Assembly: GCF_003671715.1 (NCBI RefSeq)
Contig: NZ_RAIF01000032.1
Coordinates: 2,024,889-2,088,888 of the forward strand
Length of the DNA stretch: 64,000 bases
Source: Streptomyces sp. E2N166
GTDB taxonomy: Bacteria; Actinomycetota; Actinomycetes; Streptomycetales; Streptomycetaceae
Direction: 5' to 3'
Notes under the pieces: generated by a model
Database searches by the model: none
What the model saw: the letters and a program-made list of their open reading frames with translations, nothing else
Told to the model about the DNA's origin: nothing
In this document: positions 1 to 64,000 of the stretch, piece by piece
Layout: each line of letters opens with the position of its first letter
How positions within the stretch are numbered: the stretch's first letter is position 1
Program-made: the position numbers and the translations under genes

Positions 1-303
1 GTAGGTGGCGGTTTCCTGGCCGTCCCGGCGCTGGTGGGCGTCCTCGGGTTGCGGATGCGGCAGGCGGTGGGCACCAGCCTGCTGGTCATCACCGCCAATT
101 CCCTGGCCGCGCTCGCCGCACGCACGGGAAGCGGCGGGGACCTGCGCTGGGAGCTGATCGGACCCTTCGCCGGCGCCGCCGTGCTGGGCGCCTGGGACGG
201 CAAGCGCCTGGCCGCGAAGGTCACCGGCGGCACACTTCAGCGGATCTTCGCCTACGTGTTGCTGGCCGTGGCGGCCGTCATGCTCCTGGACGTGATCGTC
301 TGA
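1..303 (+). CDS. TauE/SafE-family sulfite/anion exporter, C-terminal part
   Basis: The reading frame is open from the first base of the window, so only the last ~100 residues of the gene are present. They contain a glycine-rich turn (VGGGFLAVPALVG), then RQAVGTSLLVITANSLAAL, and end in a hydrophobic helix (YVLLAVAAVMLLDVIV); this matches the second half of TauE/SafE (DUF81) membrane exporters, which move sulfite or related sulfur anions out of the cell. The convergent CstR-like regulator and the rhodanese gene beyond it support a sulfur-detoxification role. The true start lies outside the window, so the full topology cannot be seen. Confidence 0.8.
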   Translation, partial: VGGGFLAVPALVGVLGLRMRQAVGTSLLVITANSLAALAARTGSGGDLRWELIGPFAGAAVLGAWDGKRLAAKVTGGTLQRIFAYVLLAVAAVMLLDVIV

Positions 304-323
304 CGACGGAGCCCACCGCCGGA

Positions 324-620
<297 letters not shown>

Positions 621-625
621 TCATG

Positions 626-644
626 AAATACCCCCAGGGGTAAT
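626..644. promoter_or_regulatory. CsoR/CstR-type operator
   Basis: TACCCCCAGGGGTA (629-642) is a near-perfect G/C-tract palindrome flanked by A/T, the form known for CsoR-family operators. It lies about 20 bases upstream of the regulator start and 50 bases upstream of the rhodanese start, so one site could control both divergent genes. Confidence 0.7.
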
Positions 645-692
645 ATAGTCCCCTGCCGGGGGCCCCGTCGACAGACAAGGATGACACCCGCC

Positions 693-1268
693 ATGATCAC
701 GCCCACGACCCTCGCGACCGCAGACGCGCGGGCCCGCCTGCACGAGCTGACCGTCATCGACGTGCGCACCCCGGGAGAATTCGCCGGAGGCCACCTGCCC
801 GGGGCGTTCAACATCCCCCTCGACCAGGTCCGGCGGGCCCTGCCCGACATCCGGGCAGCCGCCGACCGCGGCGACGTACTGATGGTGTGCGCCTCCGGCG
901 CCCGCTCCGAGAACGCCTGCGCGATCCTCGCCGAGAACGGCATCCCCACCGCCACCCTCTCCGGGGGCACCGGCGCCTGGGCCGCCGACGGCCACGACCT
1001 GCACCGGCCCCGGAGCACCGCACGAGCCGTCTGGGGAATGGAGCGGCAGGTCCGTCTGAGCGCCGGCGTCCTCGTGCTGCTCGGCCTGCTCCTCGCCTTC
1101 TTCCTCCACCCCCTCTTCCAGCTCCTGTCGGCGGGTATCGCGGCGGGCCTGGTCTTCTCCGCCCTCACCAACACCTGCGGCATGGCCGCCATGCTCGCCA
1201 GGCTTCCCCACAACCGGCCCCGGGCCGGCGAGCTCGACCAGACCCTGGCCGCGCTGCGCGAGCGCTGA
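693..1268 (+). CDS. Rhodanese-DUF2892 (YgaP-like) membrane sulfurtransferase
   Basis: An N-terminal rhodanese domain (about residues 5-105) carries the VIDVRTPGEFAGGHLPGAFNIPLDQV core and the active-site loop VCASGARS with the catalytic cysteine. The C-terminal part is a DUF2892 region with two hydrophobic helices (VLVLLGLLLAFFLHPLFQLL and AGIAAGLVFSALTNTCGMA). The layout matches YgaP-type membrane rhodaneses, which handle sulfane sulfur at the inner membrane. The ATG at 693 is chosen over the one at 681 because AAGG directly abuts the latter. With the CstR-like sensor and TauE-like exporter it forms a persulfide/sulfite module. Confidence 0.85.
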   Translation: MITPTTLATADARARLHELTVIDVRTPGEFAGGHLPGAFNIPLDQVRRALPDIRAAADRGDVLMVCASGARSENACAILAENGIPTATLSGGTGAWAADGHDLHRPRSTARAVWGMERQVRLSAGVLVLLGLLLAFFLHPLFQLLSAGIAAGLVFSALTNTCGMAAMLARLPHNRPRAGELDQTLAALRER

Positions 1269-1597
1269 CGGACCGAAGTGGTCGGCTGAACGGAGGGCCA
1301 TGCAGGTGATCGTCACGGCTACAGATACTCCACCCGAAGACCTGGCCGATGGAGGTCGCGGTATCGACCGTAGAAGTCCGGAAAGTCGAACTCTCGCTGC
1401 AGCAATCGGTGCAGTTCGTCCTCACTGGCCACTGATGTGAGCACAGCGTCAAGGGCCGCGGCCGGCTGAGTGGCGCCAAAACCAGCGAAACGGTCGCGCG
1501 ATGAGTTCGCGGGCCCGGGACGGTCTACCCAAGTAGTGAATGTCTCAGGCGGCTCACCGCGAAGGCGACTTAAGGTCGCCACCAGGAGGACGGCACA

Positions 1598-2218
1598 GTG
1601 ACCACACGTTTGGGCAGGGTGACCTGCGATCTCTCGATCTCCGCCGACGGGTACTCGGCCGGGCTCAACCAGGCCGAGCAGCGTCCGTTCGGCGACGACG
1701 CCGGTGATGGCTGGGGCGGCAGGCTGCACGCATGGATGTTCGAAAGCCCGGAGCAGCGGCAGGCCGAACTCGACCGGCTGACGGCAGTGGGCGCCTTCAT
1801 CATGGGGCGCAATATGTTCGGCCCCGTACGCGGCGCGTGGGATCGGCAGTGGAAGGGCTGGTGGGGCGACAATCCGCCGTACCACGCGCCGGTCTTCGTC
1901 CTCACCCACCACCCTCGCGACCCGCAACCGATGGACGGCGGCACCACGTTCCACTTCGTCACCGACGGCATCGAATCCGCTCTGCGACAGGCTCGCGAGG
2001 CGGCCGGGGACCGCAACGTGTCGATCCACGGGGGTGCGACCACCATCAACCAGTACCTGGCCGCAGGCTTGATCGACGAGCTGCGGCTGCACATTGTGCC
2101 GTTCACGCTCGGCGCCGGCACGCGGCTGTTCGACGGGGTGCCGCCATTGAATCTCGAGCAGGTGGAGTCGCGAGCAGCGAACTCGGTCACACACGTGACC
2201 TACCGCGTGCTGCCCTGA
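1598..2218 (+). CDS. Dihydrofolate reductase-family (RibD C-terminal-like) protein
   Basis: A 206-residue protein with the Rossmann-like fold of the RibD C-terminal/DHFR-related family: an initial strand VTCDLSISADGY, FIMGRNMFGPVRGAWD, APVFVLTHHPRD, the nucleotide-binding turn SIHGGATTINQYLAAGLIDEL and HIVPFTLGAGTRLFDG. Such proteins are predicted NADPH-dependent reductases of unknown substrate and are common in actinomycetes. The start has AGGAGG nine bases upstream. It is monocistronic, and neither neighbour suggests a pathway. Confidence 0.82.
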   Translation: MTTRLGRVTCDLSISADGYSAGLNQAEQRPFGDDAGDGWGGRLHAWMFESPEQRQAELDRLTAVGAFIMGRNMFGPVRGAWDRQWKGWWGDNPPYHAPVFVLTHHPRDPQPMDGGTTFHFVTDGIESALRQAREAAGDRNVSIHGGATTINQYLAAGLIDELRLHIVPFTLGAGTRLFDGVPPLNLEQVESRAANSVTHVTYRVLP

Positions 2219-2812
2219 GAGAAGGGCGGTGTCAGTCACAAGTACCGATCAACCTTTGAGGGGAGCCGCTCAACTTCCCTGCCCACGGGTTACCTGACCT
2301 GCCCTGACTCCGCACTCTGGAGGCCTACCTGCTGCTGCTCCTCGGGGAGGTTCGGACGGCGATCGCCGTGGCGGAGCAGCGGGAGGCGGAGCGGCAGCGG
2401 GTATACAGGACCGGCCCTGCCCGTCCGACTGGTAGTGAAGCTGGGGAAAGTGGAACGGCTCCGCGGCGAGTGCTATCTGCGCAGCCGGACAAACTGCCTC
2501 GGGATCATCGGTTGTGCCGGTGTCCTTGTTGGCCTTCTACGAGCAGGGCGAGACCCGGATCGCGGAGTGTCGCGACGTTCGGGGACGGTACCGGGTTCCG
2601 CGTCGACGCAGGAGGGCCGGTTGCTTCGTGAGGTGATGGCCCAACGGGCATCGAAGACGGTGACGGGCTCGTCGAGCATACGGGCGGTGCTCGACGCCGG
2701 CCCAGGCATCGATCCGCTGCCGTGGGGCCGGCTCCGCAGACCGGCGCTTCCATCACTGCAGGGCGGACCTGCGATCGTTTCGGCTGTCCAAGACGCTGCA
2801 CAATGGAGGCTC
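2219..2812. other. No supported gene; possible decayed coding DNA
   Basis: No reading frame here shows a convincing start, ribosome site and domain together. A short stretch near 2320-2470 reads as EAYLLLLLGEVRTAIAVAEQREAERQ followed out of frame by VVKLGKVERLRGECYL, faintly like small DUF6233-type actinobacterial proteins, but it is broken and too weak to annotate as a gene. Confidence 0.3.
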
Positions 2813-3139
2813 ATGAGGGGAAGAGACACGCGCCTGCAGTCGCGCCGTATCGGGAAATTGGCACGTGAGGACGATCCACGCCCACGGCGCGGCCCTGTGC
2901 TGCTCGCCGCCGTTGCTGTTCCCACAACGGGAACGGCAGGGGCTCAACCAGAAACCCTGTTCCGGGCCGCGCAATCGGCCGGCGGTGCGATGCACCTGGT
3001 CCTGGTCGTCGCGGCCGTCTTGCTCGCCTTCGGCCTTGTCGCCCTTGGTGCCGTCTGGATCATCAACACGGCTGCTGCTCTGCTCCATCGAGTCCGCGCC
3101 CGTGCCCGCCGTTCACCACGCACTCTAGGGAATGTGTGA
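2813..3139 (+). CDS. Hypothetical small membrane protein
   Basis: The ATG at 2813 opens a 108-residue frame with an Arg-rich N-terminus, a weak hydrophobic stretch (RGPVLLAAVAV) and a strong transmembrane helix near the C-terminus (MHLVLVVAAVLLAFGLVALG) followed by a basic tail. This reads like a small membrane protein, but no family is recognised and there is no strong ribosome-binding site. The frame stays open upstream of 2813, so the start is uncertain. Confidence 0.3.
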   Translation: MRGRDTRLQSRRIGKLAREDDPRPRRGPVLLAAVAVPTTGTAGAQPETLFRAAQSAGGAMHLVLVVAAVLLAFGLVALGAVWIINTAAALLHRVRARARRSPRTLGNV

Positions 3140-3366
3140 GGAAGCCGTAGTCATTCGAGGCGCCGGCGATCAAAACGCACCCTTGTAGTCGCCGGATAAG
3201 TCCCACAACCCATCGACCACGATGAACTACACGCAGTTTTCCCCCACACGCGCACTCCTTCTTCCCGACCACGCGCGTCTGATGCTGTGACCGAGATGGT
3301 TCACTGTGGTCGGGAGACGGCTCACGGGACGAGCGCGGCCCGCGAGGCGACTGGTATTACTGGTGC

Positions 3367-3753
3367 ATGCAGGAAGAGCAGGAAGAGACCGCGCGGTCCG
3401 CGATCGACACGTTCATCTCCGCGTTCAACGCCTCGGACGACAGCTATGTGACTGCGCTGCTCTCCCAGGCCGTCACCTCGGACGTGGTCTTCTGGGGACC
3501 GTTGGGCCGCAGTGAGGGGATCGAGGCGGTCGAGCGGTTCGTGCTGGACATCCGGCGCCACCCCGCGGGGACCGGCACGATGGTGCGCTGTTCGGCGGTG
3601 GACATGCCGGACGAGTGGGCCCGGTACCAGTGGGTCTTCACGACGCCGGATGGAGGCCCCCGTCTGGCGGGAACGGACGTCGTCCATCTGCGGCGGAGCC
3701 TCATCGACCAGGTCATCGTGTTCGCGGGGGAGATCGAGCCGTCCGCATCCTGA
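3367..3753 (+). CDS. SnoaL/NTF2-like protein
   Basis: A 128-residue cone-shaped alpha+beta (NTF2-like) protein: an N-terminal helix ARSAIDTFISAFNASDDSYV, the strand SDVVFWGPLGRSEGIEAVERFV, and the closing pattern WVFTTPDGGPRLAGTDVVHLRRSLIDQVIVFAG are typical of SnoaL-like proteins, which include polyketide cyclases, isomerases and many uncharacterised binding proteins. No catalytic residues can be assigned. It stands alone, so its substrate is unknown. Confidence 0.75.
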   Translation: MQEEQEETARSAIDTFISAFNASDDSYVTALLSQAVTSDVVFWGPLGRSEGIEAVERFVLDIRRHPAGTGTMVRCSAVDMPDEWARYQWVFTTPDGGPRLAGTDVVHLRRSLIDQVIVFAGEIEPSAS

Positions 3754-3914
3754 GTCGTTCTCCTCTGGTGCCGTCCTTCCCCCGAACCGGCCCCGTCCGG
3801 GGCTCCGGGTCTGCCCAGCCGAGATCATCTTCACAACGCTTCGGTCGTCCGCGCTTGGCCACGAGCGGACCGATGATGTGCTGTGGCCGTGTGAGTTCGC
3901 GGTTGGCCAGGCTG

Positions 3915-4049
3915 CGGTGCTGAGGGGGCGTCCGCCTCAACGGATGCTCTTCTCGCTTCGGATACGGGCGCGTTCCTGCGTTTGGCGGCCAGGACGTCGC
4001 GGTGGCGGGCGTTGGCGTTGCACCAGCGTAGATAGGGTCTGTCAGACAA
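3915..4049 (-). pseudogene. Transposase C-terminal remnant
   Basis: The minus strand encodes SDRPYLRWCNANARHRDVL followed by AAKRR, then continues in another frame as RARIRSEKSIR; this resembles the C-terminal tail of actinobacterial transposases of the form YLRWRNANARHPDVL. A frameshift and the absence of the rest of the protein mark it as a relic. It lies head to head with the TniQ-like fragment at 4100. Confidence 0.3.
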
Positions 4050-4099
4050 GCGGGCCTGTTCCGTAGTCGGTGGTGACGGTGAGTACTCACCTGTGATCA

Positions 4100-4672
4100 T
4101 TGAGCGTGCATGATGCGAACACGCTTATGGGAACGGTGTTCTCGGGGTTGTCGGCGTTGGGCCCCACCGCCATCAGCAGCGTCGGCTGGCAGCAGACCGC
4201 CGTCCAGTACTTCTTGGACCTCCGAGCCGTGACCTGGCTGATCATCCTGTCTTGGCTCGAAACACAGCGTTACGCCCCGACCGCCGCTCTCGCTGACGCC
4301 GTCGCGCGCGCCGCGGAGAACGCCCGGATCGCCGCCCAATGCCAACGGGACCGCCCCGGCAAACGACACCGCTCCGTCGCCTACACCGACCCGCCCACCG
4401 TTCCTCTGGCCGCCGCGCCTGTCTTCGGGATAGCCGCACAGATCCTCGCCGCCGACTACGACGCCACGTTCGCGATCTTCAACCCGCTCATTAGCCGGGC
4501 CCGAAACACCGAACCCACCATGACCCACCTGCAAAAGCCCCACCACGCGTCAGCGCCGCTACGGCTCACGCTCAATCACCACAGGCACGACCTTTGGAAA
4601 AAGAGCAGGGAACGGCTTCTCCGCAAACACCCCGGGCTTGTCCCCATGCCGCCCTCGCGGCCAGTGACATGA
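4100..4672 (+). CDS. TniQ-like C-terminal fragment (uncertain)
   Basis: A 190-residue frame starting with TTG. The segment WQQTAVQYFLDLRAVTWLIIL, a helical stretch LADAVARAAENARIAAQ and a C-terminal HDLWKKSRERL resemble the C-terminal half of TniQ-type transposition/targeting proteins of actinobacteria, but the N-terminal zinc-binding cysteines of TniQ are missing. It is therefore either a fragment of a transposon gene or an unrelated protein. The neighbouring transposase relic supports the first reading. Confidence 0.35.
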   Translation: MSVHDANTLMGTVFSGLSALGPTAISSVGWQQTAVQYFLDLRAVTWLIILSWLETQRYAPTAALADAVARAAENARIAAQCQRDRPGKRHRSVAYTDPPTVPLAAAPVFGIAAQILAADYDATFAIFNPLISRARNTEPTMTHLQKPHHASAPLRLTLNHHRHDLWKKSRERLLRKHPGLVPMPPSRPVT

Positions 4673-4768
4673 GACGGATCACGCTGGATGATCTACTCCA
4701 GGGGGTCAGTAGGCGATCACGTTCTCGTCTCCGCAGGCACCCCTTGGCCACACCACCAGGAGGAATCA

Positions 4769-5158
4769 GTGTCAGACCCGCAACTGCTCACTCCCGAGGA
4801 GAAGCTCGCCGAAGCGAAGAAGCAGCTGAGCCTCCCGCGTATCGTCGTGATCTGCGGCTCCACCCGTTTCATGGCCGAGATGACCGAGGCCGATCTGCGG
4901 GAGACCAATGCCGGAAAGATTGTCGTAAAGCCGGGTTGTGACATGAAGTCGCCGCACCAACTCTGGTCCGATCCTGTCGAGGCCGAGGCGCTGAAGGTTC
5001 GACTGGACGATCTGCACCGGGCGAAGATCCGGCTCGCTGATGAGGTGCTCGTAGTCGGCGGCTACATCGGAGACAGCACCCGAGCCGAAATCGCCTACGC
5101 CCGGTCGCTGGGTAAGCCCGTGCTGTTCACGCACCCCGAAGTCGACCCTGACGCCTGA
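4769..5158 (+). CDS. DUF4406 / nucleoside 2-deoxyribosyltransferase-like protein
   Basis: A 129-residue protein beginning at GTG with AGGAGG upstream. After a short helical lead it has RIVVICGSTRFMAEMTEADL, the middle VEAEALKVRLDDLHRAKIRLADEVLVVGGYIGDSTRAEIAYARSLGKPVLF. This Rossmann-like pattern (GSTRF near the N-terminus and G(G)YIG-S-R-EI-YA near the C-terminus) is that of DUF4406 and nucleoside deoxyribosyltransferase-like proteins, usually predicted to bind nucleotides. The substrate is unknown and the gene is monocistronic. Confidence 0.7.
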   Translation: MSDPQLLTPEEKLAEAKKQLSLPRIVVICGSTRFMAEMTEADLRETNAGKIVVKPGCDMKSPHQLWSDPVEAEALKVRLDDLHRAKIRLADEVLVVGGYIGDSTRAEIAYARSLGKPVLFTHPEVDPDA

Positions 5159-5168
5159 CTGCCCGCTG

Positions 5169-5398
5169 TCACCTCGACGCGGTCCGGAACGCGAGATACC
5201 GGCTGAAGGTTTTGTGGCTGTCGGGAGTGAAGCGCCACTCCAGCAGGGCCGACCGCAGCTCAGGTTCGGTCAACCAGCCATACCAGGCGACCTCATCGGG
5301 ATCGGGGACCACGGCATCCGGTACCACGGCTTCGTGCACGCCGAGCCAGTGAGGGCTCAAGCCGCTGCGGTTGAGGAAAGTGAACAGCAGGCGCGGCA
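5169..5398 (-). pseudogene. Nudix hydrolase, C-terminal fragment
   Basis: Minus-strand coding reads LPRLLFTFLNRSGLSPHWLG, VHEAVVPDAVVPDPDEVAWYG and ELRSALLEWRFTPDSHKTFSRYL, the second half of IDI-like Nudix hydrolases that follows the Nudix box. The box itself is absent: sequence upstream of about 5398 belongs to the truncated IS256-type transposase on the other strand. An intact Nudix box with matching strand and reading order is found at 8491-8757, so this is probably the other half of one broken gene. Confidence 0.7.
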
Positions 5399-6499
5399 GC
5401 GCACGAATGGGGCGCCGAGTGGGGCGAACACACCGACAGCCGCACCACCTGGCGCAACGGACACCGCGAGAAGACAGTGACCACACAGGCAGGTGACCTG
5501 GAACTCGCGATCCCGAAACTACGGGCAGGGAGCTTCTTCCCCAGCCTCCTCGAACGTCGCCGGCGCATCGACCAAGCCCTCTACGCGGTCATCATGGAGG
5601 CATACGTCCACGGCGTCTCCACCCGCTCCGTCGACGCCCTCGTCAAAGCCCTCGGCTCCGACACCGGGATATCGAAAAGTGAGGTCTCCCGAATCTGCGC
5701 TGAGCTCGACGAACAGCTGGACGCCTTCAGATCCCGGCCGCTGGACCACACCCGCTTCCCCTACCTGTTCCTCGACGCCACCTACGTCAAGGCCCGCGTC
5801 GACCACTGCATCGTCTCCCAGGCCATCGTCATCGCCACCGCCGTCACCCAGGACGGCGGCCGCGAAGTCGTCGGCGTCATGGTCGGCGACAGCGAGAGCC
5901 AAGCCTTCTGGACCCAGTTCCTGCGTCACCTGCGCGAACGCGGCCTGAGCGGCGTCCGCCTGGTCATCTCCGACAGCCACAGCGGTCTGGTCAATGCGAT
6001 CCGCAAGGTCATGCTCGGCGCCGCCTGGCAGCGCTGCCGGGTCCACTTCGTCCGCAACGTCTTCGCCGTGATCCCGAAAGGCTCGGCGGAGATGGTCGCC
6101 GCGACGATCCGCACCGTCTTCGCCCAGCCCACCGCGGACGCCGTCCGCACCCAGCTCGACACCGTCGCCGACATGCCCGGCCGGCAGTTCCCGAAGCTCA
6201 GAGAGATGCTGCTGGAGGCCAAGGAAGACCTGACCGCGTTCGCGGACTTTCCCCACCAGCACTGGAAGAAGATCCAGTCGACGAACCCGCTGGAGCGGCT
6301 GAACCGGGAGATCAAACGCCGCACCGACGTCGTCCAGGTCTTCCCGAACCCGACCGCCGTGATCCGCCTCGCCACCGCGGTCCTCGCCGAGCTCCACGAC
6401 GAATGGATCGCCTTCCCTCGCCGCTACCTCTCCAACGAAAGCATGGACGCCCTCTACGCCGACACCCCGACCGTCCTACCAGCCGCGTCAGACGACTGA
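5384..6499 (+). pseudogene. IS256-family (mutator) transposase, 5'-truncated
   Basis: The frame reads HEWGAEWGEHTDSRTTWRNG, then REKTVTTQAGDLELAIPKLR, SLLERRRRIDQALYAVIMEA and the catalytic blocks FPYLFLDATYVKARVD, LVISDSHSGLVNAIRK and QSTNPLERLNREIKRR (DDE residues in place), ending near 6499. Full-length relatives start about 50-60 residues earlier; here an in-frame TGA at 5381 and the junction with the Nudix fragment remove that N-terminus. A GTG at 5477 could start a 340-residue product lacking part of the DNA-binding region, so activity is unlikely. Confidence 0.82.
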
Positions 6500-6651
6500 T
6501 CACCTACACCACGGCAAGAGGCATGACCGAACCAAAATGTACAAACGAGAATAAAACGACTTTTCGGGGCGTGCTCGAAAGGTGCCGTGCAGGTGGGGAC
6601 GGCGGCATCGTCTGACCGCCACGGTTCCGCACCGGCCGGTGCGGAACCGGG

Positions 6652-8217
6652 TCATTCGAAGGTGCAGCGGGCGTTCGCGGGCGGAGAGGTGAGGTTCACG
6701 AGGTAGTCGGCGACGGCGTCGTCGACGCAGGTATTGCCGGCGATCAGGGCGGCGCCGTGCTGCTCGCCCTCGACGGTGAGCAGGCTACCTTCCAGCGCCT
6801 CGGCCAGGTGGGTACCTTCCTCGTACGGGGCCACGGGGTCGCCGGTGACAGCGACGGTCAACGTGTCGGGCAGGCCCTTGATGTCCGTGGCGTAGGGGTA
6901 GCCCAGGGTCGGCTCCACGGGCCACGCCTCACACATGTTCCGGGTGTCGTCCAGCGGCCGGCCGGTGTCGAGGAAAGGGGCGATCTTGGTCATCGTGCGC
7001 CTGAGCTTCGACTCCTGTTCCGGGGTGTGTCGTTCCTCGTCCAGGCAGTTGATGACCTCGGTGGCTTCGAGGGCATTGCTGTAAGTGCCGTCGACATACC
7101 GCTGGTAGTAGGCGTCATGCAGTCCGATCAGGGCGTCGCCGCGCCCGTTCTGAACCTCGCGGATGCCCTTGATGATCGTGGGCCAGCTCGCCTCCGAGTA
7201 CAGCCCGGCGACGACCCCGTCGATCGCGTCGGAGAAGCTGAGGACTCGCCCGTCCCCGGCCGGGACCGGCTCGTCGATCAGGGGCTGGACGATCTCCTGG
7301 AACCGTTGGGTCACCGCCTCGGGGTCGGAACCGAGCGGGCAGTCCGGCATTTCCGTGCACGAAGCGCCCATCAGCTCGAACGAGCGCTGCACGCCGGTGT
7401 ACTGCTGCTTACGCCGCTCCATGGTGCCCGCGTAGGGGTCCATCGGCCCGTCGAGAACGAGCGCGCGGACGTTCTCGGGAAATATCTCGGCGTAGACCGC
7501 TCCCAGCCGCGTGCCGTAACTCGCGCCGAAGTAGCTCAGCTTGTCGTCGCCCAGCACCGCCCGCAGCACGTCCATGTCACGCGCGGCGTCGCGGGTGCCC
7601 ACGTGGGAAAGGAACTCCTCACTCCCGGTGCGCTCGGCGCACTGCTGCATCCACTGCCGCGTCTCCTCCTCTGTCCAGCTCGCGACGTTGGCCGTCTTCT
7701 CCGACATCTCGTCGTTCTCGCGTTCGGCGTCGGTGTAGCAGTCCAGCGTGGGGGTGGACGCGCCGACGCCGCGCGGGTCGATGCCGATCAGGTCGAACTG
7801 TTCCAGGACCGGACTGTCGGGCGCCATCGCAGCGATCAGCGGGGCGAAGCTCATGCCCGCGTATCCCGGGCCGCCCGGATTGGTCATTAACGACCCGACC
7901 GGCTCCCCGCCCTTCGCCGGCACCCGCAGCAGCGCGATCGACACCGTCTCGCCACCCGGGTCCTCATAGTCCATTGGCGCCTCCATGCGGGCGCACTCGA
8001 ACTGGTCGTTCGCGAACAGCTCCGCATCGGTCTCGTTGCTCGCATAGGGCTCGCACGGCTCGAAGGTCAGCTCCTGTTCGTAGAAGCGCCGCAGCTCCTG
8101 CGAGGTCTCCTGCGACGACTTGTCCGCGCTCGACGACGTGCAGGCACCGAGCATTCCTACCAGCAGCAGCGTCACACCGACCGCTGCTGTTCGATGGACG
8201 CGGGCACGGGTACGCAT
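6652..8217 (-). CDS. Secreted lipoprotein tripeptidyl aminopeptidase (alpha/beta hydrolase)
   Basis: A 521-residue exported hydrolase. The N-terminus is a lipoprotein signal (VTLLLVGMLGAC; lipobox LGAC), so the enzyme should be anchored outside the membrane. MTNPGGPGYAG forms the oxyanion region, DLIGIDPRGVGAST precedes the nucleophile elbow LSYFGASYGTRLGAVYAE with the catalytic serine, and the C-terminal TAP-like domain ends with VEGEQHGAAL containing the likely catalytic His. This matches Streptomyces tripeptidyl aminopeptidases, which release tripeptides from peptides. The ATG at 8217 has TAAGGAGAAG just upstream. It lies between the two Nudix fragments. Confidence 0.9.
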   Translation of the reverse strand: MRTRARVHRTAAVGVTLLLVGMLGACTSSSADKSSQETSQELRRFYEQELTFEPCEPYASNETDAELFANDQFECARMEAPMDYEDPGGETVSIALLRVPAKGGEPVGSLMTNPGGPGYAGMSFAPLIAAMAPDSPVLEQFDLIGIDPRGVGASTPTLDCYTDAERENDEMSEKTANVASWTEEETRQWMQQCAERTGSEEFLSHVGTRDAARDMDVLRAVLGDDKLSYFGASYGTRLGAVYAEIFPENVRALVLDGPMDPYAGTMERRKQQYTGVQRSFELMGASCTEMPDCPLGSDPEAVTQRFQEIVQPLIDEPVPAGDGRVLSFSDAIDGVVAGLYSEASWPTIIKGIREVQNGRGDALIGLHDAYYQRYVDGTYSNALEATEVINCLDEERHTPEQESKLRRTMTKIAPFLDTGRPLDDTRNMCEAWPVEPTLGYPYATDIKGLPDTLTVAVTGDPVAPYEEGTHLAEALEGSLLTVEGEQHGAALIAGNTCVDDAVADYLVNLTSPPANARCTFE

Positions 8218-8490
8218 GCTTCTCCTTAAACGGCGAGTGCGCGAGAACGGCCTCCCGCTCGCCAAGGGGGTTACCTAGGAATCCATGATCCCCAGGCGCC
8301 GGGGCCGTGACGAGTGACGTCCGTCAGCGGTGCGAGTGACGGATGTAATGGGGGAGCGATGACAGCGCGCACGACTCGCTGAGCTACACAGAGAGGGAGC
8401 AGTTACCGGCAGACGGTGCACCCAAGGGAGCAGAACTGGCGCACTCAGACGCGGAGATCGCCTACACCACACAGCGGGACGCCATCCACG

Positions 8491-8757
8491 AATGCCCAGC
8501 TCTTCGGTCAGCTCCCGCGCGGCGGCCTGTTCATAGGACTCGCCGACATTTGCGGCGCCACCGACCTCGACCTCATAGAGCCCGGGGAAGCGCGATACCT
8601 GCTCCGACCGCCGGTGGACGAGGAGCCGGCCACGATCATCACGACAAACTGTCACGGCGACCCGATGCAGCCACCCCTCCCGTATGGCCTGCCGGTGGCT
8701 GACCACCATCCCCAGCTCACGATCTTGATCGTTGACACGCTCCACCAGTTCGGCCAC
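8491..8757 (-). pseudogene. Nudix hydrolase, N-terminal fragment with intact Nudix box
   Basis: From the GTG at 8757: ELVERVNDQDRELGMVVSHR, WLHRVAVTVCRDDRGRLLVHRR, then GAANVGE and ARELTEELGI, which fits GX5EX7REUXEEXGU exactly. Homology stops right after ELGI; the frame continues to 8275 with low-complexity sequence that has no Nudix character. The missing C-terminal half is at 5169-5398 in the same orientation. The fragment keeps metal-binding residues but lacks the rest of the fold. Confidence 0.7.
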
Positions 8758-9053
8758 GACAGCACCCTGGCAGAGCCCACTGACAACGCCGCTTCCCGGT
8801 GACTCGCGGAACCGGACCAAAGAGCACCTGAGCAAGGAGGCCGGGCCCGGATGACGACGGTCGGTCGTCGCGCAAAAACGGCACCTATCGTCCTCGGGTC
8901 ATGACAACAAGCGCTGGAAGGTGACACCTAACGCTGGAAGTCACACGGTGCCCAGCAGTCCGCACACGGGCAGCGGGCCGTTGGCCGCTTGCCCTGGCAA
9001 GCGAAAGGGGGGGGAGTGATGCGGCTCCGCATCACTCCCCCTTCTCGCGCGGC

Positions 9054-9160
9054 TCAACGGTTGCACAGTGCGGCCATGCCGCAGGTGTTGGTGAGGGCGG
9101 AGAAGGCCAGGCCATTCGCGATAGCGGCGGAGAGGAGCTGGAACGCCGGGTGGACGACGA
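9054..9160 (-). pseudogene. DUF2892 (rhodanese membrane tail) remnant
   Basis: Minus-strand translation gives VVHPAFQLLSAAIANGLAFS followed by ALTNTCGMAALCNR and a stop. This is the C-terminal membrane segment of the YgaP-like rhodanese at 693-1268 (LFQLLSAGIAAGLVFSALTN). No rhodanese domain, start codon or first transmembrane helix precedes it, so it is a relic of a second copy of that gene. Confidence 0.65.
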
Positions 9161-9255
9161 GACCACGGTCCGTCCCGCACGGCCACGAGGCGATCGACGA
9201 GCATCGCTGACCACAACGACCGACGAGAGTTGCCGGCCGCCCATCAGTGCTGTCC

Positions 9256-10164
9256 CTAGTCCCAGTACGTCTCGTGGGTCAGCCGGTCGCCCTGTCCGTC
9301 GAAGGTGTCGACGGACGCGATGGTCTCTCCGTCGGCGATGGGCAGGGCGAACGCACGGTAGGAAGTGCCGGGCAGTGTCACCACCCGCGCCGTGCGGACC
9401 GATCCGTTGTCCAGGGTGAGCCGGGCTGTGGCCGTCCCCGAGGCAGGGTTGCCGACGAAGATCCGGGTCCCGGACGCCCCCTTGTCGGACAGACTGCGCA
9501 GCCCGGCCCCCTGGACGAAGTCGTCATCGCCGTCCACGACGGAGCAGCCCGCCCAGTGGCCCGCCTGATGGTCGACCTGGACGCCGCCGATGAAGACCCG
9601 TTGGCAGAGCAGCGAGAGTTCCTCCGGCCGGGGACCACGGCCGGAGCCGGAGCCCCCGTCGGCGTCGCGGTCGCCCTCTGCGCCGACGTTGGTGTCCGAG
9701 GAGGGAAAGTCGTCCGGCACCTCCGGATAGAACGTCAGCGTCACCGACCACTTCTTGCCGTCGATGCTGCCGGAGCGGATCACCCGGCTGCGTTCCGCGG
9801 CCTTCGACGCGTCGGGACCCGGTGAGACGGAAGGGGAGGAGGCCGCTGGAGTGGGGCTGCCATCCTGCGACGGGCCGGCCAGCAGCGGCAGGACGACGGC
9901 TGTGGTGACCGCGGCCATCAGCGCCCCGGCCGCCGCGCTCACGGTGGTGCGGCGGGACCTCCGGGCACGGGCACCGTCCAGGATGGCCTGCACAGGTGCC
10001 GGCCCGGGCGCCTTCCGCCCGGCCGCCCTGGCCAGCGCATGCCGCACGTCCGGTGCGCGATCCGCGGCATGGAGGGTACCGAGCCGGTCCGGGACGGAAT
10101 CGCCGGAGGCGCCCGAAGCCCTTGAGGCAGCCGATCGCCTGTCGGGTGTGTGGGGGGCGGTCAT
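9256..10164 (-). CDS. Membrane-anchored sigma-factor partner with extracytoplasmic domain
   Basis: A 302-residue protein translationally coupled to the sigma gene (ATGA overlap). Residues 1-72 are cytoplasmic, with helical RHALARAAGRK and a basic stop-transfer GARARRSRR; one transmembrane helix lies at about 75-96 (VSAAAGALMAAVTTAVVLPL); a Pro/Ser linker follows; residues ~130-302 form the outer domain (IDGKKWSVTLTFYPEVP ... SGTRIFVGNPASGTATARL ... DGETIASVDTFDGQ) with two cysteines 20 residues apart (187 and 207). The position and topology suggest an anti-sigma or sensor role, but there is no zinc-type anti-sigma motif. Its outer domain is shared with the secreted protein at 10787. Confidence 0.7.
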   Translation of the reverse strand: MTAPHTPDRRSAASRASGASGDSVPDRLGTLHAADRAPDVRHALARAAGRKAPGPAPVQAILDGARARRSRRTTVSAAAGALMAAVTTAVVLPLLAGPSQDGSPTPAASSPSVSPGPDASKAAERSRVIRSGSIDGKKWSVTLTFYPEVPDDFPSSDTNVGAEGDRDADGGSGSGRGPRPEELSLLCQRVFIGGVQVDHQAGHWAGCSVVDGDDDFVQGAGLRSLSDKGASGTRIFVGNPASGTATARLTLDNGSVRTARVVTLPGTSYRAFALPIADGETIASVDTFDGQGDRLTHETYWD

Positions 10165-10694
10165 GCGGCGCCTCCGAGATCCGCGCGGTCGTGCGCCGCC
10201 AGGGCGGGGTGTGCCCGCAGCTTGGCCAGAGCACGGGAAGCCTGGCTCTTGACCGTGCCGGGCGAGCAGCCCAGCGTCCGTGCCACCTCATCCGCCCCGA
10301 GATCCTCCCAGTAGCGGAGGACGACCACGGCTCGTTGCCGTTCGGGCAGTTCGGCCAGAGCCTCCATCAGCACGTCGCGATCCTCCAGGCGTTCGGCATC
10401 GCGGGACCGCTGCGGACGGTCCGGAAGCAGAGGGGTGAGCAGCTGGGCGACCCGTCTGCGGCGGTGGCGGCTTCGGTTGTTGTTCACCAGCGCGCGCCGC
10501 ACATAGGCGTCGGCGTCCTCCCGCCGCACCCGGTCCCACCGCGCGTACACCTTGATCAACGTCGTTTGCACCAGGTCTTCCGCTTCATGGAAATCACCGG
10601 TCAGCATGTAGGCGGTCCTGACCAGGCGGCTCCAGTAGGCCGAGGCGAAGGCCGTGAAATCGTCTTCGGCCTCGACGGCCGGTCCGATGCGCAC
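10161..10694 (-). CDS. SigE-family ECF RNA polymerase sigma factor
   Basis: Sigma region 2 is seen as DDFTAFASAYWSRLVRTAYM, then EAEDLVQTTLIKVYARW; region 4 as EALAELPERQRAVVVLRYWE, then ADEVARTLGCSPGTVKSQAS and RALAKLRAH, the helix-turn-helix that contacts the -35 element. The short length and lack of sigma region 1 or 3 fit the SigE-family of ECF factors frequent in Streptomyces. The GTG at 10694 is preferred because homology begins just after it and AGGGA lies upstream; the frame is open to 10763. It is the middle gene of a three-gene operon with a secreted protein upstream and a membrane protein downstream. Confidence 0.85.
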   Translation of the reverse strand: MRIGPAVEAEDDFTAFASAYWSRLVRTAYMLTGDFHEAEDLVQTTLIKVYARWDRVRREDADAYVRRALVNNNRSRHRRRRVAQLLTPLLPDRPQRSRDAERLEDRDVLMEALAELPERQRAVVVLRYWEDLGADEVARTLGCSPGTVKSQASRALAKLRAHPALAAHDRADLGGAA

Positions 10695-10786
10695 GAAGAG
10701 TCTGTCCCTGCGGGTGTGTGGGCGGGCAGGCGGTACGGTCCGGTCCCCGGATGCCGGCGGCACCCGGGGACCGAAGACCGGTGGGG

Positions 10787-11476
10787 TCAGTCCCAGTACG
10801 TCTCGTGGGTCAGCCGGTCGCCCTGTCCGTCGAAGGTGTCGACGGACGCGATGGTCTCCCCTTCGGTGATGGGCAGGGCGAACGCACGGTACGAGGTCCC
10901 CGGCAACGTGACCACCTCAGCGGTACGGACCGTCCCGCCGTCGAGAGTCAACCGGGCCGTGGCCGTACCCGAAGCCGGGTTGCCGACGAAGATCCGGGTC
11001 CCGGAGGTGCCCTTGCCGGTCAGGCCGTGCAGCCCGGCACCTTCGACGAAGTCGTCCCGGCCGTCCACGACGGCGCATCCCGCCCACGGGCCGGCCTGGT
11101 GGTCGACCTGGACCCCGCCGATGAACACCCGCTGACAGAGCAATGAGGGATTGTCGGGCTGCGAGTCACCGAAGCCGGAGGTCCGGTCGACGGTGGGGAA
11201 GTTCTCCGGAACCGTCGGATAGAACTGCAGCGTCACCGACCACTCCTTGCCGTCGATGATGCCGGAGCCGACGGCACGGGTCACGGTCCGCCGTTCCTCG
11301 CCCTGCGCGTGCCGAGTAGGGTGCTGCTTCGCCTGCGTGGCCGACCGCGCGTGCATTCCCTTGCCGGAGGCGTCACCAGACACCTCGGGGGCAGCCCATG
11401 CACCGGCTGCCGGTGTACCGACCACGATGGCGGCCGCGCCGGCGGCGACCGCGAGCTTCTTGAAGCTGCTGTACAC
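10787..11476 (-). CDS. Secreted paralogue of the membrane-anchored sigma partner
   Basis: A 229-residue exported protein starting at GTG with TAGGAG upstream. The N-terminus is a Sec signal (KKLAVAAGAAAIVVGTPAAG, cleavage after AWA). After a polar linker comes a domain nearly identical in plan to the outer domain of the 9256-10164 protein: IIDGKEWSVTLQFYPTVP, LLCQRVFIGGVQVDHQAG, SGTRIFVGNPASGTATARL and SYRAFALPITEGETIASVDT, with two cysteines 20 residues apart (about 114 and 134). It is the first gene of the operon with the sigma factor. The domain has no recognised name; a decoy, ligand or co-sensor role is inference. Confidence 0.7.
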   Translation of the reverse strand: MYSSFKKLAVAAGAAAIVVGTPAAGAWAAPEVSGDASGKGMHARSATQAKQHPTRHAQGEERRTVTRAVGSGIIDGKEWSVTLQFYPTVPENFPTVDRTSGFGDSQPDNPSLLCQRVFIGGVQVDHQAGPWAGCAVVDGRDDFVEGAGLHGLTGKGTSGTRIFVGNPASGTATARLTLDGGTVRTAEVVTLPGTSYRAFALPITEGETIASVDTFDGQGDRLTHETYWD

Positions 11477-12043
11477 GTTGCTCCTACGGGAAGTGGGGTG
11501 ATTGGACCGGAGGGCGCCTCTCCACCCACTCCTACTCCCGTTCTCCGCCGGAGGTTGCATACGCCGGTGATTTCCTGGCGGCCGCACTGAGGCCGGCAAC
11601 CGCGGGCTCAAGCATGGCGGTTGGGCCGAGTGCCGGGTCGGGGGCCGAGTCCTCGGCCACGCGCGCCGCCGCCTCCCGCTCTACCGACCTCCTCGTGGAC
11701 CTGTCGCGTTGGGTGGCAGGCCGGGCCTTCCCGTCTTGCCTGCACGACCGACTGCGTTGGCACGGGATGCGACCTGCGCACGGCATCGGCAGCCTGCGAG
11801 ATCCCGGTGTTGAGGCTGCGTGATGCTGTGGCCTGCGGTGGTCGGGTCCATGGTCGGGCGACGGAAGCCATGGCCGGGGTCGCGGCTTCGTGGGATACGC
11901 CGTTGCCTCGGCATCGACACCTCGGTGTTCACAGCGGCCTGAACGCCTGCGTGCGCCGGCCGCGGAGTCCCGCGGGGATCGCGCCCTGCCGCAGCCCGTT
12001 CGGCGCCGTCAGGCGGATGCCGCGGCCGGCGCCTGGGACCTCT
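11477..12043. other. No supported gene
   Basis: All frames are open by composition, but none shows a recognisable domain or a start with a good ribosome site. It contains the upstream region of the secreted protein gene (to about 11560) and the end of the winged-helix gene at 12044; the rest looks like decayed or non-coding DNA. Confidence 0.4.
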
Positions 12044-12409
12044 TCATTCTCGCGTGCCGCCGGTACCGGCCAGGTGGGACGCGTTGCTGTCGGGCTCGCG
12101 GGCGCGGTCGGATTCGTCCCGTACGAGCAGGGAGAGCAGCGAGGCCACGGACAGGCCCGCTTCCGCCGGGTGGCGCAGGACCTTGTCGGGCTGGATGCGA
12201 TAGGTGTTGGTGCGGCCGTCGCGGGTGTGGGAGAGGTAACCGTCCTGCTCGAGGTCGGAGATGATCCGTTGGACCGCGCGCTCGGTGAGTCTGCAGTGGG
12301 CGGCGATGTCGCGGATCCGGATGTTCGGGTTGTCGGCGATGGCCGCCAGCACGCGCGCGTGGTTGGTGACGAACGTCCATCCGCTGTGAGAGCCAGGTGT
12401 TTCAACCAT
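12044..12409 (-). CDS. Winged helix-turn-helix transcriptional regulator
   Basis: A 121-residue MarR/ArsR-like regulator. GWTFVTNHARVLAAIADNPN, then RIRDIAAHCRLTERAVQRII, SDLEQDGYLSHTRDGRTNTY form a complete winged helix; a helical tail (LRHPAEAGLSVASLLSLLV) may serve dimerisation. No ligand-binding residues can be named. It is divergent from the STAS gene at 12516 with promoter-like sequence between, so joint or autoregulation is likely. The start at 12409 is chosen because homology begins immediately after it. Confidence 0.75.
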   Translation of the reverse strand: MVETPGSHSGWTFVTNHARVLAAIADNPNIRIRDIAAHCRLTERAVQRIISDLEQDGYLSHTRDGRTNTYRIQPDKVLRHPAEAGLSVASLLSLLVRDESDRAREPDSNASHLAGTGGTRE

Positions 12410-12515
12410 GCACAGCATTCTAGGGACCGCCTTTGCGCGACACTCAATACATGACATACTTTTCGCGTAACAGGTGACGTGATCCCATTCGGGGTAGCCA
12501 GAGGAGGGGCCCGAG
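12410..12515. promoter_or_regulatory. Divergent promoter region
   Basis: This A/T-richer gap holds TTGCGC-17 bp-ATACTT on the plus strand (toward the STAS gene) and TTGAGT-19 bp-TAGAAT on the minus strand (toward the winged-helix gene). The two overlap, which would allow one regulator to affect both. Assignment is by consensus only. Confidence 0.35.
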
Positions 12516-12899
12516 GTGTCTGTCGACGAAGCGGTAGCAAGGCGCCCGAGGAGCGTCGGTGACAGTCGGCCGCAGGTGCTGGACGGGACCACGGTGGTGC
12601 AGTACGAACATCGCGGCGCCTGGGTCGTCAGCGCGCGAGGCCCTTACGACATGTCTACGGTCACGCCGCTGGCGGACGCGCTGGACACCGCGGCCAAGGA
12701 ACATCCGAAGGTGGTCCTGGACGCCTCCGGCATCACCTTCGCGGACTCCGCGCTGCTGAACCTGCTGATCCTCACCCACCAGGCAGCCGACTTCCGCCTG
12801 GCCGCCCCCACGCAGCAACTGGAGCGGTTGCTGCAGCTCACCGGGGTCGACACCGTCCTGAGGATCAGGGAGACGGTGGACGAGGCCGCTGCCTGCTAG
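12516..12899 (+). CDS. STAS-domain anti-sigma factor antagonist
   Basis: A 127-residue single STAS domain (SpoIIAA-like). The strand TTVVQYEHRGAWVVSARGPY leads into DMSTVTPLADALDTAAKEHP and the phosphorylation loop VVLDASGITFADSALLNLLI, where the Ser of DSAL occupies the position phosphorylated by partner kinases in SpoIIAA-type proteins. Such proteins bind anti-sigma kinases and free a sigma factor. No kinase gene is adjacent, so the partner is elsewhere. The start is GTG with GGAGGGG upstream. Confidence 0.82.
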   Translation: MSVDEAVARRPRSVGDSRPQVLDGTTVVQYEHRGAWVVSARGPYDMSTVTPLADALDTAAKEHPKVVLDASGITFADSALLNLLILTHQAADFRLAAPTQQLERLLQLTGVDTVLRIRETVDEAAAC

Positions 12900-12930
12900 G
12901 GTCCGTCTTCAAAGATCACCCGGGTGGTAG

Positions 12931-13495
12931 ATCATGGTGACTGGTACGTCGCCACGAACTCACCGACCAGGAGTGGGAGTTACTCGCTCCGCTGACACCC
13001 CGGACCGAGACGGGGCGGCCCCGCGTGAAGGACCGGCAGGTCATCAACGGGATGGTCTGCAAGATCCGCACCGGGATCTCCTGGCGTGGCCTGCCGGGAC
13101 GCTACGGGTCCCTGCCGGGACGCTACGGGTCATGGGAGACCGCGCACGCCCGCTTTGGCGCTACGCCCTCGACGGGGCGTTCACTCAAGCCCTGCAGCAC
13201 ATCCGGACCCGTGCCGACGCGGCCGGCGACATCGACTGGCCGGCCCAGATCGACTCCACCATCGTCCGCGCCCACCAGCACGCCGCCGCACCGGCCGAGC
13301 TAGGGGCGGCACCAGCAGGACGAACCGGACGATCACGCCCTCGGACGGCCCCGAGGCGGACTGGCCACCACAATCCACCTCGTCTGTGACGGCAAGGGCC
13401 GGCCGCTCGCGATCCTGGTGATGCCCAGCCAACGCCACGACAGTGTCTGCGCACGCCCTCTGTTGGAACGTGTCCGCGTCCCCCGCACCGGCCGA
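12931..13495 (+). pseudogene. IS5-family transposase remnant with a 21-bp tandem duplication
   Basis: Pieces in different frames give ELTDQEWELLAPLTPRTETG, RVKDRQVINGMVCKIRTGIS, RYALDGAFTQALQHIR, DIDWPAQIDSTIVRAHQHAA and LVCDGKGRPLAILVMPSQRH, consecutive parts of an IS5-type transposase. The catalytic D (IDSTIV) is present, but the frame changes several times and the C-terminal third is absent. A perfect 21-bp duplication (13090-13110 and 13111-13131) repeats seven codons (LPGRYGS). The remnant runs directly into the truncated DJ-1 gene. Confidence 0.75.
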
Positions 13496-14123
13496 GGTGC
13501 TGCACGCCGGCGGCTCGGCGTCGGACGGCGCGGTGACCGTCGAACTGGTCACCGCACAGGGCCCTCGTGAGGTGATCAGCGGCACCGGAGGGCTGACGCT
13601 GCGCGCCGTCGGCGCCCTCGACCTGGAGCGCGCGGACATGCTTCTCGTACCCGGCGCCTCCGGGCGCGTGGGCGAGCCCGGCGAGGTCCCGGAAGAAGAG
13701 GTGGGCGCCGGCGCGTGGAGGCAGGACGAGTTCATCCCGGTGCTGCTGGGCCGCACCCTGACCACCGAGCTTCCCGCGCTGCTCAAGAAGGCGATGGACG
13801 ACCCGGACATCACGGTCGCCACCGTCTGCGGCGGCTCGCTTGTCCTGGCCATGGCAGGCCTGCTGGAGGGGCGTCCCGCCACTACTCACCACATGGGCTT
13901 CGACATGCTGGACGCCACCGGCGCCCACGCGGTCCGCGCCCGCATCGTGGATGACAGTGACCTGATCACCAGCGCCGGCGTCACCTCCGGGCTTGATCTG
14001 GCCCTGTACCTACTGGAGCGCGAGGTCGGCCCCCGCATCGCCCACGCCATGGAAGACCTCTTCTCCCACGAGCGGCGCGGCACTGTCTGGCGCGCCCAGG
14101 GCCCGACGCCCACCACCCTCTGA
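13443..14123 (+). CDS. DJ-1/PfpI-family protein, N-terminally altered
   Basis: A class I glutamine amidotransferase-like (DJ-1/PfpI) protein. PAEVLHAGG, LRAVGALDLERADMLLVPGA, the nucleophile elbow ITVATVCGGSLVLAMAGLLE with the reactive cysteine and TTHHMGFDMLDATGAHAVRA, then DDSDLITSAGVTSGLDLALY are all present. Normal relatives begin with a hydrophobic strand and a conserved FDGFDLLDVAGPAEVL-type motif; here that start is replaced by transposase-derived codons, so the first ~20 native residues are lost. It may be unexpressed or a fusion product. Confidence 0.7.
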   Translation: MSAHALCWNVSASPAPAEVLHAGGSASDGAVTVELVTAQGPREVISGTGGLTLRAVGALDLERADMLLVPGASGRVGEPGEVPEEEVGAGAWRQDEFIPVLLGRTLTTELPALLKKAMDDPDITVATVCGGSLVLAMAGLLEGRPATTHHMGFDMLDATGAHAVRARIVDDSDLITSAGVTSGLDLALYLLEREVGPRIAHAMEDLFSHERRGTVWRAQGPTPTTL

Positions 14124-14234
14124 GCACTCGGCCCTTCGCAGGTCAGTCGCTCACCATCCCCCTCGCACAGTCAGGAAGAACAGCAGCATGCTCGCCGAAG
14201 GCACCTGGAACCTGTCCATTTCCAATGCCTGCTG

Positions 14235-14714
14235 ATGTCCCTGATCAGAGAACCGCACCGCCGCCGCTTCAACGCAGTCATGGTGGGCGGAGCCGGCGCT
14301 GCCTATCTGAGTGGGGGCGGATTCGGCCTGTGGGAGCTCCCGTTCGTCGCGCTCATGGCCTACGTCGCCTACCGCGGCCTGGAGTCCTGGACCTTCATCG
14401 GCATCGGCTGGCTGCTCCACACCGCATGGGACATGGCCCACCACCTCAAGGGCAATCCGATCCTGTCGTTCTACCACGACTCATCCCTGGCATGCGCCAT
14501 CTGCGATCCGGTCATCGCCCTGTGGTGCTTCGGCGGAGGACCTTCCCTGATCGTGCTCGTCCGCCGCCGTCAGCGGGGTGGTCTTGCGAGGCGGTGCACC
14601 AGGCCCGACGGTCGGTACCAGGGCCCCACCGCAGGGGGCTCGATCGCCTCGGCGAGAAGGACCTCGTTGCGGGTCGAGCAGCCGTCGGACGGATCGTCAC
14701 CGCTGTTCCAGTGA
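14235..14714 (+). CDS. DUF6010-family membrane protein, both ends altered
   Basis: SLIREPHRRRFNAVMVGGAG, AAYLSGGGFGLWELPFVALM, RGLESWTFIGIGWLLHTAWD and FYHDSSLACAICDPVIALWC match DUF6010 membrane proteins. The usual first helix is missing (the frame before the ATG is unrelated), and after GGPSLIVLVRRR the frame runs into sequence belonging to the opposite-strand DUF1524 fragment. The gene is therefore probably truncated at both ends. Function of the family is unknown. Confidence 0.55.
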   Translation: MSLIREPHRRRFNAVMVGGAGAAYLSGGGFGLWELPFVALMAYVAYRGLESWTFIGIGWLLHTAWDMAHHLKGNPILSFYHDSSLACAICDPVIALWCFGGGPSLIVLVRRRQRGGLARRCTRPDGRYQGPTAGGSIASARRTSLRVEQPSDGSSPLFQ

Positions 14715-14881
14715 CGGAAGGCGTCACAGTCGTACCCGTCGCGGGACTCGACGTCGACCGGCAGGCGGGTGATGGCTTCCTCGACAGGGAGATCCTCAGC
14801 CGCGTGGGCAGGCGTGGACGCGAGGACGGGCAGAACGGCGAGGGACGCGGCGGCCAGGTCGCGCGGCGCAGAGGTGAGCAT
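14570..14881 (-). pseudogene. Secreted HNH nuclease-like (DUF1524) protein, N-terminal fragment
   Basis: An exported N-terminus (LAAASLAVLPVLASTPAHAA) is followed by EAITRLPVDVESRDGYDCDA and DGCSTRNEVLLAEAIEPPAV, the start of secreted Streptomyces DUF1524/GmrSD-C-like HNH nucleases. The HNH core itself is absent: after PPAVGP the sequence is the end of the DUF6010 frame. Two genes on opposite strands thus lost their 3' ends at one junction. Confidence 0.6.
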
Positions 14882-15165
14882 GAGCCGTTGATAGCGGCGT
14901 GGGGAGGGGTGCTATCAACACGTCGCCAAGTGCGCCGCCCGTGTGAGTGCAATGGTCCTGCCGGTCCGGCCTCGACGCGGACGCGGCTGCACCATGGACC
15001 TGAGCCTGGGCAGCGTGGCTTCGTAACCGAGAGCTGACACCGTTTGTCGTCGAGTTCGAGCAGCACTTGTTGATCACAGGCCGGAAAATGTCAGCGAGAA
15101 CTGACACCGCTGTCACAGGGATAGGGCTTGTTGCCACGCTGGACGGCCCTCGCGGAAGGGGCCCG

Positions 15166-15702
15166 TCACATCGGGAGGGAAAACAAACGCACCGGCCCTG
15201 AAGGCCAGCATGCGTTGTCGCGCAGGGGCGTCACCATGGTCCGCAGTGGCATGGCCACCAGGCGGTTTTCGGGTTGTTCGACAAGCACCTCCTTGTCGAG
15301 GGGGTGCCATCCGAGGCGCTGGTACAGCGGCACGAGGGGAGGTCGGCAGAACAGGAGCGCGTGCTGAGGACCCATCGTGCGAGCGTGGTCAAGTGCCGCT
15401 GTGACCACACGCCGGGCCAACCCCTGGCCCTGCATGTCGGGTGCGACGGCCACTCCACCGACGCCTACCACCTCTGTCTGGACATCGCCGATCGCAACAG
15501 GCAGCCGGAGGAGGCCGGCGTGTGCCACAAGCCGGTCGCCGTGTCTGATACCGAAGTGCTCTTTTTTGGGCAGCCAGGTCAAACCGGCCGCGGCAACACC
15601 GAAGGGATCATCGCAGTCACCGAGGATCTCGTCCTGGTCCGTCTTCGTGTATTGAAGAAGCCGCACTACAGCCGGTGTTACAGAGGATTGGTTGTCAGAC
15701 AT
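15166..15702 (-). CDS. GNAT-family N-acetyltransferase
   Basis: A 178-residue GNAT fold: FGIRHGDRLVAHAGLLRLPV, then VVGVGGVAVAPDMQGQGLAR with the acetyl-CoA pyrophosphate loop QGQGLA, RVVTAALDHARTMGPQHALL and PLVPLYQRLGWHPL, the last conserved helix-loop. Acetyl-CoA binding is well supported; the acceptor is unknown. The gene is isolated between the DUF1524 fragment and the IstB relic. Confidence 0.82.
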   Translation of the reverse strand: MSDNQSSVTPAVVRLLQYTKTDQDEILGDCDDPFGVAAAGLTWLPKKEHFGIRHGDRLVAHAGLLRLPVAIGDVQTEVVGVGGVAVAPDMQGQGLARRVVTAALDHARTMGPQHALLFCRPPLVPLYQRLGWHPLDKEVLVEQPENRLVAMPLRTMVTPLRDNACWPSGPVRLFSLPM

Positions 15703-15779
15703 TCCCACATGATGATCTCTCTTTCGAGGTTGGGCCAGGTGATCGATCAGCCGATCACCGGAGAGGGACTGGTGTGAGG

Positions 15780-16303
15780 TCAGCTGCCGGAGTTTTGTGC
15801 TGCGGCGCGGGCTTGGGTGATGGCGAGGCGGTAGGAATCGGTGCTGGTCCGGATCAGGTTGCCGCCGAAGGTGAGCCGGTCGACGATGGCCGCGCAGAGC
15901 CGGGGGTCGGTGAAGGTCTTGGTCCAGCCGCTGAAACTCTCGTTCGATGCGATGGCGACGCTGTTCTTCTCCTCGCGTTCGGTCAGAACCTGAAACAGCA
16001 GCTCAGCGCCCCTGCGGTCCAGCTCCATATAGCCCAGCTCATTGATGCACAAAAGATCGACTCTGCCGTAGCGGGCGATGGTCTTGGTCAGCGCCTTCTC
16101 GTCCGCGGCCTCGACCAGCTCGTTGACGAGCTTGGTGGCGAGTGTGTAGCGGACCCGGTAGCCGGCCATCGCGGCCTCGGTGCCCAGAGCGATCAGCAGG
16201 TGCGTTCGTAGTTGAACTGGCTGATCCGCTCCGCTAGATCGTTCCGGACGGAGCAGTCATCCTCGACCATGGTGTAACTGGGCGTCGCGTCCTCGGTGGC
16301 CAT
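15780..16303 (-). pseudogene. IS21-type IstB ATPase remnant with Walker A deleted
   Basis: HLLIALGTEAAMAGYRVRYT, VDLLCINELGYMELDRRGAE, VAIASNESFSGWTKTFTDPR and AAIVDRLTFGGNLI match the C-terminal two thirds of IstB helper ATPases. The GPxGTGKSH Walker A that should precede HLLIALG is missing and the frame breaks near 16200; the N-terminal piece from the ATG at 16303 (good AAGGAGG site) has no clear IstB character. In Walker B, Asp is replaced by Asn (INELGY). No istA is adjacent. Confidence 0.75.
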
Positions 16304-16665
16304 GGGTGCCTCCTTGTCGGGGGAAAGCCTTCTCCTCTCGGTCCCGGCACGGACCCGATCCGACAACGCACACCTCGAATCATCCTGCGATCCGCATCAC
16401 AGCTCGTGGAGCCGGCCAGTCGGCCAGCCGGTGTGATCGCGAGGTTCGTGGTTGGGACGGGTGGGGGGGTGAGCTGTGATGTTCGGAGTTTTCTGAGAAC
16501 GAAGTGGACGCTTCCGGAGTGTTTCGGTGGTGGTGACGATGCTTCTGAAGCGCTGTGATCGCCACGCGGCGATCATCAAGCCGTGCGCGCGTCAGGGGCC
16601 GCTGAGAGGGCCGGATGTGCCCCAACACCTGGTTCTCGGTAATGAAGTACGGAAACCAGGCGTTA
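16304..16665. other. No supported gene; flank of the IS5 copy
   Basis: Low-complexity, Ser/His/Thr-rich frames with no domain. The stretch directly flanks the left end of the complete IS5-type element and is probably non-coding or transposon-derived. Confidence 0.35.
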
Positions 16666-17669
16666 GGCACCGTTTCTCGGATCATGTGCGGAGCCAGACC
16701 ATGAGGGCTGCGAGGGCGACGGTGCCGAGGTAGATGTAGGCGCGTTTCTCGTAGCGGGTGGCGACGGCGCGGAAGCCCTTGAGTCGGTTGATGGCACGTT
16801 CGACGGTGTTGCGCTTCTTGTAGTGCTCGCGGTCGAATCCGGTGGGCCGGCCGCCTTGGGATCCTCGGTTGTGCCTGTGCCTTTGCTGGTCGAGACGTTC
16901 GGGGATGGTGTGCCGGATTCCGCGTCGTCGCAGGTAGCGCCGGTTGCTTCGGGACGTGTAGGCCTTGTCGGCCAGCACGTGGTCGGGCCGGGTGCGGGGC
17001 CGTCCCACTCCGGATCGGGGTACGGAGATCTGCCCCAGCACGTGCTCGAGCTGCGGGCCGTCACCGTAGTGTCCTGGTGTCAGAACGAAGGCGAGGGGCC
17101 GGCATCGTCCGTCGGCGGCGAGATGGATTTTGGTGGTGAATCCACCGCGGGAGCGTCCCAGACATTCGCCGATCTGACCACCTCCTCCAGGCGGATGGCC
17201 AGTTTCCGCAGCACCGGATCGACCTGGTTCGTCCCCCGGCCGTTCCCCTTTTGAGCATCCAGGGCCGGCGGCTCCTTCCTCGCACCGGCGGCGTGCTGAT
17301 GGGCCCGCACCGCGGTCGAGTCCACTGACACGTCCCAGTCGATCCCGCCCGCGGCATCCTCGGCGGCCTGGATGCGAGACAGCAGCATTCTCCACGTTCC
17401 ATCCGCTGACCAGCGGCGATGCCGCTTATAGACCGTCTCCCAGGGGCCGAACCGTTCCGGCAGATCCCGCCACTGCACCCCCGTCCGCACCCGGTAGAGC
17501 ACTCCGTTGATCACCCGACGGTGATCGCTCCACCGACCTCCCCGCGCACCGCCAGGAGGTAAGAACGACTCCAACCGAGCCCATTCCGCGTTCGTCAGAT
17601 CCCCACGACTCATGAAGCCAGCCTGACCCCAACACCCCGCCCCAGTCAGGAGATCCGAGAAACAGCGCC
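16666..17669. mobile_element. IS5-family (IS427-like) insertion sequence with intact ends
   Basis: Both ends carry an 18-bp terminal inverted repeat: GGCACCGTTTCTCGGATC at the left and the inverse of GGCGCTGTTTCTCGGATC at the right (two mismatches). TA flanks both ends (16664-16665 and 17670-17671), the usual target duplication of this group. The 1004-bp element holds one transposase split into two overlapping frames on the minus strand. Confidence 0.78.
16682..17613 (-). CDS. IS5-family transposase, two overlapping frames
   Basis: Frame A (17613 to 17080) begins MSRGDLTNAEWARLESFLPP and includes WDVSVDSTAVRAHQHAAG with the first catalytic D. Frame B (to 16682) carries SRGGFTTKIHLAADGRCRPL, HVLADKAYTSRSNRRYL (second D) and KRNTVERAINRLKGFRAVAT (E). 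B is in the -1 frame relative to A, and the run CAAAAGGGG at about 17248-17256 lies within the overlap, consistent with programmed -1 frameshifting known for this IS group. With intact ends it may still be functional. Confidence 0.82.
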
Positions 17670-17688
17670 TAGGGGCCGGCAATCGGCG

Positions 17689-19971
17689 TCAGGCGAAGAG
17701 GTCGTACGTCTGGTGCCCGTAGAAGACCGTCGGCACGTTGGAACGGACGGCGAAGGGCGTACGCCAGGCTCCTGTGGCCCGGTGAAGGAAGGGGGAGGTT
17801 GGCACGTCTCGATTGATCCCGTACAGGTCGGGCCGGTCGTCGAGGTTGGCGTCGCCGATGTTGACCAGGTGGCTGTAGGTGTTCCAGCCGCCTCCGATAC
17901 GGGTTCGTGGGGCGAAGCGGCCATCGCCGTAACCGAGGTAGAGCCAGAGGACGCCGGAGCGGTCGCGGGCGACGAGGTCTCCTGCGGGGGCGCCGGCGAC
18001 GTCGCCGACTGCGAGGATCTGGTTGTACGCACCCCATCCGCCGGTGCCGATCATCACCCGCTTCTCGAACGGGGCCTTGTAGTTTCCGGTGCCGCGGTAC
18101 AGCCACAGAGCACCGGACTTGTCGGTGGCGACGAGGTCGGCTTGGCCGTCGCCGTTCAGATCGCTGCCGCCGGTCAGATGGGCGTAGGTGTTCCAGCCGC
18201 CTCCGATCCTCACGCGAGAAGCGAAGGGAGCCTTGCTGTCGCCCGTGCCCAGGTAGAGGTACAGCACGCCGTTGCGGTCCCGGGCCACCACATCGTCCAC
18301 GGGGGCCCCGCCGAGGTTGCCGGAGGCCTCGATGCGGTCGTAGACGTTCCAGCCCCCTCCGACGAGGGTCTGGGGATTCTGATAGAGCTCGTAGTAGGGC
18401 TTGTAGGTGGTGTCGGAGAGCCACAGCCGTCCGGCCGTGTCCCGCTCGAGGATGTCGGGCTGGCCGTCACTGTCGTAGTCGTGCGCACCGGACCTGCGGG
18501 TGGCAGTGAACGATCCGGAGGCGGACAGGTCGGGGCCTATGCCGTTGCGCGGCTTGACGTCGATACGCCACGTGTAGTCACCGGCTGCGGCCGGCGTGTA
18601 GAAGTCCGGGTCGCTGTGCCACGCAAGGTCGCCCTCCCAGTCGAAGGAGAATCCATGCGGGTCGTCGGCGCTCGCGTACGGGTGCAGCGATTCCTGCTTC
18701 GTCTCGCCGGTGTACGTGTTGCGCAGGGTGACGTTCACCAGCACGTTGAGCCGAGACAATCGCCATTCGAACCGGGCAGGGCCGGGAGCGTCGAGGTCGA
18801 TCACGTCAGGAACCGAGCCGCCGAGGAACCTGACTCCGACCGACTCCCCACTGCTCGCCACCCGGGTGGTGACCGGGGCTCCCGCAGACCCCATCGCGAC
18901 CCGGTACAGGCCCTCACCGCCACTGACCCTGCCGCCACTCGCGTACAGGGTGCCGTCGGGCGATGTGGCCACTTCGCCCGTGTGGTCGAGGAGCTTGTGA
19001 GTGGCGTCCGTGGTGAGGTTGCGAGCCGTGAGGGCGTACAACGGGTCCGGTTCGTTTTCCCAGGCCAGGTCGCTGCTCACGCCGTAGGTGACCCAGTTGC
19101 CCACCAGCCCGACCGCCATGGTGCCGCGCACCTTGCCGAGTACGGTGCTCCGGTCGGGACCAGGGCTGGTGCCGCGGGCGGTGACGACTACGCGGTCCGT
19201 GCCGTCATCGTCCGTCTCGTGCCAGGCCACGTGCCTGTCGGACACGGCGACGGAGTCGGAGGCGGACCGCATGTCGTGACGCTGGACCACGGCGCCGGTG
19301 ACCAGGTCGACGAGCGCCCATTGCCAGGTGCGCGACGTCCGGTAGACCAGCACCGCGTGCTCGGGGGTGGCCGCGGCCAGGTTCGCGTCCTTGGCATCGA
19401 GGGGGAGGCCGGTCACCAGGTGCTTCACCAGCTTGCCGTCGTCGGCCCTCCCGAGCAGATGCACATCCTGACCGCCGGCGGTGTTCGTGCTTCGCACGAA
19501 GTAGTTGAAGCCGACGCACCCGGCCAGGATGCCTCCTGGAACCTCGAGGTTGGGGGAGATCGCCACCGATCGCTGCGTGCTCATGTCACGAAGTCTGGTG
19601 ACCTTCAGGCTCCCCTCCCAATGCACGATCTTGACCACGTCCGACGCCAGCGCGGCGGAAACGGAGGCCTTCACGTCCTCGCCGGCGAAAGATTTCGCCT
19701 TCACCTCGGTGGTTGAGCCGTCGGCGAAGCTGGTCCAGAGGGGCGTGCCCTGCTCGTGCACCAGGAACCCGCTCGACCCGACACTGTTCAGCCGGCTCCT
19801 GCTGACGCTCGGATAGGAAACCTGAGCCTCGGCGGCTTCCGCGGCTACGCCCGGCGTGGACATGGGCACCGAGGCGGGCGCCGCCACGGCATGGCCCCCG
19901 ACCAGAGCCACCGCGAGGACAGTGCCGATCGCAGCGGTGAGCCGCAGCCCCAAGACATGAGAATGGTGCAA
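17689..19971 (-). CDS. Large secreted VCBS/FG-GAP repeat protein
   Basis: A 760-residue exported protein. The TTG at 19971 has GGGGAGGGA upstream and is followed directly by a signal peptide (LRLTAAIGTVLAVALVGGHA, then AAPAS). The middle (~60-500) is a six-bladed-propeller-like region of short beta repeats (HAVLVYRTSRTWQWALVDLV, DRHVAWHETDDD). The C-terminal ~260 residues contain at least four FG-GAP/VCBS units, seen as DYDSDGQPDILERDTAGRLW, DLNGDGQADLVATDKSGALW and related copies with Ca-binding DxDxDG-type loops. Such proteins bind surfaces, carbohydrate or protein partners; enzymatic activity is not evident. Confidence 0.82.
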   Translation of the reverse strand: MHHSHVLGLRLTAAIGTVLAVALVGGHAVAAPASVPMSTPGVAAEAAEAQVSYPSVSRSRLNSVGSSGFLVHEQGTPLWTSFADGSTTEVKAKSFAGEDVKASVSAALASDVVKIVHWEGSLKVTRLRDMSTQRSVAISPNLEVPGGILAGCVGFNYFVRSTNTAGGQDVHLLGRADDGKLVKHLVTGLPLDAKDANLAAATPEHAVLVYRTSRTWQWALVDLVTGAVVQRHDMRSASDSVAVSDRHVAWHETDDDGTDRVVVTARGTSPGPDRSTVLGKVRGTMAVGLVGNWVTYGVSSDLAWENEPDPLYALTARNLTTDATHKLLDHTGEVATSPDGTLYASGGRVSGGEGLYRVAMGSAGAPVTTRVASSGESVGVRFLGGSVPDVIDLDAPGPARFEWRLSRLNVLVNVTLRNTYTGETKQESLHPYASADDPHGFSFDWEGDLAWHSDPDFYTPAAAGDYTWRIDVKPRNGIGPDLSASGSFTATRRSGAHDYDSDGQPDILERDTAGRLWLSDTTYKPYYELYQNPQTLVGGGWNVYDRIEASGNLGGAPVDDVVARDRNGVLYLYLGTGDSKAPFASRVRIGGGWNTYAHLTGGSDLNGDGQADLVATDKSGALWLYRGTGNYKAPFEKRVMIGTGGWGAYNQILAVGDVAGAPAGDLVARDRSGVLWLYLGYGDGRFAPRTRIGGGWNTYSHLVNIGDANLDDRPDLYGINRDVPTSPFLHRATGAWRTPFAVRSNVPTVFYGHQTYDLFA

Positions 19972-20192
19972 CGTACAGTCCCTCCCCAGTAAGAAACCGC
20001 GGCAAGGACGCATGCGCGCGGCGACTCGCGCGACGACCGTTGATCCCCACCCCCGCGTCGCCTCACGCGATGATCAGCTCGGACAATAGCAGCGCGTTCC
20101 GACAGCGAGCGATACGCCGTGTAGGTTCGGGCTGAGGACGCGCCCGGTCCTCCTCAACAGGTACTGCACGTCTGCCGCGTCGTGAATCCTCA

Positions 20193-20762
20193 TCAGGCCC
20201 GGCCCTTCTTTCCACGCCGACGGACTCGGGGCTCGCGCACCCTGGTCTCCGGAGGATTCCAGTCCTTCACGGCTTCACGGTGGGCGAAGCCGGTACCGAT
20301 GAATGCAAGGTAGGGCGTACTCCGGTAGAAGGTGGTCCGACCCAGCCCGCCCGCCTCGACAAGCAGCCGAGCCTGCTTGAGTACGATGGTGTCCACTATG
20401 CCGAGCATGGCCTGGTGAACTCCGTCGGCCTTGAGGCGGCAGTCCCGCAGGATCTTCCAGTGCTTCAACCGCGACAGGGCGTGTTCCACGAGCGCTCGTG
20501 CCCGGCGCCCAACGACTTCACTACCGCCGACGGCCGCAAGGGCTCCTACAAGTACGACGCCAACGGCAACACGATGTCGCTGACGAGTCTGCCCGGAACC
20601 GCGTCCCAGCTCCAGCGGCAGGAGTTGCCAGACTATGGCGTTGTGCAGGACGTACGGGATGGCCTGCAGACACAGCCGGTCCGCCACCGGCCGTGGGCCC
20701 GGCGACTTATCCGGCCAGGGCGGCAGCAGCGGCTTGATCGGCGCCCACAAGTCGTCGTCCAC
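20193..20762 (-). pseudogene. IS5-type transposase with internal replacement
   Basis: The N-terminal DDDLWAPIKPLLPPWPDKSP, then VADRLCLQAIPYVLHNAIVW and QLLPLELGRGSGQT match an IS5-type transposase, and the later EHALSRLKHWKILRDCRLKA matches its C-terminal helix. The catalytic middle is absent and replaced by about 75 bp that read better on the opposite strand as a YD-repeat fragment. The tail after LGIV appears to be non-native. Confidence 0.7.
20511..20585 (+). pseudogene. RHS/YD-repeat-like coding scrap
   Basis: Plus-strand reading NDFTTADGRKGSYKYDANGN then TMSL has the YxYDxxGNxxxx signature of RHS/YD repeats found in polymorphic toxins. It is only ~25 codons long, sits inside a transposase relic and could be coincidence, but its codon pattern differs from the antisense transposase frame. 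Confidence 0.3.
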
Positions 20763-20968
20763 GGTCCATGGCCGGGTGCTTACATCCTCCCGAACGGCGG
20801 AATCGTCACATCGGTCACGCCGGACCAGGTCACCGCAGCAAGATCAAGTCACGAGCTCGTAGGACACGGTCTGATACTGCAACGATCTTCGGCGTGACTG
20901 GTTGCCAGGCTGTTCGCTGGCCTGGGCTTAGATGGGGATCTTGGTGATGTCAGGGCGTAACGGAGAGG

Positions 20969-21403
20969 CTAGCGAGGTGCCGCGAGTACGTCCCGGAGGA
21001 CGTTCGCGAGCGTGACGCGGGCCAGCTCGTGTCTCACGGTCTCCTCGATGCCCTCGTAGATGCACTGCATTGCCGGCTGGATGCCGTGACCCACCACGCA
21101 TCCCTGGTCCGGGGTGGTGCGGTGCATTGCGAACAGCGGGCCTGGTTCCACTGCCTCGTACACGTCGAGCAGGGTCATCGACTCCAGCTCGCGCGCCAGC
21201 GACCAGCCCGCGCCCACGCCCCGCCGGGACTCCACGAGCCCGGCCCTGCGCAGCTCGCCGAGCAGCCGTCTGATCACCACGGGGTTGGTGTTGGCGCTGC
21301 TCGCGATCTGCTCGGAGGTGGCGACCTCATGGCCCTGGCGCTGGTAGAGGCCGATCCAGGCCAGCGCGTGGGCGGCGATGGTCAGCCTGCTGTTGGCACT
21401 CAT
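20969..21403 (-). CDS. Rrf2-family transcriptional regulator
   Basis: A 144-residue Rrf2/YwnA-like regulator: NSRLTIAAHALAWIGLYQRQ, a winged helix HEVATSEQIASSANTNPVVI, RRLLGELRRAGLVESRRGVG and GWSLARELESMTLLDVYEAV. There is a single cysteine pair near DQGCVVGHGIQPAMQCIYE, but not the three-cysteine Fe-S motif of IscR/NsrR, so redox or small-molecule sensing is possible. The ATG at 21403 has GAGAGGAGG upstream. It faces an SDR gene across two palindromes, a typical autoregulated switch. Confidence 0.85.
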   Translation of the reverse strand: MSANSRLTIAAHALAWIGLYQRQGHEVATSEQIASSANTNPVVIRRLLGELRRAGLVESRRGVGAGWSLARELESMTLLDVYEAVEPGPLFAMHRTTPDQGCVVGHGIQPAMQCIYEGIEETVRHELARVTLANVLRDVLAAPR

Positions 21404-21433
21404 GAAGCCCTCCTCTCGGCCGCAACGCTTTAT

Positions 21434-21455
21434 GTTACGACAGTGCAGTCGTAAC
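21434..21455. promoter_or_regulatory. Operator palindrome for the Rrf2 regulator
   Basis: GTTACGAC and GTCGTAAC form a perfect inverted repeat around AGTGCA. It is 31 bases upstream of the regulator start and shares the GTCGTAAC half-site with the second palindrome at 21476-21498. Confidence 0.65.
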
Positions 21456-21475
21456 AATGAAGGTTGCAACGGGGT

Positions 21476-21498
21476 GTCGTAACAATTATTGTTGCGAC
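21476..21498. promoter_or_regulatory. Second operator palindrome, SDR side
   Basis: GTCGTAACAAT and ATTGTTGCGAC are inverted repeats with one mismatch around a single T. The site lies 34 bases upstream of the SDR start and reuses the half-site of the first palindrome, so repression of both genes by one protein is likely. Confidence 0.65.
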
Positions 21499-21531
21499 TG
21501 CTAGGGAGGGTCAATCAACGAGGTGAGAAGA

Positions 21532-22287
21532 ATGAGCAAGCCACTCACGGGCAAGGTCGCCCTGGTCACCGGGGGGTCGCGCGGACTGGGAGCGGCGACC
21601 GTACGGCTGCTGGCCGAGCAGGGCGCCGACGTCGCCTTCACCTACGTCAGCTCCGAGAAGCAGGCGCAGGCCGTCGTCGACGGGGTCCACGGCAAGGGAG
21701 CCAAGGCCGTCGCCTTCAAGTCCGACCAGGCGGACGCGAGCCGGGCGCCGGCGCTGATCGACGACGTGGTCGCGCACTTCGGCGGCCTGGACATCCTCGT
21801 CAACAACGCGGCGATCTCGGTGGAGCAGGGCCGCACGGTGGACGACCCGGACACCGACACCGCCGCACTGGACCGGATGCACGCCACCAACTACCTCGGC
21901 GTGATCGCCGTCATCCGGGCCGCCTCCCGAGTACTGCGCACAGGCGGCCGCATCATCACGGTGAGCTCCGGACTGGGCTCCCGGGTCGGCGTCCCGGGCG
22001 TTGCCGACTACTCGGCGACCAAGTCAGGCATCGAGAGGTACACCATGGGGGTCGCACGGGACCTCGGGCCCCGCGACATCACGGCCAACGTCGTGGAAGC
22101 CGGGCTGATGGACAGCGGCATGCAACCGCCGGACCCCGACACCCTCAAGGCCCTGCTCAGCTCACTGTCCCTGCAACGCATGGGGCACCCCGACGAAATC
22201 GCCGCGGCGATCGCCTTCCTGGCGAGCCCTGCCGCGTCGTACGTCACCGGCGCGGTGCTGGACGCCCACGGCGGCTACAACGCCTGA
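21532..22287 (+). CDS. SDR-family oxidoreductase
   Basis: A 251-residue classical short-chain dehydrogenase. The cofactor motif is TGGSRGLG, the NNA motif ILVNNAAIS, the catalytic serine lies in IITVSSGLGSRVG and the catalytic YSATK follows at ADYSATKSGIERY. EAGLMDSGM and YVTGAVLDAHGGYNA are the usual C-terminal blocks. It should reduce or oxidise a small carbonyl/alcohol with NAD(P); the substrate is unknown. Control by the divergent Rrf2 regulator suggests induction by a reactive or toxic compound. Confidence 0.88.
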   Translation: MSKPLTGKVALVTGGSRGLGAATVRLLAEQGADVAFTYVSSEKQAQAVVDGVHGKGAKAVAFKSDQADASRAPALIDDVVAHFGGLDILVNNAAISVEQGRTVDDPDTDTAALDRMHATNYLGVIAVIRAASRVLRTGGRIITVSSGLGSRVGVPGVADYSATKSGIERYTMGVARDLGPRDITANVVEAGLMDSGMQPPDPDTLKALLSSLSLQRMGHPDEIAAAIAFLASPAASYVTGAVLDAHGGYNA

Positions 22288-22370
22288 ACCGAACCCCTGC
22301 CGCGCGCCCCGAAGGACATCGCGTCTTCGGGGCGCGCACCGCCAACGACCCGCGTGTGCGTGGACACGCC

Positions 22371-22907
22371 TCAAGAAGCCCGGCTCGTGATCGTGTTACG
22401 AGCTCTTATCAACTGGCTGTGCGGCGGGCCGGGGCCGTTTGGTCGACCCGCGATGCCCTCGGCGAAGTACTCCCGCACGGAGGTGATGGTGGTGGGACAG
22501 AGCTTGCGGCAGCACTCGTTCCCATCCCATATCCAGATGCGGCCGTCGGGCGTGCGGAAGTCGACAAGGGTCCACATCGTGCAGCCGCGGTCCATGATCG
22601 GAACGATGCCTGGCGGGACGGTCTCGTCCAGGTCTTGGGTGGGAGTGGTGAAACCGCGGTAGAGCGCGAGGATGTCCTCGCCGTCGCAGAAGTAGTGGTC
22701 AGGAAGCGGGCTCAACGAGGCGCACTCCCAGCCGTTGGTGCCGAAGCCACCGTTTGAGACCTCTGCATAGAGCCTGCGGAGGAAACGGGGCATCGGGTGA
22801 CCGTCCTCCGCCTCGACGGCGGCAATCACGGCGGGTGTAGCGACCGGTGCCAGATCATCGGCGGGTGTCTGCTTCCTGACTACCGCGATCAGTTCGTCCT
22901 CGGTCAT
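22371..22907 (-). CDS. SMI1/KNR4 (SUKH) family protein
   Basis: A 178-residue SUKH-fold protein: AVIAAVEAEDGHPMPRFLRR, LYAEVSNGGFGTNGWECASL, then GIVPIMDRGCTMWTLVDFRT and GRIWIWDGNECCRKL. The G-W/central strand pattern with a loop before IVPI is that of the SUKH superfamily, many members of which are immunity proteins against secreted toxins. No toxin gene is adjacent. It is one of four SUKH-type genes in this window. Confidence 0.75.
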   Translation of the reverse strand: MTEDELIAVVRKQTPADDLAPVATPAVIAAVEAEDGHPMPRFLRRLYAEVSNGGFGTNGWECASLSPLPDHYFCDGEDILALYRGFTTPTQDLDETVPPGIVPIMDRGCTMWTLVDFRTPDGRIWIWDGNECCRKLCPTTITSVREYFAEGIAGRPNGPGPPHSQLIRARNTITSRAS

Positions 22908-23640
22908 GTCGTCTCCCTCGGTTCAACAACGCATGGGACAGCATGAGGCAAGGGCACGACAGCAGGGAGCACGCCCCGAGCCCGTCTACCGCTGCAGCGG
23001 CGGACCTCAACCAGGACCGAGCACAACCGTCGAGGCATGCCGGCTTGTCGGCCACCGTCATACCCAAGAGGCCGCGGTCAGGTGGGGAGCGCAGGTTCGG
23101 AATAATGGCTCTTCACCAGTAGGTCCGCGTCACCACTGAGGCCATTGTCGGCGCCGTCACCGGTCTTGTCACCGCGTCCCACACACCGCTGCTCGGCCGC
23201 CGCGACCCCGCGGGCGCCCTGCGCTGCACCGGCCGGAGCCCTCTCTCGCCCGTGCCGCGGCCGTCTCGCTTGCGGAGGTCCTGGCGGCGGCGGGCGGACA
23301 TCCGTGGACGGGGCGCACGCTCACCGCCCTCCCTGTTGGATTGGCGTGTTGAAGGCGATGCAAGAGGGGCGGGGCAATGCCGGGGTGGCGTGTGTTCTGG
23401 GTGCCCACGAAGGCCGCGCGCGCACCGACCACCGTGCCGCAGAACCCCAGGCCCTGGAGAAGCGGGCCGTCTCCGAGGTGCTCCCTGGTCCCCTCGCCGA
23501 CCGCTTCGCCCGCCGCGGCCGCACATCCGCGAGCGCTGGTCGACCGCCACGAGCACGACCGGATCCACGCGCAGGAGCCGACCTCACCATGAATTTCGCG
23601 TGGTGTTACCCGGCAGCGTCGCTCACCGGTCCGGCGGCTG
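22908..23640. other. No supported gene
   Basis: Long overlapping frames exist on both strands because of the base composition, but none shows a family motif. A plus-strand stretch near 23225-23350 reads ARAAAVSLAEVLAAAGGHPW before a stop and may be the end of a lost gene. Confidence 0.35.
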
Positions 23641-23967
23641 TCACTTCCTGGCCGCGTCGGGCTCCCCGCCAATGGATTCCTGGTAGGCATCCGCGTAGGT
23701 GGGGGAGTCCTTGATCAGGTCGTCGCAGAACGCGGCGACGTCAGTGCCGATGAGTTCCAAAACTCCCTTGCCCGCGGCGACCCCCTCCTCGAAGAAGTCG
23801 ACGATTCCGGGGAGGAGAGAGCCGTCGGACAGGCTGACTGGTCCGACCTTGAACAGGTACTTTTGCATCTCCTTGTAGACGATCTGGTAGTCCGGCGGGA
23901 GTGCCTTGACCCGGGCCACGTGCGCACGCCACTGTTTCTTGCCTTCGATGATGTCGTGGATGCTCAC
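23641..23967 (-). CDS. DUF1048 protein, second of a pair
   Basis: A 108-residue helical protein: IIEGKKQWRAHVARVKALPP, DYQIVYKEMQKYLFKVGPVS and ILPGIVDFFEEGVAAGKGVL-like sequence, then DVAAFCDDLIKD. This is the DUF1048 family, almost always encoded next to PadR-type regulators. Function is unknown. It follows the first DUF1048 gene by one base, so the three genes form one operon. Confidence 0.8.
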   Translation of the reverse strand: MSIHDIIEGKKQWRAHVARVKALPPDYQIVYKEMQKYLFKVGPVSLSDGSLLPGIVDFFEEGVAAGKGVLELIGTDVAAFCDDLIKDSPTYADAYQESIGGEPDAARK

Positions 23968-23968
23968 G

Positions 23969-24325
23969 TCAGCCTCCCAGCCGGCTCAGTTTCCGTGCGA
24001 CGTTCCTGTTCAACTGCTCGCGCCACCGGTCGCGATGAGTCCGGGACCCAGCTCCGCCGGCCAGCGCCGTGCAGAAGCCCTGGATGTCGTCACCGAGCAC
24101 CTCGTGAACGCTCTGCCCGTCCGCTGCCGACACTTCGAGCAGCCCAAGGGCGGAGTCGAGGATCGGTGTCAGGTTGCGGCCGGTGAAGTCCCCGTAGGGG
24201 AAGAGGTGGGCGACGATCTGGTCCCAAGCCTCCCGGTAATCGTCCGGCAGGGCATCGACCCTGGCTCCGAACGCCTTCCAGTCCCTGGTGAGATCGCTGC
24301 CCGTGTTCTTCTCCCAGAAGTTCAT
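23969..24325 (-). CDS. DUF1048 protein, first of a pair
   Basis: A 118-residue paralogue of the next gene: SDLTRDWKAFGARVDALPDD, YREAWDQIVAHLFPYGDFTG and ILDSALGLLEVSAADGQSVH then VLGDDIQGFCTALAG. The ATG at 24325 overlaps the stop of the PadR gene (ATGA), so translation is coupled. DUF1048 proteins are small helical proteins of unknown function; the pairing suggests a heteromer. Confidence 0.8.
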   Translation of the reverse strand: MNFWEKNTGSDLTRDWKAFGARVDALPDDYREAWDQIVAHLFPYGDFTGRNLTPILDSALGLLEVSAADGQSVHEVLGDDIQGFCTALAGGAGSRTHRDRWREQLNRNVARKLSRLGG

Positions 24326-24648
24326 CTCCCGCCCTCCTTGAGCCTGTTGATGCGTGATGAGAGGTACTGCCATTTCGCCCAGAACTTTGCGAGTTCCTCG
24401 CGCCCGGCGTCGTTGAGCGCGTAGAACTTGCGGGGCGGGCCGACCCCGGATGGTCGTTTCGTCACTTGGACGAGCCCGTTCCTCTCCAGCCGCAGCAAGA
24501 TCGTGTACACCGTCCCCTCGATGACGTCGGCGAAGCCGAGCTCATTCAGCTGGCGAGTGATGGCGTACCCGTAGGTTTCCTCGCTGCCGATGATTTCCAG
24601 CACGCACCCTTCGAGCGTGCCCTTCAACATCTCCGTCAGGTCATCCAT
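24322..24648 (-). CDS. PadR-family transcriptional regulator
   Basis: A 108-residue PadR winged helix: LKGTLEGCVLEIIGSEETYG, YAITRQLNELGFADVIEGTV, YTILLRLERNGLVQVTKRPS and PPRKFYALNDAGREELAKFW. PadR repressors respond to phenolic or other toxic compounds. The start has GAGGAG upstream. It heads the operon with two DUF1048 genes and has an inverted repeat just before its start, which is probably its own operator. Confidence 0.87.
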   Translation of the reverse strand: MDDLTEMLKGTLEGCVLEIIGSEETYGYAITRQLNELGFADVIEGTVYTILLRLERNGLVQVTKRPSGVGPPRKFYALNDAGREELAKFWAKWQYLSSRINRLKEGGR

Positions 24649-24674
24649 CACGGGTACTCCTCAGCCCTGCCGGT

Positions 24675-24717
24675 ACTACGTGATACCGAGTACTGCTACA
24701 CGGTATCACCGAGTAGT
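24675..24717. promoter_or_regulatory. PadR operator candidate
   Basis: GTGATACCG (24680-24688) and CGGTATCAC (24701-24709) are perfect inverted 9-mers, extended outside by ACTAC and GTAGT. The pair lies 30-70 bases upstream of the PadR start, where autorepression would act. Confidence 0.6.
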
Positions 24718-25472
24718 GGAACGGCAGCGTCTCCGGTGGACACAACCTCGGGCCGACTCGTTCGTCGAGGGAACCGGGTTCCGTGCGGCACGGCAGAGCC
24801 CGCCGTGACCTACAACCAGCTCGCCATGAGCTCCGCCCACAAGGCCGGCACGGTGGCAGTCACGGCCCCTTCGAGCGTCACCTGGGCGCTTACCGTCGGA
24901 CGCGGCAACGCTGCTGAAGAGGAACCCCCCACCCCGGGATGACGTCGGCCAACAGCCGGGCACGCTGACGGCCGGCCCGCACGGGAAGGCCGGCTGTCAG
25001 CGGGCACACCATGAGCGGCGACCGTGCGAATCGCTGTGCCGCAGCACCTGCGCCAACCTCGCCTACACCGACCGGGACATCGCCGAACACCGCAGGCGAC
25101 TGCCCGTCCTGGAAACCGAGGCCCGTGACCCGATGACTCCACGTCCGCGCCGCCACCGAGTTGCCCCTGGAGTTGGAGCAGACCCGCGAGGAACTCGCGG
25201 CGTCTCAGCAGGGCACCCGGCTTCCGGGCCGAGAGGGACTCGACGAATGCACGGCTGAAGACGGGCACACCCCAGCCCAGCCGCGCCCGCGTTCTATGTG
25301 CACGTCAAGGGCGGCATGACCGAATCGCGCGGCCACTACACCTCGTTCCTGGGGCATCTCGGCGGCGGGCGCGATCCGGGGAGACCAGAACTGGGGAGCG
25401 TCATGCAGCCGGACACGCTCTCCTCGTCGAGGGCCAAGAGCCAGCCACCTCGGAACAGGAAGAGGGCCGAGC
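24718..25472. other. No intact gene; possible integrase-like remnant
   Basis: The plus strand at 25019-25138 reads RPCESLCRSTCANLAYTDRD then IAEHRRRLPVLETEARD, which resembles a cysteine-containing segment of some actinobacterial phage-type integrases. A neighbouring frame reads ELPLELEQTREELAASQQG, a coiled coil. Neither has a start or flanking domain, so this looks like decayed mobile DNA. Confidence 0.3.
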
Positions 25473-26012
25473 TCAGTCGCTCCGCTGCCGCTGCTCTGCC
25501 GTCGCCTTGATTCCGTCCAGCGTGGCGTGCATGCCTTCGCGCAGCTCACCGAGACGGAGGGCCACGAGATACTCTTCCTTGTCAGGCATCCGGTCGATGG
25601 CAGCGTTCAGCCCTGAGCGCCCGGGGCCGATTCGCGTACTTTGCCGAAGCAGGGTGCCTCCTGCATCAGGCGTGAGCGTGAAGCGCCATGTTGCCATTGG
25701 CTCCGCCGGGCTCAGCGTTGCCTTCCCGAAGCGGCCGTCCGCATCGAGGACGTGCCACCCGAAAGCCCGCTCCGGGTCGAGTTCGGTGATCTGGGAAACC
25801 GTGCGCCAGGCGCCGATCACGGGATGCTGGTTGTGGCCTGCGAAGCGCGCCCCCAGCACGGGAGCCGTCGCGCCATCGAGCCATTCCGTGCGGTGCAGTT
25901 CACGACTCCAACGGGCTGGGGCTTGGATGTCGATCACGATCTCCCATACGGCCGATGCAGCCGCAGCAACGAAGGTCTCACATTGAGTGCCAGGCATATC
26001 CGCGTATCGCAT
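25473..26012 (-). CDS. SRPBCC-family (polyketide cyclase/dehydrase-like) protein
   Basis: A 179-residue helix-grip protein. CETFVAAAASAVWEIVIDIQ, APARWSRELHRTEWLDGAT, WRTVSQITELDPERAFGWHV and TWRFTLTPDAGGTLLRQSTR mark the SRPBCC ligand-binding fold, which includes lipid-transfer, cyclase and toxin/antitoxin-like members. The ATG at 26012 is chosen because homology starts there and GGAGACGAG precedes it. The ligand is unknown. Confidence 0.78.
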   Translation of the reverse strand: MRYADMPGTQCETFVAAAASAVWEIVIDIQAPARWSRELHRTEWLDGATAPVLGARFAGHNQHPVIGAWRTVSQITELDPERAFGWHVLDADGRFGKATLSPAEPMATWRFTLTPDAGGTLLRQSTRIGPGRSGLNAAIDRMPDKEEYLVALRLGELREGMHATLDGIKATAEQRQRSD

Positions 26013-26170
26013 CTCGTCTCCGTGATCCTGGGGTGTTCGCCACACCAATGCGGGCATGGCAGGAAGTCCGGCGAAGGTGGGCACCGGTCGGTGAGCGCAC
26101 CGGCCTTCAGTCGAGTGCTGGTGCTGGCGCCCGGAGTGCTTCGGCAAGTCAGAGGGCTTTGCTGCCCTTC

Positions 26171-27621
26171 TCAATCAGTGGCCAACTCGGTCACGAACCG
26201 AGTGACGACGGGTACGGCGACGTTGTGTCGACGAGCGGCCCGCAGCAGTGCCCCGCCGATGGCGTCCAGTTCCAGCTGACGCCCCGCCTCCGCGTCGCGT
26301 TGCATCGAGGACTTCGCTCCGGCTGGGAAGGCGTCGTACAGCGCCAGAGCCTTCGCGGGGTCGGCGGGGGCGCCGCAGGCCCGACTGACAGCGGCGGTCT
26401 CCTCGACGAGCGCTACCAGTTCCCGCCGACGCTCGGTCCTGACGCCGCCGATGGTGAGCCCGTACCGCGTCGTAAGCAGTGCGAAGGGCGCGAGGAAGGC
26501 CAGTTTGGCCCAGAGTAGGGCGGTCTCGTCCTCGGCCACCCGAGCCTGCACCCCGGCGGCTTGCAACATGGCAGCCAGGTCCTCCAGCCGTTGTGCCGGC
26601 CCGGCCAGATCGATCTCGGTGAAGGGGCTGCCGTGTTCGATGACGCCCGGCGAGACGCGGGTCGACTCGACCCGGATGACCCCGGGCGCAACCCGGTCGA
26701 CACCGTACCGTCGGCGCAGAGCTTCGGGATGCTCAATGCCATTGAGGAGGGGCAGCACAAGGCCGTTGTCGAGCATGGCGGGCGGGATCCGCTCCAACGC
26801 CGCACCCAGGGTGGTGTGCTTGACGGTCACCAGACACAGGTCGACCGGCTCGTGCAGCATGGTGTCCGCCTCCACCTCGGCGGTGAAGTCGCCGAATTGC
26901 CGGCTGCGTACGCGCAGGCCGTTCTGGCGGAGTGCCTGCGCGGTTGTCTCGCCGGACAGGCAGACGACCCGGTGGCCGGCGCGGGACAGCAGCGCGGCGA
27001 GCAGGCCGCCGACGCCTCCCGGGCCCAGGACCGTCACGGTGGATCGGCGCGCGGGGCCGTCGGCGGTGGAGGATGGGGTGGTGAGCACTGTGTGGCAGTC
27101 CTTCCAGGCGGGCGGGCTCAGCAGCATTCGGAGGCGGGTGAAGAGGACGAGGAGGTCAGGCCCCCAGCGCTCGTGGAATGCGGGGTCGACTCGGGCGATG
27201 TCGAGTTCGTTGGCGGCGGACAGCTCGGTGAGGTCTTGCCGCAGCCCGAGGTTCGGGGCGAGGGTGCGGCCGGTGAACCGATCGCGGAACGCGGGGTCGG
27301 CATCGTCCAACGGCGGGCAGGAGGCGTTCCTGTCGCAACTGGCGTAGAAGTACACCAGTGCTTCGGCTTCGGCGCCGATCACCGTGGCCAGCTCTCTGCG
27401 GCGGTCGCGGGGGAGTAGTGCGGTGGCGAATCCGTCGGTGCCATAGAAGGCGTGGCACAGGCCCGCGAGTTGCAGGGCAGGGCGGGCGCACCAGGCGGCG
27501 AGCTGTTGCTGGACCCTTGCAGATGGGCGAGGAGGGTGCCGCCGGGGTACTCGATGTTCGCGGCGCCGAGCCGGCGCAGCAGGGCGGTGGCCCGAGCCGT
27601 GACGGCGGGCGGGGTGGACAT
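26171..27621 (-). pseudogene. DUF6817-ketopantoate reductase fusion, frameshifted
   Basis: The ATG at 27621 (GAGAGG upstream) starts MSTPPAVTARATALLRRLGA and NIEYPGGTLLAHLQG, the beginning of a DUF6817 domain. One G appears to be missing near 27518; the other frame then gives QQQLAAWCARPALQLAGLCH to LLSPPAWKDCHTVL (rest of DUF6817). After a ~15-residue linker an ApbA/PanE domain follows: VTVLGPGGVGGLLAALLSRA, DLCLVTVKHTTLGAALERIP, LPLLNGIEHPEAL and LWAKLAFLAPFALLTTRYGL. Ketopantoate reductase-type activity would be the role of the second part. The frameshift may be real decay or a sequencing error. Confidence 0.72.
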
Positions 27622-27778
27622 GGCGGTGGTCCTCTCGGCGCGTGACGGGTCGGCACCCGCCGTGCCTTCGCCTCACGTCCGGATCGTTGCGAAGTCAGGG
27701 CGGGTTGCCGCCCGGGGCCCTGCACTGATAATCAAGCATCGCGTAAATCCAAGTCAATCCTCGCATTTGCTTGTCTGT

Positions 27779-27798
27779 ACCCAAGCGATACCTTGGGT
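27779..27798. promoter_or_regulatory. Palindrome before the LysR gene
   Basis: ACCCAAG and CTTGGGT form a perfect inverted repeat around CGATAC just before the LysR start. It could be a LysR-type autoregulatory site or cover the ribosome site; the A/T-richer gap at 27725-27775 probably holds both divergent promoters. Confidence 0.4.
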
Positions 27799-27802
27799 GG
27801 CT

Positions 27803-28714
27803 GTGACTCTTGATGATCTTCGCGTCTTTGCCGCCGTGTGCCAGGCGGGCTCACTGAGTGCCGCTGCCCGCGACCTGATGTGCACACAGTCGGCGGTCAG
27901 TCAGCACGTGAAGAGGCTCGAGCGGGAACTGGGACTCAGTCTGTTCGAGCGGCAACCGCGTGGGGTCATACCGACCCCTGCTGGGCACGTCCTGCACTCC
28001 GCGGTCATCAATGGGCTCGGCAGCATCGACCACGCCTTGCGTCGCCTCGACGAAATCGCACGAGGAGACGGCGGTGCGGTGCGGATCACCACCGGAGCCA
28101 CCACCGTCCGGCACTTCATGTCGGCCGCCATCGTCGACTTCCGTCAGCGCTTCCCCCATGTCAGCCTGGAGTTCCAGACTGAGACCTCCAGCCGCAGCTG
28201 CTTCGATGCACTCGCCACCGACGGACTCGACCTCGCCTGGATCACCCTCGGGCCCCCGGTCCGCGGTATCGAGCAGCGCCCGGTTGTCGAACTACCCTGG
28301 GTGCTTGCTGTGACCGCCGACGATCCGCTGGCTGACAAGCCCTTCATCGAACCCGCAGACCTGCAAGACGCCCGGCTCATCGGGCTCCCCGAGAACTCCA
28401 CCTCCCGCTCACAACTCGACGTCTGGCTTGGGGAATCCGGTGTACACCCCGTCTTCGACACCAGTGTCGCCGACTGGGACACTGCGGTCCTGCTGGCCGA
28501 ACTGGGGCTGGGTCATGCCATTGTTCCCATGCTCCCCCGCTGGCGCGGCCCCGGCCACTTCGGCCTGCGCTTCGTCCCCATTTCCGCCCTCCCCGGCCTT
28601 ACTGCAGGGTGGGCCGTGCGCCGCTGGGACGCCCTATCACCTCTGGCCCGCACCTTCGCCGACACTGTCGCCCACCACTGCGCGACGCAGGCTCCCGGGA
28701 GCAGGACCCGGTAA
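27803..28714 (+). CDS. LysR-family transcriptional regulator
   Basis: A 303-residue LysR regulator. The N-terminal winged helix is LDDLRVFAAVCQAGSLSAAA, RDLMCTQSAVSQHVKRLERE, GLSLFERQPRGVIPTPAGHV. The effector domain includes GAVRITTGATTVRHFMSAAI, FDALATDGLDLAWITL and GLGHAIVPMLPRW. The start is a GTG with GGGTGG upstream. It is divergent from the DUF6817-ketopantoate reductase gene, which by the usual LysR logic is its likely target. Confidence 0.88.
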   Translation: MTLDDLRVFAAVCQAGSLSAAARDLMCTQSAVSQHVKRLERELGLSLFERQPRGVIPTPAGHVLHSAVINGLGSIDHALRRLDEIARGDGGAVRITTGATTVRHFMSAAIVDFRQRFPHVSLEFQTETSSRSCFDALATDGLDLAWITLGPPVRGIEQRPVVELPWVLAVTADDPLADKPFIEPADLQDARLIGLPENSTSRSQLDVWLGESGVHPVFDTSVADWDTAVLLAELGLGHAIVPMLPRWRGPGHFGLRFVPISALPGLTAGWAVRRWDALSPLARTFADTVAHHCATQAPGSRTR

Positions 28715-28929
28715 CGTGGACCCTCCCTGCGTGAGAAGGCCGTTGTCTTTCCGGATGTGATCACTGAGTTTCCGCTGGTCGAGCATGGTTCCGGCGTCGT
28801 CGTGGGAGGGTTCGGGCGGTCATTTTCTCCTCGACGATGTGGAAGTGGCCCGTGGCGTCGGTCATGGTGCTGGAAGAGCGGGAGACCGCTGCCCGGGTGC
28901 GGGTGGAGGGGCTTCAGGTGGACCAGCGT

Positions 28930-29897
28930 TGTTGCCGCGTCTTGACGAGCGTCAGCGTCGACTGGCCATAGGGGCGGAAGCGCGGTCGCTGGGGCATGGC
29001 GGGATCAGGCTCGTCGCCGCTGCCGCCGGGGTGCGGGAGGGCACAGTCTCGCGCGGGGTGGCTGAACTTGAGTCCGGCCAGGCCCCGTTGGGGCGGGTCC
29101 GTCGTCCTGGTGGAGGCCGGAAGAAGGCGACCGAGCTGGATGCGGGGCTGCGACCGGCGCTGTTGGTGTTGGTCGAGCCCGACGAGCGGGGCGATCCGAT
29201 GTCGCCGCTGCGCTGGACGACGAAGTTCGACCCGGAAACTGGCAGCGGAGTTGACCCGGCAGGGCCACCGGGTCTCCGCCGACACCGTCGCCGGCTTGCT
29301 GCGGGAGGAAGGCTTCAGGCTGCAGGGCAACGCCAAGACCATCGAAGGCGCCCAACACCCGGACCGGGGCGCCCAGTTCCACTACCTCAACGAGCAGGCA
29401 CGTGACCACCGGGACGCCGGAGCCCCGGTGATCAGCGTGGACACCAAGAAGAAGGAGCTGATCGGCGACTACAAGAACGCCGGGCACGAATGGCGGCCCG
29501 CCGGACAGCCCGTGAGGGTCAGCACGCACGACTTCCCGGCCAGGCTGAGAAGGCGATTCCGTACGGGATCTACGACCTGGCGGCGGACACCGGCTGGGTC
29601 AGCATCGGCACCGATCACGACACCGCGGCGTTCGCCGTCGCCTCGATCCGCCGCTGGTGGCGGGCGGTCGGCCGGCACGACTACCCCCGCTCTCGCCGGC
29701 TGCTGATCACCGCCGACGGCGGAGGTTCCAACGGCTACCGCAGCCGCGGCTGGAAAACCCATTTGTCCGACCTCGCCGCCGAGGCGGGTCTGGAGATCAC
29801 CGTGTGTCACCTGCCTCCCGGTACCTCGAAGTGGAACAAGATCGAGCACCGGCTGTTCTCCCACATCACCATAGTTGTCCCCCACGGCATCCGCTGA
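28930..29897 (+). pseudogene. ISAzo13-family transposase, multiply frameshifted
   Basis: Three frames in succession give LDERQRRLAIGAEARSLGHG, LAAELTRQGHRVSADTVAGL, GAPVISVDTKKKELIGDYKN (first D) and WRRLLITADGGGSNG-type sequence (second D), then CHLPPGTSKWNKIEHRLFSH (E). Frame changes occur near 29225 and 29540. After FSHI the native C-terminus is lost and the frame ends at 29897. The gene is clearly inactive. Confidence 0.8.
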
Positions 29898-30111
29898 CCT
29901 GCGGCTTCTATAGGGCAAAGCATGGTGGTTGTCACCGGTGCGGCGCGCCACCTGTCACCAGCGGCAAGCGAAGCAGGGGCGATGTCACCGCGTTCGGCTT
30001 CTGGTGGGCAGGGCGCCGAGCGGCGGTCGGCGCTCACAGGCCGTATTTCGCGCGCTGGACGCGGCTCCTGCCCCCTACGATCACCTGGTACGACTGCTGG
30101 GGAGGGCGGGA

Positions 30112-31530
30112 ATGCCTGAAGACGTCGAGGACGGGGCGGCGGCGACGCGGCTTGCGGGAGGTGCGCCGCTTCACCGCGCGCTTGATGTCGCCGACCCCTC
30201 CGCCTGGCTCACGCTGGACGCAGGAGTACGGGAAGTGGCCCGGTACCGCCCTCAGTTCCTGCCGGAGTGGGAGCACCTTGCCCCACTGCCTGCCGATCTG
30301 ACTCAGCTCGACGAGCCTCGGCTCGCGCTCGCCCTCTGCCACCGCGACGGGCGGATCCGTCAGGAGGCATTGGATCTGTCCGTCCGCTACCCCGGCCTGC
30401 TGCCGTTGGTCGTGATCCGCTGTGCCGACTGGGCTGGTCCGGTGCGCGAACATGCCCGGCAGTTGCTGCGCGAGGCTCTGAGCGTGAACTCCGCCCCCGG
30501 CCTCGCGCCGCTGATCCTCCGTGTCGGCCGCCGCGACAGAGGTGCCTTCGGCGTCGATGTGCTGGGCGAGATCCTGCGCCGGGCATCCCACGCTCAGCTC
30601 TCGGTTCTCTTCGCGAACCCCGACCGCGTCGTCCGGCGGTTCGCATACCGGTTGGCCATCGAGGACCGACTGCTCGGCCCCGCTGAGCTGGCCCGCGCGG
30701 CTGCCACGGACCACGACACCGTGGTCCAGGACCTGTGTGCCACAGCGGCACTCACGGCTCTCGCGGGCGGAGATGCCTACGAGGGTGTGCTGCCTCTACT
30801 GCTGTCCGCACGCAACCCGCGTACCCGTTCGGCCGGCGTCACCGCGCTGAGACGGGCGGGGCGGCCGGAGCAGGCGGAACCGTTTCTCGGCGACCGTTCC
30901 GCGCTCGTACGTGCGTGTGCCCGGTATGTCGTACGACAGCATGGAGGCGACCCGGCGGCTTGGTACCGGGAGCGGTGCACGGCCCCGCACGACCCTCAGT
31001 TGCCGCCCGGTGCGGTGATCGGGCTGGCCGAGTGCGGGAACCGCGCGGATGCCTGGCTGCTGCGGCCGCTGCTCGTGCACCCGGAAGCCGGGGTACGGGC
31101 GAGAGCGGTGACAGGACTGCGGGAACTGGACTGCGCGGATGCGAAGCAGTTGCGGCCGCTCCTCGACGACTTTGCCGCCGCAGTCGTCCGTGAGACCGCC
31201 ACCGCCCTGCTGCCCTCGGCGAAGGACCTGCCCGCCGACTGGCTATGGGAGCGCACCAGCTTTCAGCGGCCGCGGCACGTCCGCGTCGGTGCCTTCCGGC
31301 TGCTCGACGCGCGCGGCGGCATCGTGGCCCTACGGACGGCGGTCGGTCTGCTCGAAGACCCCGATGTCAAGCTGCGCACCTGGGCCGCGCAATCAGTACA
31401 ACGCTGGTATCCCGCACCGGATGAGCCACGCGGCAACGCGGAAGTAGGTGAACTGCTCGACCGGAGCCGGCACCTCTTCAGCGACCATGTGCTGCGCCGA
31501 CGCAAGCAGGAAGCCGGAGTGGACAGCTGA
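30112..31530 (+). CDS. HEAT-repeat protein
   Basis: A 472-residue all-helical protein. Repeated helix pairs are visible, for example DGRIRQEALDLSVRYPGLLP, AGPVREHARQLLREALSVNS, NPRTRSAGVTALRRAGRPEQ, DRSALVRACARYVVRQHGGD, HPEAGVRARAVTGLRELDCA and DPDVKLRTWAAQSVQRWYPA, each with the P/D-x-x-V-R-x-x-A pattern of HEAT repeats. Such solenoids act as protein- or nucleic-acid-binding scaffolds. The ATG at 30112 has GGAGG upstream; the frame is open further. It sits between an ISAzo13 relic and a SUKH gene, with a shared terminator after it. Confidence 0.75.
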   Translation: MPEDVEDGAAATRLAGGAPLHRALDVADPSAWLTLDAGVREVARYRPQFLPEWEHLAPLPADLTQLDEPRLALALCHRDGRIRQEALDLSVRYPGLLPLVVIRCADWAGPVREHARQLLREALSVNSAPGLAPLILRVGRRDRGAFGVDVLGEILRRASHAQLSVLFANPDRVVRRFAYRLAIEDRLLGPAELARAAATDHDTVVQDLCATAALTALAGGDAYEGVLPLLLSARNPRTRSAGVTALRRAGRPEQAEPFLGDRSALVRACARYVVRQHGGDPAAWYRERCTAPHDPQLPPGAVIGLAECGNRADAWLLRPLLVHPEAGVRARAVTGLRELDCADAKQLRPLLDDFAAAVVRETATALLPSAKDLPADWLWERTSFQRPRHVRVGAFRLLDARGGIVALRTAVGLLEDPDVKLRTWAAQSVQRWYPAPDEPRGNAEVGELLDRSRHLFSDHVLRRRKQEAGVDS

Positions 31531-31638
31531 CACTGCACCGGGGCCCCGAACCCCGCTCAGCACTCGCCACCCGGTGGCCCTGGTGACAGCATGCCTGCCT
31601 TGGTGACAACTATCGTGCATCCGCTCACTGGGTGTGAC

Positions 31639-31679
31639 TGAGCGCTTCATCTGGTAAGTCTCGCCAGATGAAGCGCTCA
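31639..31679. terminator. Bidirectional hairpin terminator
   Basis: TGAGCGCTTCATCTGG and CCAGATGAAGCGCTCA are perfect 16-bp arms around a 9-base loop. It lies between the convergent ends of the HEAT gene (31530) and the SUKH gene (31702) and would stop transcription from both sides. A related copy of one arm occurs at 33013-33035. Confidence 0.7.
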
Positions 31680-31701
31680 CGCGAGACCGGAGCCTCTGGG
31701 G

Positions 31702-32853
31702 TCAGTCCTGGTCTTGGACGTACTGAGCTGCGTACCAGCTGGAGTCGATGGCGGGGTTGCGCAGAGTTCCCCAGAATTGTTCGTCGGGTATCGGTGGCAG
31801 CGGCGGTCGGCCCAGGTCTGCATACAGGTCAGAGCGCCAGTCGACCGTAAGACGCCTGCGGAGGCCCGCGCTCTCGTACACAGACCTGTAAGGCGAGCCC
31901 CAGATCCCGTGTGCCATTTTCTCCGCAGCCCACCTGCGGGTGTCGTCTCGGTGGGCGTTCGCCTGCACGAGCACCGCGCGTAGTCGCAGGGCCAACGGGT
32001 CGGTCTGGTCCGGCCGTGATGGGGCTTCACCCCGTTCCAACGCGTCCAGGGCTGACTTGACCTCCGGGTACTTGTTGAGGCCCGTTTCGACCACCAGTCT
32101 GCGCAGTTGCTTCCGAGCGGCCTCGGCCACCCGCTCCCGCGGCAGGACCGCGAGCAGTGCACCGAGTTCCTCCAGTCCGTCCAAGTAGATCGCGTGGAGG
32201 GGGTCGGTGGGACAGCAGGAGAGGTCCAGCTCCGGTAGCTGCTCATCCGGTGCGGGAAGAGGATCGTCGGCACTGCCCCACTCCGGGTGGGTAGGCATAG
32301 CCCGCTCCCAGAGCAGCCGGCCGTTGAAGCTAACGACACCAGCATCCCGGCCTTGCTCGAGCTGGCCAGCCAGCTCTGCCAGGTACCCGCCAAGTGAGTC
32401 GGCCTCCCCGAAGCTGGTGCCGGTCTCGTCGAAGAACCGTCCGATCGCGCCGAAGGAGCCCCGCCCAGTGCGGCAATCGATCAAGAGACCGTCCGCCGTT
32501 ACCCCATACGAACCGAACTTCACGTAGCCGTGATGCCAGTAGTCCTCGGCCTCCTCCTCGTCAAGGCCGTCGGCGACGTTGCGCATGAACTCGGTGTCCT
32601 CGAGGATCCCACTCACTCCGAGTAGCCGGTCGTGCGTGCTGAACCGGAAAGCCTCTGGTCCATCCAGTGCCCCGTTGTGCCGGAGCAGTGAAGCAACCAG
32701 GTCCGGAGGAAAGGTGGCGCCCAGTTCCTCCTGTGCTGCCGCAATCTCCTCATCTCCCGCAGGCGGCCGGAGCGTGGCGAAAGTGCGAGGCGCGTGCTCG
32801 CGCAGCCACGCGTCGATGCGGCTCCATGAATCCTGGACCAGGTCTGCTGTCAT
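31702..32853 (-). CDS. SMI1/KNR4 (SUKH) protein with C-terminal extension
   Basis: A 383-residue protein. The N-terminal SUKH domain (about 1-190) reads SRIDAWLREHAPRTFATLRP, DEEIAAAQEELGATFPPDLV, SLLRHNGALDG, DYWHHGYVKFGSYGVTADGL and SFGEADSLGGYLAELAGQLE. The remaining ~190 residues are helical (LDGLEELGALLAVLPRERVA, LRLRAVLVQANAHRDDTRRW) with no named family. SUKH domains are often toxin-immunity modules; the extension may be a second functional domain. It is convergent with the HEAT gene. Confidence 0.75.
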   Translation of the reverse strand: MTADLVQDSWSRIDAWLREHAPRTFATLRPPAGDEEIAAAQEELGATFPPDLVASLLRHNGALDGPEAFRFSTHDRLLGVSGILEDTEFMRNVADGLDEEEAEDYWHHGYVKFGSYGVTADGLLIDCRTGRGSFGAIGRFFDETGTSFGEADSLGGYLAELAGQLEQGRDAGVVSFNGRLLWERAMPTHPEWGSADDPLPAPDEQLPELDLSCCPTDPLHAIYLDGLEELGALLAVLPRERVAEAARKQLRRLVVETGLNKYPEVKSALDALERGEAPSRPDQTDPLALRLRAVLVQANAHRDDTRRWAAEKMAHGIWGSPYRSVYESAGLRRRLTVDWRSDLYADLGRPPLPPIPDEQFWGTLRNPAIDSSWYAAQYVQDQD

Positions 32854-33067
32854 AGGGCTGACCCTAGAGTCAGCCACTGACAGCCCAATCGTCGCTCACT
32901 GGCACTGACCACAGTGTTTGCGTTCCGTCCGGCCGATTCGACTGTGACTCATGCACGGCTCACCACACCGTCAGCACCCCACGCTCCAGTCGCCAACTCA
33001 GCCGCTCACTCGCCAGGCGAAGCGCTCAGTCACACTGGGGCTCGTGGGCTGTTCGGGGCCTCGGCGT

Positions 33068-33361
33068 CTACAGGTCGAACTCGAGGTGCTCGATGTCCGT
33101 GAACCGGACCTCCTCCAGGCTGACGGCGCGGCGGCCGCTGTCCTGGAAGTAGACCTCCTTGAGCGCTTCGGCTGCGATGTCCTGGAACTGCTGGTCGGTG
33201 GCGCCGGCTTGATGGGCGTCGAAGAGGCGGGCGGCGTGCTGCGGGGGCAGGGCGACGGTCAGGCGCCGGAAGCGGTCGTGGTCCGTCGACCCGATCGGCG
33301 CGGTGAAGCCCATGCGGGCGCGAGTGTCGATCACGATGCCGCCGGTGGTCGCCGCCCTGTG
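33068..33361 (-). pseudogene. tpg: Telomere terminal protein (Tpg) C-terminal fragment
   Basis: Minus-strand coding GGIVIDTRARMGFTAPIGST, FRRLTVALPPQHAARLFDAH, IAAEALKEVYFQDSGRR and SLEEVRFTDIEHLEFDL plus stop is the C-terminal half of Tpg, the protein that primes and caps linear Streptomyces replicon ends. The N-terminal DNA-binding half is missing; upstream sequence belongs to a SUKH-type gene on the other strand. This is the second tpg relic in the window (see 34834). Confidence 0.75.
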
Positions 33362-33399
33362 TTCCATCTGGCCGTTCCGGTCCTCCCCGATCAGAGCGG

Positions 33400-33842
33400 A
33401 GGGGGTGGCGGGCGGGTCGGAGCGCTTTAGGGAAGCGTTCGAGGATTTTCGTGCCGAGTTCACGGACGACGGCGTGGAGCCCGAGGGGCCTTGGGACCCG
33501 CCGAACGCGTACGCATTCTGGGTCCCCGTCGCGATCACCAATGCCGGAGAGCACCTCGCGGTGGATCACCGCCCCGGCGACACCTATGGCACGGTCCGGG
33601 AGATCGACTACGAGGGCTCCGATGTGTGGGGCGTGATCCGATGGGACAGCCTCGGGAAGACGTTTGCCGAGATCGCGGACGGTCTGGAATCCGGTTCCGG
33701 TGTCCGGGGTATCGGGCGAACGTACCGGCAGGTTCCTCGAGTGGTCGAGGTGCCTCCGACCATGGCCGTGCCGGGTATGTCCGGGGCGCCCGTGGTGATC
33801 GACGGGGACCCGGTGAAACGCCTCGAATGGCGGATGGAGTGA
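33400..33842 (+). pseudogene. SMI1/KNR4 (SUKH)-like C-terminal part
   Basis: SERFREAFEDFRAEFTDDGV, NAYAFWVPVAITNAGEHLAV, DHRPGDTYGTVREIDYEGSD and WDSLGKTFAEIADGLESG match the second half of SMI1/KNR4 proteins, in which a WVP strand and a DxxPG-turn precede the closing helix. The N-terminal half is replaced by sequence joined to the tpg fragment, so the gene is truncated at its 5' end (frame open to 33303). Confidence 0.55.
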
Positions 33843-33882
33843 TGCAAGAGCCCGCAGCCGGGCGGCGGCGCGCGGTGCTGGG

Positions 33883-34293
33883 CTACGGGTGCACCTGCCA
33901 CCAGCGGTCCGCCTCAGAGCGAGCCACTTCGGCGTCGTACTGACTCGCGTCGAAGTGGAGCTCGGGCGGAGGGTTGGGCACGAGGGTGTGCGCCTCCGAC
34001 GGAACCTCCCAGTTCGACCACTGCACGATCTCCCCGAACCGCTGCACGACCACGGTCAAGAAGCCGCAGCAGCCACCGGTGCAGTCCGGTTCCCCCAGCT
34101 CCAAGCGGCGTGCCTCGCCAGTCGCCCGGAGAGGGCTGGGTCGGCCGGCCGGCAGCGCATCGGCCGCGTACGGTCCGCGGCCGCCTTCACCGACCGCCTC
34201 TTCGACCAGATCCTCGCCGTTGATCCAGAGCCGCAACTGAGCAGCGAACCGGGGTCCCGGCGGCAACACCCTGATCTCCAAACGATCGAACAT
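33883..34293 (-). CDS. Hypothetical protein (small acidic, Cys-containing)
   Basis: A 136-residue protein starting MFDRLEIRVLPPGPRFAAQL and including WINGEDLVEEAVGEGGRGPY, DCTGGCCGFLTVVVQRFGEI and VQWSNWEVPSEAHTLVPNPP. It has a beta-rich pattern and a DCTGGCCG turn. No family is recognised. Codon use is consistent with a real gene, and its position among SUKH-type genes makes an immunity or binding role possible, but that is inference. Confidence 0.55.
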   Translation of the reverse strand: MFDRLEIRVLPPGPRFAAQLRLWINGEDLVEEAVGEGGRGPYAADALPAGRPSPLRATGEARRLELGEPDCTGGCCGFLTVVVQRFGEIVQWSNWEVPSEAHTLVPNPPPELHFDASQYDAEVARSEADRWWQVHP

Positions 34294-34389
34294 CAGATCA
34301 CCCTACGGGACGCGCTGACGTCGGCGCGTGGCCCAGCCGACGCCTACCTTCACCCGGCGGGCGGGTCCACGAGGTGCCTTCCGTTCTCG

Positions 34390-34795
34390 GGTTCTGGCTC
34401 AACTTCTGTGAAGCGGCCACGCTAAGTGACGGCTGCGCTCCTCCGGGCAGTAGGTGAAGTCACCCGAAAATGAGCTGTGGTAAGGGCGGTTGGGACGACA
34501 GTTCGGCACCGTGGAAGAGATCTTGCTCCGGTTGAAGGCGTTTTTGTTCCCGTCGATCGCGGACGTTGCGGTGCTGTCGGTGGACGTGAGCATCGCGATA
34601 GTGCGGGTCGACATGGAATGCACTGTGAACAGTGCCGCTTGCCCGGCGTGCGGGGTCTGGTCGAACCGGATTGATGGTTCCTACCTGCGGTTTCCCGCTG
34701 ATGTGCCCAGCGCCGGACGAAGCGTTGTTCTTCAGTTGAGGGTCCGCCGGTTCGCCTGTCGGAACTCGGGGTGCACCCGCCGCACCTTCGCACCG
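34390..34795 (+). pseudogene. ISL3-family element, left end and transposase N-terminus
   Basis: The left terminal repeat GGTTCTGGCTCAACTTCTGT starts at 34390 and matches the ends of the small element at 52711-52852. From the GTG at 34511 the frame reads VEEILLRLKAFLFPSIADVA, CPACGVWSNRIDGSYLRFPA, DVPSAGRSVVLQLRVRRFAC and RNSGCTRRTFA, the N-terminal zinc-finger region of ISL3 transposases. The catalytic part is lost where the element abuts tpg-upstream sequence near 34795. Confidence 0.72.
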
Positions 34796-34800
34796 TCACC

Positions 34801-34821
34801 GACGTCGACAACGGAGAGTAG
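34801..34821 (+). pseudogene. Possible 3' end of tap (telomere-associated protein)
   Basis: Directly upstream of tpg the sequence encodes TDVDNGE and a stop, then GGAGAAGG and the tpg start. In Streptomyces tap normally precedes tpg in one operon, so these codons may be all that remains of tap after the ISL3 insertion/deletion. The stretch is too short to prove this. Confidence 0.3.
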
Positions 34822-34833
34822 GAGAAGGCCACG

Positions 34834-35357
34834 ATGAGCCTGTTCGGGGACGGCCTGGAAGCCGCGGTGCAGAAGGCGTTCACCCGCCCCGCACCCAAGA
34901 GCGCTCCCGCGCAGAGGCGGTCGCCCAGATGCTGCGGATCTCCCAGCGCACCGTCGAACGGTACGTGAAGGACCAGATCAAGAAGCCCCGGCCCGAACTC
35001 GCCGCTCGCCTGGAACGCGAGGTGAAGAAGCGCTGGCAGCCGCAGATCCGGGCGAAGGCCGGCAGCAGGCGGCCAGCACGGGCGGCATCGTCATCGATAC
35101 CCGCGCCCGCATGGGCTACACCGCGCCGATCGGGTCGACGGACCAGGACCGCATCCGGCACCTGACCGTCGCCCTGCCCCCGCAGCACGCCGCCCGCCTC
35201 TTCGACGCCCAGGAAGTCGGCGCCAGCGACGCCCAGCTCCAGGAGATCGCGGCCGAAGCTCTCAAGGCGGGTGTACTTCCAGGACGGCGGCCGTCGCGTC
35301 GGCAGCCTGGAGGAAGTCCGGTTCACGGACATCGAACACCTCGCGTTCGACCTGTAG
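34834..35357 (+). pseudogene. tpg: Telomere terminal protein (Tpg), frameshifted
   Basis: The frame begins MSLFGDGLEAAVQKAFTRPA and PKSAPA (native start, GGAGAAGG upstream), continues in another frame with AQMLRISQRTVERYVKDQIK, RPELAARLEREVKKRWQPQI, then STGGIVIDTRARMGYTAPIG, RIRHLTVALPPQHAARLFDA and finally VYFQDGGRRVGSLEEVRFTD and EHLAFDL. At least three frame changes (near 34905, 35065 and 35270) and a deletion in the N-terminal DNA-binding part disrupt the gene. Tpg attaches to the 5' ends of linear replicons; this copy cannot make an intact protein. Confidence 0.85.
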
Positions 35358-35442
35358 CAGCAACGCCCCGAACTACTCTTTCCAAAGTTTGGGGACCGCT
35401 CCCAACGAGTCCTTCTACCCTGGGTGCGGCGTGGTGCGGCTT

Positions 35443-35943
35443 CTACGAAGGTGGCCAAGAAGGATGAAGGACATCGTGGTGGGGATCCTCGTCGGCCTCG
35501 TCGTGCTGGCGACCTTCGTTGCAGTTCTCTGGGTGATGAGCCGCAGCACCGAGGCCAACGAGGAGGAGTGCCGGTCGGAGGCCGAGGAATACGGGAACCA
35601 GGCGACCTGCATCGTCGTCATCAGGTGATAGTCGTCGCCTCAGCACAGGCGTCCACCTGAGCGCCACAGTCGGCAATCCCCGCCAACTGTGGGCGCTCAA
35701 CCACACCCGGACCGATGCGATCCAGGGCTCGCTCGCGTATCCGCGGGGGGCGGATGTGCATGCACGCGATGCCGTTTTGGCTGCGGACATTGCCGTGTCC
35801 AGGGCCTGGCCGGTCACCGCCTCCAGAGCGTCCCGCAGCTGGGCGACCAGCCGGAGCCGTTGCGCGGGCACCAACTGCTCCGCCTCCGTGCAGAAGCGAG
35901 CCACGTCCGTCGCCAGGGTGCTGATCCTCGGGGCATCGCTCAT
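35443..35943 (-). CDS. Hypothetical protein, possibly truncated
   Basis: The first ~55 residues (MSDAPRISTLATDVARFCTE, then LRLVAQLRDALEAVTGQALD) look like a genuine helical protein start. Beyond that the frame is low-complexity and probably not native, and it overlaps the small membrane gene on the other strand. A real product may therefore end earlier or be disrupted. No family is recognised. Confidence 0.35.
   Translation of the reverse strand: MSDAPRISTLATDVARFCTEAEQLVPAQRLRLVAQLRDALEAVTGQALDTAMSAAKTASRACTSAPRGYASEPWIASVRVWLSAHSWRGLPTVALRWTPVLRRRLSPDDDDAGRLVPVFLGLRPALLLVGLGAAAHHPENCNEGRQHDEADEDPHHDVLHPSWPPS
35464..35628 (+). CDS. Small single-pass membrane protein
   Basis: A 54-residue protein: MKDIVVGILVGLVVLATFVA then VLWVMSRS, one clear transmembrane helix, followed by an acidic tail with two cysteines (EECRSEAEEYGNQATCIVVI). 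AAGAAGG precedes the ATG closely. No family is recognised. Helix-plus-acidic-tail proteins of this size are common hypothetical membrane proteins in streptomycetes. Confidence 0.5.
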   Translation: MKDIVVGILVGLVVLATFVAVLWVMSRSTEANEEECRSEAEEYGNQATCIVVIR

Positions 35944-36095
35944 GGCCTCAGCATGCCCCCGTGTCAGCGGCCAGTTCGGAATCCCCGCGTACAGCCAGTT
36001 GTGATGTCACTCTTGGTCACGGCTCTGACCCGATCGGTCACATGCGGATGAACCGCGACCGGTTGTCGGGCCACGTCAGTGCCGGGCACAGGCGA

Positions 36096-36986
36096 TCAGC
36101 TGTCCGCGGAGCGGGTGTCGGCTAGGGCCTCGTCGAAGAGCCGTCCGGCGAGTTCCACGCAGCGCATCCGGGCAGGAGAGAAGTCGTAAGGCATCTTGGT
36201 GATCGCTGCGGCGGCACTCATCTCTGTGCCCTCCTCCTCGTTCAGGTCGGCGTCGTAGAGGTCGAAGATCTTCTCCTCGACCGCGTCGAGGCCAGCTGCC
36301 TCGATGGCCTGATTCAGGGCCATTTGGTGAGCGCATCGCTGTACGGCGAGCTCTTCGACGCGCGGGTCGTCGGGGTCGACACCATCGTCGAGGGCGGCCT
36401 CGGCCGCCTCAAGACGGTCCTCCTCGGCCCGCAGGTCGGGGTGGGTGGCCAGCACGATGAACGTGCTGGCCTGGATGGCGGCGCCCAGCGGCCCGAAGAT
36501 CCGTTCCGTGACTAGCAGGGCGTCCAGATCGGAGGGACGCAACGCGCCCGGGGGCAGGTGGCTGAGCCGGTCCGTGACCAGTTCGGAGAGCAGCCCCAGC
36601 GGGCTGCCCACTGCCTGCAGGCGCTGGACAGCCGCGCGCCGACGTTTGACGGCGGCCTCCTGCGCCGCCAAGGTTTCCTCCAGCCTGCTCAGGACCGACT
36701 CGATATCCGGGGCTTGGTCCAGGGCTTCGTCTCCAGGTTCGTCCCGGGCTTCGCCGAAGGCGGCCCGCATGTCGTCCAGGCTGATACCGGCATCAGCCAT
36801 CTTGCGGATCCACAGCAGGCGGGTCATGTCGTCATAGCCGTAGCGGCGGCGGCCGTCCCCGCCGCGCTCGGGCTCCGGCAGCAGACCGATCTCGTGGTAG
36901 TGGCGGATGGCGCGTGGGGTGATTCCGGCGAACGCGGCGGCATCACCGATCTTGACCTGTCGGGGAGGCGTGAGGGAGGGGTACAT
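36096..36986 (-). CDS. MerR-family transcriptional regulator
   Basis: A 296-residue MerR regulator: KIGDAAAFAGITPRAIRHYH, EIGLLPEPERGGDGRRRYGY, DDMTRLLWIRKMADAGISLD form the winged helix and first dimer helix; a coiled coil (SVLSRLEETLAAQEAAVKRR) follows. The C-terminal ~150 residues are an unusually long helical effector region. The ligand is unknown. The palindrome at 37029-37045 upstream of the start is a likely operator within a long-spacer promoter. Confidence 0.85.
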   Translation of the reverse strand: MYPSLTPPRQVKIGDAAAFAGITPRAIRHYHEIGLLPEPERGGDGRRRYGYDDMTRLLWIRKMADAGISLDDMRAAFGEARDEPGDEALDQAPDIESVLSRLEETLAAQEAAVKRRRAAVQRLQAVGSPLGLLSELVTDRLSHLPPGALRPSDLDALLVTERIFGPLGAAIQASTFIVLATHPDLRAEEDRLEAAEAALDDGVDPDDPRVEELAVQRCAHQMALNQAIEAAGLDAVEEKIFDLYDADLNEEEGTEMSAAAAITKMPYDFSPARMRCVELAGRLFDEALADTRSADS

Positions 36987-37028
36987 CGCAGACAGAGCCT
37001 TTCGTGCTGTGGTGCCCCGACCCCACCA

Positions 37029-37045
37029 CATGCCGCTACGGCATG
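37029..37045. promoter_or_regulatory. MerR-type operator
   Basis: CATGCCG-CTA-CGGCATG is a perfect inverted repeat. On the minus strand TTGCAC lies at its upstream edge and TGGGGT 19 bases further, giving the elongated promoter spacer typical of MerR-controlled genes. It is 43 bases upstream of the MerR start. Confidence 0.6.
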
Positions 37046-37273
37046 TGCAACAACCCCACCCAGGTGCCACCGGAGCCAGGCCCTACCGTGCACGAGCCCG
37101 TTAGCTGCCGCCGGGACCGATCAAGAACGACCGGACCATCCGGGAACGCAGAGTGACCACCGGCGGCCAGATAGCTCCCCGCCAAGTGGCCGCCGCTGGG
37201 GAATTCCCGCTAACGACCTGACCCGCGATTGATCCGACGGCTCCTGACCTGGCCGGGCGTCCGCTCGGCGCGT

Positions 37274-37897
37274 TCACCAGTCGAGCAGATCCATGGAACT
37301 CCGACCGAGCCAGTCCGTGAACGACACGGGCCGACCGTCCAGGTGGAGCGGGAGGATCTGGTCACAGGTCGCGCGGCCGTCGAACCACATGGTGCCTCGG
37401 TGCGGACCAGTGACGACGAGCAGGGTCGAGAAGCCACAACCGTTGTCCCGGATGAACACGGCGCCGGACGTCTTGCGTTCCTGGAACACCTCGTACTCCG
37501 CATCCCACTGCTTCCATGCCTGCTGGTAGGCGTCCTGGTCCGGGAAGTTCTCTTCCAGCGGCTCGCGTGCGTCCAACTCGTCTTCGTAAGCGCGGTAGGA
37601 GTCAGGATGTGGGAAGGCAACGGTGAGCAGGTCGTAGTTGGTGCTTGAGTCTCCCTGCCAGCCCCAGCCTGCCGCGGTTCGGCGTAGGCGGTTCATCGCG
37701 CCGCCAGCGCTCTGTCGGAGCAAGTACTCCCGGTATTCGACGGGAAAGACAATGCCCAGTTCCGCCTCCGCCTCGCAGACGTGTGCTTCGGACAGCGGCG
37801 CCGGGGAGGAGTCCTGTCCCGAGGCCGGGCTGCTGAACTCGTCAAAGCGTCGCCCATGGGCCAGGCGTTGGGCTTCCGCTATCCAGTCGATCGTCAT
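37274..37897 (-). CDS. SMI1/KNR4 (SUKH) family protein
   Basis: A 207-residue SUKH-type protein: AHVCEAEAELGIVFPVEYRE, YLLRQSAGGAMNRLRR, AYQQAWKQWDAEYEVFQERK, AVFIRDNGCGFSTLLVVTG and GTMWFDGRATCDQILPL. The GIxFPxEYxEYL helix and DxGCGFSxLLVxTGP strand are diagnostic of the family. It is the fourth SUKH-type gene in the window; no partner toxin is near, although a broken zeta toxin lies 200 bases away on the other strand. Confidence 0.8.
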   Translation of the reverse strand: MTIDWIAEAQRLAHGRRFDEFSSPASGQDSSPAPLSEAHVCEAEAELGIVFPVEYREYLLRQSAGGAMNRLRRTAAGWGWQGDSSTNYDLLTVAFPHPDSYRAYEDELDAREPLEENFPDQDAYQQAWKQWDAEYEVFQERKTSGAVFIRDNGCGFSTLLVVTGPHRGTMWFDGRATCDQILPLHLDGRPVSFTDWLGRSSMDLLDW

Positions 37898-38108
37898 ACG
37901 GGTGAGGGTAGACAGGAGCGACGTCTCGGCGAGTTGATCGCTGAGCTCGCACCGCGCTGGGACGCACGGTGCGAGTCAGGACGGCAGCAGCGGCGGCACG
38001 AGGCCCGGAGGCGGAAGGCCGGCGCCGGACGGCCGACGACCGGGACAGCGTCGCGGCGATCCTCCGAGAGATGCCGGGCCGCCTGGACCGTGCGCGCCGG
38101 CAGCAGCA

Positions 38109-38372
38109 ATGCCTGAACAGGACACCGCGCCCCGTCACCTCACAGACGAGCAGATCAGCGAGATCATCCCCGAGGACGTGCTGCCCCCGCTGGCCAGGGT
38201 GACGCCGCAGGCGACTCCCCGCATGCTCGTGCTGGGTGGGCCCCAGGAATCGTGCAAGACCACACTCCAACCCGTGGTGGCCGAGTAGTCGGGCCTGGGC
38301 GAGGACGTCGTGTACTTCGACGGAGATGACCACAACGACTTCCACCCGTACTGCGTTACGCGATCACGATAG
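38109..38372 (+). pseudogene. Zeta-toxin-like kinase, broken
   Basis: From the ATG at 38109: HLTDEQISEIIPEDVLPPLA, ATPRMLVLGGPQESCKTTLQ, then a TAG stop (38286), and after it GLGEDVVYFDGDDHNDFHP. This is the N-terminal layout of zeta toxins/AAA kinases (helix, Walker A, then YxDxDxxxxHP). The Walker A is degenerate (GGPQESCKTT instead of GxPGSGKT) and the stop codon cuts the gene. Upstream TADDRDSVAAILREMPGRLD may be the end of an antitoxin-like partner. Confidence 0.55.
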
Positions 38373-38394
38373 GGCGAAGTTCAGGTAGGGGTAC

Positions 38395-38758
38395 CTACAG
38401 GTTTTTGTCTCCTGCGGTGCCGGCAGCGCGCAATGCGTCCATGTCGAGGCTGCGCGCCTGGTGAATGAGGTCGTCGAGTTCTCCTCGGGCAGGGAGCCGG
38501 GCCGGCGGAAGATGGCGATCTGTTCGCGCACGATCATGAAGGTGGGGATCGATGTGATCTCGCATGCCTGCGCCAGTTCCCGCTGTGCCTCGGTGTCGAC
38601 CTGGCGAGTACGACGCCCTCATGCTTGTTCGAGACCTGCTCGAAGGCGGGCCCGAGCGTGCAAGGTCTGCCCCATTCGGCCGAGAAGTCGATGATCACGA
38701 AGTCGTTTCCGGAGGTGACCTCGTCGAAGTTGTCCGTGGTCAGCTCGATCGTGGTCAT
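38395..38758 (-). pseudogene. Thioredoxin, frameshifted, active site lost
   Basis: MTTIELTTDNFDEVTSGNDF, VIIDFSAEWGRPC and EQVSNKHEGVVLA are the first half of a thioredoxin; the second half, PARGELDDLIHQARSLDMDA then LRAAG, is in another frame. The WCGPC active site is WGRPC, lacking the attacking cysteine. At least two frameshifts separate the halves. It is a decayed gene. Confidence 0.7.
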
Positions 38759-38905
38759 GGGCGCTGCTCCTGCGTGTGATCGGGGGAATCGGGTTGCGCG
38801 CAGGCGATGTACGGCAGTCGGGTACACCCCGTGGTCGAGGTGTACCCGACGGCGGACTGCCGTGCGAGCGGCGTCGTGCTCCGCCCGCACGGGGTTTGTG
38901 CGAGG

Positions 38906-40519
38906 TCAGCGAGCGGCGACGTTCACCGTGACCCCGGTCTCGGGGGCTGCCTCGGCGTCGGGTTGGCGGGGTGCGGTGTTCTTTGGGCCGCGCAGGGCGA
39001 CGTAGACGAGCAGGGCGGCCATGACGGCGGCGCCGACCCACATGGACTGCTGCCAGCCGTCGACGAAGGACTGCTGCGCGGCGTGGATCAGATCCTGGGC
39101 GTGGCGTCCGGTGGCGGGCGCGACCTCGATGGCGTTGGCGATGCCCTCGCGTGCGGTGTCCGCGGCCCCGTCGGGGATGCCGTCGAGCTTGCCGTCGATG
39201 GCGCTGCGGTAGCCGCTGGCCAGGAGCGCGCCGAGCATCGCGATTCCGAGAGCGGTGCCGAACTCGCGGGTGACGTCGTTGAGCGCGGAGGCGACGCCCT
39301 GCTTGGCGCGGGGCAGGGAGCCGGTGATGGCCTCGGTGGAGGGCGTCATCGACAGGCCCATGCCGATACCCATGACGATCATGCCGGCCAGGAGGGACAG
39401 GTAGCCGCCGTCCACGGATACGAACATCGCCATCAGCGCCAGGCCGAACGCGGACAGGGCGACGCCGACCGTCATGGTGGAGCGGGCGCCGATCTTGGCG
39501 GCCACCTTGGGGGCCAGGCCCGAGCCCGTCATCATCATGACGGCCATCGGCATCAGCGCCACGGTCGACAGCAGCCCCGACATGCCGAGCACAGCCTGGA
39601 AGAACGGGAAGAGGACCACGGCGATACCGGCCTGGACACCGAAGACGACCAGCAGGGTGATCGAGCCGCCGGCCTGGCCGCGCTCACGGAACAGGCGTAC
39701 GTCCAACAGCGAGGCATCGCGGCGGCGCAGCTCCCAGGCCACGAAGGCGACGGCGGCGGCGACGCCGACGGCCAGGCTGACCAGCGTGATGGGGGCGGTC
39801 CAGCCGCGCTCGGGGCCTTCCTGCAGGACGAAGATGAGACCAGTCACGGCGATGATGGAGAGCAGCGCGCCAATCGTGTCGAAGGAATGGGCGGAGCGTT
39901 CGCGGGAGTTGGGCACCGACTTCAGTGTCATCGCCAGCGACACGGCCCCCAGGACCACGGGCAGTACGAACAGCCAGCGCCAGTCGGCGACGTCGACCAG
40001 CAGGGCGGAGAGGAACATGCCCACGATGCCGCCGCCTCCGGCGACACCGGTCCACACACCGATCGCCTTGCCGCGTTCCTCCTCCGGGAAGGTGGAGGTG
40101 ATGACGGCCAGGGTGATCGGCATGATCATCGCGGCGCTGACGCCGGCGGCCACCCGGGCCGCGATCATTACCCCGGCCGTCGGGGCGAGTCCCGCGAGGA
40201 CGCTGGCGGCGCCGAAGGTGACCAACCCCGCGATCAACATGGGCTTGCGGCCCAGGCGGTCACCGATGGCGCCGAGCGGCAGCAGCAGCGCGGACAGGGC
40301 GAGGGTGTAGCTGTTGATCATCCACAGGACGGCGGTCTGCGAGGCGCCGAACTCGACGGCCAGGTGGGTCTGGGCGACGCTAAGCCCCGACACCGAGGCG
40401 ATGACAGCCATCAAAGCGATCGAGACGGTGATCAGGATCGCGCGCAGCTGACGCGCATCCGGCGCACCTACTGCGCCGACCGGCGATTCCGGCGTCTGTG
40501 GAGGCTGATGGGTACTCAT
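38906..40519 (-). CDS. MFS drug-resistance transporter (DHA2, 14-TM)
   Basis: A 537-residue membrane transporter with about 14 hydrophobic helices. The motif LGAIGDRLGRKPMLIAGLVT between helices 2 and 3 (MFS motif A) and GVAGGGGIVGMFLSALLVDV (motif C, antiporter) place it in the DHA2/EmrB-QacA family of proton-driven drug exporters. The start has AAGGAAACC upstream. It is divergent from the XRE-cupin gene, which probably represses it until a drug is present. Confidence 0.9.
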   Translation of the reverse strand: MSTHQPPQTPESPVGAVGAPDARQLRAILITVSIALMAVIASVSGLSVAQTHLAVEFGASQTAVLWMINSYTLALSALLLPLGAIGDRLGRKPMLIAGLVTFGAASVLAGLAPTAGVMIAARVAAGVSAAMIMPITLAVITSTFPEEERGKAIGVWTGVAGGGGIVGMFLSALLVDVADWRWLFVLPVVLGAVSLAMTLKSVPNSRERSAHSFDTIGALLSIIAVTGLIFVLQEGPERGWTAPITLVSLAVGVAAAVAFVAWELRRRDASLLDVRLFRERGQAGGSITLLVVFGVQAGIAVVLFPFFQAVLGMSGLLSTVALMPMAVMMMTGSGLAPKVAAKIGARSTMTVGVALSAFGLALMAMFVSVDGGYLSLLAGMIVMGIGMGLSMTPSTEAITGSLPRAKQGVASALNDVTREFGTALGIAMLGALLASGYRSAIDGKLDGIPDGAADTAREGIANAIEVAPATGRHAQDLIHAAQQSFVDGWQQSMWVGAAVMAALLVYVALRGPKNTAPRQPDAEAAPETGVTVNVAAR

Positions 40520-40632
40520 GGTTTCCTTCCAAAAAGGCATGCGGAATCAGCGCCGGGACAAGACCGGTCGCCAGTTGGGTGTGATGGGGAGCCCCGTCCG
40601 GACCACCTGTGTTCGACGTTAAGCCCGTTTTG

Positions 40633-40650
40633 CATCAAAGGCATATGATG
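40633..40650. promoter_or_regulatory. Short inverted repeat, possible operator
   Basis: CATCA and TGATG flank AAGGCATA just before the XRE-cupin start in an A/T-rich stretch of the divergent gap with the MFS gene. The arms are only 5 bp, so the call is weak. Confidence 0.3.
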
Positions 40651-40656
40651 TTGCCC

Positions 40657-41271
40657 ATGAAGCAAGAAGATGGGCAGCTGGACAGCCTCGTACGCAAACG
40701 GATCCGCGCGCTGCGCGTCGCACAGGGCTGGTCCCTGGAGGAGCTGGCATCCCGGGCCAACCTCAGCCAGTCCTCACTGAGCCGCATCGAGAACGGTCAG
40801 CGTCGCCTCGCCCTGGACCAGCTCGTCACTCTCGCGCGCGCCCTGGACACCACTTTGGACCAGCTCGTGGAGAACGCCGCGGACGATGTCGTCATCAGCC
40901 CGATGATCGACGGCGCTCACGGCTTGATGCGCTGGCCCGTGAAGAGCGACCCCGGCGTGAGCGTGATGCGTCAGCGGCTGACCGACCCGCCGCCCGACAA
41001 TCCGGCCCGCATGCGCGCCCATCCCGGCCGCGAGTGGTTCGTCGTCCTGTCCGGCACCGCCGTCCTCATGCTCGGCCACCGTCGCTATCGCATCGAGACC
41101 AACCAGGCCGCCGAGTTCCCGACCATGATGCCGCACGCCCTCGGCGCCGAGGGCGGCCCCTGCGAGATCCTGGGCATTTTCGACCGCGACGCCCGACGTG
41201 GCCACCAGAAAGACGTCGACACCGACGACTCCGAAGCCGACTGCACGGGCGCCCAGGGCCCCTGCGCATAG
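40657..41271 (+). CDS. XRE-family regulator with cupin domain
   Basis: A 204-residue protein. The N-terminal HTH_3 domain reads VRKRIRALRVAQGWSLEELA, SRANLSQSSLSRIENGQRRL, LDQLVTLARALDTTLDQLVE. The C-terminal part is a cupin barrel (HPGREWFVVLSGTAVLMLGH, RRYRIETNQAAEFPTMMPHA), which usually binds an effector. Such XRE-cupin regulators often control neighbouring exporters or catabolic genes, here the divergent MFS gene. ATG codons at 40645 and 40648 are alternative starts. Confidence 0.85.
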   Translation: MKQEDGQLDSLVRKRIRALRVAQGWSLEELASRANLSQSSLSRIENGQRRLALDQLVTLARALDTTLDQLVENAADDVVISPMIDGAHGLMRWPVKSDPGVSVMRQRLTDPPPDNPARMRAHPGREWFVVLSGTAVLMLGHRRYRIETNQAAEFPTMMPHALGAEGGPCEILGIFDRDARRGHQKDVDTDDSEADCTGAQGPCA

Positions 41272-41400
41272 CGGGCCGTGGCCGGGTGGGAGGTCCGGCA
41301 AAGCGGGCGATCTTGCGTGCCGGGCAGTGCGCCAGACCGTCTCTTTGCCTTATGCGCAACAAGGCGTGCGGCAGGCGCATGGTCGGCTTACGGTGGAGTC

Positions 41401-42291
41401 ATGACCCACACTCATCAGCACACCCCCCACCACGGCAACGGCGGTCACCACCCCCACGGCCATGGCGGACACCATGCGCACAGCGACGGCGGTCAGGCGG
41501 AGATCCTCGACCTGGATGCCGAGGTGCTCGCCGAGCACATCGCGTCAATCACCGCCTGGCTGCCGCTGAAGGACGAGCCCCGCCACATCGTGGACCTGGG
41601 CTGTGGCACCGGCGCGGGCACCTTCGCCCTCCTCGAACGCTTCCCCGATGCGCACATCACCGCCGTCGACACCTCCGCCGAGCACCTGAAGTTCCTGCGC
41701 GAGAAGGCATGCGCCCGCGGCATCCAGGAGCGCGTACGGACCGTGCAGGCCGACCTCGACCACGACGACTGGCCCGACCTCGGCCAGCCGGACCTGGTGT
41801 GGGCCTCGGCCTCGATGCACCACATGGCGAACCCCGAACGCGCCCTGCGCAACGCCCGCGAACTACTTGCCCCTGGCGGCCTGTTCGCCGTCGTCGAGCT
41901 CGCGGGCGTCCCCCGCTTCCTGCCCGCCCACGCCCCGGAGAACCGGCCCGGCCTCGAAGAGCGCGCCCATGCTGCGACCAACAGCTTCCACGCCGAGCGC
42001 GTTCCGCACCGCGGCGCCGACTGGGGGCCGATGCTGACCGCCGCCGGTTTCACCGTCGAGGACGATCGCACCCTCACTGTCAGCGTCGCAGGGGCGCGCA
42101 GCGAAGCGGTCGGCCGCTACGCCTACGGCATTCTGCAGCGAATTCGCAGCGTCGCCGCCCCGGCTCTCAGCCCCGAGGACCTCGCCGCGCTGGACGAGCT
42201 CCTGGACACCAGCAGCCCGAACAGCCTGCTGCTCCGCGAGGACCTCGCCGTACGCACCGAGCGCACGGTGTGGGCCGCCCGCCGCGCCTGA
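41401..42291 (+). CDS. SAM-dependent methyltransferase with His-rich N-terminus
   Basis: A 296-residue class I methyltransferase. The first ~31 residues contain 12 histidines, suggesting metal binding. The SAM core follows: RHIVDLGCGTGAGTFALLER (motif I), AHITAVDTSAEHLKFLREKA, VRTVQADLDHDDWPDLGQPD, LVWASASMHHMANPERALRN and LLAPGGLFAVVELAG. The C-terminal ~100 residues may bind the acceptor, which is unknown. It follows the XRE-cupin gene by 130 bases in the same direction. Confidence 0.82.
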   Translation: MTHTHQHTPHHGNGGHHPHGHGGHHAHSDGGQAEILDLDAEVLAEHIASITAWLPLKDEPRHIVDLGCGTGAGTFALLERFPDAHITAVDTSAEHLKFLREKACARGIQERVRTVQADLDHDDWPDLGQPDLVWASASMHHMANPERALRNARELLAPGGLFAVVELAGVPRFLPAHAPENRPGLEERAHAATNSFHAERVPHRGADWGPMLTAAGFTVEDDRTLTVSVAGARSEAVGRYAYGILQRIRSVAAPALSPEDLAALDELLDTSSPNSLLLREDLAVRTERTVWAARRA

Positions 42292-42569
42292 TACCCGGTG
42301 CGATGGGCCGCCTGTCAGGCAGGTATCAAGTCATTCCTTGCCCCTGACAGGCGCGGTCATCGGAGCGGTTGGGCCTCGCGCGGGTGTCTGGTGACAGCGA
42401 TGCGTGGGACTGATTGGGAGGGCGGACCCAGCGCCAACTGCAGTTGTCGGCGTACACGTGAACGTCCCCACCCGCGTACGGATGAAAAGGGACAGTTGTT
42501 GATGCGTTGAGATCCTCTGCTCGACACTCTGCTGCTTGGTCGGTGAGAGGCGGCGGAAGGCGGTCGACG

Positions 42570-43988
42570 GTGGTCTTGGATCCGCATCGATGGTTGGAAC
42601 TGCGGCGCTTCCGGGGTCTGTTGGAGTCCGGGGTGATCAGCCTCTCGGAGGTGGCCCGGGAGACCGGGCTGGACCGGAAGACGGTCCGCAAGTATCTGTC
42701 GGCACCAGGTCCGGCGACCCCGCCGCGCCGGTCGCCGAACGGGCGGTCGAAGGCGAGGGTGATCGACGAGTTCGCGCCGCTGGTCGACTCGATGCTCCGG
42801 GCGGAGATCCTGATGAAGGCCGCGGTGATCCACGGGCGGCTGACCGCGGAGTACGGGTTCACCGGCAACTACCAGAGGGTCAAGCTCTACGTTCAGGAAG
42901 CCCGGCCTCGCATCGCCGAGGAGCTCGGCATCACGCCGAAGGAACTCGCCGGCATGCACCGCCGCTTCGAGGTCATCCCCGGTGCCCAGGCCCAGGTCGA
43001 CTGGGGCGACGAGGGCAAGATCCTCGCCCACATGGGCATTCCGAAGGTGTACTCCTTCCACATGACGCTGTCGTACTCGCGCGACCCGTTCTGCTGCTTC
43101 ACCACCAGCCAGGACCTCCAGACGTTCTTCGACTGCCACCGGAGGGCCTTCGCTCACTTCGGTGGCGTCCCGATGACGATCGTCTACGACCGCACGAAGA
43201 CGGTCGTCCGACGGCACGTCGCTCCGGGCGAGGCGGTCCCGCTGCATCCGGAAGCGGTCGGGTTCGCGGGCCACTACGACTTCGATATCGACGTCCTGGC
43301 CGCCTACCGGCCCACCGGCAAGGGCCGTGTCGAACGGCAGGTCCTGATCGTCCGTGACCACGTCCTGTCCGGCCGGTCCTTCTCCTCCGTGGAGGAGATG
43401 GACGCCGCCTTCGCCGCATGGGGGCCGCAGCGACGGGCTCAGGCCCACAGGACTCACCAGCAGATCATCGGCGAGCGGGCGGCCCGCGACCACATGGCCC
43501 TCAAGCCGCTGCCGGAGACTCCGTATCTGGTGGCCGAGCGGCATCTGCGGCCGGTCGGCAAGGACTGCCTGGTCGCCTTCGGCGGCAACCTCTACTCGGT
43601 GCCTGCCCGCAGGGTCCGACCGCGTCAGCTGGTGGAGATCAGGGCCACGAAGTCGCAGGTCATGCTGCACTCCACCATCGTGGACAGCAGCGGCGAGACG
43701 CTGCTGGCCACCCATCCGCGGGCGATCGGCCGCGGGGTCCGCGTTGTCGAAGAGACCCACTGGGATGGCCTGCCCACCGGCAAGGGACGCCGCACCACCA
43801 CCGGCGATGTCCTGCCACGACCTCGCCATGAACGTCCACTGGGCGAGGAGGCCGGACCTCTGCAGGCACTGCTGAACCGGGCTGCGGCCACCCGCGTCGA
43901 GGTCGGCCGCCGTCCGCTGTCGGTCTATGACGAGCTGACCGGAACCCGTCCCTTCACCACCCGTCCGAGCACGAGGGAAACGTCTTGA
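42570..43988 (+). CDS. istA: IS21-family transposase IstA
   Basis: A ~472-residue transposase. The N-terminal HTH is FRGLLESGVISLSEVARETG, LDRKTVRKYL. The rve catalytic core shows AQAQVDWGDEGKILAHMG (D), FAHFGGVPMTIVYDRTKTVV (D) and RPTGKGRVERQVLIVRDHVL (E). The C-terminal beta domain (AFGGNLYSVPARRVRPRQLV) is present, so the gene looks intact. The GTG at 42570 is chosen where homology begins. It overlaps istB. Confidence 0.85.
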   Translation: MVLDPHRWLELRRFRGLLESGVISLSEVARETGLDRKTVRKYLSAPGPATPPRRSPNGRSKARVIDEFAPLVDSMLRAEILMKAAVIHGRLTAEYGFTGNYQRVKLYVQEARPRIAEELGITPKELAGMHRRFEVIPGAQAQVDWGDEGKILAHMGIPKVYSFHMTLSYSRDPFCCFTTSQDLQTFFDCHRRAFAHFGGVPMTIVYDRTKTVVRRHVAPGEAVPLHPEAVGFAGHYDFDIDVLAAYRPTGKGRVERQVLIVRDHVLSGRSFSSVEEMDAAFAAWGPQRRAQAHRTHQQIIGERAARDHMALKPLPETPYLVAERHLRPVGKDCLVAFGGNLYSVPARRVRPRQLVEIRATKSQVMLHSTIVDSSGETLLATHPRAIGRGVRVVEETHWDGLPTGKGRRTTTGDVLPRPRHERPLGEEAGPLQALLNRAAATRVEVGRRPLSVYDELTGTRPFTTRPSTRETS

Positions 43989-44755
43989 GCGAGCTGGTCT
44001 CCACCCGCATCCGCAATACGGCCGGCAAGCTCGGCCTGCCCCACCTGGCCGAAACGATCAACGAGTACACCCGGCGGGCCGACGAGGGGAAGATGGGCTA
44101 CCTCGATTTCCTCGACCTGGTCCTGTCCGAGGAACTCGCCGTCCGCGACGACCGCCGCTTCCGCCAGGGCCTGCGACTCTCGAAGCTGCCGCACCACAAG
44201 ACGCTCGACGAGTACGACTTCTCCTTCCAGCCCGACCTCGACCCGCGCAAGGTCAAGGACCTGGCCACCCTCTCGTTCGTCGACGGCAAGGCGAACGCCG
44301 CCCTGCTCGGGCCGCCCGGGGTCGGCAAGACGCACATCGCCGTCGCGCTCGCGGTTGCGGCCTGCCGGGCCGGTTACTCGATCTATTTCACCAGCCTCGA
44401 CGACATGGTTCGCAACCTCAAAGCCGCCGAAGCCGCCGGCCGTCTGACGAACAAGCTCGGCACCTACCTGCGGCCCAGCGTTCTCGTCGTCGACGAGGTC
44501 GGCTACCAGCCCCTCGAACGAGCCGAGGCGAACCTGGTCTTCCAGGTCATCTCCAAGCGCTACGAGAAGGGCTCGATCATCCTGACCTCGAACAAGACCT
44601 TCAGCGAATGGGGCCAGGTCTTCGGCGACGAGGTCCTCGCCACCGCCATCCTCGACCGGCTCCTCCACCACTGCGAAGTGATCTCCATCAACGGCCCCAG
44701 CTACCGGCTCAAGAACCGCCTCAAGGCGATCGAGCGAGAGAACGACGTGGCCTGA
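43985..44755 (+). CDS. istB: IS21-family helper ATPase IstB
   Basis: A 256-residue AAA+ protein starting at TTG inside the istA stop (TTGA). It has KTLDEYDFSFQPDLDPRKVK, Walker A ALLGPPGVGKTHIAVALAVA, Walker B LRPSVLVVDEVGYQPLERAE, and IILTSNKTFSEWGQVFGDEV, AILDRLLHHCEVISINGPSY with the sensor/Arg region. The protein is complete and would assemble with IstA for target selection. It contrasts with the broken istB at 15780. Confidence 0.88.
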   Translation: MSELVSTRIRNTAGKLGLPHLAETINEYTRRADEGKMGYLDFLDLVLSEELAVRDDRRFRQGLRLSKLPHHKTLDEYDFSFQPDLDPRKVKDLATLSFVDGKANAALLGPPGVGKTHIAVALAVAACRAGYSIYFTSLDDMVRNLKAAEAAGRLTNKLGTYLRPSVLVVDEVGYQPLERAEANLVFQVISKRYEKGSIILTSNKTFSEWGQVFGDEVLATAILDRLLHHCEVISINGPSYRLKNRLKAIERENDVA

Positions 44756-44789
44756 CAACCCACGTCGCTTCCGGCGGCCGAACACTTGA

Positions 44790-45164
44790 TCAGTTGTTGA
44801 TCACCGGCTGAAAGATCTCGGAGAACTCGCCGTTCTCGATCAGTCCGGCGATCACTTCGGTCATGCTGTCGATGCCCGGAAACCTGACGATCAGGCCGTC
44901 CGAGACCCAGAAGTACCGGCCCCCGAGGGCCTCGTCGGTCCCTGTCCAGAGTTTCATCAGGCGCTCGACTTCCGCGACGGTGAACACGGTCGCGGTCCAA
45001 CGAGATCCATCCTCCAGAGTCACGAAGACATCGACGTTGCAGACCTCGTCCAAGTCCTCGCCGTCGCTGGGCAGGAACGACACCTCGAAACCCTCCATAC
45101 GGACCCGATACCAGGGCTCGTCCCACCCTCGCTCGATCGGTTCAGACGATGTACTGCGGCTCAT
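44790..45164 (-). CDS. Hypothetical protein, immunity-like
   Basis: A 124-residue protein starting at the ATG at 45164: ERGWDEPWYRVRMEGFEVSF, DEVCNVDVFVTLEDGSRWTA, TVFTVAEVERLMKLWTGTDE, GGRYFWVSDGLIVRFPGIDS and VIAGLIENGEFSEIFQPV. The alpha/beta pattern with repeated DGSRW/DGLIV strands resembles small actinobacterial immunity-type hypotheticals, but no named family is recognised. Its stop codon lies at the right edge of the IS21 element. Confidence 0.6.
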   Translation of the reverse strand: MSRSTSSEPIERGWDEPWYRVRMEGFEVSFLPSDGEDLDEVCNVDVFVTLEDGSRWTATVFTVAEVERLMKLWTGTDEALGGRYFWVSDGLIVRFPGIDSMTEVIAGLIENGEFSEIFQPVINN

Positions 45165-45484
45165 CGCGCGAGTGTCCCTGGTCGGGGCATCGATCTCAAC
45201 CGAGGTCCCTGCCGCACTGCCGCCCCCCACGGCCAGAGCTGGGGACGTTCGTCCGTACGCAACTGGGGAGAAAAGTCCGTACGCCGACAGCAGTGGACGC
45301 CCGGGAGAAAGGGGGGCGATTTTCAAGCTCTGCCTCAACCCACTGCGGATCCTCGCCGAGACGGACGGCGATCCGGCAGCCCGGCAGCGGTCACCTATCT
45401 CGTACCTCCCGCGCCGCGCACGCTTGCGCAGGTCGTGGCACCCCGGGCACAGCCCGCGCGGCGTGACGGCGCCCCAGCTTCCGC
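45165..45484. other. No supported gene
   Basis: No frame in this stretch shows a domain or a credible start. It separates the immunity-like gene from a regulator remnant on the plus strand. Confidence 0.35.
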
Positions 45485-45779
45485 GGCGGCCGCCAGGTCG
45501 GCCGCACCGACCTTGAGCAGCTGCGCGACGCGGCCGGCGACGCCCGCCGCTACGACTCCAAGTACGGCGGCGGCAACTGGCGGGTCAACTCCGTCACCAC
45601 CTGCTTCCAGAAGGAAGCTGCCCCGCTGCTGCAGGGCAGCTTCTCCCACGACGTGGGACGCGAACTCTCGCCAAGGACTGCGCCCGAGAGTTCAACACCG
45701 CGCTCAGCCCGTGGCAGCGTGAGCCGTCCGTCCGTGCATTCGTCCAGCGCACCCGAAAGGAGCTCGGGGTAGCCGCCTG
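45485..45779 (+). pseudogene. XRE-regulator-like remnant
   Basis: The plus strand reads GRTDLEQLRDAAGDARRYDS, KYGGGNWRVNSVTTCFQKEA, APLLQGSFSHDVGREL, similar to the middle of actinobacterial XRE regulators in which LxxLRxxxxxxxxLDxxYGG precedes a TPR-like part. After 45660 a different frame gives AREFNTALSPWQREPSVRAF plus a stop. There is no HTH and no start, so it is a decayed gene. Confidence 0.35.
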
Positions 45780-45781
45780 AG

Positions 45782-46138
45782 TCAGCTGGACCCGAACGGC
45801 GCATCCCCCGCCCGCGGCGCGAACCCGGTGACCACATCACCCGGCTCCGCGTGCCGTGTCAGCAGCGAACGCAGTCGTTCGCTCTCGTCATGCTGGGCAG
45901 CCAGTCGCGAGATGGCCAGGACTCTGAACTCGGCCAGCTCCGCCAGTTCCCTGTCCCGACGGGCCACCCGGTCCCTCAGTTCGGCGTTCTCCTTCTTCAG
46001 CCGTTCAAGCTGCGCGGCACGGGGGTCGACTATCTCACCGGCCTGCAGCGCCTGGAGGCGGGCGGTGAATTCCTCGGCGAGGTGCTGGTAGGGGCCGGGC
46101 CGGCTCGTGCCGTCACGGAGCGTTTTCAGCGTGGCCAC
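45782..46138 (-). CDS. Hypothetical coiled-coil protein
   Basis: From the GTG at 46138 the frame gives HLAEEFTARLQALQAGEIVD, RAAQLERLKKENAELRDRVA, RRDRELAELAEFRVLAISRL and AAQHDESERLRSLLTRH, a clear heptad coiled coil of ~70 residues. It resembles the C-terminal half of accessory proteins encoded with tyrosine-recombinase transposons, but no integrase gene is next to it. The family is not certain. Confidence 0.45.
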   Translation of the reverse strand: MATLKTLRDGTSRPGPYQHLAEEFTARLQALQAGEIVDPRAAQLERLKKENAELRDRVARRDRELAELAEFRVLAISRLAAQHDESERLRSLLTRHAEPGDVVTGFAPRAGDAPFGSS

Positions 46139-46155
46139 TGATCGGGTGACGCCGG

Positions 46156-46629
46156 TCAGGCCGAGGTGAGAGCCGCAACGCACAAAGCCCCCGTGCCGTT
46201 GAGGGAGGTGTTCGGCGTCTCAACCCACCGGCACAGGAGCCCGATCGGGGCGCTCAGCAAGGGGCCCGGTGCCTCCCATGCAGGGAGTGCGTTCCGCAGC
46301 AGCCGCCACGCGGCGTCGCCCGCGCCCCACAGGGCCTGCTCCCGGGCCTCGGCGACGGCTTCGCCCCAGGTGCCGGGCGGCGTGTAGCGGTGAGTGCCCT
46401 CGTGCATCGCTCTCAGTACGGCCTCTGCGGTCTCCCTGGCCACCCCACGGGCGGCCGTCATCCCCAGCCAGTGGTCGTCCCCACCCAGCCGCCATGCGCC
46501 GCGCGCCGGACTCATGGCCTCCACGGGCAGGACCTCCGGCAGGCAGCAAGGGTCCGACGCCAGGCTGCCGTAGCCGAAGGAGCCGAGCGGATCCAGGAGG
46601 TGCCGGATCTGGAGTATCAGCGCGTCCAC
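46156..46629 (-). CDS. Hypothetical protein, Streptomyces-type
   Basis: A 157-residue protein starting at GTG (AAGGA upstream): VDALILQIRHLLDPLGSFGY, LGGDDHWLGMTAARGVARET, AVAEAREQALWGAGDAAWRL and LLSAPIGLLCRWVETPNTSL. No family is recognised. The start lies only 20 bases after the stop of the acetyltransferase gene on the same strand, so the two are probably co-transcribed. Confidence 0.5.
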   Translation of the reverse strand: MDALILQIRHLLDPLGSFGYGSLASDPCCLPEVLPVEAMSPARGAWRLGGDDHWLGMTAARGVARETAEAVLRAMHEGTHRYTPPGTWGEAVAEAREQALWGAGDAAWRLLRNALPAWEAPGPLLSAPIGLLCRWVETPNTSLNGTGALCVAALTSA

Positions 46630-46648
46630 GGTCCTTGAGAGTGACCGG

Positions 46649-47722
46649 CTACACCTGTTGTGGCTGACGTGTGGAGAGCTCGTCCGGCACGCTGCGGGAA
46701 TCGAGGGCAGGGGTGCTGACGGCGCAGAGGGTCTGGCTCCAGTGTGGCCGGTACTGGTTCTTGTAGGCGTGCTGGCCTGGGGCGGTACGGCCCAGGTCGA
46801 GGTGTTCGTATCCGGCACAGGTCAGGTCCTGTGCGAGGTGGCGCAGCAGTGCGTGGCCTGGTGCGAGGTCCCTGTAGTCCGGGTGCATCGCTGGTACGAC
46901 GGAGTAGGCCCGGCGGTTTCGTGTCAGGCAGAGTTGGGCTGCGACGACTTCGCCATCCAGGGCGAGGGTGGCGATGAACGCTGTGCTGGGGCCGCACCGT
47001 TTGAGCACGGCCTGCCAGTGGGCTGCGCCGGGTGTGTGGCGCGCGCCGGCCGGCGGGGTGTGGCCGGCCCAGCGGTGAGCGTGCAGCCGGGCCAGGACAG
47101 CGTAGGCGCTGAGTAACTCGCCGCTGTCGCGGCTGCGCTGGTAGGTCACCTTCCGGCTGATGGCGACTTCGTCCCAGGTCCGCTGGCGTCGCTTGTGATC
47201 ACGTCTGGTCGAGCGCGACATCGCCTCATAGGCGAGCGGTAACGCGATCTCGGCGCAGTCGGTGACGCTCGTGCGCCACAGCCCGGATGCGGCCGGGCCA
47301 CTGGAAGCGAGGTGCCGGGCGAGGTGGCCGGCCGCGGGCAGGCCCGCGATTTCCACCCGGTGGCCCTGGTACGCCAGGTCGTGGAGGTACCGGGCGAAGG
47401 ACGCCGACACCCGCGGGTCCTCGGCTGCCGGGCCCACGGCCCGGACGTACTCTCCCATCGGCGTGGACAGTGCATACGTCCGCACCTCCGAGCCCTCGTG
47501 GTCGTGAACCAGCGGCAGAGCGGCGAGGACCTGCCCGGCAGCATCCTCGCAGAGGACCACGACGGGGCGGGCAGTGAACGGGAGTTGCTGCGCCCATCCG
47601 GTGAGCCACGATGGAGACTGGTAGGGCGTTGCTTCCGGGTCCTGCCGGTACAGCTCCGCCCACGAAGAGGCCAAGAAGGCGCCGGCAGCAGCCCTCTCGA
47701 GAGCACGCACGCATAAATTCAT
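46649..47722 (-). CDS. FemAB/CelD-like GNAT acetyltransferase (BioF2-like)
   Basis: A 357-residue protein of the double-GNAT type (Acetyltransf_6): YQSPSWLTGWAQQLPFTARP, VVLCEDAAGQVLAALPLVHD, a basic linker STRRDHKRRQRTW, then CGPSTAFIATLALDGEVVAA, QLCLTRNRRAYSVVPAMHPD and SRAYKNQYRPHW-like closing sequence near the C-terminus (HAYKNQYRPHWSQTLCAVST). Relatives take part in extracellular polysaccharide or peptidoglycan modification. The substrate here is unknown; it is followed by a small hypothetical gene. Confidence 0.78.
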   Translation of the reverse strand: MNLCVRALERAAAGAFLASSWAELYRQDPEATPYQSPSWLTGWAQQLPFTARPVVVLCEDAAGQVLAALPLVHDHEGSEVRTYALSTPMGEYVRAVGPAAEDPRVSASFARYLHDLAYQGHRVEIAGLPAAGHLARHLASSGPAASGLWRTSVTDCAEIALPLAYEAMSRSTRRDHKRRQRTWDEVAISRKVTYQRSRDSGELLSAYAVLARLHAHRWAGHTPPAGARHTPGAAHWQAVLKRCGPSTAFIATLALDGEVVAAQLCLTRNRRAYSVVPAMHPDYRDLAPGHALLRHLAQDLTCAGYEHLDLGRTAPGQHAYKNQYRPHWSQTLCAVSTPALDSRSVPDELSTRQPQQV

Positions 47723-47938
47723 GATCGGTTTCTCCTCGCTGGGCGATCAGATGGCGCCGAACCCCCATGGTCACGTCGCCCCGCACGGCAAAACGCCGCA
47801 TCAAACCTGAATTCACACGAACGAGACTCCGATAGACACGCCGACCGGACGCGACGGATAGGTGTCGTCGGCCCGCCTGGCCGTCAGCTACGTCAGAGCG
47901 CTCATAGGCTTTCGGCCTCTCTGCTCGTATGTCTGGGT

Positions 47939-48343
47939 ATGGGAAACCGTCAGTCGCGGCCGTGGATCGTGTCGGACGAACTGTGGTCGCTGGCCGAGCC
48001 GTTGTTGCCGAAGCCGGGTCCGAAGAAGGTCGAGGGCAGACCGCGGGTGCCGGACCGACAGGCGCTGTGCGGGATCCTCTTCGTCCTGCACACCGGCATC
48101 CAGTGGGAGTACCTGCTGCCCCAGGAGTTGGGCTTCGGCTCCGGGATGACGTACTGGCGGCGTCTTGCGGCCTGGAGCGGGGCCGGCGTCTGGGACCGCC
48201 TGCACGTGCTGCTGGAGAACCTGCGGTCGAAGAACCCGTCTGCTCTGGCAGCGAGGAATTCGCCCCGTGACATCCACGAAGCATTCCTCAGCCTCGCCGT
48301 CTGCGTGATCACCCACCGTCACGTTCAACGGCTTTGTTACTGA
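47939..48343 (+). pseudogene. IS5-type transposase, internally deleted
   Basis: MGNRQSRPWIVSDELWSLAE, PRVPDRQALCGILFVLHTGI and WEYLLPQELGFGSGMTYWRR are the N-terminus, and SPRDIHEAFLSLAVCVITHR then HVQRLC the C-terminus of one IS5-type transposase. The catalytic middle, including all DDE residues, is deleted in frame. The gene's last codons abut the left end of the IS630 element. Confidence 0.75.
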
Positions 48344-49452
48344 CCTTTCCGCTCAGTTGTCGGGGCTGACATCGCTAGATCCTTGCGGTATGCCGTGGCC
48401 ATGAGATGTGCGTAGGGTGGTGGTCTCACTCCGCAGGGTCAGGCCGCGCGGGAGCGGGTGCGCATGCTGGCCGCCGATGGCTTTGTGCGGGGTGAGAAGA
48501 ACACGGTGATCGCGAAAGAACTGCGGGTCAGCGTCCGGTCGGTGGAACGGTGGCGCCGCTCCTGGCGCGAGGGAGGGCGACAGGCTCTGCGCCCGTCGGG
48601 CCCGGCCAAGCGGCCGAAGCTCGGACACAGTGACTTCGCCGTGCTCGAGCCGCTGTTGCTGGAAGGCGCGATGGCTCAGGGCTGGGCGGATGAGCGGTGG
48701 ACGCTCTCGCGGGTGCGGCTGCTGATTGCCGACCAGTTGGAGTTGTTGCGGCGGCATGGCTGGTCGTGTCAGCAGCCTGCCCGGCGGGCGGTCGAACGGG
48801 ACGATGCGGCGGTGTCCGGCTGGGTGAAGGAGATCTGGCCCCGGGCAAAGCCACCGCGGCGGCGCTCGGGGCATGGCTGGTCTTCGAGAACGAAGCCGCT
48901 GTCTCGATGACGTCGCACCGTGCACGCACCTGGGCACCCAGGGGGAGCACACCCGTGGTTCGATTCAACGGCGCTTCCCGCGGCCGCATCACGATGGCCG
49001 CACTGGTGTGCTTCAAGGCCGGCGAACGCAGCCGTCTGATCTACCGTCCTCGCGTCCAGTGCCATCACCAAGGGGCCTACCGCGGCTTCACCTGGCAGGA
49101 CTACCGTGATCTTCTCGTGCGGGCCCACCTCCAGCTCGGCGGTCCCATCCTGGTGATCTGGGACAACCTGAATGTTCATCGCTGCAGCCGATTACGTGAG
49201 TACGCGGTAGAGCGTGACTGGCTCACCGTCGTCCAGCTACCCAGCTATGCACCCGACCTCAATCCGGTCGAGGGCATCTGGTCGTTGCTCCGGCGCAGCA
49301 CTACCGTCAACGTCGTCTTCCGCGATCGCGACCACCTTGTCCAAGCTGTCCGCAGTGGCCTGCGCCGCATCCAACGACGCACCGACCTCATCGAGGATTG
49401 CCTCGCCGAAACCGGTCTCACACTCAACACGACAACTGAGCGGAAAGGTCAG
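48340..49452. mobile_element. IS630-family insertion sequence with intact ends
   Basis: A 23-bp terminal inverted repeat beginning CTGACCTTTCCGCTCAGTTG is perfect at both ends (48340-48362 and 49430-49452). TA occurs on both flanks (48338-48339 and 49453-49454), the standard IS630/Tc1 target duplication. The 1113-bp element contains one transposase in two frames. It inserted at the 3' end of a deleted IS5 copy. Confidence 0.88.
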
Positions 49453-49455
49453 TAG
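48452..49455 (+). CDS. IS630-family transposase, in two frames
   Basis: The first frame has the HTH VIAKELRVSVRSVERWRRSW and LSRVRLLIADQLELLRRHGW; at about 48850 the reading moves to the second frame: AAALGAWLVFENEAAVSMTS (D/E region), QLGGPILVIWDNLNVHRCSR (D) and QLPSYAPDLNPVEGIWSLLR (E). Reading G twice after GCAAAG restores the frame, so either a 1-base deletion or -1 frameshifting joins them. The slippery site is not a classic one, so a mutation is also possible. Confidence 0.8.
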
Positions 49456-49576
49456 GACCTCTTAGAGGCCGTTCTCTTTCCGAACCTCGTGTGACGTATT
49501 GGCTGGTCAGGCATGAAGTAGCTGCTGCTGCGAAAGCCTCGGCTTGTTGCCGGGCGAGAGGTCGTGGGGGTGGCGG

Positions 49577-49798
49577 ATGCCGTCGATGCGGGCGGTTCTG
49601 GAAGCGCGGCAGAAAGCCGCGGCCGCGCTGGTGAAGGAACTCGAAGCCGAGTTGGAACGGGTGCGGGCGGCTCTGGCGGACGCCGAGGAGGTGCACCGGT
49701 GCCGGGTGATCGGCCTGGAGCAGTATCTGGAGGCGCTGGCCGAGGAGGAAGCCGGTCGGACCGCGCCGGGCGGTGCCTCACCGGCGACACGCGAGTGA
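49577..49798 (+). CDS. Hypothetical small coiled-coil protein
   Basis: A 73-residue protein: MRAVLEARQKAAAALVKELE, AELERVRAALADAEEVHRCR then VIGLEQYLEALAEEEAGRTA. It is a single long helix with heptads, probably a dimeric adaptor. It is followed two bases later by a small HTH-type protein on the same strand. No family is recognised. The pair lies between an IS630 copy and an IS5-type transposase, so it may be an element passenger. Confidence 0.5.
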   Translation: MPSMRAVLEARQKAAAALVKELEAELERVRAALADAEEVHRCRVIGLEQYLEALAEEEAGRTAPGGASPATRE

Positions 49799-49799
49799 G

Positions 49800-50063
49800 G
49801 TGGCGGAGTTGTCGCCGGACTATCAGGCGTTGATGGCCGCCGCAGTCGATGCGGGAGGCGACGGGCTGGGTGCCCGGCGGGCAGCGGTGGTGCTGGGCTG
49901 GGACAGTGCATCCGCCTCCCGCGTCGAAGGTGCCAGGGCACGGCTGAAGCGACTGGTGGAACGGGGCTGGCTGGTCGAGGCGAAGCCGGGCAGGTTCACG
50001 CTGCCCCTGTTGCTGCCGGGGCAAGACGCTGCTGGTGCTGGACGGCCAGGCGGCGGCTCATGA
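49800..50063 (+). CDS. Hypothetical winged-helix-like small protein
   Basis: An 87-residue protein starting at GTG with GTGAGG before it: ELSPDYQALMAAAVDAGGDG, LGARRAAVVLGWDSASASRV, EGARARLKRLVERGWLVEAK and GRFTLPL. The helix-turn-helix plus wing pattern (RARLKRLVERGWLVEAxPGRF) resembles replication- or regulator-type winged helices. The C-terminal ~18 codons overlap the antisense 3' end of the next transposase. No family is recognised. Confidence 0.5.
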   Translation: MAELSPDYQALMAAAVDAGGDGLGARRAAVVLGWDSASASRVEGARARLKRLVERGWLVEAKPGRFTLPLLLPGQDAAGAGRPGGGS

Positions 50064-50811
50064 GCATGGTCATCGACCACAAAATGACGGCTTCGCTGGT
50101 ATCGGTGCGGCGTTCGTAGTCCCGGACCAGACGCCGGCTGCGCAGGCACCAGGCGAAAGATCTTTCCACGACCCAGCGGCGGGGCAGCACCGCGAAGCCG
50201 CGGGTGTCGTCGCTGCGGCGAACGATGTCCAGGACGAGGCCGAGTTGCGTGGCACTCCAGTCGACGAGGTGGCCGGTGTATCCGCCGTCGGCCCAGACCC
50301 GTGCCAGTCGCCCGAAGCGGCCCTGGGCCGCTGGCAGGAGGATGCGGGCGGCGTCCCGGTCGGTGGTCGAGGCCGGGGTGACCAGCACGTCCAGCAGCAG
50401 CCCGAGCGTGTCGGTGAGCAGGTGCCGCTTGCGTCCGTTGATCTTCTTCCCGGCGTCGAAACCTCGCGAGCCGTGGGTGACGGTGGCGTCTGCCTTCACC
50501 GACTGCGAGTCGATGATCGCCGCAGTCGGTTCCGGATCACGGCCTTCGGCATCGCGGACGGTCTCGCGCAGCCGGTCGTGCAACTCGGCCACGAGTCCCG
50601 CATCCCGCCAGCGGGCGAAGAAGGCGTACACCCGTGGCCAGGGCGGGAAGTCCGAGGGCATCGACCGCCACTTGATGCCGTTGTCGACGAGGTAGCGAAT
50701 CGCGTCGAGCATCTGTCGGTGGCAGTAGCCCTCCGGCCGTCCGCCCCGGCCGGCCAGCCATTCCGGAACCGGCAGCAAGTCCCGCACCACGGCCCACTCG
50801 TCATCGCTCAT
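49996..50811 (-). CDS. IS5-family transposase, intact
   Basis: A ~271-residue transposase: MSDDEWAVVRDLLPVPEWLA, YCHRQMLDAIRYLVDNGIKW, AAIIDSQSVKADATVTHGSR (D), LARVWADGGYTGHLVDWSAT (D) and LPRRWVVERSFAWCLRSRRL (E). All catalytic residues are present and the frame is continuous (open to 50937). Clear terminal repeats were not identified, although AGAGGCC occurs near both candidate ends (about 49466 and, inverted, 50940). It may still be active. Confidence 0.82.
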   Translation of the reverse strand: MSDDEWAVVRDLLPVPEWLAGRGGRPEGYCHRQMLDAIRYLVDNGIKWRSMPSDFPPWPRVYAFFARWRDAGLVAELHDRLRETVRDAEGRDPEPTAAIIDSQSVKADATVTHGSRGFDAGKKINGRKRHLLTDTLGLLLDVLVTPASTTDRDAARILLPAAQGRFGRLARVWADGGYTGHLVDWSATQLGLVLDIVRRSDDTRGFAVLPRRWVVERSFAWCLRSRRLVRDYERRTDTSEAVILWSMTMLMSRRLAVQHQQRLAPAATGAA

Positions 50812-50939
50812 GTCCGAGTCGTACCGGGGCCGGCGCCCTGGCCGGTCGGCTGCGTTTCCGAACCTGTGGGCGAGGCAGTCACACGAAGGAGTGGACCAAC
50901 TGGACCCGGCAACCGTGACCACGCGACACTTCGACAACA

Positions 50940-50990
50940 GGGCCTCTTGCTTCTCGCTGGACTCGACATCCGCGAGCTACCAAGAGGCCC
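50940..50990. repeat. Long hairpin (perfect inverted repeat)
   Basis: GGGCCTCTTG (50940-50949) and CAAGAGGCCC (50981-50990) are perfect inverted 10-mers, with a second inner pair CTCGC/GCGAG (50954-50958 and 50972-50976). It could be a terminator after the SDR gene (ends 51094, minus strand) or the end of the adjacent IS5 element. Confidence 0.5.
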
Positions 50991-51093
50991 TTCTTCCATG
51001 CATCCGCACCTGCAGACTCACCCAGACCAGGTCCCTGTTCGAACCCCACCGACCACCCGAGCGGATAGAGAACAGCCAGTTAGTCCTCGTTGG

Positions 51094-51858
51094 TCAGACG
51101 CGTGGGCCGAGGAACAGGCCACCGCTCGCGTCGATGATCTGACCGGTGACCCAGCGGGCGGCGTGGGAGGTGAGGAAGGCGACCACATCGGCTACGTCGT
51201 CGGGCCCGCCCAGCCGGTTGAGTGCCGTCATACCGGATATCTGTTCGGTGAGGCCCGGCGTGTCGAAGACAGCTCCGTTGGTCGCCGTCCTGGTGGCCCC
51301 AGGAGCGACCGCGTTCACCGTGATCCTTCGGGGGCCGAGTTGGACGGCGATGGTTTTGGTCATCGTCTCGATCGCGCCCTTCGTCATGGCGAAGGATGTC
51401 TGGGCCGAGTTGGCCATCCGGGTCGCCACCGACGAGACCGAGACGATCCGGGCGCCCTCGCTCAACAGAGGCAGCGTCCGCTCGATGATGAAGTACGGCG
51501 CTCGCACGTTCACCGCGAACAAGTGGTCGAACTCCGCCCTGGTCGTCACGCCGAGCGGGCCGGCCGGGGCGGCTGCCGCGTTGTTGACGAGGATGTCGAG
51601 CGGCCGACCGGCCAAGCCGGCCTCCACGCCGGCGAAAAGTGTCTCGACGTCGCCGTCCACGCCCAGTTCGGCTCGGACGGAGAAGGCGGTCCCACCGGCG
51701 CGTTCCATCGCGTCGACCGTCGCAGCCGCCCCGCTCTCATCCGTGCCGAAGTGCACGATGACCGTGGCCCCTTCGGCCGCGAGCCGAGCGGCGATTGTCT
51801 GCCCGATGCCGCGCGACGCGCCCGTGACTAAAGCCGTTCTGCCCGTCAGATCGCCCAT
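51094..51858 (-). CDS. SDR-family oxidoreductase with Phe at the catalytic Tyr position
   Basis: A 254-residue short-chain dehydrogenase: TGASRGIG cofactor motif, VIVHFGTDE, ILVNNAAAAPAGPLG, IVSVSSVATRMAN (Ser143), then TSFAMTKGAIETMTKTIAVQ where the usual YxxxK is FAMTK (Phe156, Lys160), and NAVAPGATRT, WVTGQIIDASGGLF. Tyr is the proton donor of the family, so this enzyme may be inactive, use another residue, or act as a binding protein. It is divergent from a TetR gene with a shared palindrome. Confidence 0.85.
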   Translation of the reverse strand: MGDLTGRTALVTGASRGIGQTIAARLAAEGATVIVHFGTDESGAAATVDAMERAGGTAFSVRAELGVDGDVETLFAGVEAGLAGRPLDILVNNAAAAPAGPLGVTTRAEFDHLFAVNVRAPYFIIERTLPLLSEGARIVSVSSVATRMANSAQTSFAMTKGAIETMTKTIAVQLGPRRITVNAVAPGATRTATNGAVFDTPGLTEQISGMTALNRLGGPDDVADVVAFLTSHAARWVTGQIIDASGGLFLGPRV

Positions 51859-51877
51859 GTCTTCACTCCATCCAAGT

Positions 51878-51890
51878 GTTAGTTACTAAC
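51878..51890. promoter_or_regulatory. TetR operator palindrome
   Basis: GTTAGTTACTAAC is a perfect 13-bp palindrome between the divergent SDR (start 51858) and TetR (start 51911) genes, about 20 bases from each start. It overlaps the likely promoters of both, the classical TetR repression layout. Confidence 0.72.
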
Positions 51891-51910
51891 GTGATGGTAG
51901 TGTCTAGCAC

Positions 51911-52543
51911 ATGAGTGAGCGGCAACCAACCCTGCGGGAACGACGGCGATTCGAGACGCGGCGCCTGGTCCAAGCGCACGCGGTGCGGCTGTTCACCGAC
52001 CACGGCTACGACGCGGTGACGGTGGCCGACGTCGCCGAGGCCGCCGGCGTCTCGGCAATGACCGTGTACCGGCACTTTCCCACCAAGGAGGACCTCGTCC
52101 TCATCGACCAGCCCGCCCAACTCATCGCCGAGCAGGTCGCCGCATCCTCCGCGACGCAACCCCTGGTGCGCCGCGTCGGCGGCGCGCTCATCGACGCGGC
52201 CACCGCCTTGACGGGCGGCAACGGGGACGAACCGGAGGCGAACGAGCGGTTCCTGCTGGACTGCCTCCGGCTCATGGTCTCGACGCCCGCGCTGCGGGCC
52301 CGGCACCTGGACAGCCAGTACGCGCTGCAACAGGCCATCGTCGACGCCCTCGGGGGTGACGCGACCGATCCCGACGCCGCGTTTCGCGCCCAGGCGGCGA
52401 CCAGCGCCTGCATGGCCGCGATGCACACGGCGCTGACGCGTTGGACCGAAGACGACGGACACACCAAGCTGCCCGACCTGGTCACGCGGGCGCTCGCCGC
52501 GTCCTTCGGTGATGACGCCGTCGCCACCTACCGGAAGGGCTGA
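51911..52543 (+). CDS. TetR-family transcriptional regulator
   Basis: A 210-residue TetR protein. The N-terminal HTH is TRRLVQAHAVRLFTDHGYDA, VTVADVAEAAGVSAMTVYRH, FPTKEDLVLIDQPAQ; the remaining ~150 residues are the helical ligand domain. It probably represses itself and the divergent SDR gene by binding the palindrome between them. The inducing compound is unknown. Confidence 0.88.
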   Translation: MSERQPTLRERRRFETRRLVQAHAVRLFTDHGYDAVTVADVAEAAGVSAMTVYRHFPTKEDLVLIDQPAQLIAEQVAASSATQPLVRRVGGALIDAATALTGGNGDEPEANERFLLDCLRLMVSTPALRARHLDSQYALQQAIVDALGGDATDPDAAFRAQAATSACMAAMHTALTRWTEDDGHTKLPDLVTRALAASFGDDAVATYRKG

Positions 52544-52710
52544 GGCGGCCCACGCACGCCCCTGGGACAGGTCCGAATCGGCCGACGCCCTTGTCGACGG
52601 GGCTGCAGCCACCGAGCGACACGGACCCGGCGCTGTCTCCTGCCTTGACCATCTAACACGGCGCGGTTTCAGTGCCTCCCGACGTGCTGAACAATCGCTG
52701 TCGACACTCG

Positions 52711-52852
52711 GGCTCTGGCTCAACTTCTGTGATGTGAACGGTCACGCCGATCTCTGAACGGTGCCGTGACCGGCGTCTCGCAGGTCAGGCCGGTGGAACA
52801 TGCTCCTGGAGGAGGCACTGGTACTCCGAACCACGAAAGTTGAGCCAGAACC
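52711..52852. mobile_element. 142-bp MITE-like element of the ISL3 type
   Basis: The ends are inverted repeats: GGCTCTGGCTCAACTT at the left and the inverse of GGTTCTGGCTCAACTT at the right. Exact 8-bp copies of GACACTCG lie outside each end (52703-52710 and 52853-52860), the target duplication size of ISL3 elements. The interior has no transposase. The same end sequence begins the ISL3 fragment at 34390, which suggests a mobilised deletion derivative. Confidence 0.82.
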
Positions 52853-53005
52853 GACACTCGTGAACAAAGTCAGCCGCAAGGGCACAGCAGGGAAGACGGG
52901 TTAAAGGACAAGCTGACCCCCGGTGTCACACGCTCTGTGACCGCCACCGACGCCTCGGTTCGGAGCGGGGGGAACGACGTCGCGAATCTGATGTACACCC
53001 GAACC

Positions 53006-53263
53006 ATGAAGACCCAGGAAGCGTTCTGCGTGCGATGTGGCAGCGCAGACACCCGAGTTACCTGCCTCGACCAGACCAGCGCGGAAGGCATGTGCCTCCG
53101 CTGCGACAAGCCCTTCCACGCCACACCGTGCCAGGGCTGCGGTGGATTCCGGATCGACGGCTCCTTCGGCGTCCCCGGCACGCGGTACGAGAAGCTCCCG
53201 GAGAGTGTGAAGTGCTGGGACTGCGGTCACCGCAATCCGCTGCGCGACCCCCGCCCGGAGTAG
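53006..53263 (+). CDS. Small zinc-ribbon protein
   Basis: An 85-residue protein with cysteine pairs FCVRCGSADTR, MCLRCDKPFH, PCQGCGGFR and CWDCGHRNP, spaced as in double zinc ribbons. The ends MKTQEAFCVR and RDPRPE are polar. Such proteins bind zinc and act as small adaptors or regulators; the partner is unknown. An earlier ATG at 52991 is possible; no clear ribosome site distinguishes them. Confidence 0.6.
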   Translation: MKTQEAFCVRCGSADTRVTCLDQTSAEGMCLRCDKPFHATPCQGCGGFRIDGSFGVPGTRYEKLPESVKCWDCGHRNPLRDPRPE

Positions 53264-53679
53264 GCCGGAGCGGGACGACGACCTTGCCGCCGCCCGCGCC
53301 GCGAACCGCGAGCTGATGGCCCAGCTGACCCGCCATGCTGATTGATCAAGAAACCCGTGATCAGCTGAACTCGCGGCGTGCGAGGCCGTGATGCTGGCAC
53401 CACCTCGGACGTTCACGGCCTGCAGAAGGCCCCGTACGTCCCCCCAGAACTCAAGCGGAGACGTGCGGGGCTTTCGCACTACGGGCACACCGATCCACGA
53501 GGTCAGCCACCTGCGGAAGACCGGGCGGCTGCCCTGGAAGTGGATCACCGACGGAACGTGCACTTCGAGATCCGCACCGGCCCGGCAACGACATCGACCC
53601 GCTGCCGTACCCGCGCCGCCACGACGCCGCCCCCTGACCAGCCAGAACACCCCCGCGGCACCGACAAGACCTTCGCGGA
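53264..53679. other. No supported gene
   Basis: A plus-strand frame near 53480-53560 reads TPIHEVSHLRKTGRLPWKWI then TDG, which has the look of a decayed coding segment, but no family could be assigned and the surrounding frames are low-complexity. Confidence 0.35.
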
Positions 53680-56600
53680 TCATGTGGTGCAGATCTTGTC
53701 CGGCAGCTGACCGGGCAGGCCGCGGCGTTCGTCGTCGGTGAGGCCACGGCCGATCACCTTGCACAGGTGCCGCTTCCACAGGATGGGGTCCAGCCGGGTC
53801 AGGGACAGGGGAGACTTCCCCAGCGCATCGAGTGAAGACTCCGGGGTGGGAGAGCCGAACAGTGCCTTGCCGTCCCTGGTGGCAGAGATGACGCTCTGGT
53901 TCTCGGCGAACTCGTAGGTCTCCCGATATGACGGATCGTCTGCTTTCAGGAAGGTCACAGAACTGTCAGCGGCCAGGAAGTAGTGTGCGCCATTGGGGTT
54001 GCCCGTTGCCCACTCGCCGGGTCGCAGCGGCTTGGGGAAGGCTGCCACTCGACGTGGTCGTTGTCCCGGTTCGACGGACCACAGTTCCAGGATGCGTCCC
54101 GAGGTCAGGACGGCCATATAGCGCGTGTCCTTGAGGAAGTATGCGGTGAGGAAGTTGTCGGCGAATCGGATGCGAAGGTCTTTCCTCTTCTGGCCTGTGC
54201 GCAGGTCGACGGCGTGCAGGTCCGGTTCGTCGCCCACGCTGACCGCCAGGAGACCTGGGTCGCGGTGGGGAGTCACGTGGTACTCCGGCCGGTTTTGGGA
54301 AGTAAGCCGCAGGTCCTTCAGATCGATCGAGGAGAGGCGACGTCCCTTGCGGGTGTCCCACTGTTCGACGAGGGAACCAACGACCGTCACGAGCCGATCA
54401 CCGGGCAGGAAGACGAGGTCGACGGGTTCCAGTTCGCCTACGTCACCGGGCGGGGTGAAGAGGTCGTGGGGGTCCCGGTCGACGACGGGTGGCTCGACGG
54501 CTGTCTTGAACTCCGATACGCGGCGCAGGGACGGCAGTCGGCGGATCGTGACCCGATTCTTGTCCGACACGTCCGCCATCAGTGTCTCGGCGCTGTTGAT
54601 CGCGATGACCTGTTCCTTGGCCGGCGGTGTCTTGGCCTTGACGGACACTTCGGCCAGGTCGCGGTTGTCGCCCTCGGTCTCCATGACGCGCAGGGTGTCG
54701 CCCTTCTCTCCGAGGCGGACGAGCACCGTGCGTCCGTCCCCGAGCAGTCTTGGTACGCCGTAGGCGGTGGCTCCATCGGCGCTCACCAGGGTGTGTCCGG
54801 AAACCGAAATGTCGTCCTTGAAAGCCAGGACGGGCTCCTGTTCGGAGCCGAGCAAGGGTAGTTCCGGAGAAAGGTCGTGTCGGCGTACAGAAGGAGCTAT
54901 GACTTTTCGTGGTCGTTCGTTGCCGCTGGCGTTGACGATTTCCCAGGTGTCTCCGTAGCCGGTCAGGGCAAACCGGTCGCCCTTGGCGTCAAGGACCGTA
55001 GTTTCGCACGTGGTGTTGTCGGATCGGTAACCGCGTAGGATCCGCCGGTCCGCCACTCGTATCGTCTGGTACAGAGCTTTGGCCGAGGACTCGCTGTCCC
55101 CTTCATGGCAGGTGATGACCACGGTTCCGTCACTCGACACACCGCTCTGTTTGCCATCCGTGACCAGGCGTCGCCTCGTACCCGTCCGGATGTCGACCGC
55201 GTCCATCATCTCGGTGTAGGACGAGGTGGTCCCCATTGCCATCAGCGTGGTGTCGTCCGGGCCGAACCAGATGGACTTGATCCCGGGAATGATCTTCGGC
55301 AGGTCGCGGTGGCGCCCCGTCTTCAGATCCCAGACACGCACCGGGAACGTCGTGGAATCGGCCGCTGCTTCGACGAGGTATCGGGAAGTGCGCGAGAAGT
55401 CGATCAGCTTACGCTGGTTGCCCCAGTCATCCGGATCGGCCTTCACCGGCGGGCCTTTGAGCAGATGTGCAGGCCCCACCGGATACTTCGCCGTGGGTGT
55501 GACATCGCGCCAGACAACAGCTCGGTCCTCGTCGCGCACGTAGGCGATGCGCCGCCCGTCCAGGCTGACCGTGGGCTGCTGGACGTTGGGACGGAGGCGG
55601 AGGTTGACCTGACGCACCTTGCCCTGCTTCGTACGCAGGAACAGGGTCGCGCGCCGGGTGTCGGAGGTCGCCAGAGTCACCGCGCCGTTCGCGCTCATGG
55701 CGACGCTGTCGATCTTTCCCTCGACGCCCGACAGGAGCCATGCCTTTTCCTTGACCGAGGTGTACCGGCGCAGCAACGCGTTGCGAGCTTCCTGAGTCGG
55801 GGAGGTGTCGTAGCCCGCGATCGCGGCCAGGGCGGCCTGGGCGGGATTGGTGTCAGCCAGTTCGTCCGCCTGCACGGCCAGCGACCTGGACCTGCCTTCC
55901 GCTTCCCGCTCCTTGCTCACCCGGGACTCCTGGATGGAGAACACGATCAACGTGGCGATGAGCGCGAGTGAGAGGCTGCCGCCCGCCCAGGCCCACCGGA
56001 TGCGCCGCTGCCTGGCACGGTGCTGTTGTTGTATCGCGTGGCGTTGCTGGGCTGCGAGGTCGAGGAGTTCGGTCTCGGACGCCGTCAGTTCGTCGGTCCG
56101 CCCGGCCAGACGGCTCTCGAGGAAGACGAGTTGTGCCCCCCGCGGCAGAAGCTCGTCAGCACGCCCCGCTCTTTCCCAGCGTTCCCGGTCGTGCTGCAAC
56201 TCCGCGCGCGCGGCGAGGAAGTCCCGGTCCTCACGCACCACTTCGGACAGAGTCGGCCAGGCCGTGATGAGGGCTTCATGGGCGAGCTCCACGCTCTCCG
56301 GCGCACCGGCCCCGCCGTGGAGCACCAAGAGGCGCTCGTCCTTCCCGGCGAACAGCACGGCCAGGTGCCAGCGCTGCTCGCCGGCCTCCGCACGGGTCAG
56401 CACCCGCCGCAGTGCGGGTGCGCCGCTTCCCGGCACCACTCGTACCAGTCCGGCGAGGAGCCGCCGCGCCTGTGTGACGGCCTCCATGGGGTCAGGGATC
56501 TCCGGGGCGTCTGCGGGGTCCGGGGAGCCGGTCTCGGTCACGGACGGGACGTGTTTCCGCCATGCCTCCTCCGCGTGCCTGCGCAGTGCGCCGGAGACGC

Positions 56601-58107
56601 CGCCGGCCTTCTCGTACGCCTCGACCCTCAGACGGCCGCCCGACTGTTCCTCCCACAGGTGCCGTAGGACGAAGGAGAGGAGGGGGAGGGCGCCGGGCTC
56701 ACTGCCGGCGTCCTCCAGGATGCGGCGGGCCAGCCCCGGTTCGTAGGAGACACCGGGGAGGCGGTCCACGGGGCGGGTGATGACGGCGTGGAGCTGCTCC
56801 CGGGTCATCGGGGTCAGCGGCAGGACGGCTCCCCGTTTCAGCACCGGTCCGAGGTGCTCGTGGCTGAGGGCGGCGTCGATGAAGTCGGCGCGCAAGGTGA
56901 GCAGCACCCGCATTCCGGCGGTGCGCCGGGCGGGGAACAGCACCGACAAGAGGGCCGTGAGGGCCTCGTCGGGCAGGTCGAGCAGAGCTTCGGCCTGGTC
57001 CAGTACGACGAGGAGGTCGGTGGTGGCAGTGCCGGTGAGCCGGTGGACGGTGTCCGCGAGGCCTGCCCCGGTCAGCCAGGTGACGACCCGCTCGACGCCG
57101 GTGGCGCGCGGGGGCCCGAACCGTTTCTGGCGTGCCAGTTCGAGGAGTTCGACAGCCAGGGCATCCACCGGACGGGAGGTGCGTCCGCAGTGGATGACCA
57201 CCACCTCGTGGCCGGCGCGGCGCATCACGGGCGCTACCCCCGCGAGGGCGAGGGAGGACTTGCCGCATCCCGAGGGTCCGCACAGCGTCACCGCTGCACG
57301 GTCACCGCGCAGTGCCCTGACCACGGACTCCGTGTCCTCCTCGCGGCCGAAGAAGACGTCGGCGTCCTCCTCGCGGAAGGGCTCCAGGCCGGGGAAGGGT
57401 GTCGGGGCCAGGAACGCCTCGGCGAGGGCAGGGATCTCGTCGGCAAGCGCCCCGAGGTGCAGCATGTACGCCTGCTGGTCGTCCCGAACCGGCTCCGCGG
57501 CCACGATCATGCCGACGACGGCGCCGAGGGCGTTGTCCCAGACCGGGCTGCCGCTGAAGCCGCCGGTGACACGGACCGTCTGCCCGTCGGCCCGGGACAG
57601 CTGTACCCAGCCCTTTCCAGCAGGGCCGAGGAGACTGCCCCGCTGCCACACGGGTCGGTCGGAGTGCCCGGTGAAGCCGACGATGCGGGACCCGTGTTCC
57701 CACAGATGCCGGGACAGGCTGGTGGGCAGCGGTCGCGCCCCCGGTGCCGGTGCGAGCAGTCGAAGCACGGCCACATCGCCGCTCCGGTCCTCCCGGATCG
57801 GCACCCAGTGCGCCACCTCTGCTTCGATGTCATGCCCGGGGGCTCCCGGCCCTGCGAGGAGCGGCATATCGAGGGTGACACGGGTTCCGGGGAGCACCTC
57901 GGTGTCGCGGGGTTTCCCGAGCGCGTCGCACACCACATGGGCGCAGGTGAGGACGAGCCCGTCGCCGACGAGGAATCCGGTACCGGCGGAGTCGCCGTGC
58001 CCGTCCCGGAGGCGGACCGTCCCGGAGGCGAGGACGGTGTCGGCGTCCTCGTGTTTGCCGTGCCCGGCTCCGGCCGCAGTTCGGCCGGATTCGTCCTGGT
58101 CGTACAC
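53680..58107 (-). CDS. Trypsin-nSTAND ATPase-TM-propeller conflict-system protein
   Basis: A 1475-residue protein. Residues ~20-230 are a trypsin-like serine protease with the triad visible as VLTCAHVV (His57), RSGDVAVLRL (Asp111) and TGGFSGSPVW (Ser186). Residues ~240-700 are an nSTAND ATPase: FPGLEPFREEDADVFFGRE, Walker A CGPSGCGKSSLALAG (~276-285), Walker B TDLLVVLDQAEALLD (Asp370), and ALPLLSFVLRHLWEEQ. A transmembrane helix follows (~706-724, GGSLSLALIATLIVFSIQ), then ~700 residues of beta-propeller repeats (VSLDGRRIAYVRDEDRAVVW, YFLKDTRYMAVLTSGRILEL). Start is GTG with GAGGAGG upstream. The Trypco1 gene precedes it by 77 bases. The family is a predicted signal-triggered immunity/conflict effector with regulated proteolysis; target and trigger are unknown. 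Confidence 0.87.
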   Translation of the reverse strand: MYDQDESGRTAAGAGHGKHEDADTVLASGTVRLRDGHGDSAGTGFLVGDGLVLTCAHVVCDALGKPRDTEVLPGTRVTLDMPLLAGPGAPGHDIEAEVAHWVPIREDRSGDVAVLRLLAPAPGARPLPTSLSRHLWEHGSRIVGFTGHSDRPVWQRGSLLGPAGKGWVQLSRADGQTVRVTGGFSGSPVWDNALGAVVGMIVAAEPVRDDQQAYMLHLGALADEIPALAEAFLAPTPFPGLEPFREEDADVFFGREEDTESVVRALRGDRAAVTLCGPSGCGKSSLALAGVAPVMRRAGHEVVVIHCGRTSRPVDALAVELLELARQKRFGPPRATGVERVVTWLTGAGLADTVHRLTGTATTDLLVVLDQAEALLDLPDEALTALLSVLFPARRTAGMRVLLTLRADFIDAALSHEHLGPVLKRGAVLPLTPMTREQLHAVITRPVDRLPGVSYEPGLARRILEDAGSEPGALPLLSFVLRHLWEEQSGGRLRVEAYEKAGGVSGALRRHAEEAWRKHVPSVTETGSPDPADAPEIPDPMEAVTQARRLLAGLVRVVPGSGAPALRRVLTRAEAGEQRWHLAVLFAGKDERLLVLHGGAGAPESVELAHEALITAWPTLSEVVREDRDFLAARAELQHDRERWERAGRADELLPRGAQLVFLESRLAGRTDELTASETELLDLAAQQRHAIQQQHRARQRRIRWAWAGGSLSLALIATLIVFSIQESRVSKEREAEGRSRSLAVQADELADTNPAQAALAAIAGYDTSPTQEARNALLRRYTSVKEKAWLLSGVEGKIDSVAMSANGAVTLATSDTRRATLFLRTKQGKVRQVNLRLRPNVQQPTVSLDGRRIAYVRDEDRAVVWRDVTPTAKYPVGPAHLLKGPPVKADPDDWGNQRKLIDFSRTSRYLVEAAADSTTFPVRVWDLKTGRHRDLPKIIPGIKSIWFGPDDTTLMAMGTTSSYTEMMDAVDIRTGTRRRLVTDGKQSGVSSDGTVVITCHEGDSESSAKALYQTIRVADRRILRGYRSDNTTCETTVLDAKGDRFALTGYGDTWEIVNASGNERPRKVIAPSVRRHDLSPELPLLGSEQEPVLAFKDDISVSGHTLVSADGATAYGVPRLLGDGRTVLVRLGEKGDTLRVMETEGDNRDLAEVSVKAKTPPAKEQVIAINSAETLMADVSDKNRVTIRRLPSLRRVSEFKTAVEPPVVDRDPHDLFTPPGDVGELEPVDLVFLPGDRLVTVVGSLVEQWDTRKGRRLSSIDLKDLRLTSQNRPEYHVTPHRDPGLLAVSVGDEPDLHAVDLRTGQKRKDLRIRFADNFLTAYFLKDTRYMAVLTSGRILELWSVEPGQRPRRVAAFPKPLRPGEWATGNPNGAHYFLAADSSVTFLKADDPSYRETYEFAENQSVISATRDGKALFGSPTPESSLDALGKSPLSLTRLDPILWKRHLCKVIGRGLTDDERRGLPGQLPDKICTT

Positions 58108-58184
58108 GGGGCCTCCTCGGAGAGGTGAGGGGAGCGGGAGGGTGCTGGCAGTGCGACGGCTGGTCCCGGCCTGCCCCGCGGGAC

Positions 58185-58613
58185 TCAGCCACTGCAGGCG
58201 GGGCCGCCCGCCGGGCCTCGGCCCGCGGAATCCGGGCCACCGACGGTTTCCGGCACCGCGTCCGTACCGGCGGGGCTGCTGTGCCAGGTGAGGCTGACGG
58301 AGAAGTTGGCCTCCGCGGAGGAGCCCGCGACGAGGACCTTCGCGTCGGCGGAGAGCGACATGCCGAATTCGAGGGTCGCCTCGTCCGGCGGCCGGAGCAT
58401 GCCTCGGCAGCGGCCGACGAAGGCGTCCGCGACCGGCCGTACGACATCCAGCATCTGTTCCAGGGACTGCTCGGCCCGGGCGACGGCACGGCTGCCGCGT
58501 CCGACGCGCACGACGTCCTCCCCGGCGTCGTTCACCTGCACTCGTACGACCTCGCCGCTGCTCCCCAGCGGCACTTCGACTGTGTACAAGGCTTGACCTT
58601 CCGACAGCGGCAT
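58185..58613 (-). CDS. Trypsin-co-occurring domain 1 (Trypco1; CU044_2847-family) protein
   Basis: A 142-residue protein: QALYTVEVPLGSSGEVVRVQ, AEQSLEQMLDVVRPVADAFV, DEATLEFGMSLSADAKVLVA and SSAEANFSVSLTWHSS. The beta-hairpin then helix then FGMxLSAxAxVxVAGSSAEANFxVxLTW pattern is that of Trypco1 domains, which are genetically linked to trypsin-fused STAND proteins. The gene lies directly upstream of the trypsin-nSTAND gene in the same direction; the two should be co-transcribed. Trypco1 is predicted to be a protein or peptide partner of the protease; that role is inference. Confidence 0.82.
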   Translation of the reverse strand: MPLSEGQALYTVEVPLGSSGEVVRVQVNDAGEDVVRVGRGSRAVARAEQSLEQMLDVVRPVADAFVGRCRGMLRPPDEATLEFGMSLSADAKVLVAGSSAEANFSVSLTWHSSPAGTDAVPETVGGPDSAGRGPAGGPACSG

Positions 58614-58726
58614 GACGTTCCCCGTTCGTGAACTGAGCCTCCGGGGACCTGAGTTAGGTCGCTCGTGAGGTGCACGCAGAGGCTAACTGACTGTGCGCGG
58701 GGAGTCACAGGGTCGACCGGGGCGGT

Positions 58727-59143
58727 GTGTCGGCGTCCCATGCCCATGCCCGGGTCCTGGCCTCCGTCCCGGGCCGGCTCACCACCCACGACGTCAACGT
58801 CCGCGACGTCAACTTCGCCCGCAACCGCGAGGAGTGCCTGCGCGAAGGCATCGATCCGCACACCGCCGTCGAGGTCGAAGCTCTCCGCACGGGGCTGCTG
58901 CGGCAGCGGCTCGACGAAACGATCGAGGGCCTGGCCGACGACGTTCGGCAGAGGAGCATCGAGGCCCGCACCGAAGAGGCCGAGCGGGAACTTCTGCGCT
59001 CCCTGCAAGGATCGGTGCAGAAGGTCGTCCAGCGCACCGCAGACAAGCTGCCTGCCGCGGATCGCCCGCGAGGAAGAGCAACGCCGCGCCCTGGCCGCCT
59101 TTCTGGACGGCTGGGACGCGGCGGGCGGGGCACACCCTCGTAG
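58727..59143 (+). pseudogene. Hypothetical helical protein, probably broken
   Basis: From the GTG at 58727: SVPGRLTTHDVNVRDVNFAR, NREECLREGIDPHTAVEVEA, LRTGLLRQRLDETIEGLADD and EERELLRSLQGSVQKVVQ-like helices. The native reading continues in a different frame as REEEQRRALAAFLDGWDAAG (about 59068-59130), so a frameshift splits it. No family is recognised. It is divergent from the Trypco1 gene; whether it belongs to that system is unknown. Confidence 0.4.
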
Positions 59144-59380
59144 TGCTGTACCGGCGCGGGGGCGCTCAGGCGCCTGCCGGTGCCGGGCGCACGATGCCAG
59201 CGGAGAGCGCCGGCCTTTCTCTACCGCGCGCAGCTGCTCCCAGTCGACCTCGGGATGGGCAGAGACGACCGCGTCGACGGACGCCGTGGTGTAGAGCGCG
59301 ACGTCGACGGCCCCGGCCCGGCTCGTGCCGAAGCGGATCTCGATCGACTGCGGTGAGCGGACTCAGCCGAGCCGCACCAT

Positions 59381-59758
59381 GTGGTCGAGGTCGGCACGCC
59401 GTACCCGGAGCCGGGCGGCGGCTTGCTCAAGCTGTCGACGGACTCGCCGTTCGTCGAGAAGATCTACGACGTGGTTGGTCTGTACTTCAACCCGCCCGAG
59501 GGTGCGGTGGTGCTGTCGGTGGACGAGAAGTCGCAGATCCAGGCCCTGGACCGGTCCCAGCCCGTGTTACCGATAATGCCGGGCGTGCCCGAGCGGCGCA
59601 CACATGACTACGTACGCAACCGCCTGACCACCCTGTTCGCCGCCTTCGACGTGGCCACCGGCGAGGTCATCACAGCGTTGCATCGCCGGCACGGGGCCGT
59701 GGAGTTCGAGAAGTTCCTGATCAGGATCGACAAGCAGGTTCCCGCTCACCTGCAGTGA
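59381..59758 (+). pseudogene. IS630-family transposase middle fragment
   Basis: FVEKIYDVVGLYFNPPEGAV, VLSVDEKSQIQALDRSQPVL, THDYVRNRLTTLFAAFDVAT and HRRHGAVEFEKFLIRIDKQV match the middle of IS630 transposases of the ISxx type (first catalytic D in VDEKSQ). Both ends are missing: no HTH precedes and the D/E of the second half is cut off at the junction with carbonic anhydrase sequence. Confidence 0.75.
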
Positions 59759-60005
59759 CGTCGTCGAACGTGTCACGCCGAGCATCCTTGCGGCCCGCGC
59801 GGCCGGACTGACCTTTGCCGGCGACGTGGACGAGCACATCCGTCACACGGTTGACCTGCTTCTCGACCGCTCACGTCTGCTCTCGGAGCAGGTCGACGCA
59901 GGGGAAGTGGCCGTTGTGGGCCTTGGCTATGAGCTTGCCGAAGGCAGCGCGCGGCTGGTCACGTCACGCGGCGACATCACCGAAGAGGACGGAGCAGGCT
60001 CATGA
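59757..60005 (+). pseudogene. Beta-carbonic anhydrase C-terminal remnant
   Basis: The reading DVVERVTPSILAARAAGLTF, DEHIRHTVDLLLDRSRLLSE, QVDAGEVAVVGLGYELAEGS and ARLVTSRGDI matches the C-terminal part of actinobacterial beta-carbonic anhydrases. The zinc-binding Cys-His-Cys part is missing; the upstream sequence is the IS630 fragment. The stop overlaps a following ATG (ATGA) that opens 25 codons reading MTRYFDCTDPTVRDAG, possibly a YrdC/Sua5-like gene start, quickly truncated. Confidence 0.55.
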
Positions 60006-60079
60006 CGCGGTACTTCGACTGCACCGATCCGACGGTCCGCGATGCCGGTCCCGACGAAGTCCTCTCGCGTGACAAGTGA

Positions 60080-61348
60080 AGTCGTCCGTGCCGGCAGCGG
60101 TGATGGGGGGATGGGGGAGTGCTCCCGGGGGCGGCGGGGCCGCCCCCGGGTGTCTTGGCTCTGCCTGGCCAGCGGGGCGCTCACGGTTTTGCCGCCGGCG
60201 GTCTGGCGGGTCATGGCGGTGGTGCGGGTGAGGCGGTTGGCCATGGGCCGGCCAAGGCCTCCGTTGCCGCTGCTCATGTCGGGGGTGCGCAGCGTGGCAC
60301 CTGGGGGCTGGGGTCGTGCACGGTCCCCTCGGTGCTGCCCGCTGGGTGCGCGGTCAGGTCCGTGGTGCAGGTGCCGCCGCCGTGGCGCAGGGTGTTGGTG
60401 ACGGGTTCGGAGACGACCGGGACGACCGGGCGGTCTCGGGTGCGAGCGCCGGTAGGAGACCTTCGAGGAGCTCCCGGGCTGTCGCGGGTGCCGGCTGCGG
60501 AGGTGGCCGGGCGGAGGGCTGCGGCGTTGACACTCGTCGTATCCATCAGGGCACCCGCGGTCTCGGATCGTTGACGGCTGGTCCTGTCTGACCGGGGCTT
60601 GTGCCCAAGGCTGCGGTCCGTTGACCCGGCTCGTCCCGGCGCCCATCACTGTTCGAGAGGGATTACCTCTCGGTCGAACACGCGGAAATCTGTATCTGTC
60701 AGAGTAGACATTGAGCGGTGCAGTGGTTATGTTTCTCTCGTGACCCAGAAGGACCGCAGGGCCCGGCAGAGACGAACTGCCGGGCAGCAGTACCCGCAGT
60801 TGCAGAACGGTGCGGTGGTGGAGTTCTGAAGCCAGGGTGGTTGCAGGACGGCGACGGGACTGACGACCGGACCGGGCGGCCCGCAGTGATCAGGGGCCGC
60901 CACCGCAGTGGCAGTACCCAGCAGCGAAGTCAGTGAGCGGTACCTCGGTGAAGGCGTCGGCTGCGGACGCGCGCACCGGGAGGTTCGGCAGTGGGGTTCT
61001 GAGCCAGAGCAGACGCAGGACGGGCGACGGGGCTGGCTGCCGAAGAGTGACGCTTTCACAGGTCACTGAGAGGTTCGCATCACCAGCAGTACGCAGTAGA
61101 GCAGTGCCAGCAGTAGGAAGTTCCCGTTTGGCAGGTAGTTGATCACCGAGGGAAGAACGGAGGAACGAAGCGCCATCAGGATCGCCCGGGCGGAAGTCTT
61201 GGGCCCGGGTACCGCAGGACATCGATAGTGAGGTGGTCTCCGGTCAGGCAACCGCGATCCCCGCGCTCCCGGCAGCAGGCAGGCCGGGCCCGCGGACCCA
61301 GAAGGCCGGCGCAGAATCAGGGTCGGCAGATGGTGTAGCAGTTCCTTC
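60080..61348. other. Long region without a supported gene; leader of the MerR-like gene
   Basis: No frame gives a recognisable protein. From about 60710 the sequence becomes richer in CAG/GTA motifs and lower in GC, and it runs to the palindrome before the MerR-like gene. Open frames overlap here on both strands. It could be a long 5' leader or a decayed segment. Confidence 0.35.
61063..61176 (-). CDS. Possible hydrophobic micropeptide
   Basis: A 37-residue frame: MALRSSVLPSVINYLPNGNF then LLLALLYCVLLVMRTSQ, one hydrophobic helix with a basic end, like small membrane peptides or type I toxins. The codon use is unusual for this window (A/T-rich). No ribosome site is convincing, and it lies opposite the MerR leader, so it may be fortuitous. 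Confidence 0.25.
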   Translation of the reverse strand: MALRSSVLPSVINYLPNGNFLLLALLYCVLLVMRTSQ

Positions 61349-61380
61349 GGGGCCCTGGTGCCGTACGGCACCAGGGCCCC
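61349..61380. terminator. 32-bp perfect palindrome (attenuator/terminator-like)
   Basis: GGGGCCCTGGTGCC and GGCACCAGGGCCCC are perfect 14-bp arms around GTAC. It ends 27 bases before the MerR-like start. A hairpin this stable would block transcription or control ribosome access; no U-run follows. Confidence 0.6.
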
Positions 61381-61406
61381 TCCACGCGTTCCGCAGAGAG
61401 GTGCAG

Positions 61407-61745
61407 ATGACAGCAGACGATTCGTACGGCCGTCTCGACGACGACGATTACCCCGCCTACACCATGGGGCGGGCAGCCGAGATGCTCGGCACGACCCCCG
61501 CCTTCCTGCGGGCCGTCGGGGAAGCCCGGCTGATCACGCCGCTGCGCTCGGAGGGCGGCCACCGCCGCTACTCCCGCTACCAGCTGCGCATCGCCTCCCG
61601 CGCCCGCGAACTCGTCGACCAGGGCACCTCCGTCGAGGCGGCCTGCCGCATCATCATCCTGGAAGACCAGCTTGAAGAAGCCCGGCGTATCAACGAGGAA
61701 CTGCAGAGGCACCCCGCCGGCCTTGTGGACAGGGCCGGCGCCTGA
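61407..61745 (+). CDS. MerR-like HTH regulator (small)
   Basis: A 112-residue protein: DYPAYTMGRAAEMLGTTPAF, LRAVGEARLITPLRSEGGHR, RYSRYQLRIASRARELVDQG and ACRIIILEDQLEEARRINEE. It is a MerR-type winged helix with a short dimer helix, a family seen in several copies in Streptomyces, often near cold-shock genes. GAGAGG lies before the ATG. A strong hairpin and a long leader precede it, so post-transcriptional or read-through control is likely. Confidence 0.8.
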   Translation: MTADDSYGRLDDDDYPAYTMGRAAEMLGTTPAFLRAVGEARLITPLRSEGGHRRYSRYQLRIASRARELVDQGTSVEAACRIIILEDQLEEARRINEELQRHPAGLVDRAGA

Positions 61746-61851
61746 TGCTGCATCTGCCGGCCGGGTCTGTGAAGGTCCGGCTGTCAAGACCGGAAGCTCT
61801 TGCCGTGCCTGAGGACAGCAGTCCGCACCGATGTGCTGGGCCAGGTCCTGG

Positions 61852-62241
61852 CTAGGACTCTCGTCTTCCTGCCGGAGCGATGCGGCTGTGGACGCGGAAC
61901 CGGACGGCCGTGTCGTCGGGCGCGGGGCACAGGTCGATGGCGATGGGGCCGGCGAAGGTGTATCCGTGTTCGGCGGCGTGGCGGCGTACCTGGCCGGCGA
62001 GGGCGGGTGCCACGGGCAGCGGGCTGGCCGCGATCAGCCGGTGGATTTTCGGGAGCAGTTCGATGATGAAGGCGTTGGGTGCCACGACGCGTTGCCGGCC
62101 GACGATCAGAGTGTTGTCGTCGCACTGCCGTAAAAGCGTGGTCAACGCTTCGCCCTGCTCTTGCCTGGCCGGCAGCATGTGACGCCACATGCTCGTTGTC
62201 CACTGCTCCATCAGGCGTTCGCTTGTTCCGAGGAGTCCCAT
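61852..62241 (-). CDS. Stand-alone DUF3662 (FhaA N-terminal-like) protein
   Basis: A 129-residue protein: MGLLGTSERLMEQWTTSMWR, ALTTLLRQCDDNTLIVGRQR, VVAPNAFIIELLPKIHRLIA and RHAAEHGYTFAGPIAIDLCP. It corresponds to the DUF3662 domain that opens FhaA-type proteins (regulators of cell-wall and kinase signalling) but has no FHA domain after it. Either a truncated relic or a small regulatory version. The start at 62241 matches the family N-terminus. Confidence 0.68.
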   Translation of the reverse strand: MGLLGTSERLMEQWTTSMWRHMLPARQEQGEALTTLLRQCDDNTLIVGRQRVVAPNAFIIELLPKIHRLIAASPLPVAPALAGQVRRHAAEHGYTFAGPIAIDLCPAPDDTAVRFRVHSRIAPAGRRES

Positions 62242-62368
62242 CGGGGGCGCCTGCCCCGCCGTGCCCTGAGCAGGCTCACCCGCATGGGTGTACTTGGGAT
62301 GAGGGGTTCCGTCTGCTGCCGGGTGCGCTGGAGCGGGGAGCCGGCGCATGGCTGAGCTTGTTCTTTGT

Positions 62369-63833
62369 CTACCAAGATCTTCCGGGCTTGCCGATGGCCT
62401 TGAGGGTCTCGGGACGTCTGACGGTTTTGCCGACGTCGTAGCGGGGTGCCTGGTGCTTGTTCCTGGTGCCGGGTGGCCGTCCGGGGCCAGCGCCTCGTGG
62501 TTTGGGAACACGGGCCGGGCAGTCGAGGTGAGCGCGGATGTTCCTGAACCCGCGGCGGACCCGGGCCGGGGTGAGCCGGCCGGAGGCGGCGGGTTTCTCC
62601 CAGGGCCGGCGGAGGTCCTCGGCGATGGGCCGGGCGAGCCGGGGAGCTGGGTGTGCGCGACGATCAGGAGCCATGCCCAGCGGTCCGCAGCCTGGGGAGC
62701 ACGAAGTGTCGGGGTGGTCCCGCCCAGGGTCTGCTTCGCGAAGCGGAAGGGTGTGCTCCAGATCGAAGCGGCGGAGAAATGCCTGCCAGAAGCGGTCCAC
62801 GTCGTCCGGGGTGGCACCGGTCTTCGAGGACCATAACGACACCGGCGGGGCATCACGGTCTTTCGACAGATGCTCGACCTTCAACCGCAGCAACGTCCCC
62901 TCTATCAAGGGAAGTTCACCGTCGTGGTCGAGCCATGAGGAGCGGTGGGTGAGCCTTGGGTGAACCCGGTCCCCTGCCTGCGTTTCGGCCTTGCCGTAGT
63001 TGGTGGTGTCGGTGATCGCGGGCTCGGGCCAGGTCTCCGGCTCGGTGAAGCGGAACTCCGGGCCGTGCTTGGGCGGCCGGCCGTTCGTCCCCGGCTGGCG
63101 GGGCGGCTTCGGCGGCCGCATGACGCGGTCGGACCGGACCCTGCCGACCAGCTCGAAGGGCAGGTCACGCAGGACCCACGCCAGGCGGGTGACGTCATAG
63201 CCGGCGTCGCTGACGATCACGATCGGCGGGTCCCCGGCCTGCCACTGGCCCGCGGTGATGAGCCGCTCCACGACACCCCGCAGCTGGGCGGCGGTGACCG
63301 CGGTCGCGTCGTCCACCGGTCCCAGCCGGACCGCGTCCAGAACCGCGGTCCAGGACGTGGCGCCCGGCTCCAGCACGGCGACGAAGGAGTAGGGCCAGCC
63401 CGGAATGAACTGCGACGCCGTCTTCGCACGGCCGTAGACGCGGCAGAACAGCCGCTCCGCTGAGCACAGCGCGTCCGAACGCAGCCACGGCGAGACATCG
63501 ACCGCCAGGACCAGGCGCCCGCCGTCGAAACGCGGCAGGGACAGGCCTGCCAGCACCGCTCAGCCGACCGACGTCGATCCGGCCCCGGTTCAGGCCGCCG
63601 TACATCGCTCCGTGCCCACGCCGATGCTCGGGCAGCAGCGTCAGATCCACCGGGGACTTCACCGCACCGTCCGCACACAACACCGCGTCCATCAGCTCGA
63701 ACAACTCATCGCGCCGGGCGGTCAGACACTCGTAGAACTCGCCCCGGAAGCATGACCCTTCCGCGAACGCTTCCCTCCGGACAGCATCAAGCAGCAGACT
63801 CACCCTCACGGCCTTCGTCTTGGTCACGTGCAC
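62369..63833 (-). pseudogene. DDE transposase (IS4/IS701-like), frameshifted
   Basis: The frame begins MHVTKTKAVRVSLLLDAVRR, GDLFELMDAVLCADGAV-like and MYGGLNRGRIDVGRLSG, then changes near 63557 to LAGLSLPRFDGGRLVLAVDV (D), PPIVIVSDAGYDVTRLAWVL (D) and LIEGTLLRLKVEHLSKDRDA (E region). A second change gives FRFAKQTLGGTTPTLRAPQA, after which the first frame resumes with RLARPIAEDLRRPWEKP. At least three frameshifts; inactive. It ends near the right edge of the window. Confidence 0.75.
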
Positions 63834-64000
63834 CTTGGTCGGAGCACAGGATCAGACGAAGGCCGCCCCCACGTCCGGCGAATCCCCAGGTGAGCGACCC
63901 AGTTCGAGACACCGTTCGAGGCCGGAAGAAAAAGAACAAGCTGAGTGGCTGTGCGGAAACTGCGCCCCCTCCACGCGAAGCGTGACGACCGCGTCCGTGC

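Follow-up and report, generated by a model that had tools for sequence, protein, structure and literature searches.

The window (the whole stretch of 64,000 nucleotides that was analysed) carries a three-gene operon on its minus strand. SEC (10787-11476) codes for a secreted protein, SIG (10161-10694) for a sigma factor and MEM (9256-10164) for a membrane-anchored protein. Gene starts and signal peptides were assigned by inspection and conservation. The features of the locus are as follows.

11533-11558, minus strand: promoter-like element GCAACCTCCGGCGGAGAACGGGAGTA upstream of SEC, near-invariant in nearly all homologous loci.
10787-11476, minus strand: SEC, secreted protein of 229 amino acids with a GTG start, arranged as signal peptide, linker and outer domain.
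11393-11476, minus strand: signal peptide of SEC (approximate), by inspection (KK, hydrophobic stretch, AWA/A).
10790-11278, minus strand: outer domain, secreted copy; an orphan without a sequence match in Pfam or PDB.
10790-10858, minus strand: last 69 nt of SEC before the stop codon, equal to those of MEM by nucleotide comparison.
10161-10694, minus strand: SIG, SigE-family ECF sigma factor (TIGR02983) with a conserved GTG start.
9256-10164, minus strand: MEM, a protein with one transmembrane helix, whose ATG start overlaps the stop codon of SIG.
9949-10164, minus strand: cytoplasmic segment of MEM with the motif ALARAAGR..PGPAPVQAIL.GARARRSRR, conserved in 21 homologues.
9874-9948, minus strand: transmembrane helix of MEM (approximate), by inspection (hydrophobic stretch after an RARRSRR cluster).
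9259-9786, minus strand: outer domain, membrane-anchored copy, with 73% identity to SEC over 177 amino acids.
9259-9327, minus strand: last 69 nt of MEM before the stop codon, equal to those of SEC by nucleotide comparison.

The GTG start of SEC at 11476 is preceded by a good ribosome-binding site. Its signal peptide is of the Sec type and ends in AWA, and neither a lipobox nor a wall-anchor motif was seen upon inspection. SIG scores 194 bits (E 1.5e-57) against TIGR02983, which is above the curated cut-off of 141.55. It consists of regions 2 and 4 only, the layout of ECF sigma factors (Pfam Sigma70_r2 and Sigma70_r4_2, both above cut-off). The start of SIG was set to the GTG at 10694 due to conservation across homologues; a GTG further upstream (10763) is less likely. 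The RefSeq start of the homologue from a linear plasmid (NZ_CP109267.1) agrees with this choice. In MEM, residues 1-72 become basic towards the transmembrane helix (RRSRR precedes it), and a Pro/Ser linker leads to the outer domain. The order of cytoplasmic segment, single transmembrane helix and outer domain was also seen by sequence inspection of 21 homologues. A short ORF upstream of the operon (12934-13389 of the window) looks, from its translation, like a transposase fragment.

The original prediction placed the sigma factor between a secreted and a membrane protein that share an outer domain. These coordinates were confirmed, and the two outer domains are identical at 129 of 177 positions (73%, E 3e-89). 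The two cysteines, 20 residues apart in SEC as well as in MEM, were also reproduced. Both are conserved in nearly all homologues, with a spacing that varies (16 in some clades). SEC and MEM carry the only copies of the domain in their own genome. Profile searches against Pfam, NCBIfam and PDB returned nothing credible for the domain, so that an origin from a known family was rejected at this level. An AlphaFold model computed from six sequences is unusable (mean pLDDT 39). Neighbouring genes give no functional hint, as flanking genes are common to close clades only.

The outer domain was detected in 33 of 395 genomes from the family, and nearly all of these have two copies at a distance of 1.3-1.5 kb (the nearest relatives, at E<=1e-3, are almost always paired at about this distance). 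The order SEC-SIG-MEM, with all genes on one strand, is found in 25 sampled Streptomycetaceae genomes from six genera. It is also found in contigs from Streptomyces sp. CB02414 (L003) and S. mutabilis (L004), and on the linear plasmid NZ_CP109267.1, where RefSeq annotates a hypothetical protein, a SigE family sigma factor and another hypothetical protein. Together, these are 28 loci. The concern raised with the original prediction, that the three-gene order might be conserved in no other genome, is thus dispelled. Because order and strand are the same in 28 loci, and because the relatives are almost always paired, the arrangement is not due to chance. The plasmid (713 kb) carries the domain pair twice, in inverted orientation near both ends (14554-16413 and 696375-698234); as the distances to the ends are similar, the two pairs are probably located within terminal inverted repeats.

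A few genomes deviate. Two contain SEC only (G046 and G034); in G046, SEC has no nearby sigma gene and its promoter-like element is altered. At another locus (L055), SEC has an intact element, but there is no sigma gene within about 7.8 kb. G286 has a broken copy, and G002 retains SIG and MEM without SEC nearby. In G416, the order is SEC-MEM-SIG, the two domains are 100% identical, and a decayed extra copy is present upstream; this remnant (L155, G416:C35, 236-1312) consists of a partial outer domain and an interrupted sigma gene, preceding the intact, reordered set. Solo SEC genes might have arisen by loop-out between the repeats. This was rejected, since the remaining copy at L052 groups with SEC and is not a chimaera. 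In the more distant relatives G133, G397 and G400, and likewise in G009 and G048, SIG is accompanied by a MEM whose outer domain is remote, and a copy of SEC was not detected. Because these have the SIG-MEM pair without SEC, their distribution suggests that the pair is older and that SEC was added later, with the direction being our reading of the data.

MEM had been proposed to be an anti-sigma-like sensor. A phylum-wide link to sigma genes makes this assignment likelier, but the cytoplasmic part is short (about 40-75 amino acids) and does not match any curated anti-sigma model from Pfam or NCBIfam above cut-off. A model named "antisigma" (NCBIfam NF052375) matches weakly in 8 of the 21 MEM homologues (best E 0.0025). 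In a Pfam scan up to E 1, MEM lacks the RsgI N-terminal domain. It does not belong to the CU044_5270 family (NF038083; 11.9 bits versus a cut-off of 100), to which 11 of the 21 homologues show weak N-terminal similarity. The genomic context is more informative. A MEM profile matches 48 of 396 genomes across the Actinomycetota, mostly via the N-terminal cytoplasmic and transmembrane part. A sigma gene is located directly upstream of the N-terminal match in 25 of the 28 loci examined, and in most of these the MEM-type start codon is within a few bases of the sigma gene. The outer domains of these relatives are generally unrelated to that of MEM. The host genome itself codes for a second SigE-family sigma factor (C40) with a partner of the same N-terminal type, which makes this a paralogous pair. 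Within the SEC-SIG-MEM loci, the start codon of MEM overlaps the sigma stop codon in most cases, so that the genes are coupled and their adjacency is conserved. The frequent position of the N-terminal family right behind a sigma gene strongly suggests, from context, that MEM and the sigma factor work together through the short cytoplasmic segment, and we predict that MEM is the anti-sigma factor of SIG. The phylum-wide relatives (L166-L193) represent an uncatalogued family of membrane proteins in which a short basic segment on the cytoplasmic side is combined with outer domains of various kinds.

If MEM were not an anti-sigma factor, SIG would be controlled in another way, and the free SEC and the anchored MEM would both be outputs of the system. 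The short cytoplasmic tail, devoid of a recognised sigma-binding domain, would be in line with this. However, members of the N-terminal family are accompanied by sigma genes throughout the phylum while being attached to unrelated outer domains. Also, start codons that mostly coincide with the sigma stop or lie close to it are hard to explain unless the N-terminal part works with the sigma factor. We consider this interpretation scarcely credible.

In almost all loci, GCAACC-N14/15-GGAGTA is found upstream of SEC as a promoter-like element. It is often extended to CGTGCAACCC and GGGAGTA(CCTACGG). In the genome from which the window is taken, the exact element occurs once, at the operon. When one mismatch is allowed, there is one match with the N14 spacer (versus two in the control) and there are three with the N15 spacer (versus three in the control), the control being the backward pattern in the same genome. 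Among 30 genomes that carry the domain, there are 68 exact matches, 27 at the operon and 41 elsewhere (1.4 per genome). Ten genomes without the domain have 10 exact matches (1.0 per genome). The non-operon matches that were inspected are mostly inside coding sequences, and none of the others was common to several genomes as a promoter, so that a wider regulon was rejected at the level of consensus matching, which is blind to degenerate targets. Thus, no recurrent candidate target other than the operon itself emerged, and among the products of the operon, only SEC is non-regulatory. Because no other site in its own genome exceeds the backward-pattern control, SEC is the sole candidate output. 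Operons of ECF sigma factors are usually autoregulated, and by analogy we infer that SIG reads this element.

Some individual sites may deserve attention. The element precedes a gene for a secreted peptidase-like protein in G008 (L101, position 2523) and one for a lipoprotein-like protein in G088 (L097, position 2401), which are possible lineage-specific targets. In the host genome, an element with one mismatch (G000:C32:8540-8567) is close to an ECF sigma gene (C32:8821-9315), which may be due to chance. Downstream of the element, the 5' UTR of SEC has predicted hairpins at L047-L049, L055 and L057 (z about -2.7 to -3.7). A conserved 5' UTR hairpin or riboswitch was rejected, however, as the signal is strong in some clades but absent in others, and as there is no match in Rfam.

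These data bear on whether SEC is merely a brake. SEC would then act like CseA, modulating the sensor from the outside without any effector role, and the targets of SIG would be elsewhere, behind degenerate promoters. There is a precedent in the sigE-cseA-cseB-cseC operon of Streptomyces coelicolor, where an ECF sigma factor is also encoded together with an extracytoplasmic protein; CseA is a lipoprotein that tunes signalling, and its loss raises sigE promoter activity (PMC6767563). The elements ahead of the apparent lipoprotein gene in G088 and the peptidase-like gene in G008 would also fit. However, no second target in the host genome rises above the control, and none was seen to recur between genomes. 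In 25 of 27 genomes, conservation is higher for SEC than for the outer domain of MEM. Finally, SEC does not resemble a CseA-type modulator: its signal peptide ends in AWA/A, it has no lipobox, and neither a kinase nor a response regulator was seen in the operon. The Cse system differs further, having a sensor histidine kinase and no anti-sigma factor, and the sigE promoter is not a target of sigma-E (PMC6767563). SEC being only a brake is therefore rather unlikely.

The two copies of the outer domain have not evolved independently. In a tree of the domain, SEC and MEM copies do not form separate groups, and the two copies from the same genome are sisters in 10 of 27 genomes. A topology with SEC and MEM each as one clade is rejected (p-AU 1.7e-56), and a tree of 29 pairs requires the carrier to have changed at least 21 times. 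At the nucleotide level, the copies are identical over almost the whole domain at L062 but only over the last 165 nt at L060. The identical runs extend over 498 nt on the plasmid and 522 nt in G416. Such runs end at the stop codon or within a few bases of it. In the window, the similarity between SEC and MEM ends at the stop codons, which differ (TGA and TAG); the last 69 nt are identical, yet the identity at four-fold sites over the whole domain is only 0.66. At L042, identity at four-fold sites is higher within the locus (0.97) than between its orthologues (0.78-0.79). The carriers nevertheless stay distinct, one having a signal peptide and the other a PSPAPV-type tail. The domain is thus exchanged between two fixed carriers, with gene conversion as the simplest cause. 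Re-duplication instead of conversion is possible in single cases. It is also possible that homogenisation is neutral and follows from having direct repeats close together. One genus (L047-L049) has retained both copies despite a divergence that leaves about 30% identity, so matched specificity is not required everywhere. The best orthologue of SEC is closer than that of MEM in 25 of 27 genomes (a simple tally), which fits SEC being the constrained output.

The neutral option can be taken further, with SEC as a by-product: a tandem duplicate of little function, kept and homogenised by direct-repeat recombination. Direct repeats separated by about 1.3 kb lend themselves to gene conversion, and solo or broken copies do occur (L043, L052 and L055). 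However, the signal peptide and the conserved promoter-like element have been kept over deep divergence, and orthologues are often more identical in amino acids than at four-fold sites. At L047-L049, where the divergence between the copies is too great for conversion, SEC is intact as well. We consider it very improbable that SEC is such a by-product.

We propose that the operon codes for an autoregulated sense-and-secrete loop in which the sensor and the secreted product share a recognition domain. MEM would expose its orphan outer domain to the outside of the cell and would keep SIG inactive at the membrane via its short cytoplasmic segment. When the outer domain meets an extracellular partner, SIG would be released, probably by proteolysis, as is the case in other membrane anti-sigma systems. 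SIG would then transcribe its own operon from GCAACC...GGAGTA; the element and its near-uniqueness are evident from the genomes, while its dependence on SIG is predicted. SEC, being the sensor domain in soluble form, would bind the partner of the sensor itself. Its build-up would sequester the partner and thus quiet MEM. A need for matched specificity of the two copies would explain their repeated homogenisation. This loop fits best because the operon promoter is the sole candidate target, SEC is the only output, SEC is the more conserved copy and the copies are kept matched. The cytoplasmic part of only about 40 amino acids in one clade argues against it, as this is shorter than expected for sigma binding, and so does the lack of a nearby sigma gene at L055. 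The altered element of G046, where SEC also has no nearby sigma gene, is in favour. We put the probability of the sense-and-secrete loop at about 0.45. It is tempting to speculate further that the operon is a decoy-receptor circuit, in which the sole effect of the sigma factor is to release a soluble sensor ectodomain, with gene conversion locking the specificities of receptor and decoy as the domain evolves; this is a tentative extension, which may well be wrong.

The main rival is like-with-like signalling by SEC. As the signal itself, SEC would bind the outer domain of MEM on the same or on neighbouring hyphae, and would switch SIG on or off in autocrine or density sensing. Near-identical domains, one soluble and one tethered, are encoded in one operon; homogenisation would keep their faces matched, and homotypic pairing needs no third molecule. 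On the other hand, the AlphaFold model gives no structural support, the divergence to about 30% identity in one genus is difficult to reconcile with such pairing, and G002 keeps SIG and MEM without SEC nearby. We thus consider SEC unlikely to be the signal, but this is the alternative to be taken most seriously.

The sense-and-secrete loop has relatives among known systems. It had been stated that no described system shows this arrangement, but RsgI6 and Xyn10D from Clostridium thermocellum are a partial precedent: the GH10 module of RsgI6 is 57% identical to Xyn10D, the promoter of which is recognised by sigma-I6 (PMC4711584). An anti-sigma factor with an outer domain paralogous to a secreted regulon product is thus already known. 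The MEM outer module likewise is the paralogue of a secreted protein, SEC, which is a candidate member of the regulon by its promoter-like element. SigI/RsgI systems also have an autoregulated sigma/anti-sigma operon, with a recognition domain common to sensor and product. However, the sigma and anti-sigma families are different (MEM has no RsgI domain match), and the secreted partners there are enzymes with several domains, whose genes lie elsewhere. In the present operon, the first gene codes for an orphan domain on its own, and the copies are homogenised.

Two further systems share single features. BldN/RsbN from Streptomyces (ASD III) combines an ECF sigma factor with a membrane-anchored partner that belongs to neither class I nor class II of the anti-sigma factors; the summary in PMC8103513 does not mention a soluble form of the RsbN outer domain. 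In SigV/RsiV from Bacillus and relatives, RsiV recognises a defined extracellular protein through its outer domain, which acts as a receptor and triggers the release of sigma; the abstracts describe no soluble counterpart of this domain (PMC4183432, PMC5014341). The open-access literature searched yielded no description of a bare domain encoded within the operon itself, of an operon that is its own sole candidate target or of recurrent homogenisation, such an absence being weak evidence.

If our proposal is true, the operon would be a minimal three-gene device that uses one domain for sensing and response, analogous to the soluble decoy receptors of animals, and could serve as a ready-made module in the design of self-limiting secretion circuits. 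With gene conversion as the simplest cause of the exchange, the operon would be a clear case of its recurrent action on a pair of receptor and soluble copy. Beyond the operon, the analysis gives evidence of a phylum-wide protein family, unnamed in the libraries searched, whose members are membrane proteins encoded next to sigma genes and have a short cytoplasmic segment in common but interchangeable outer domains.
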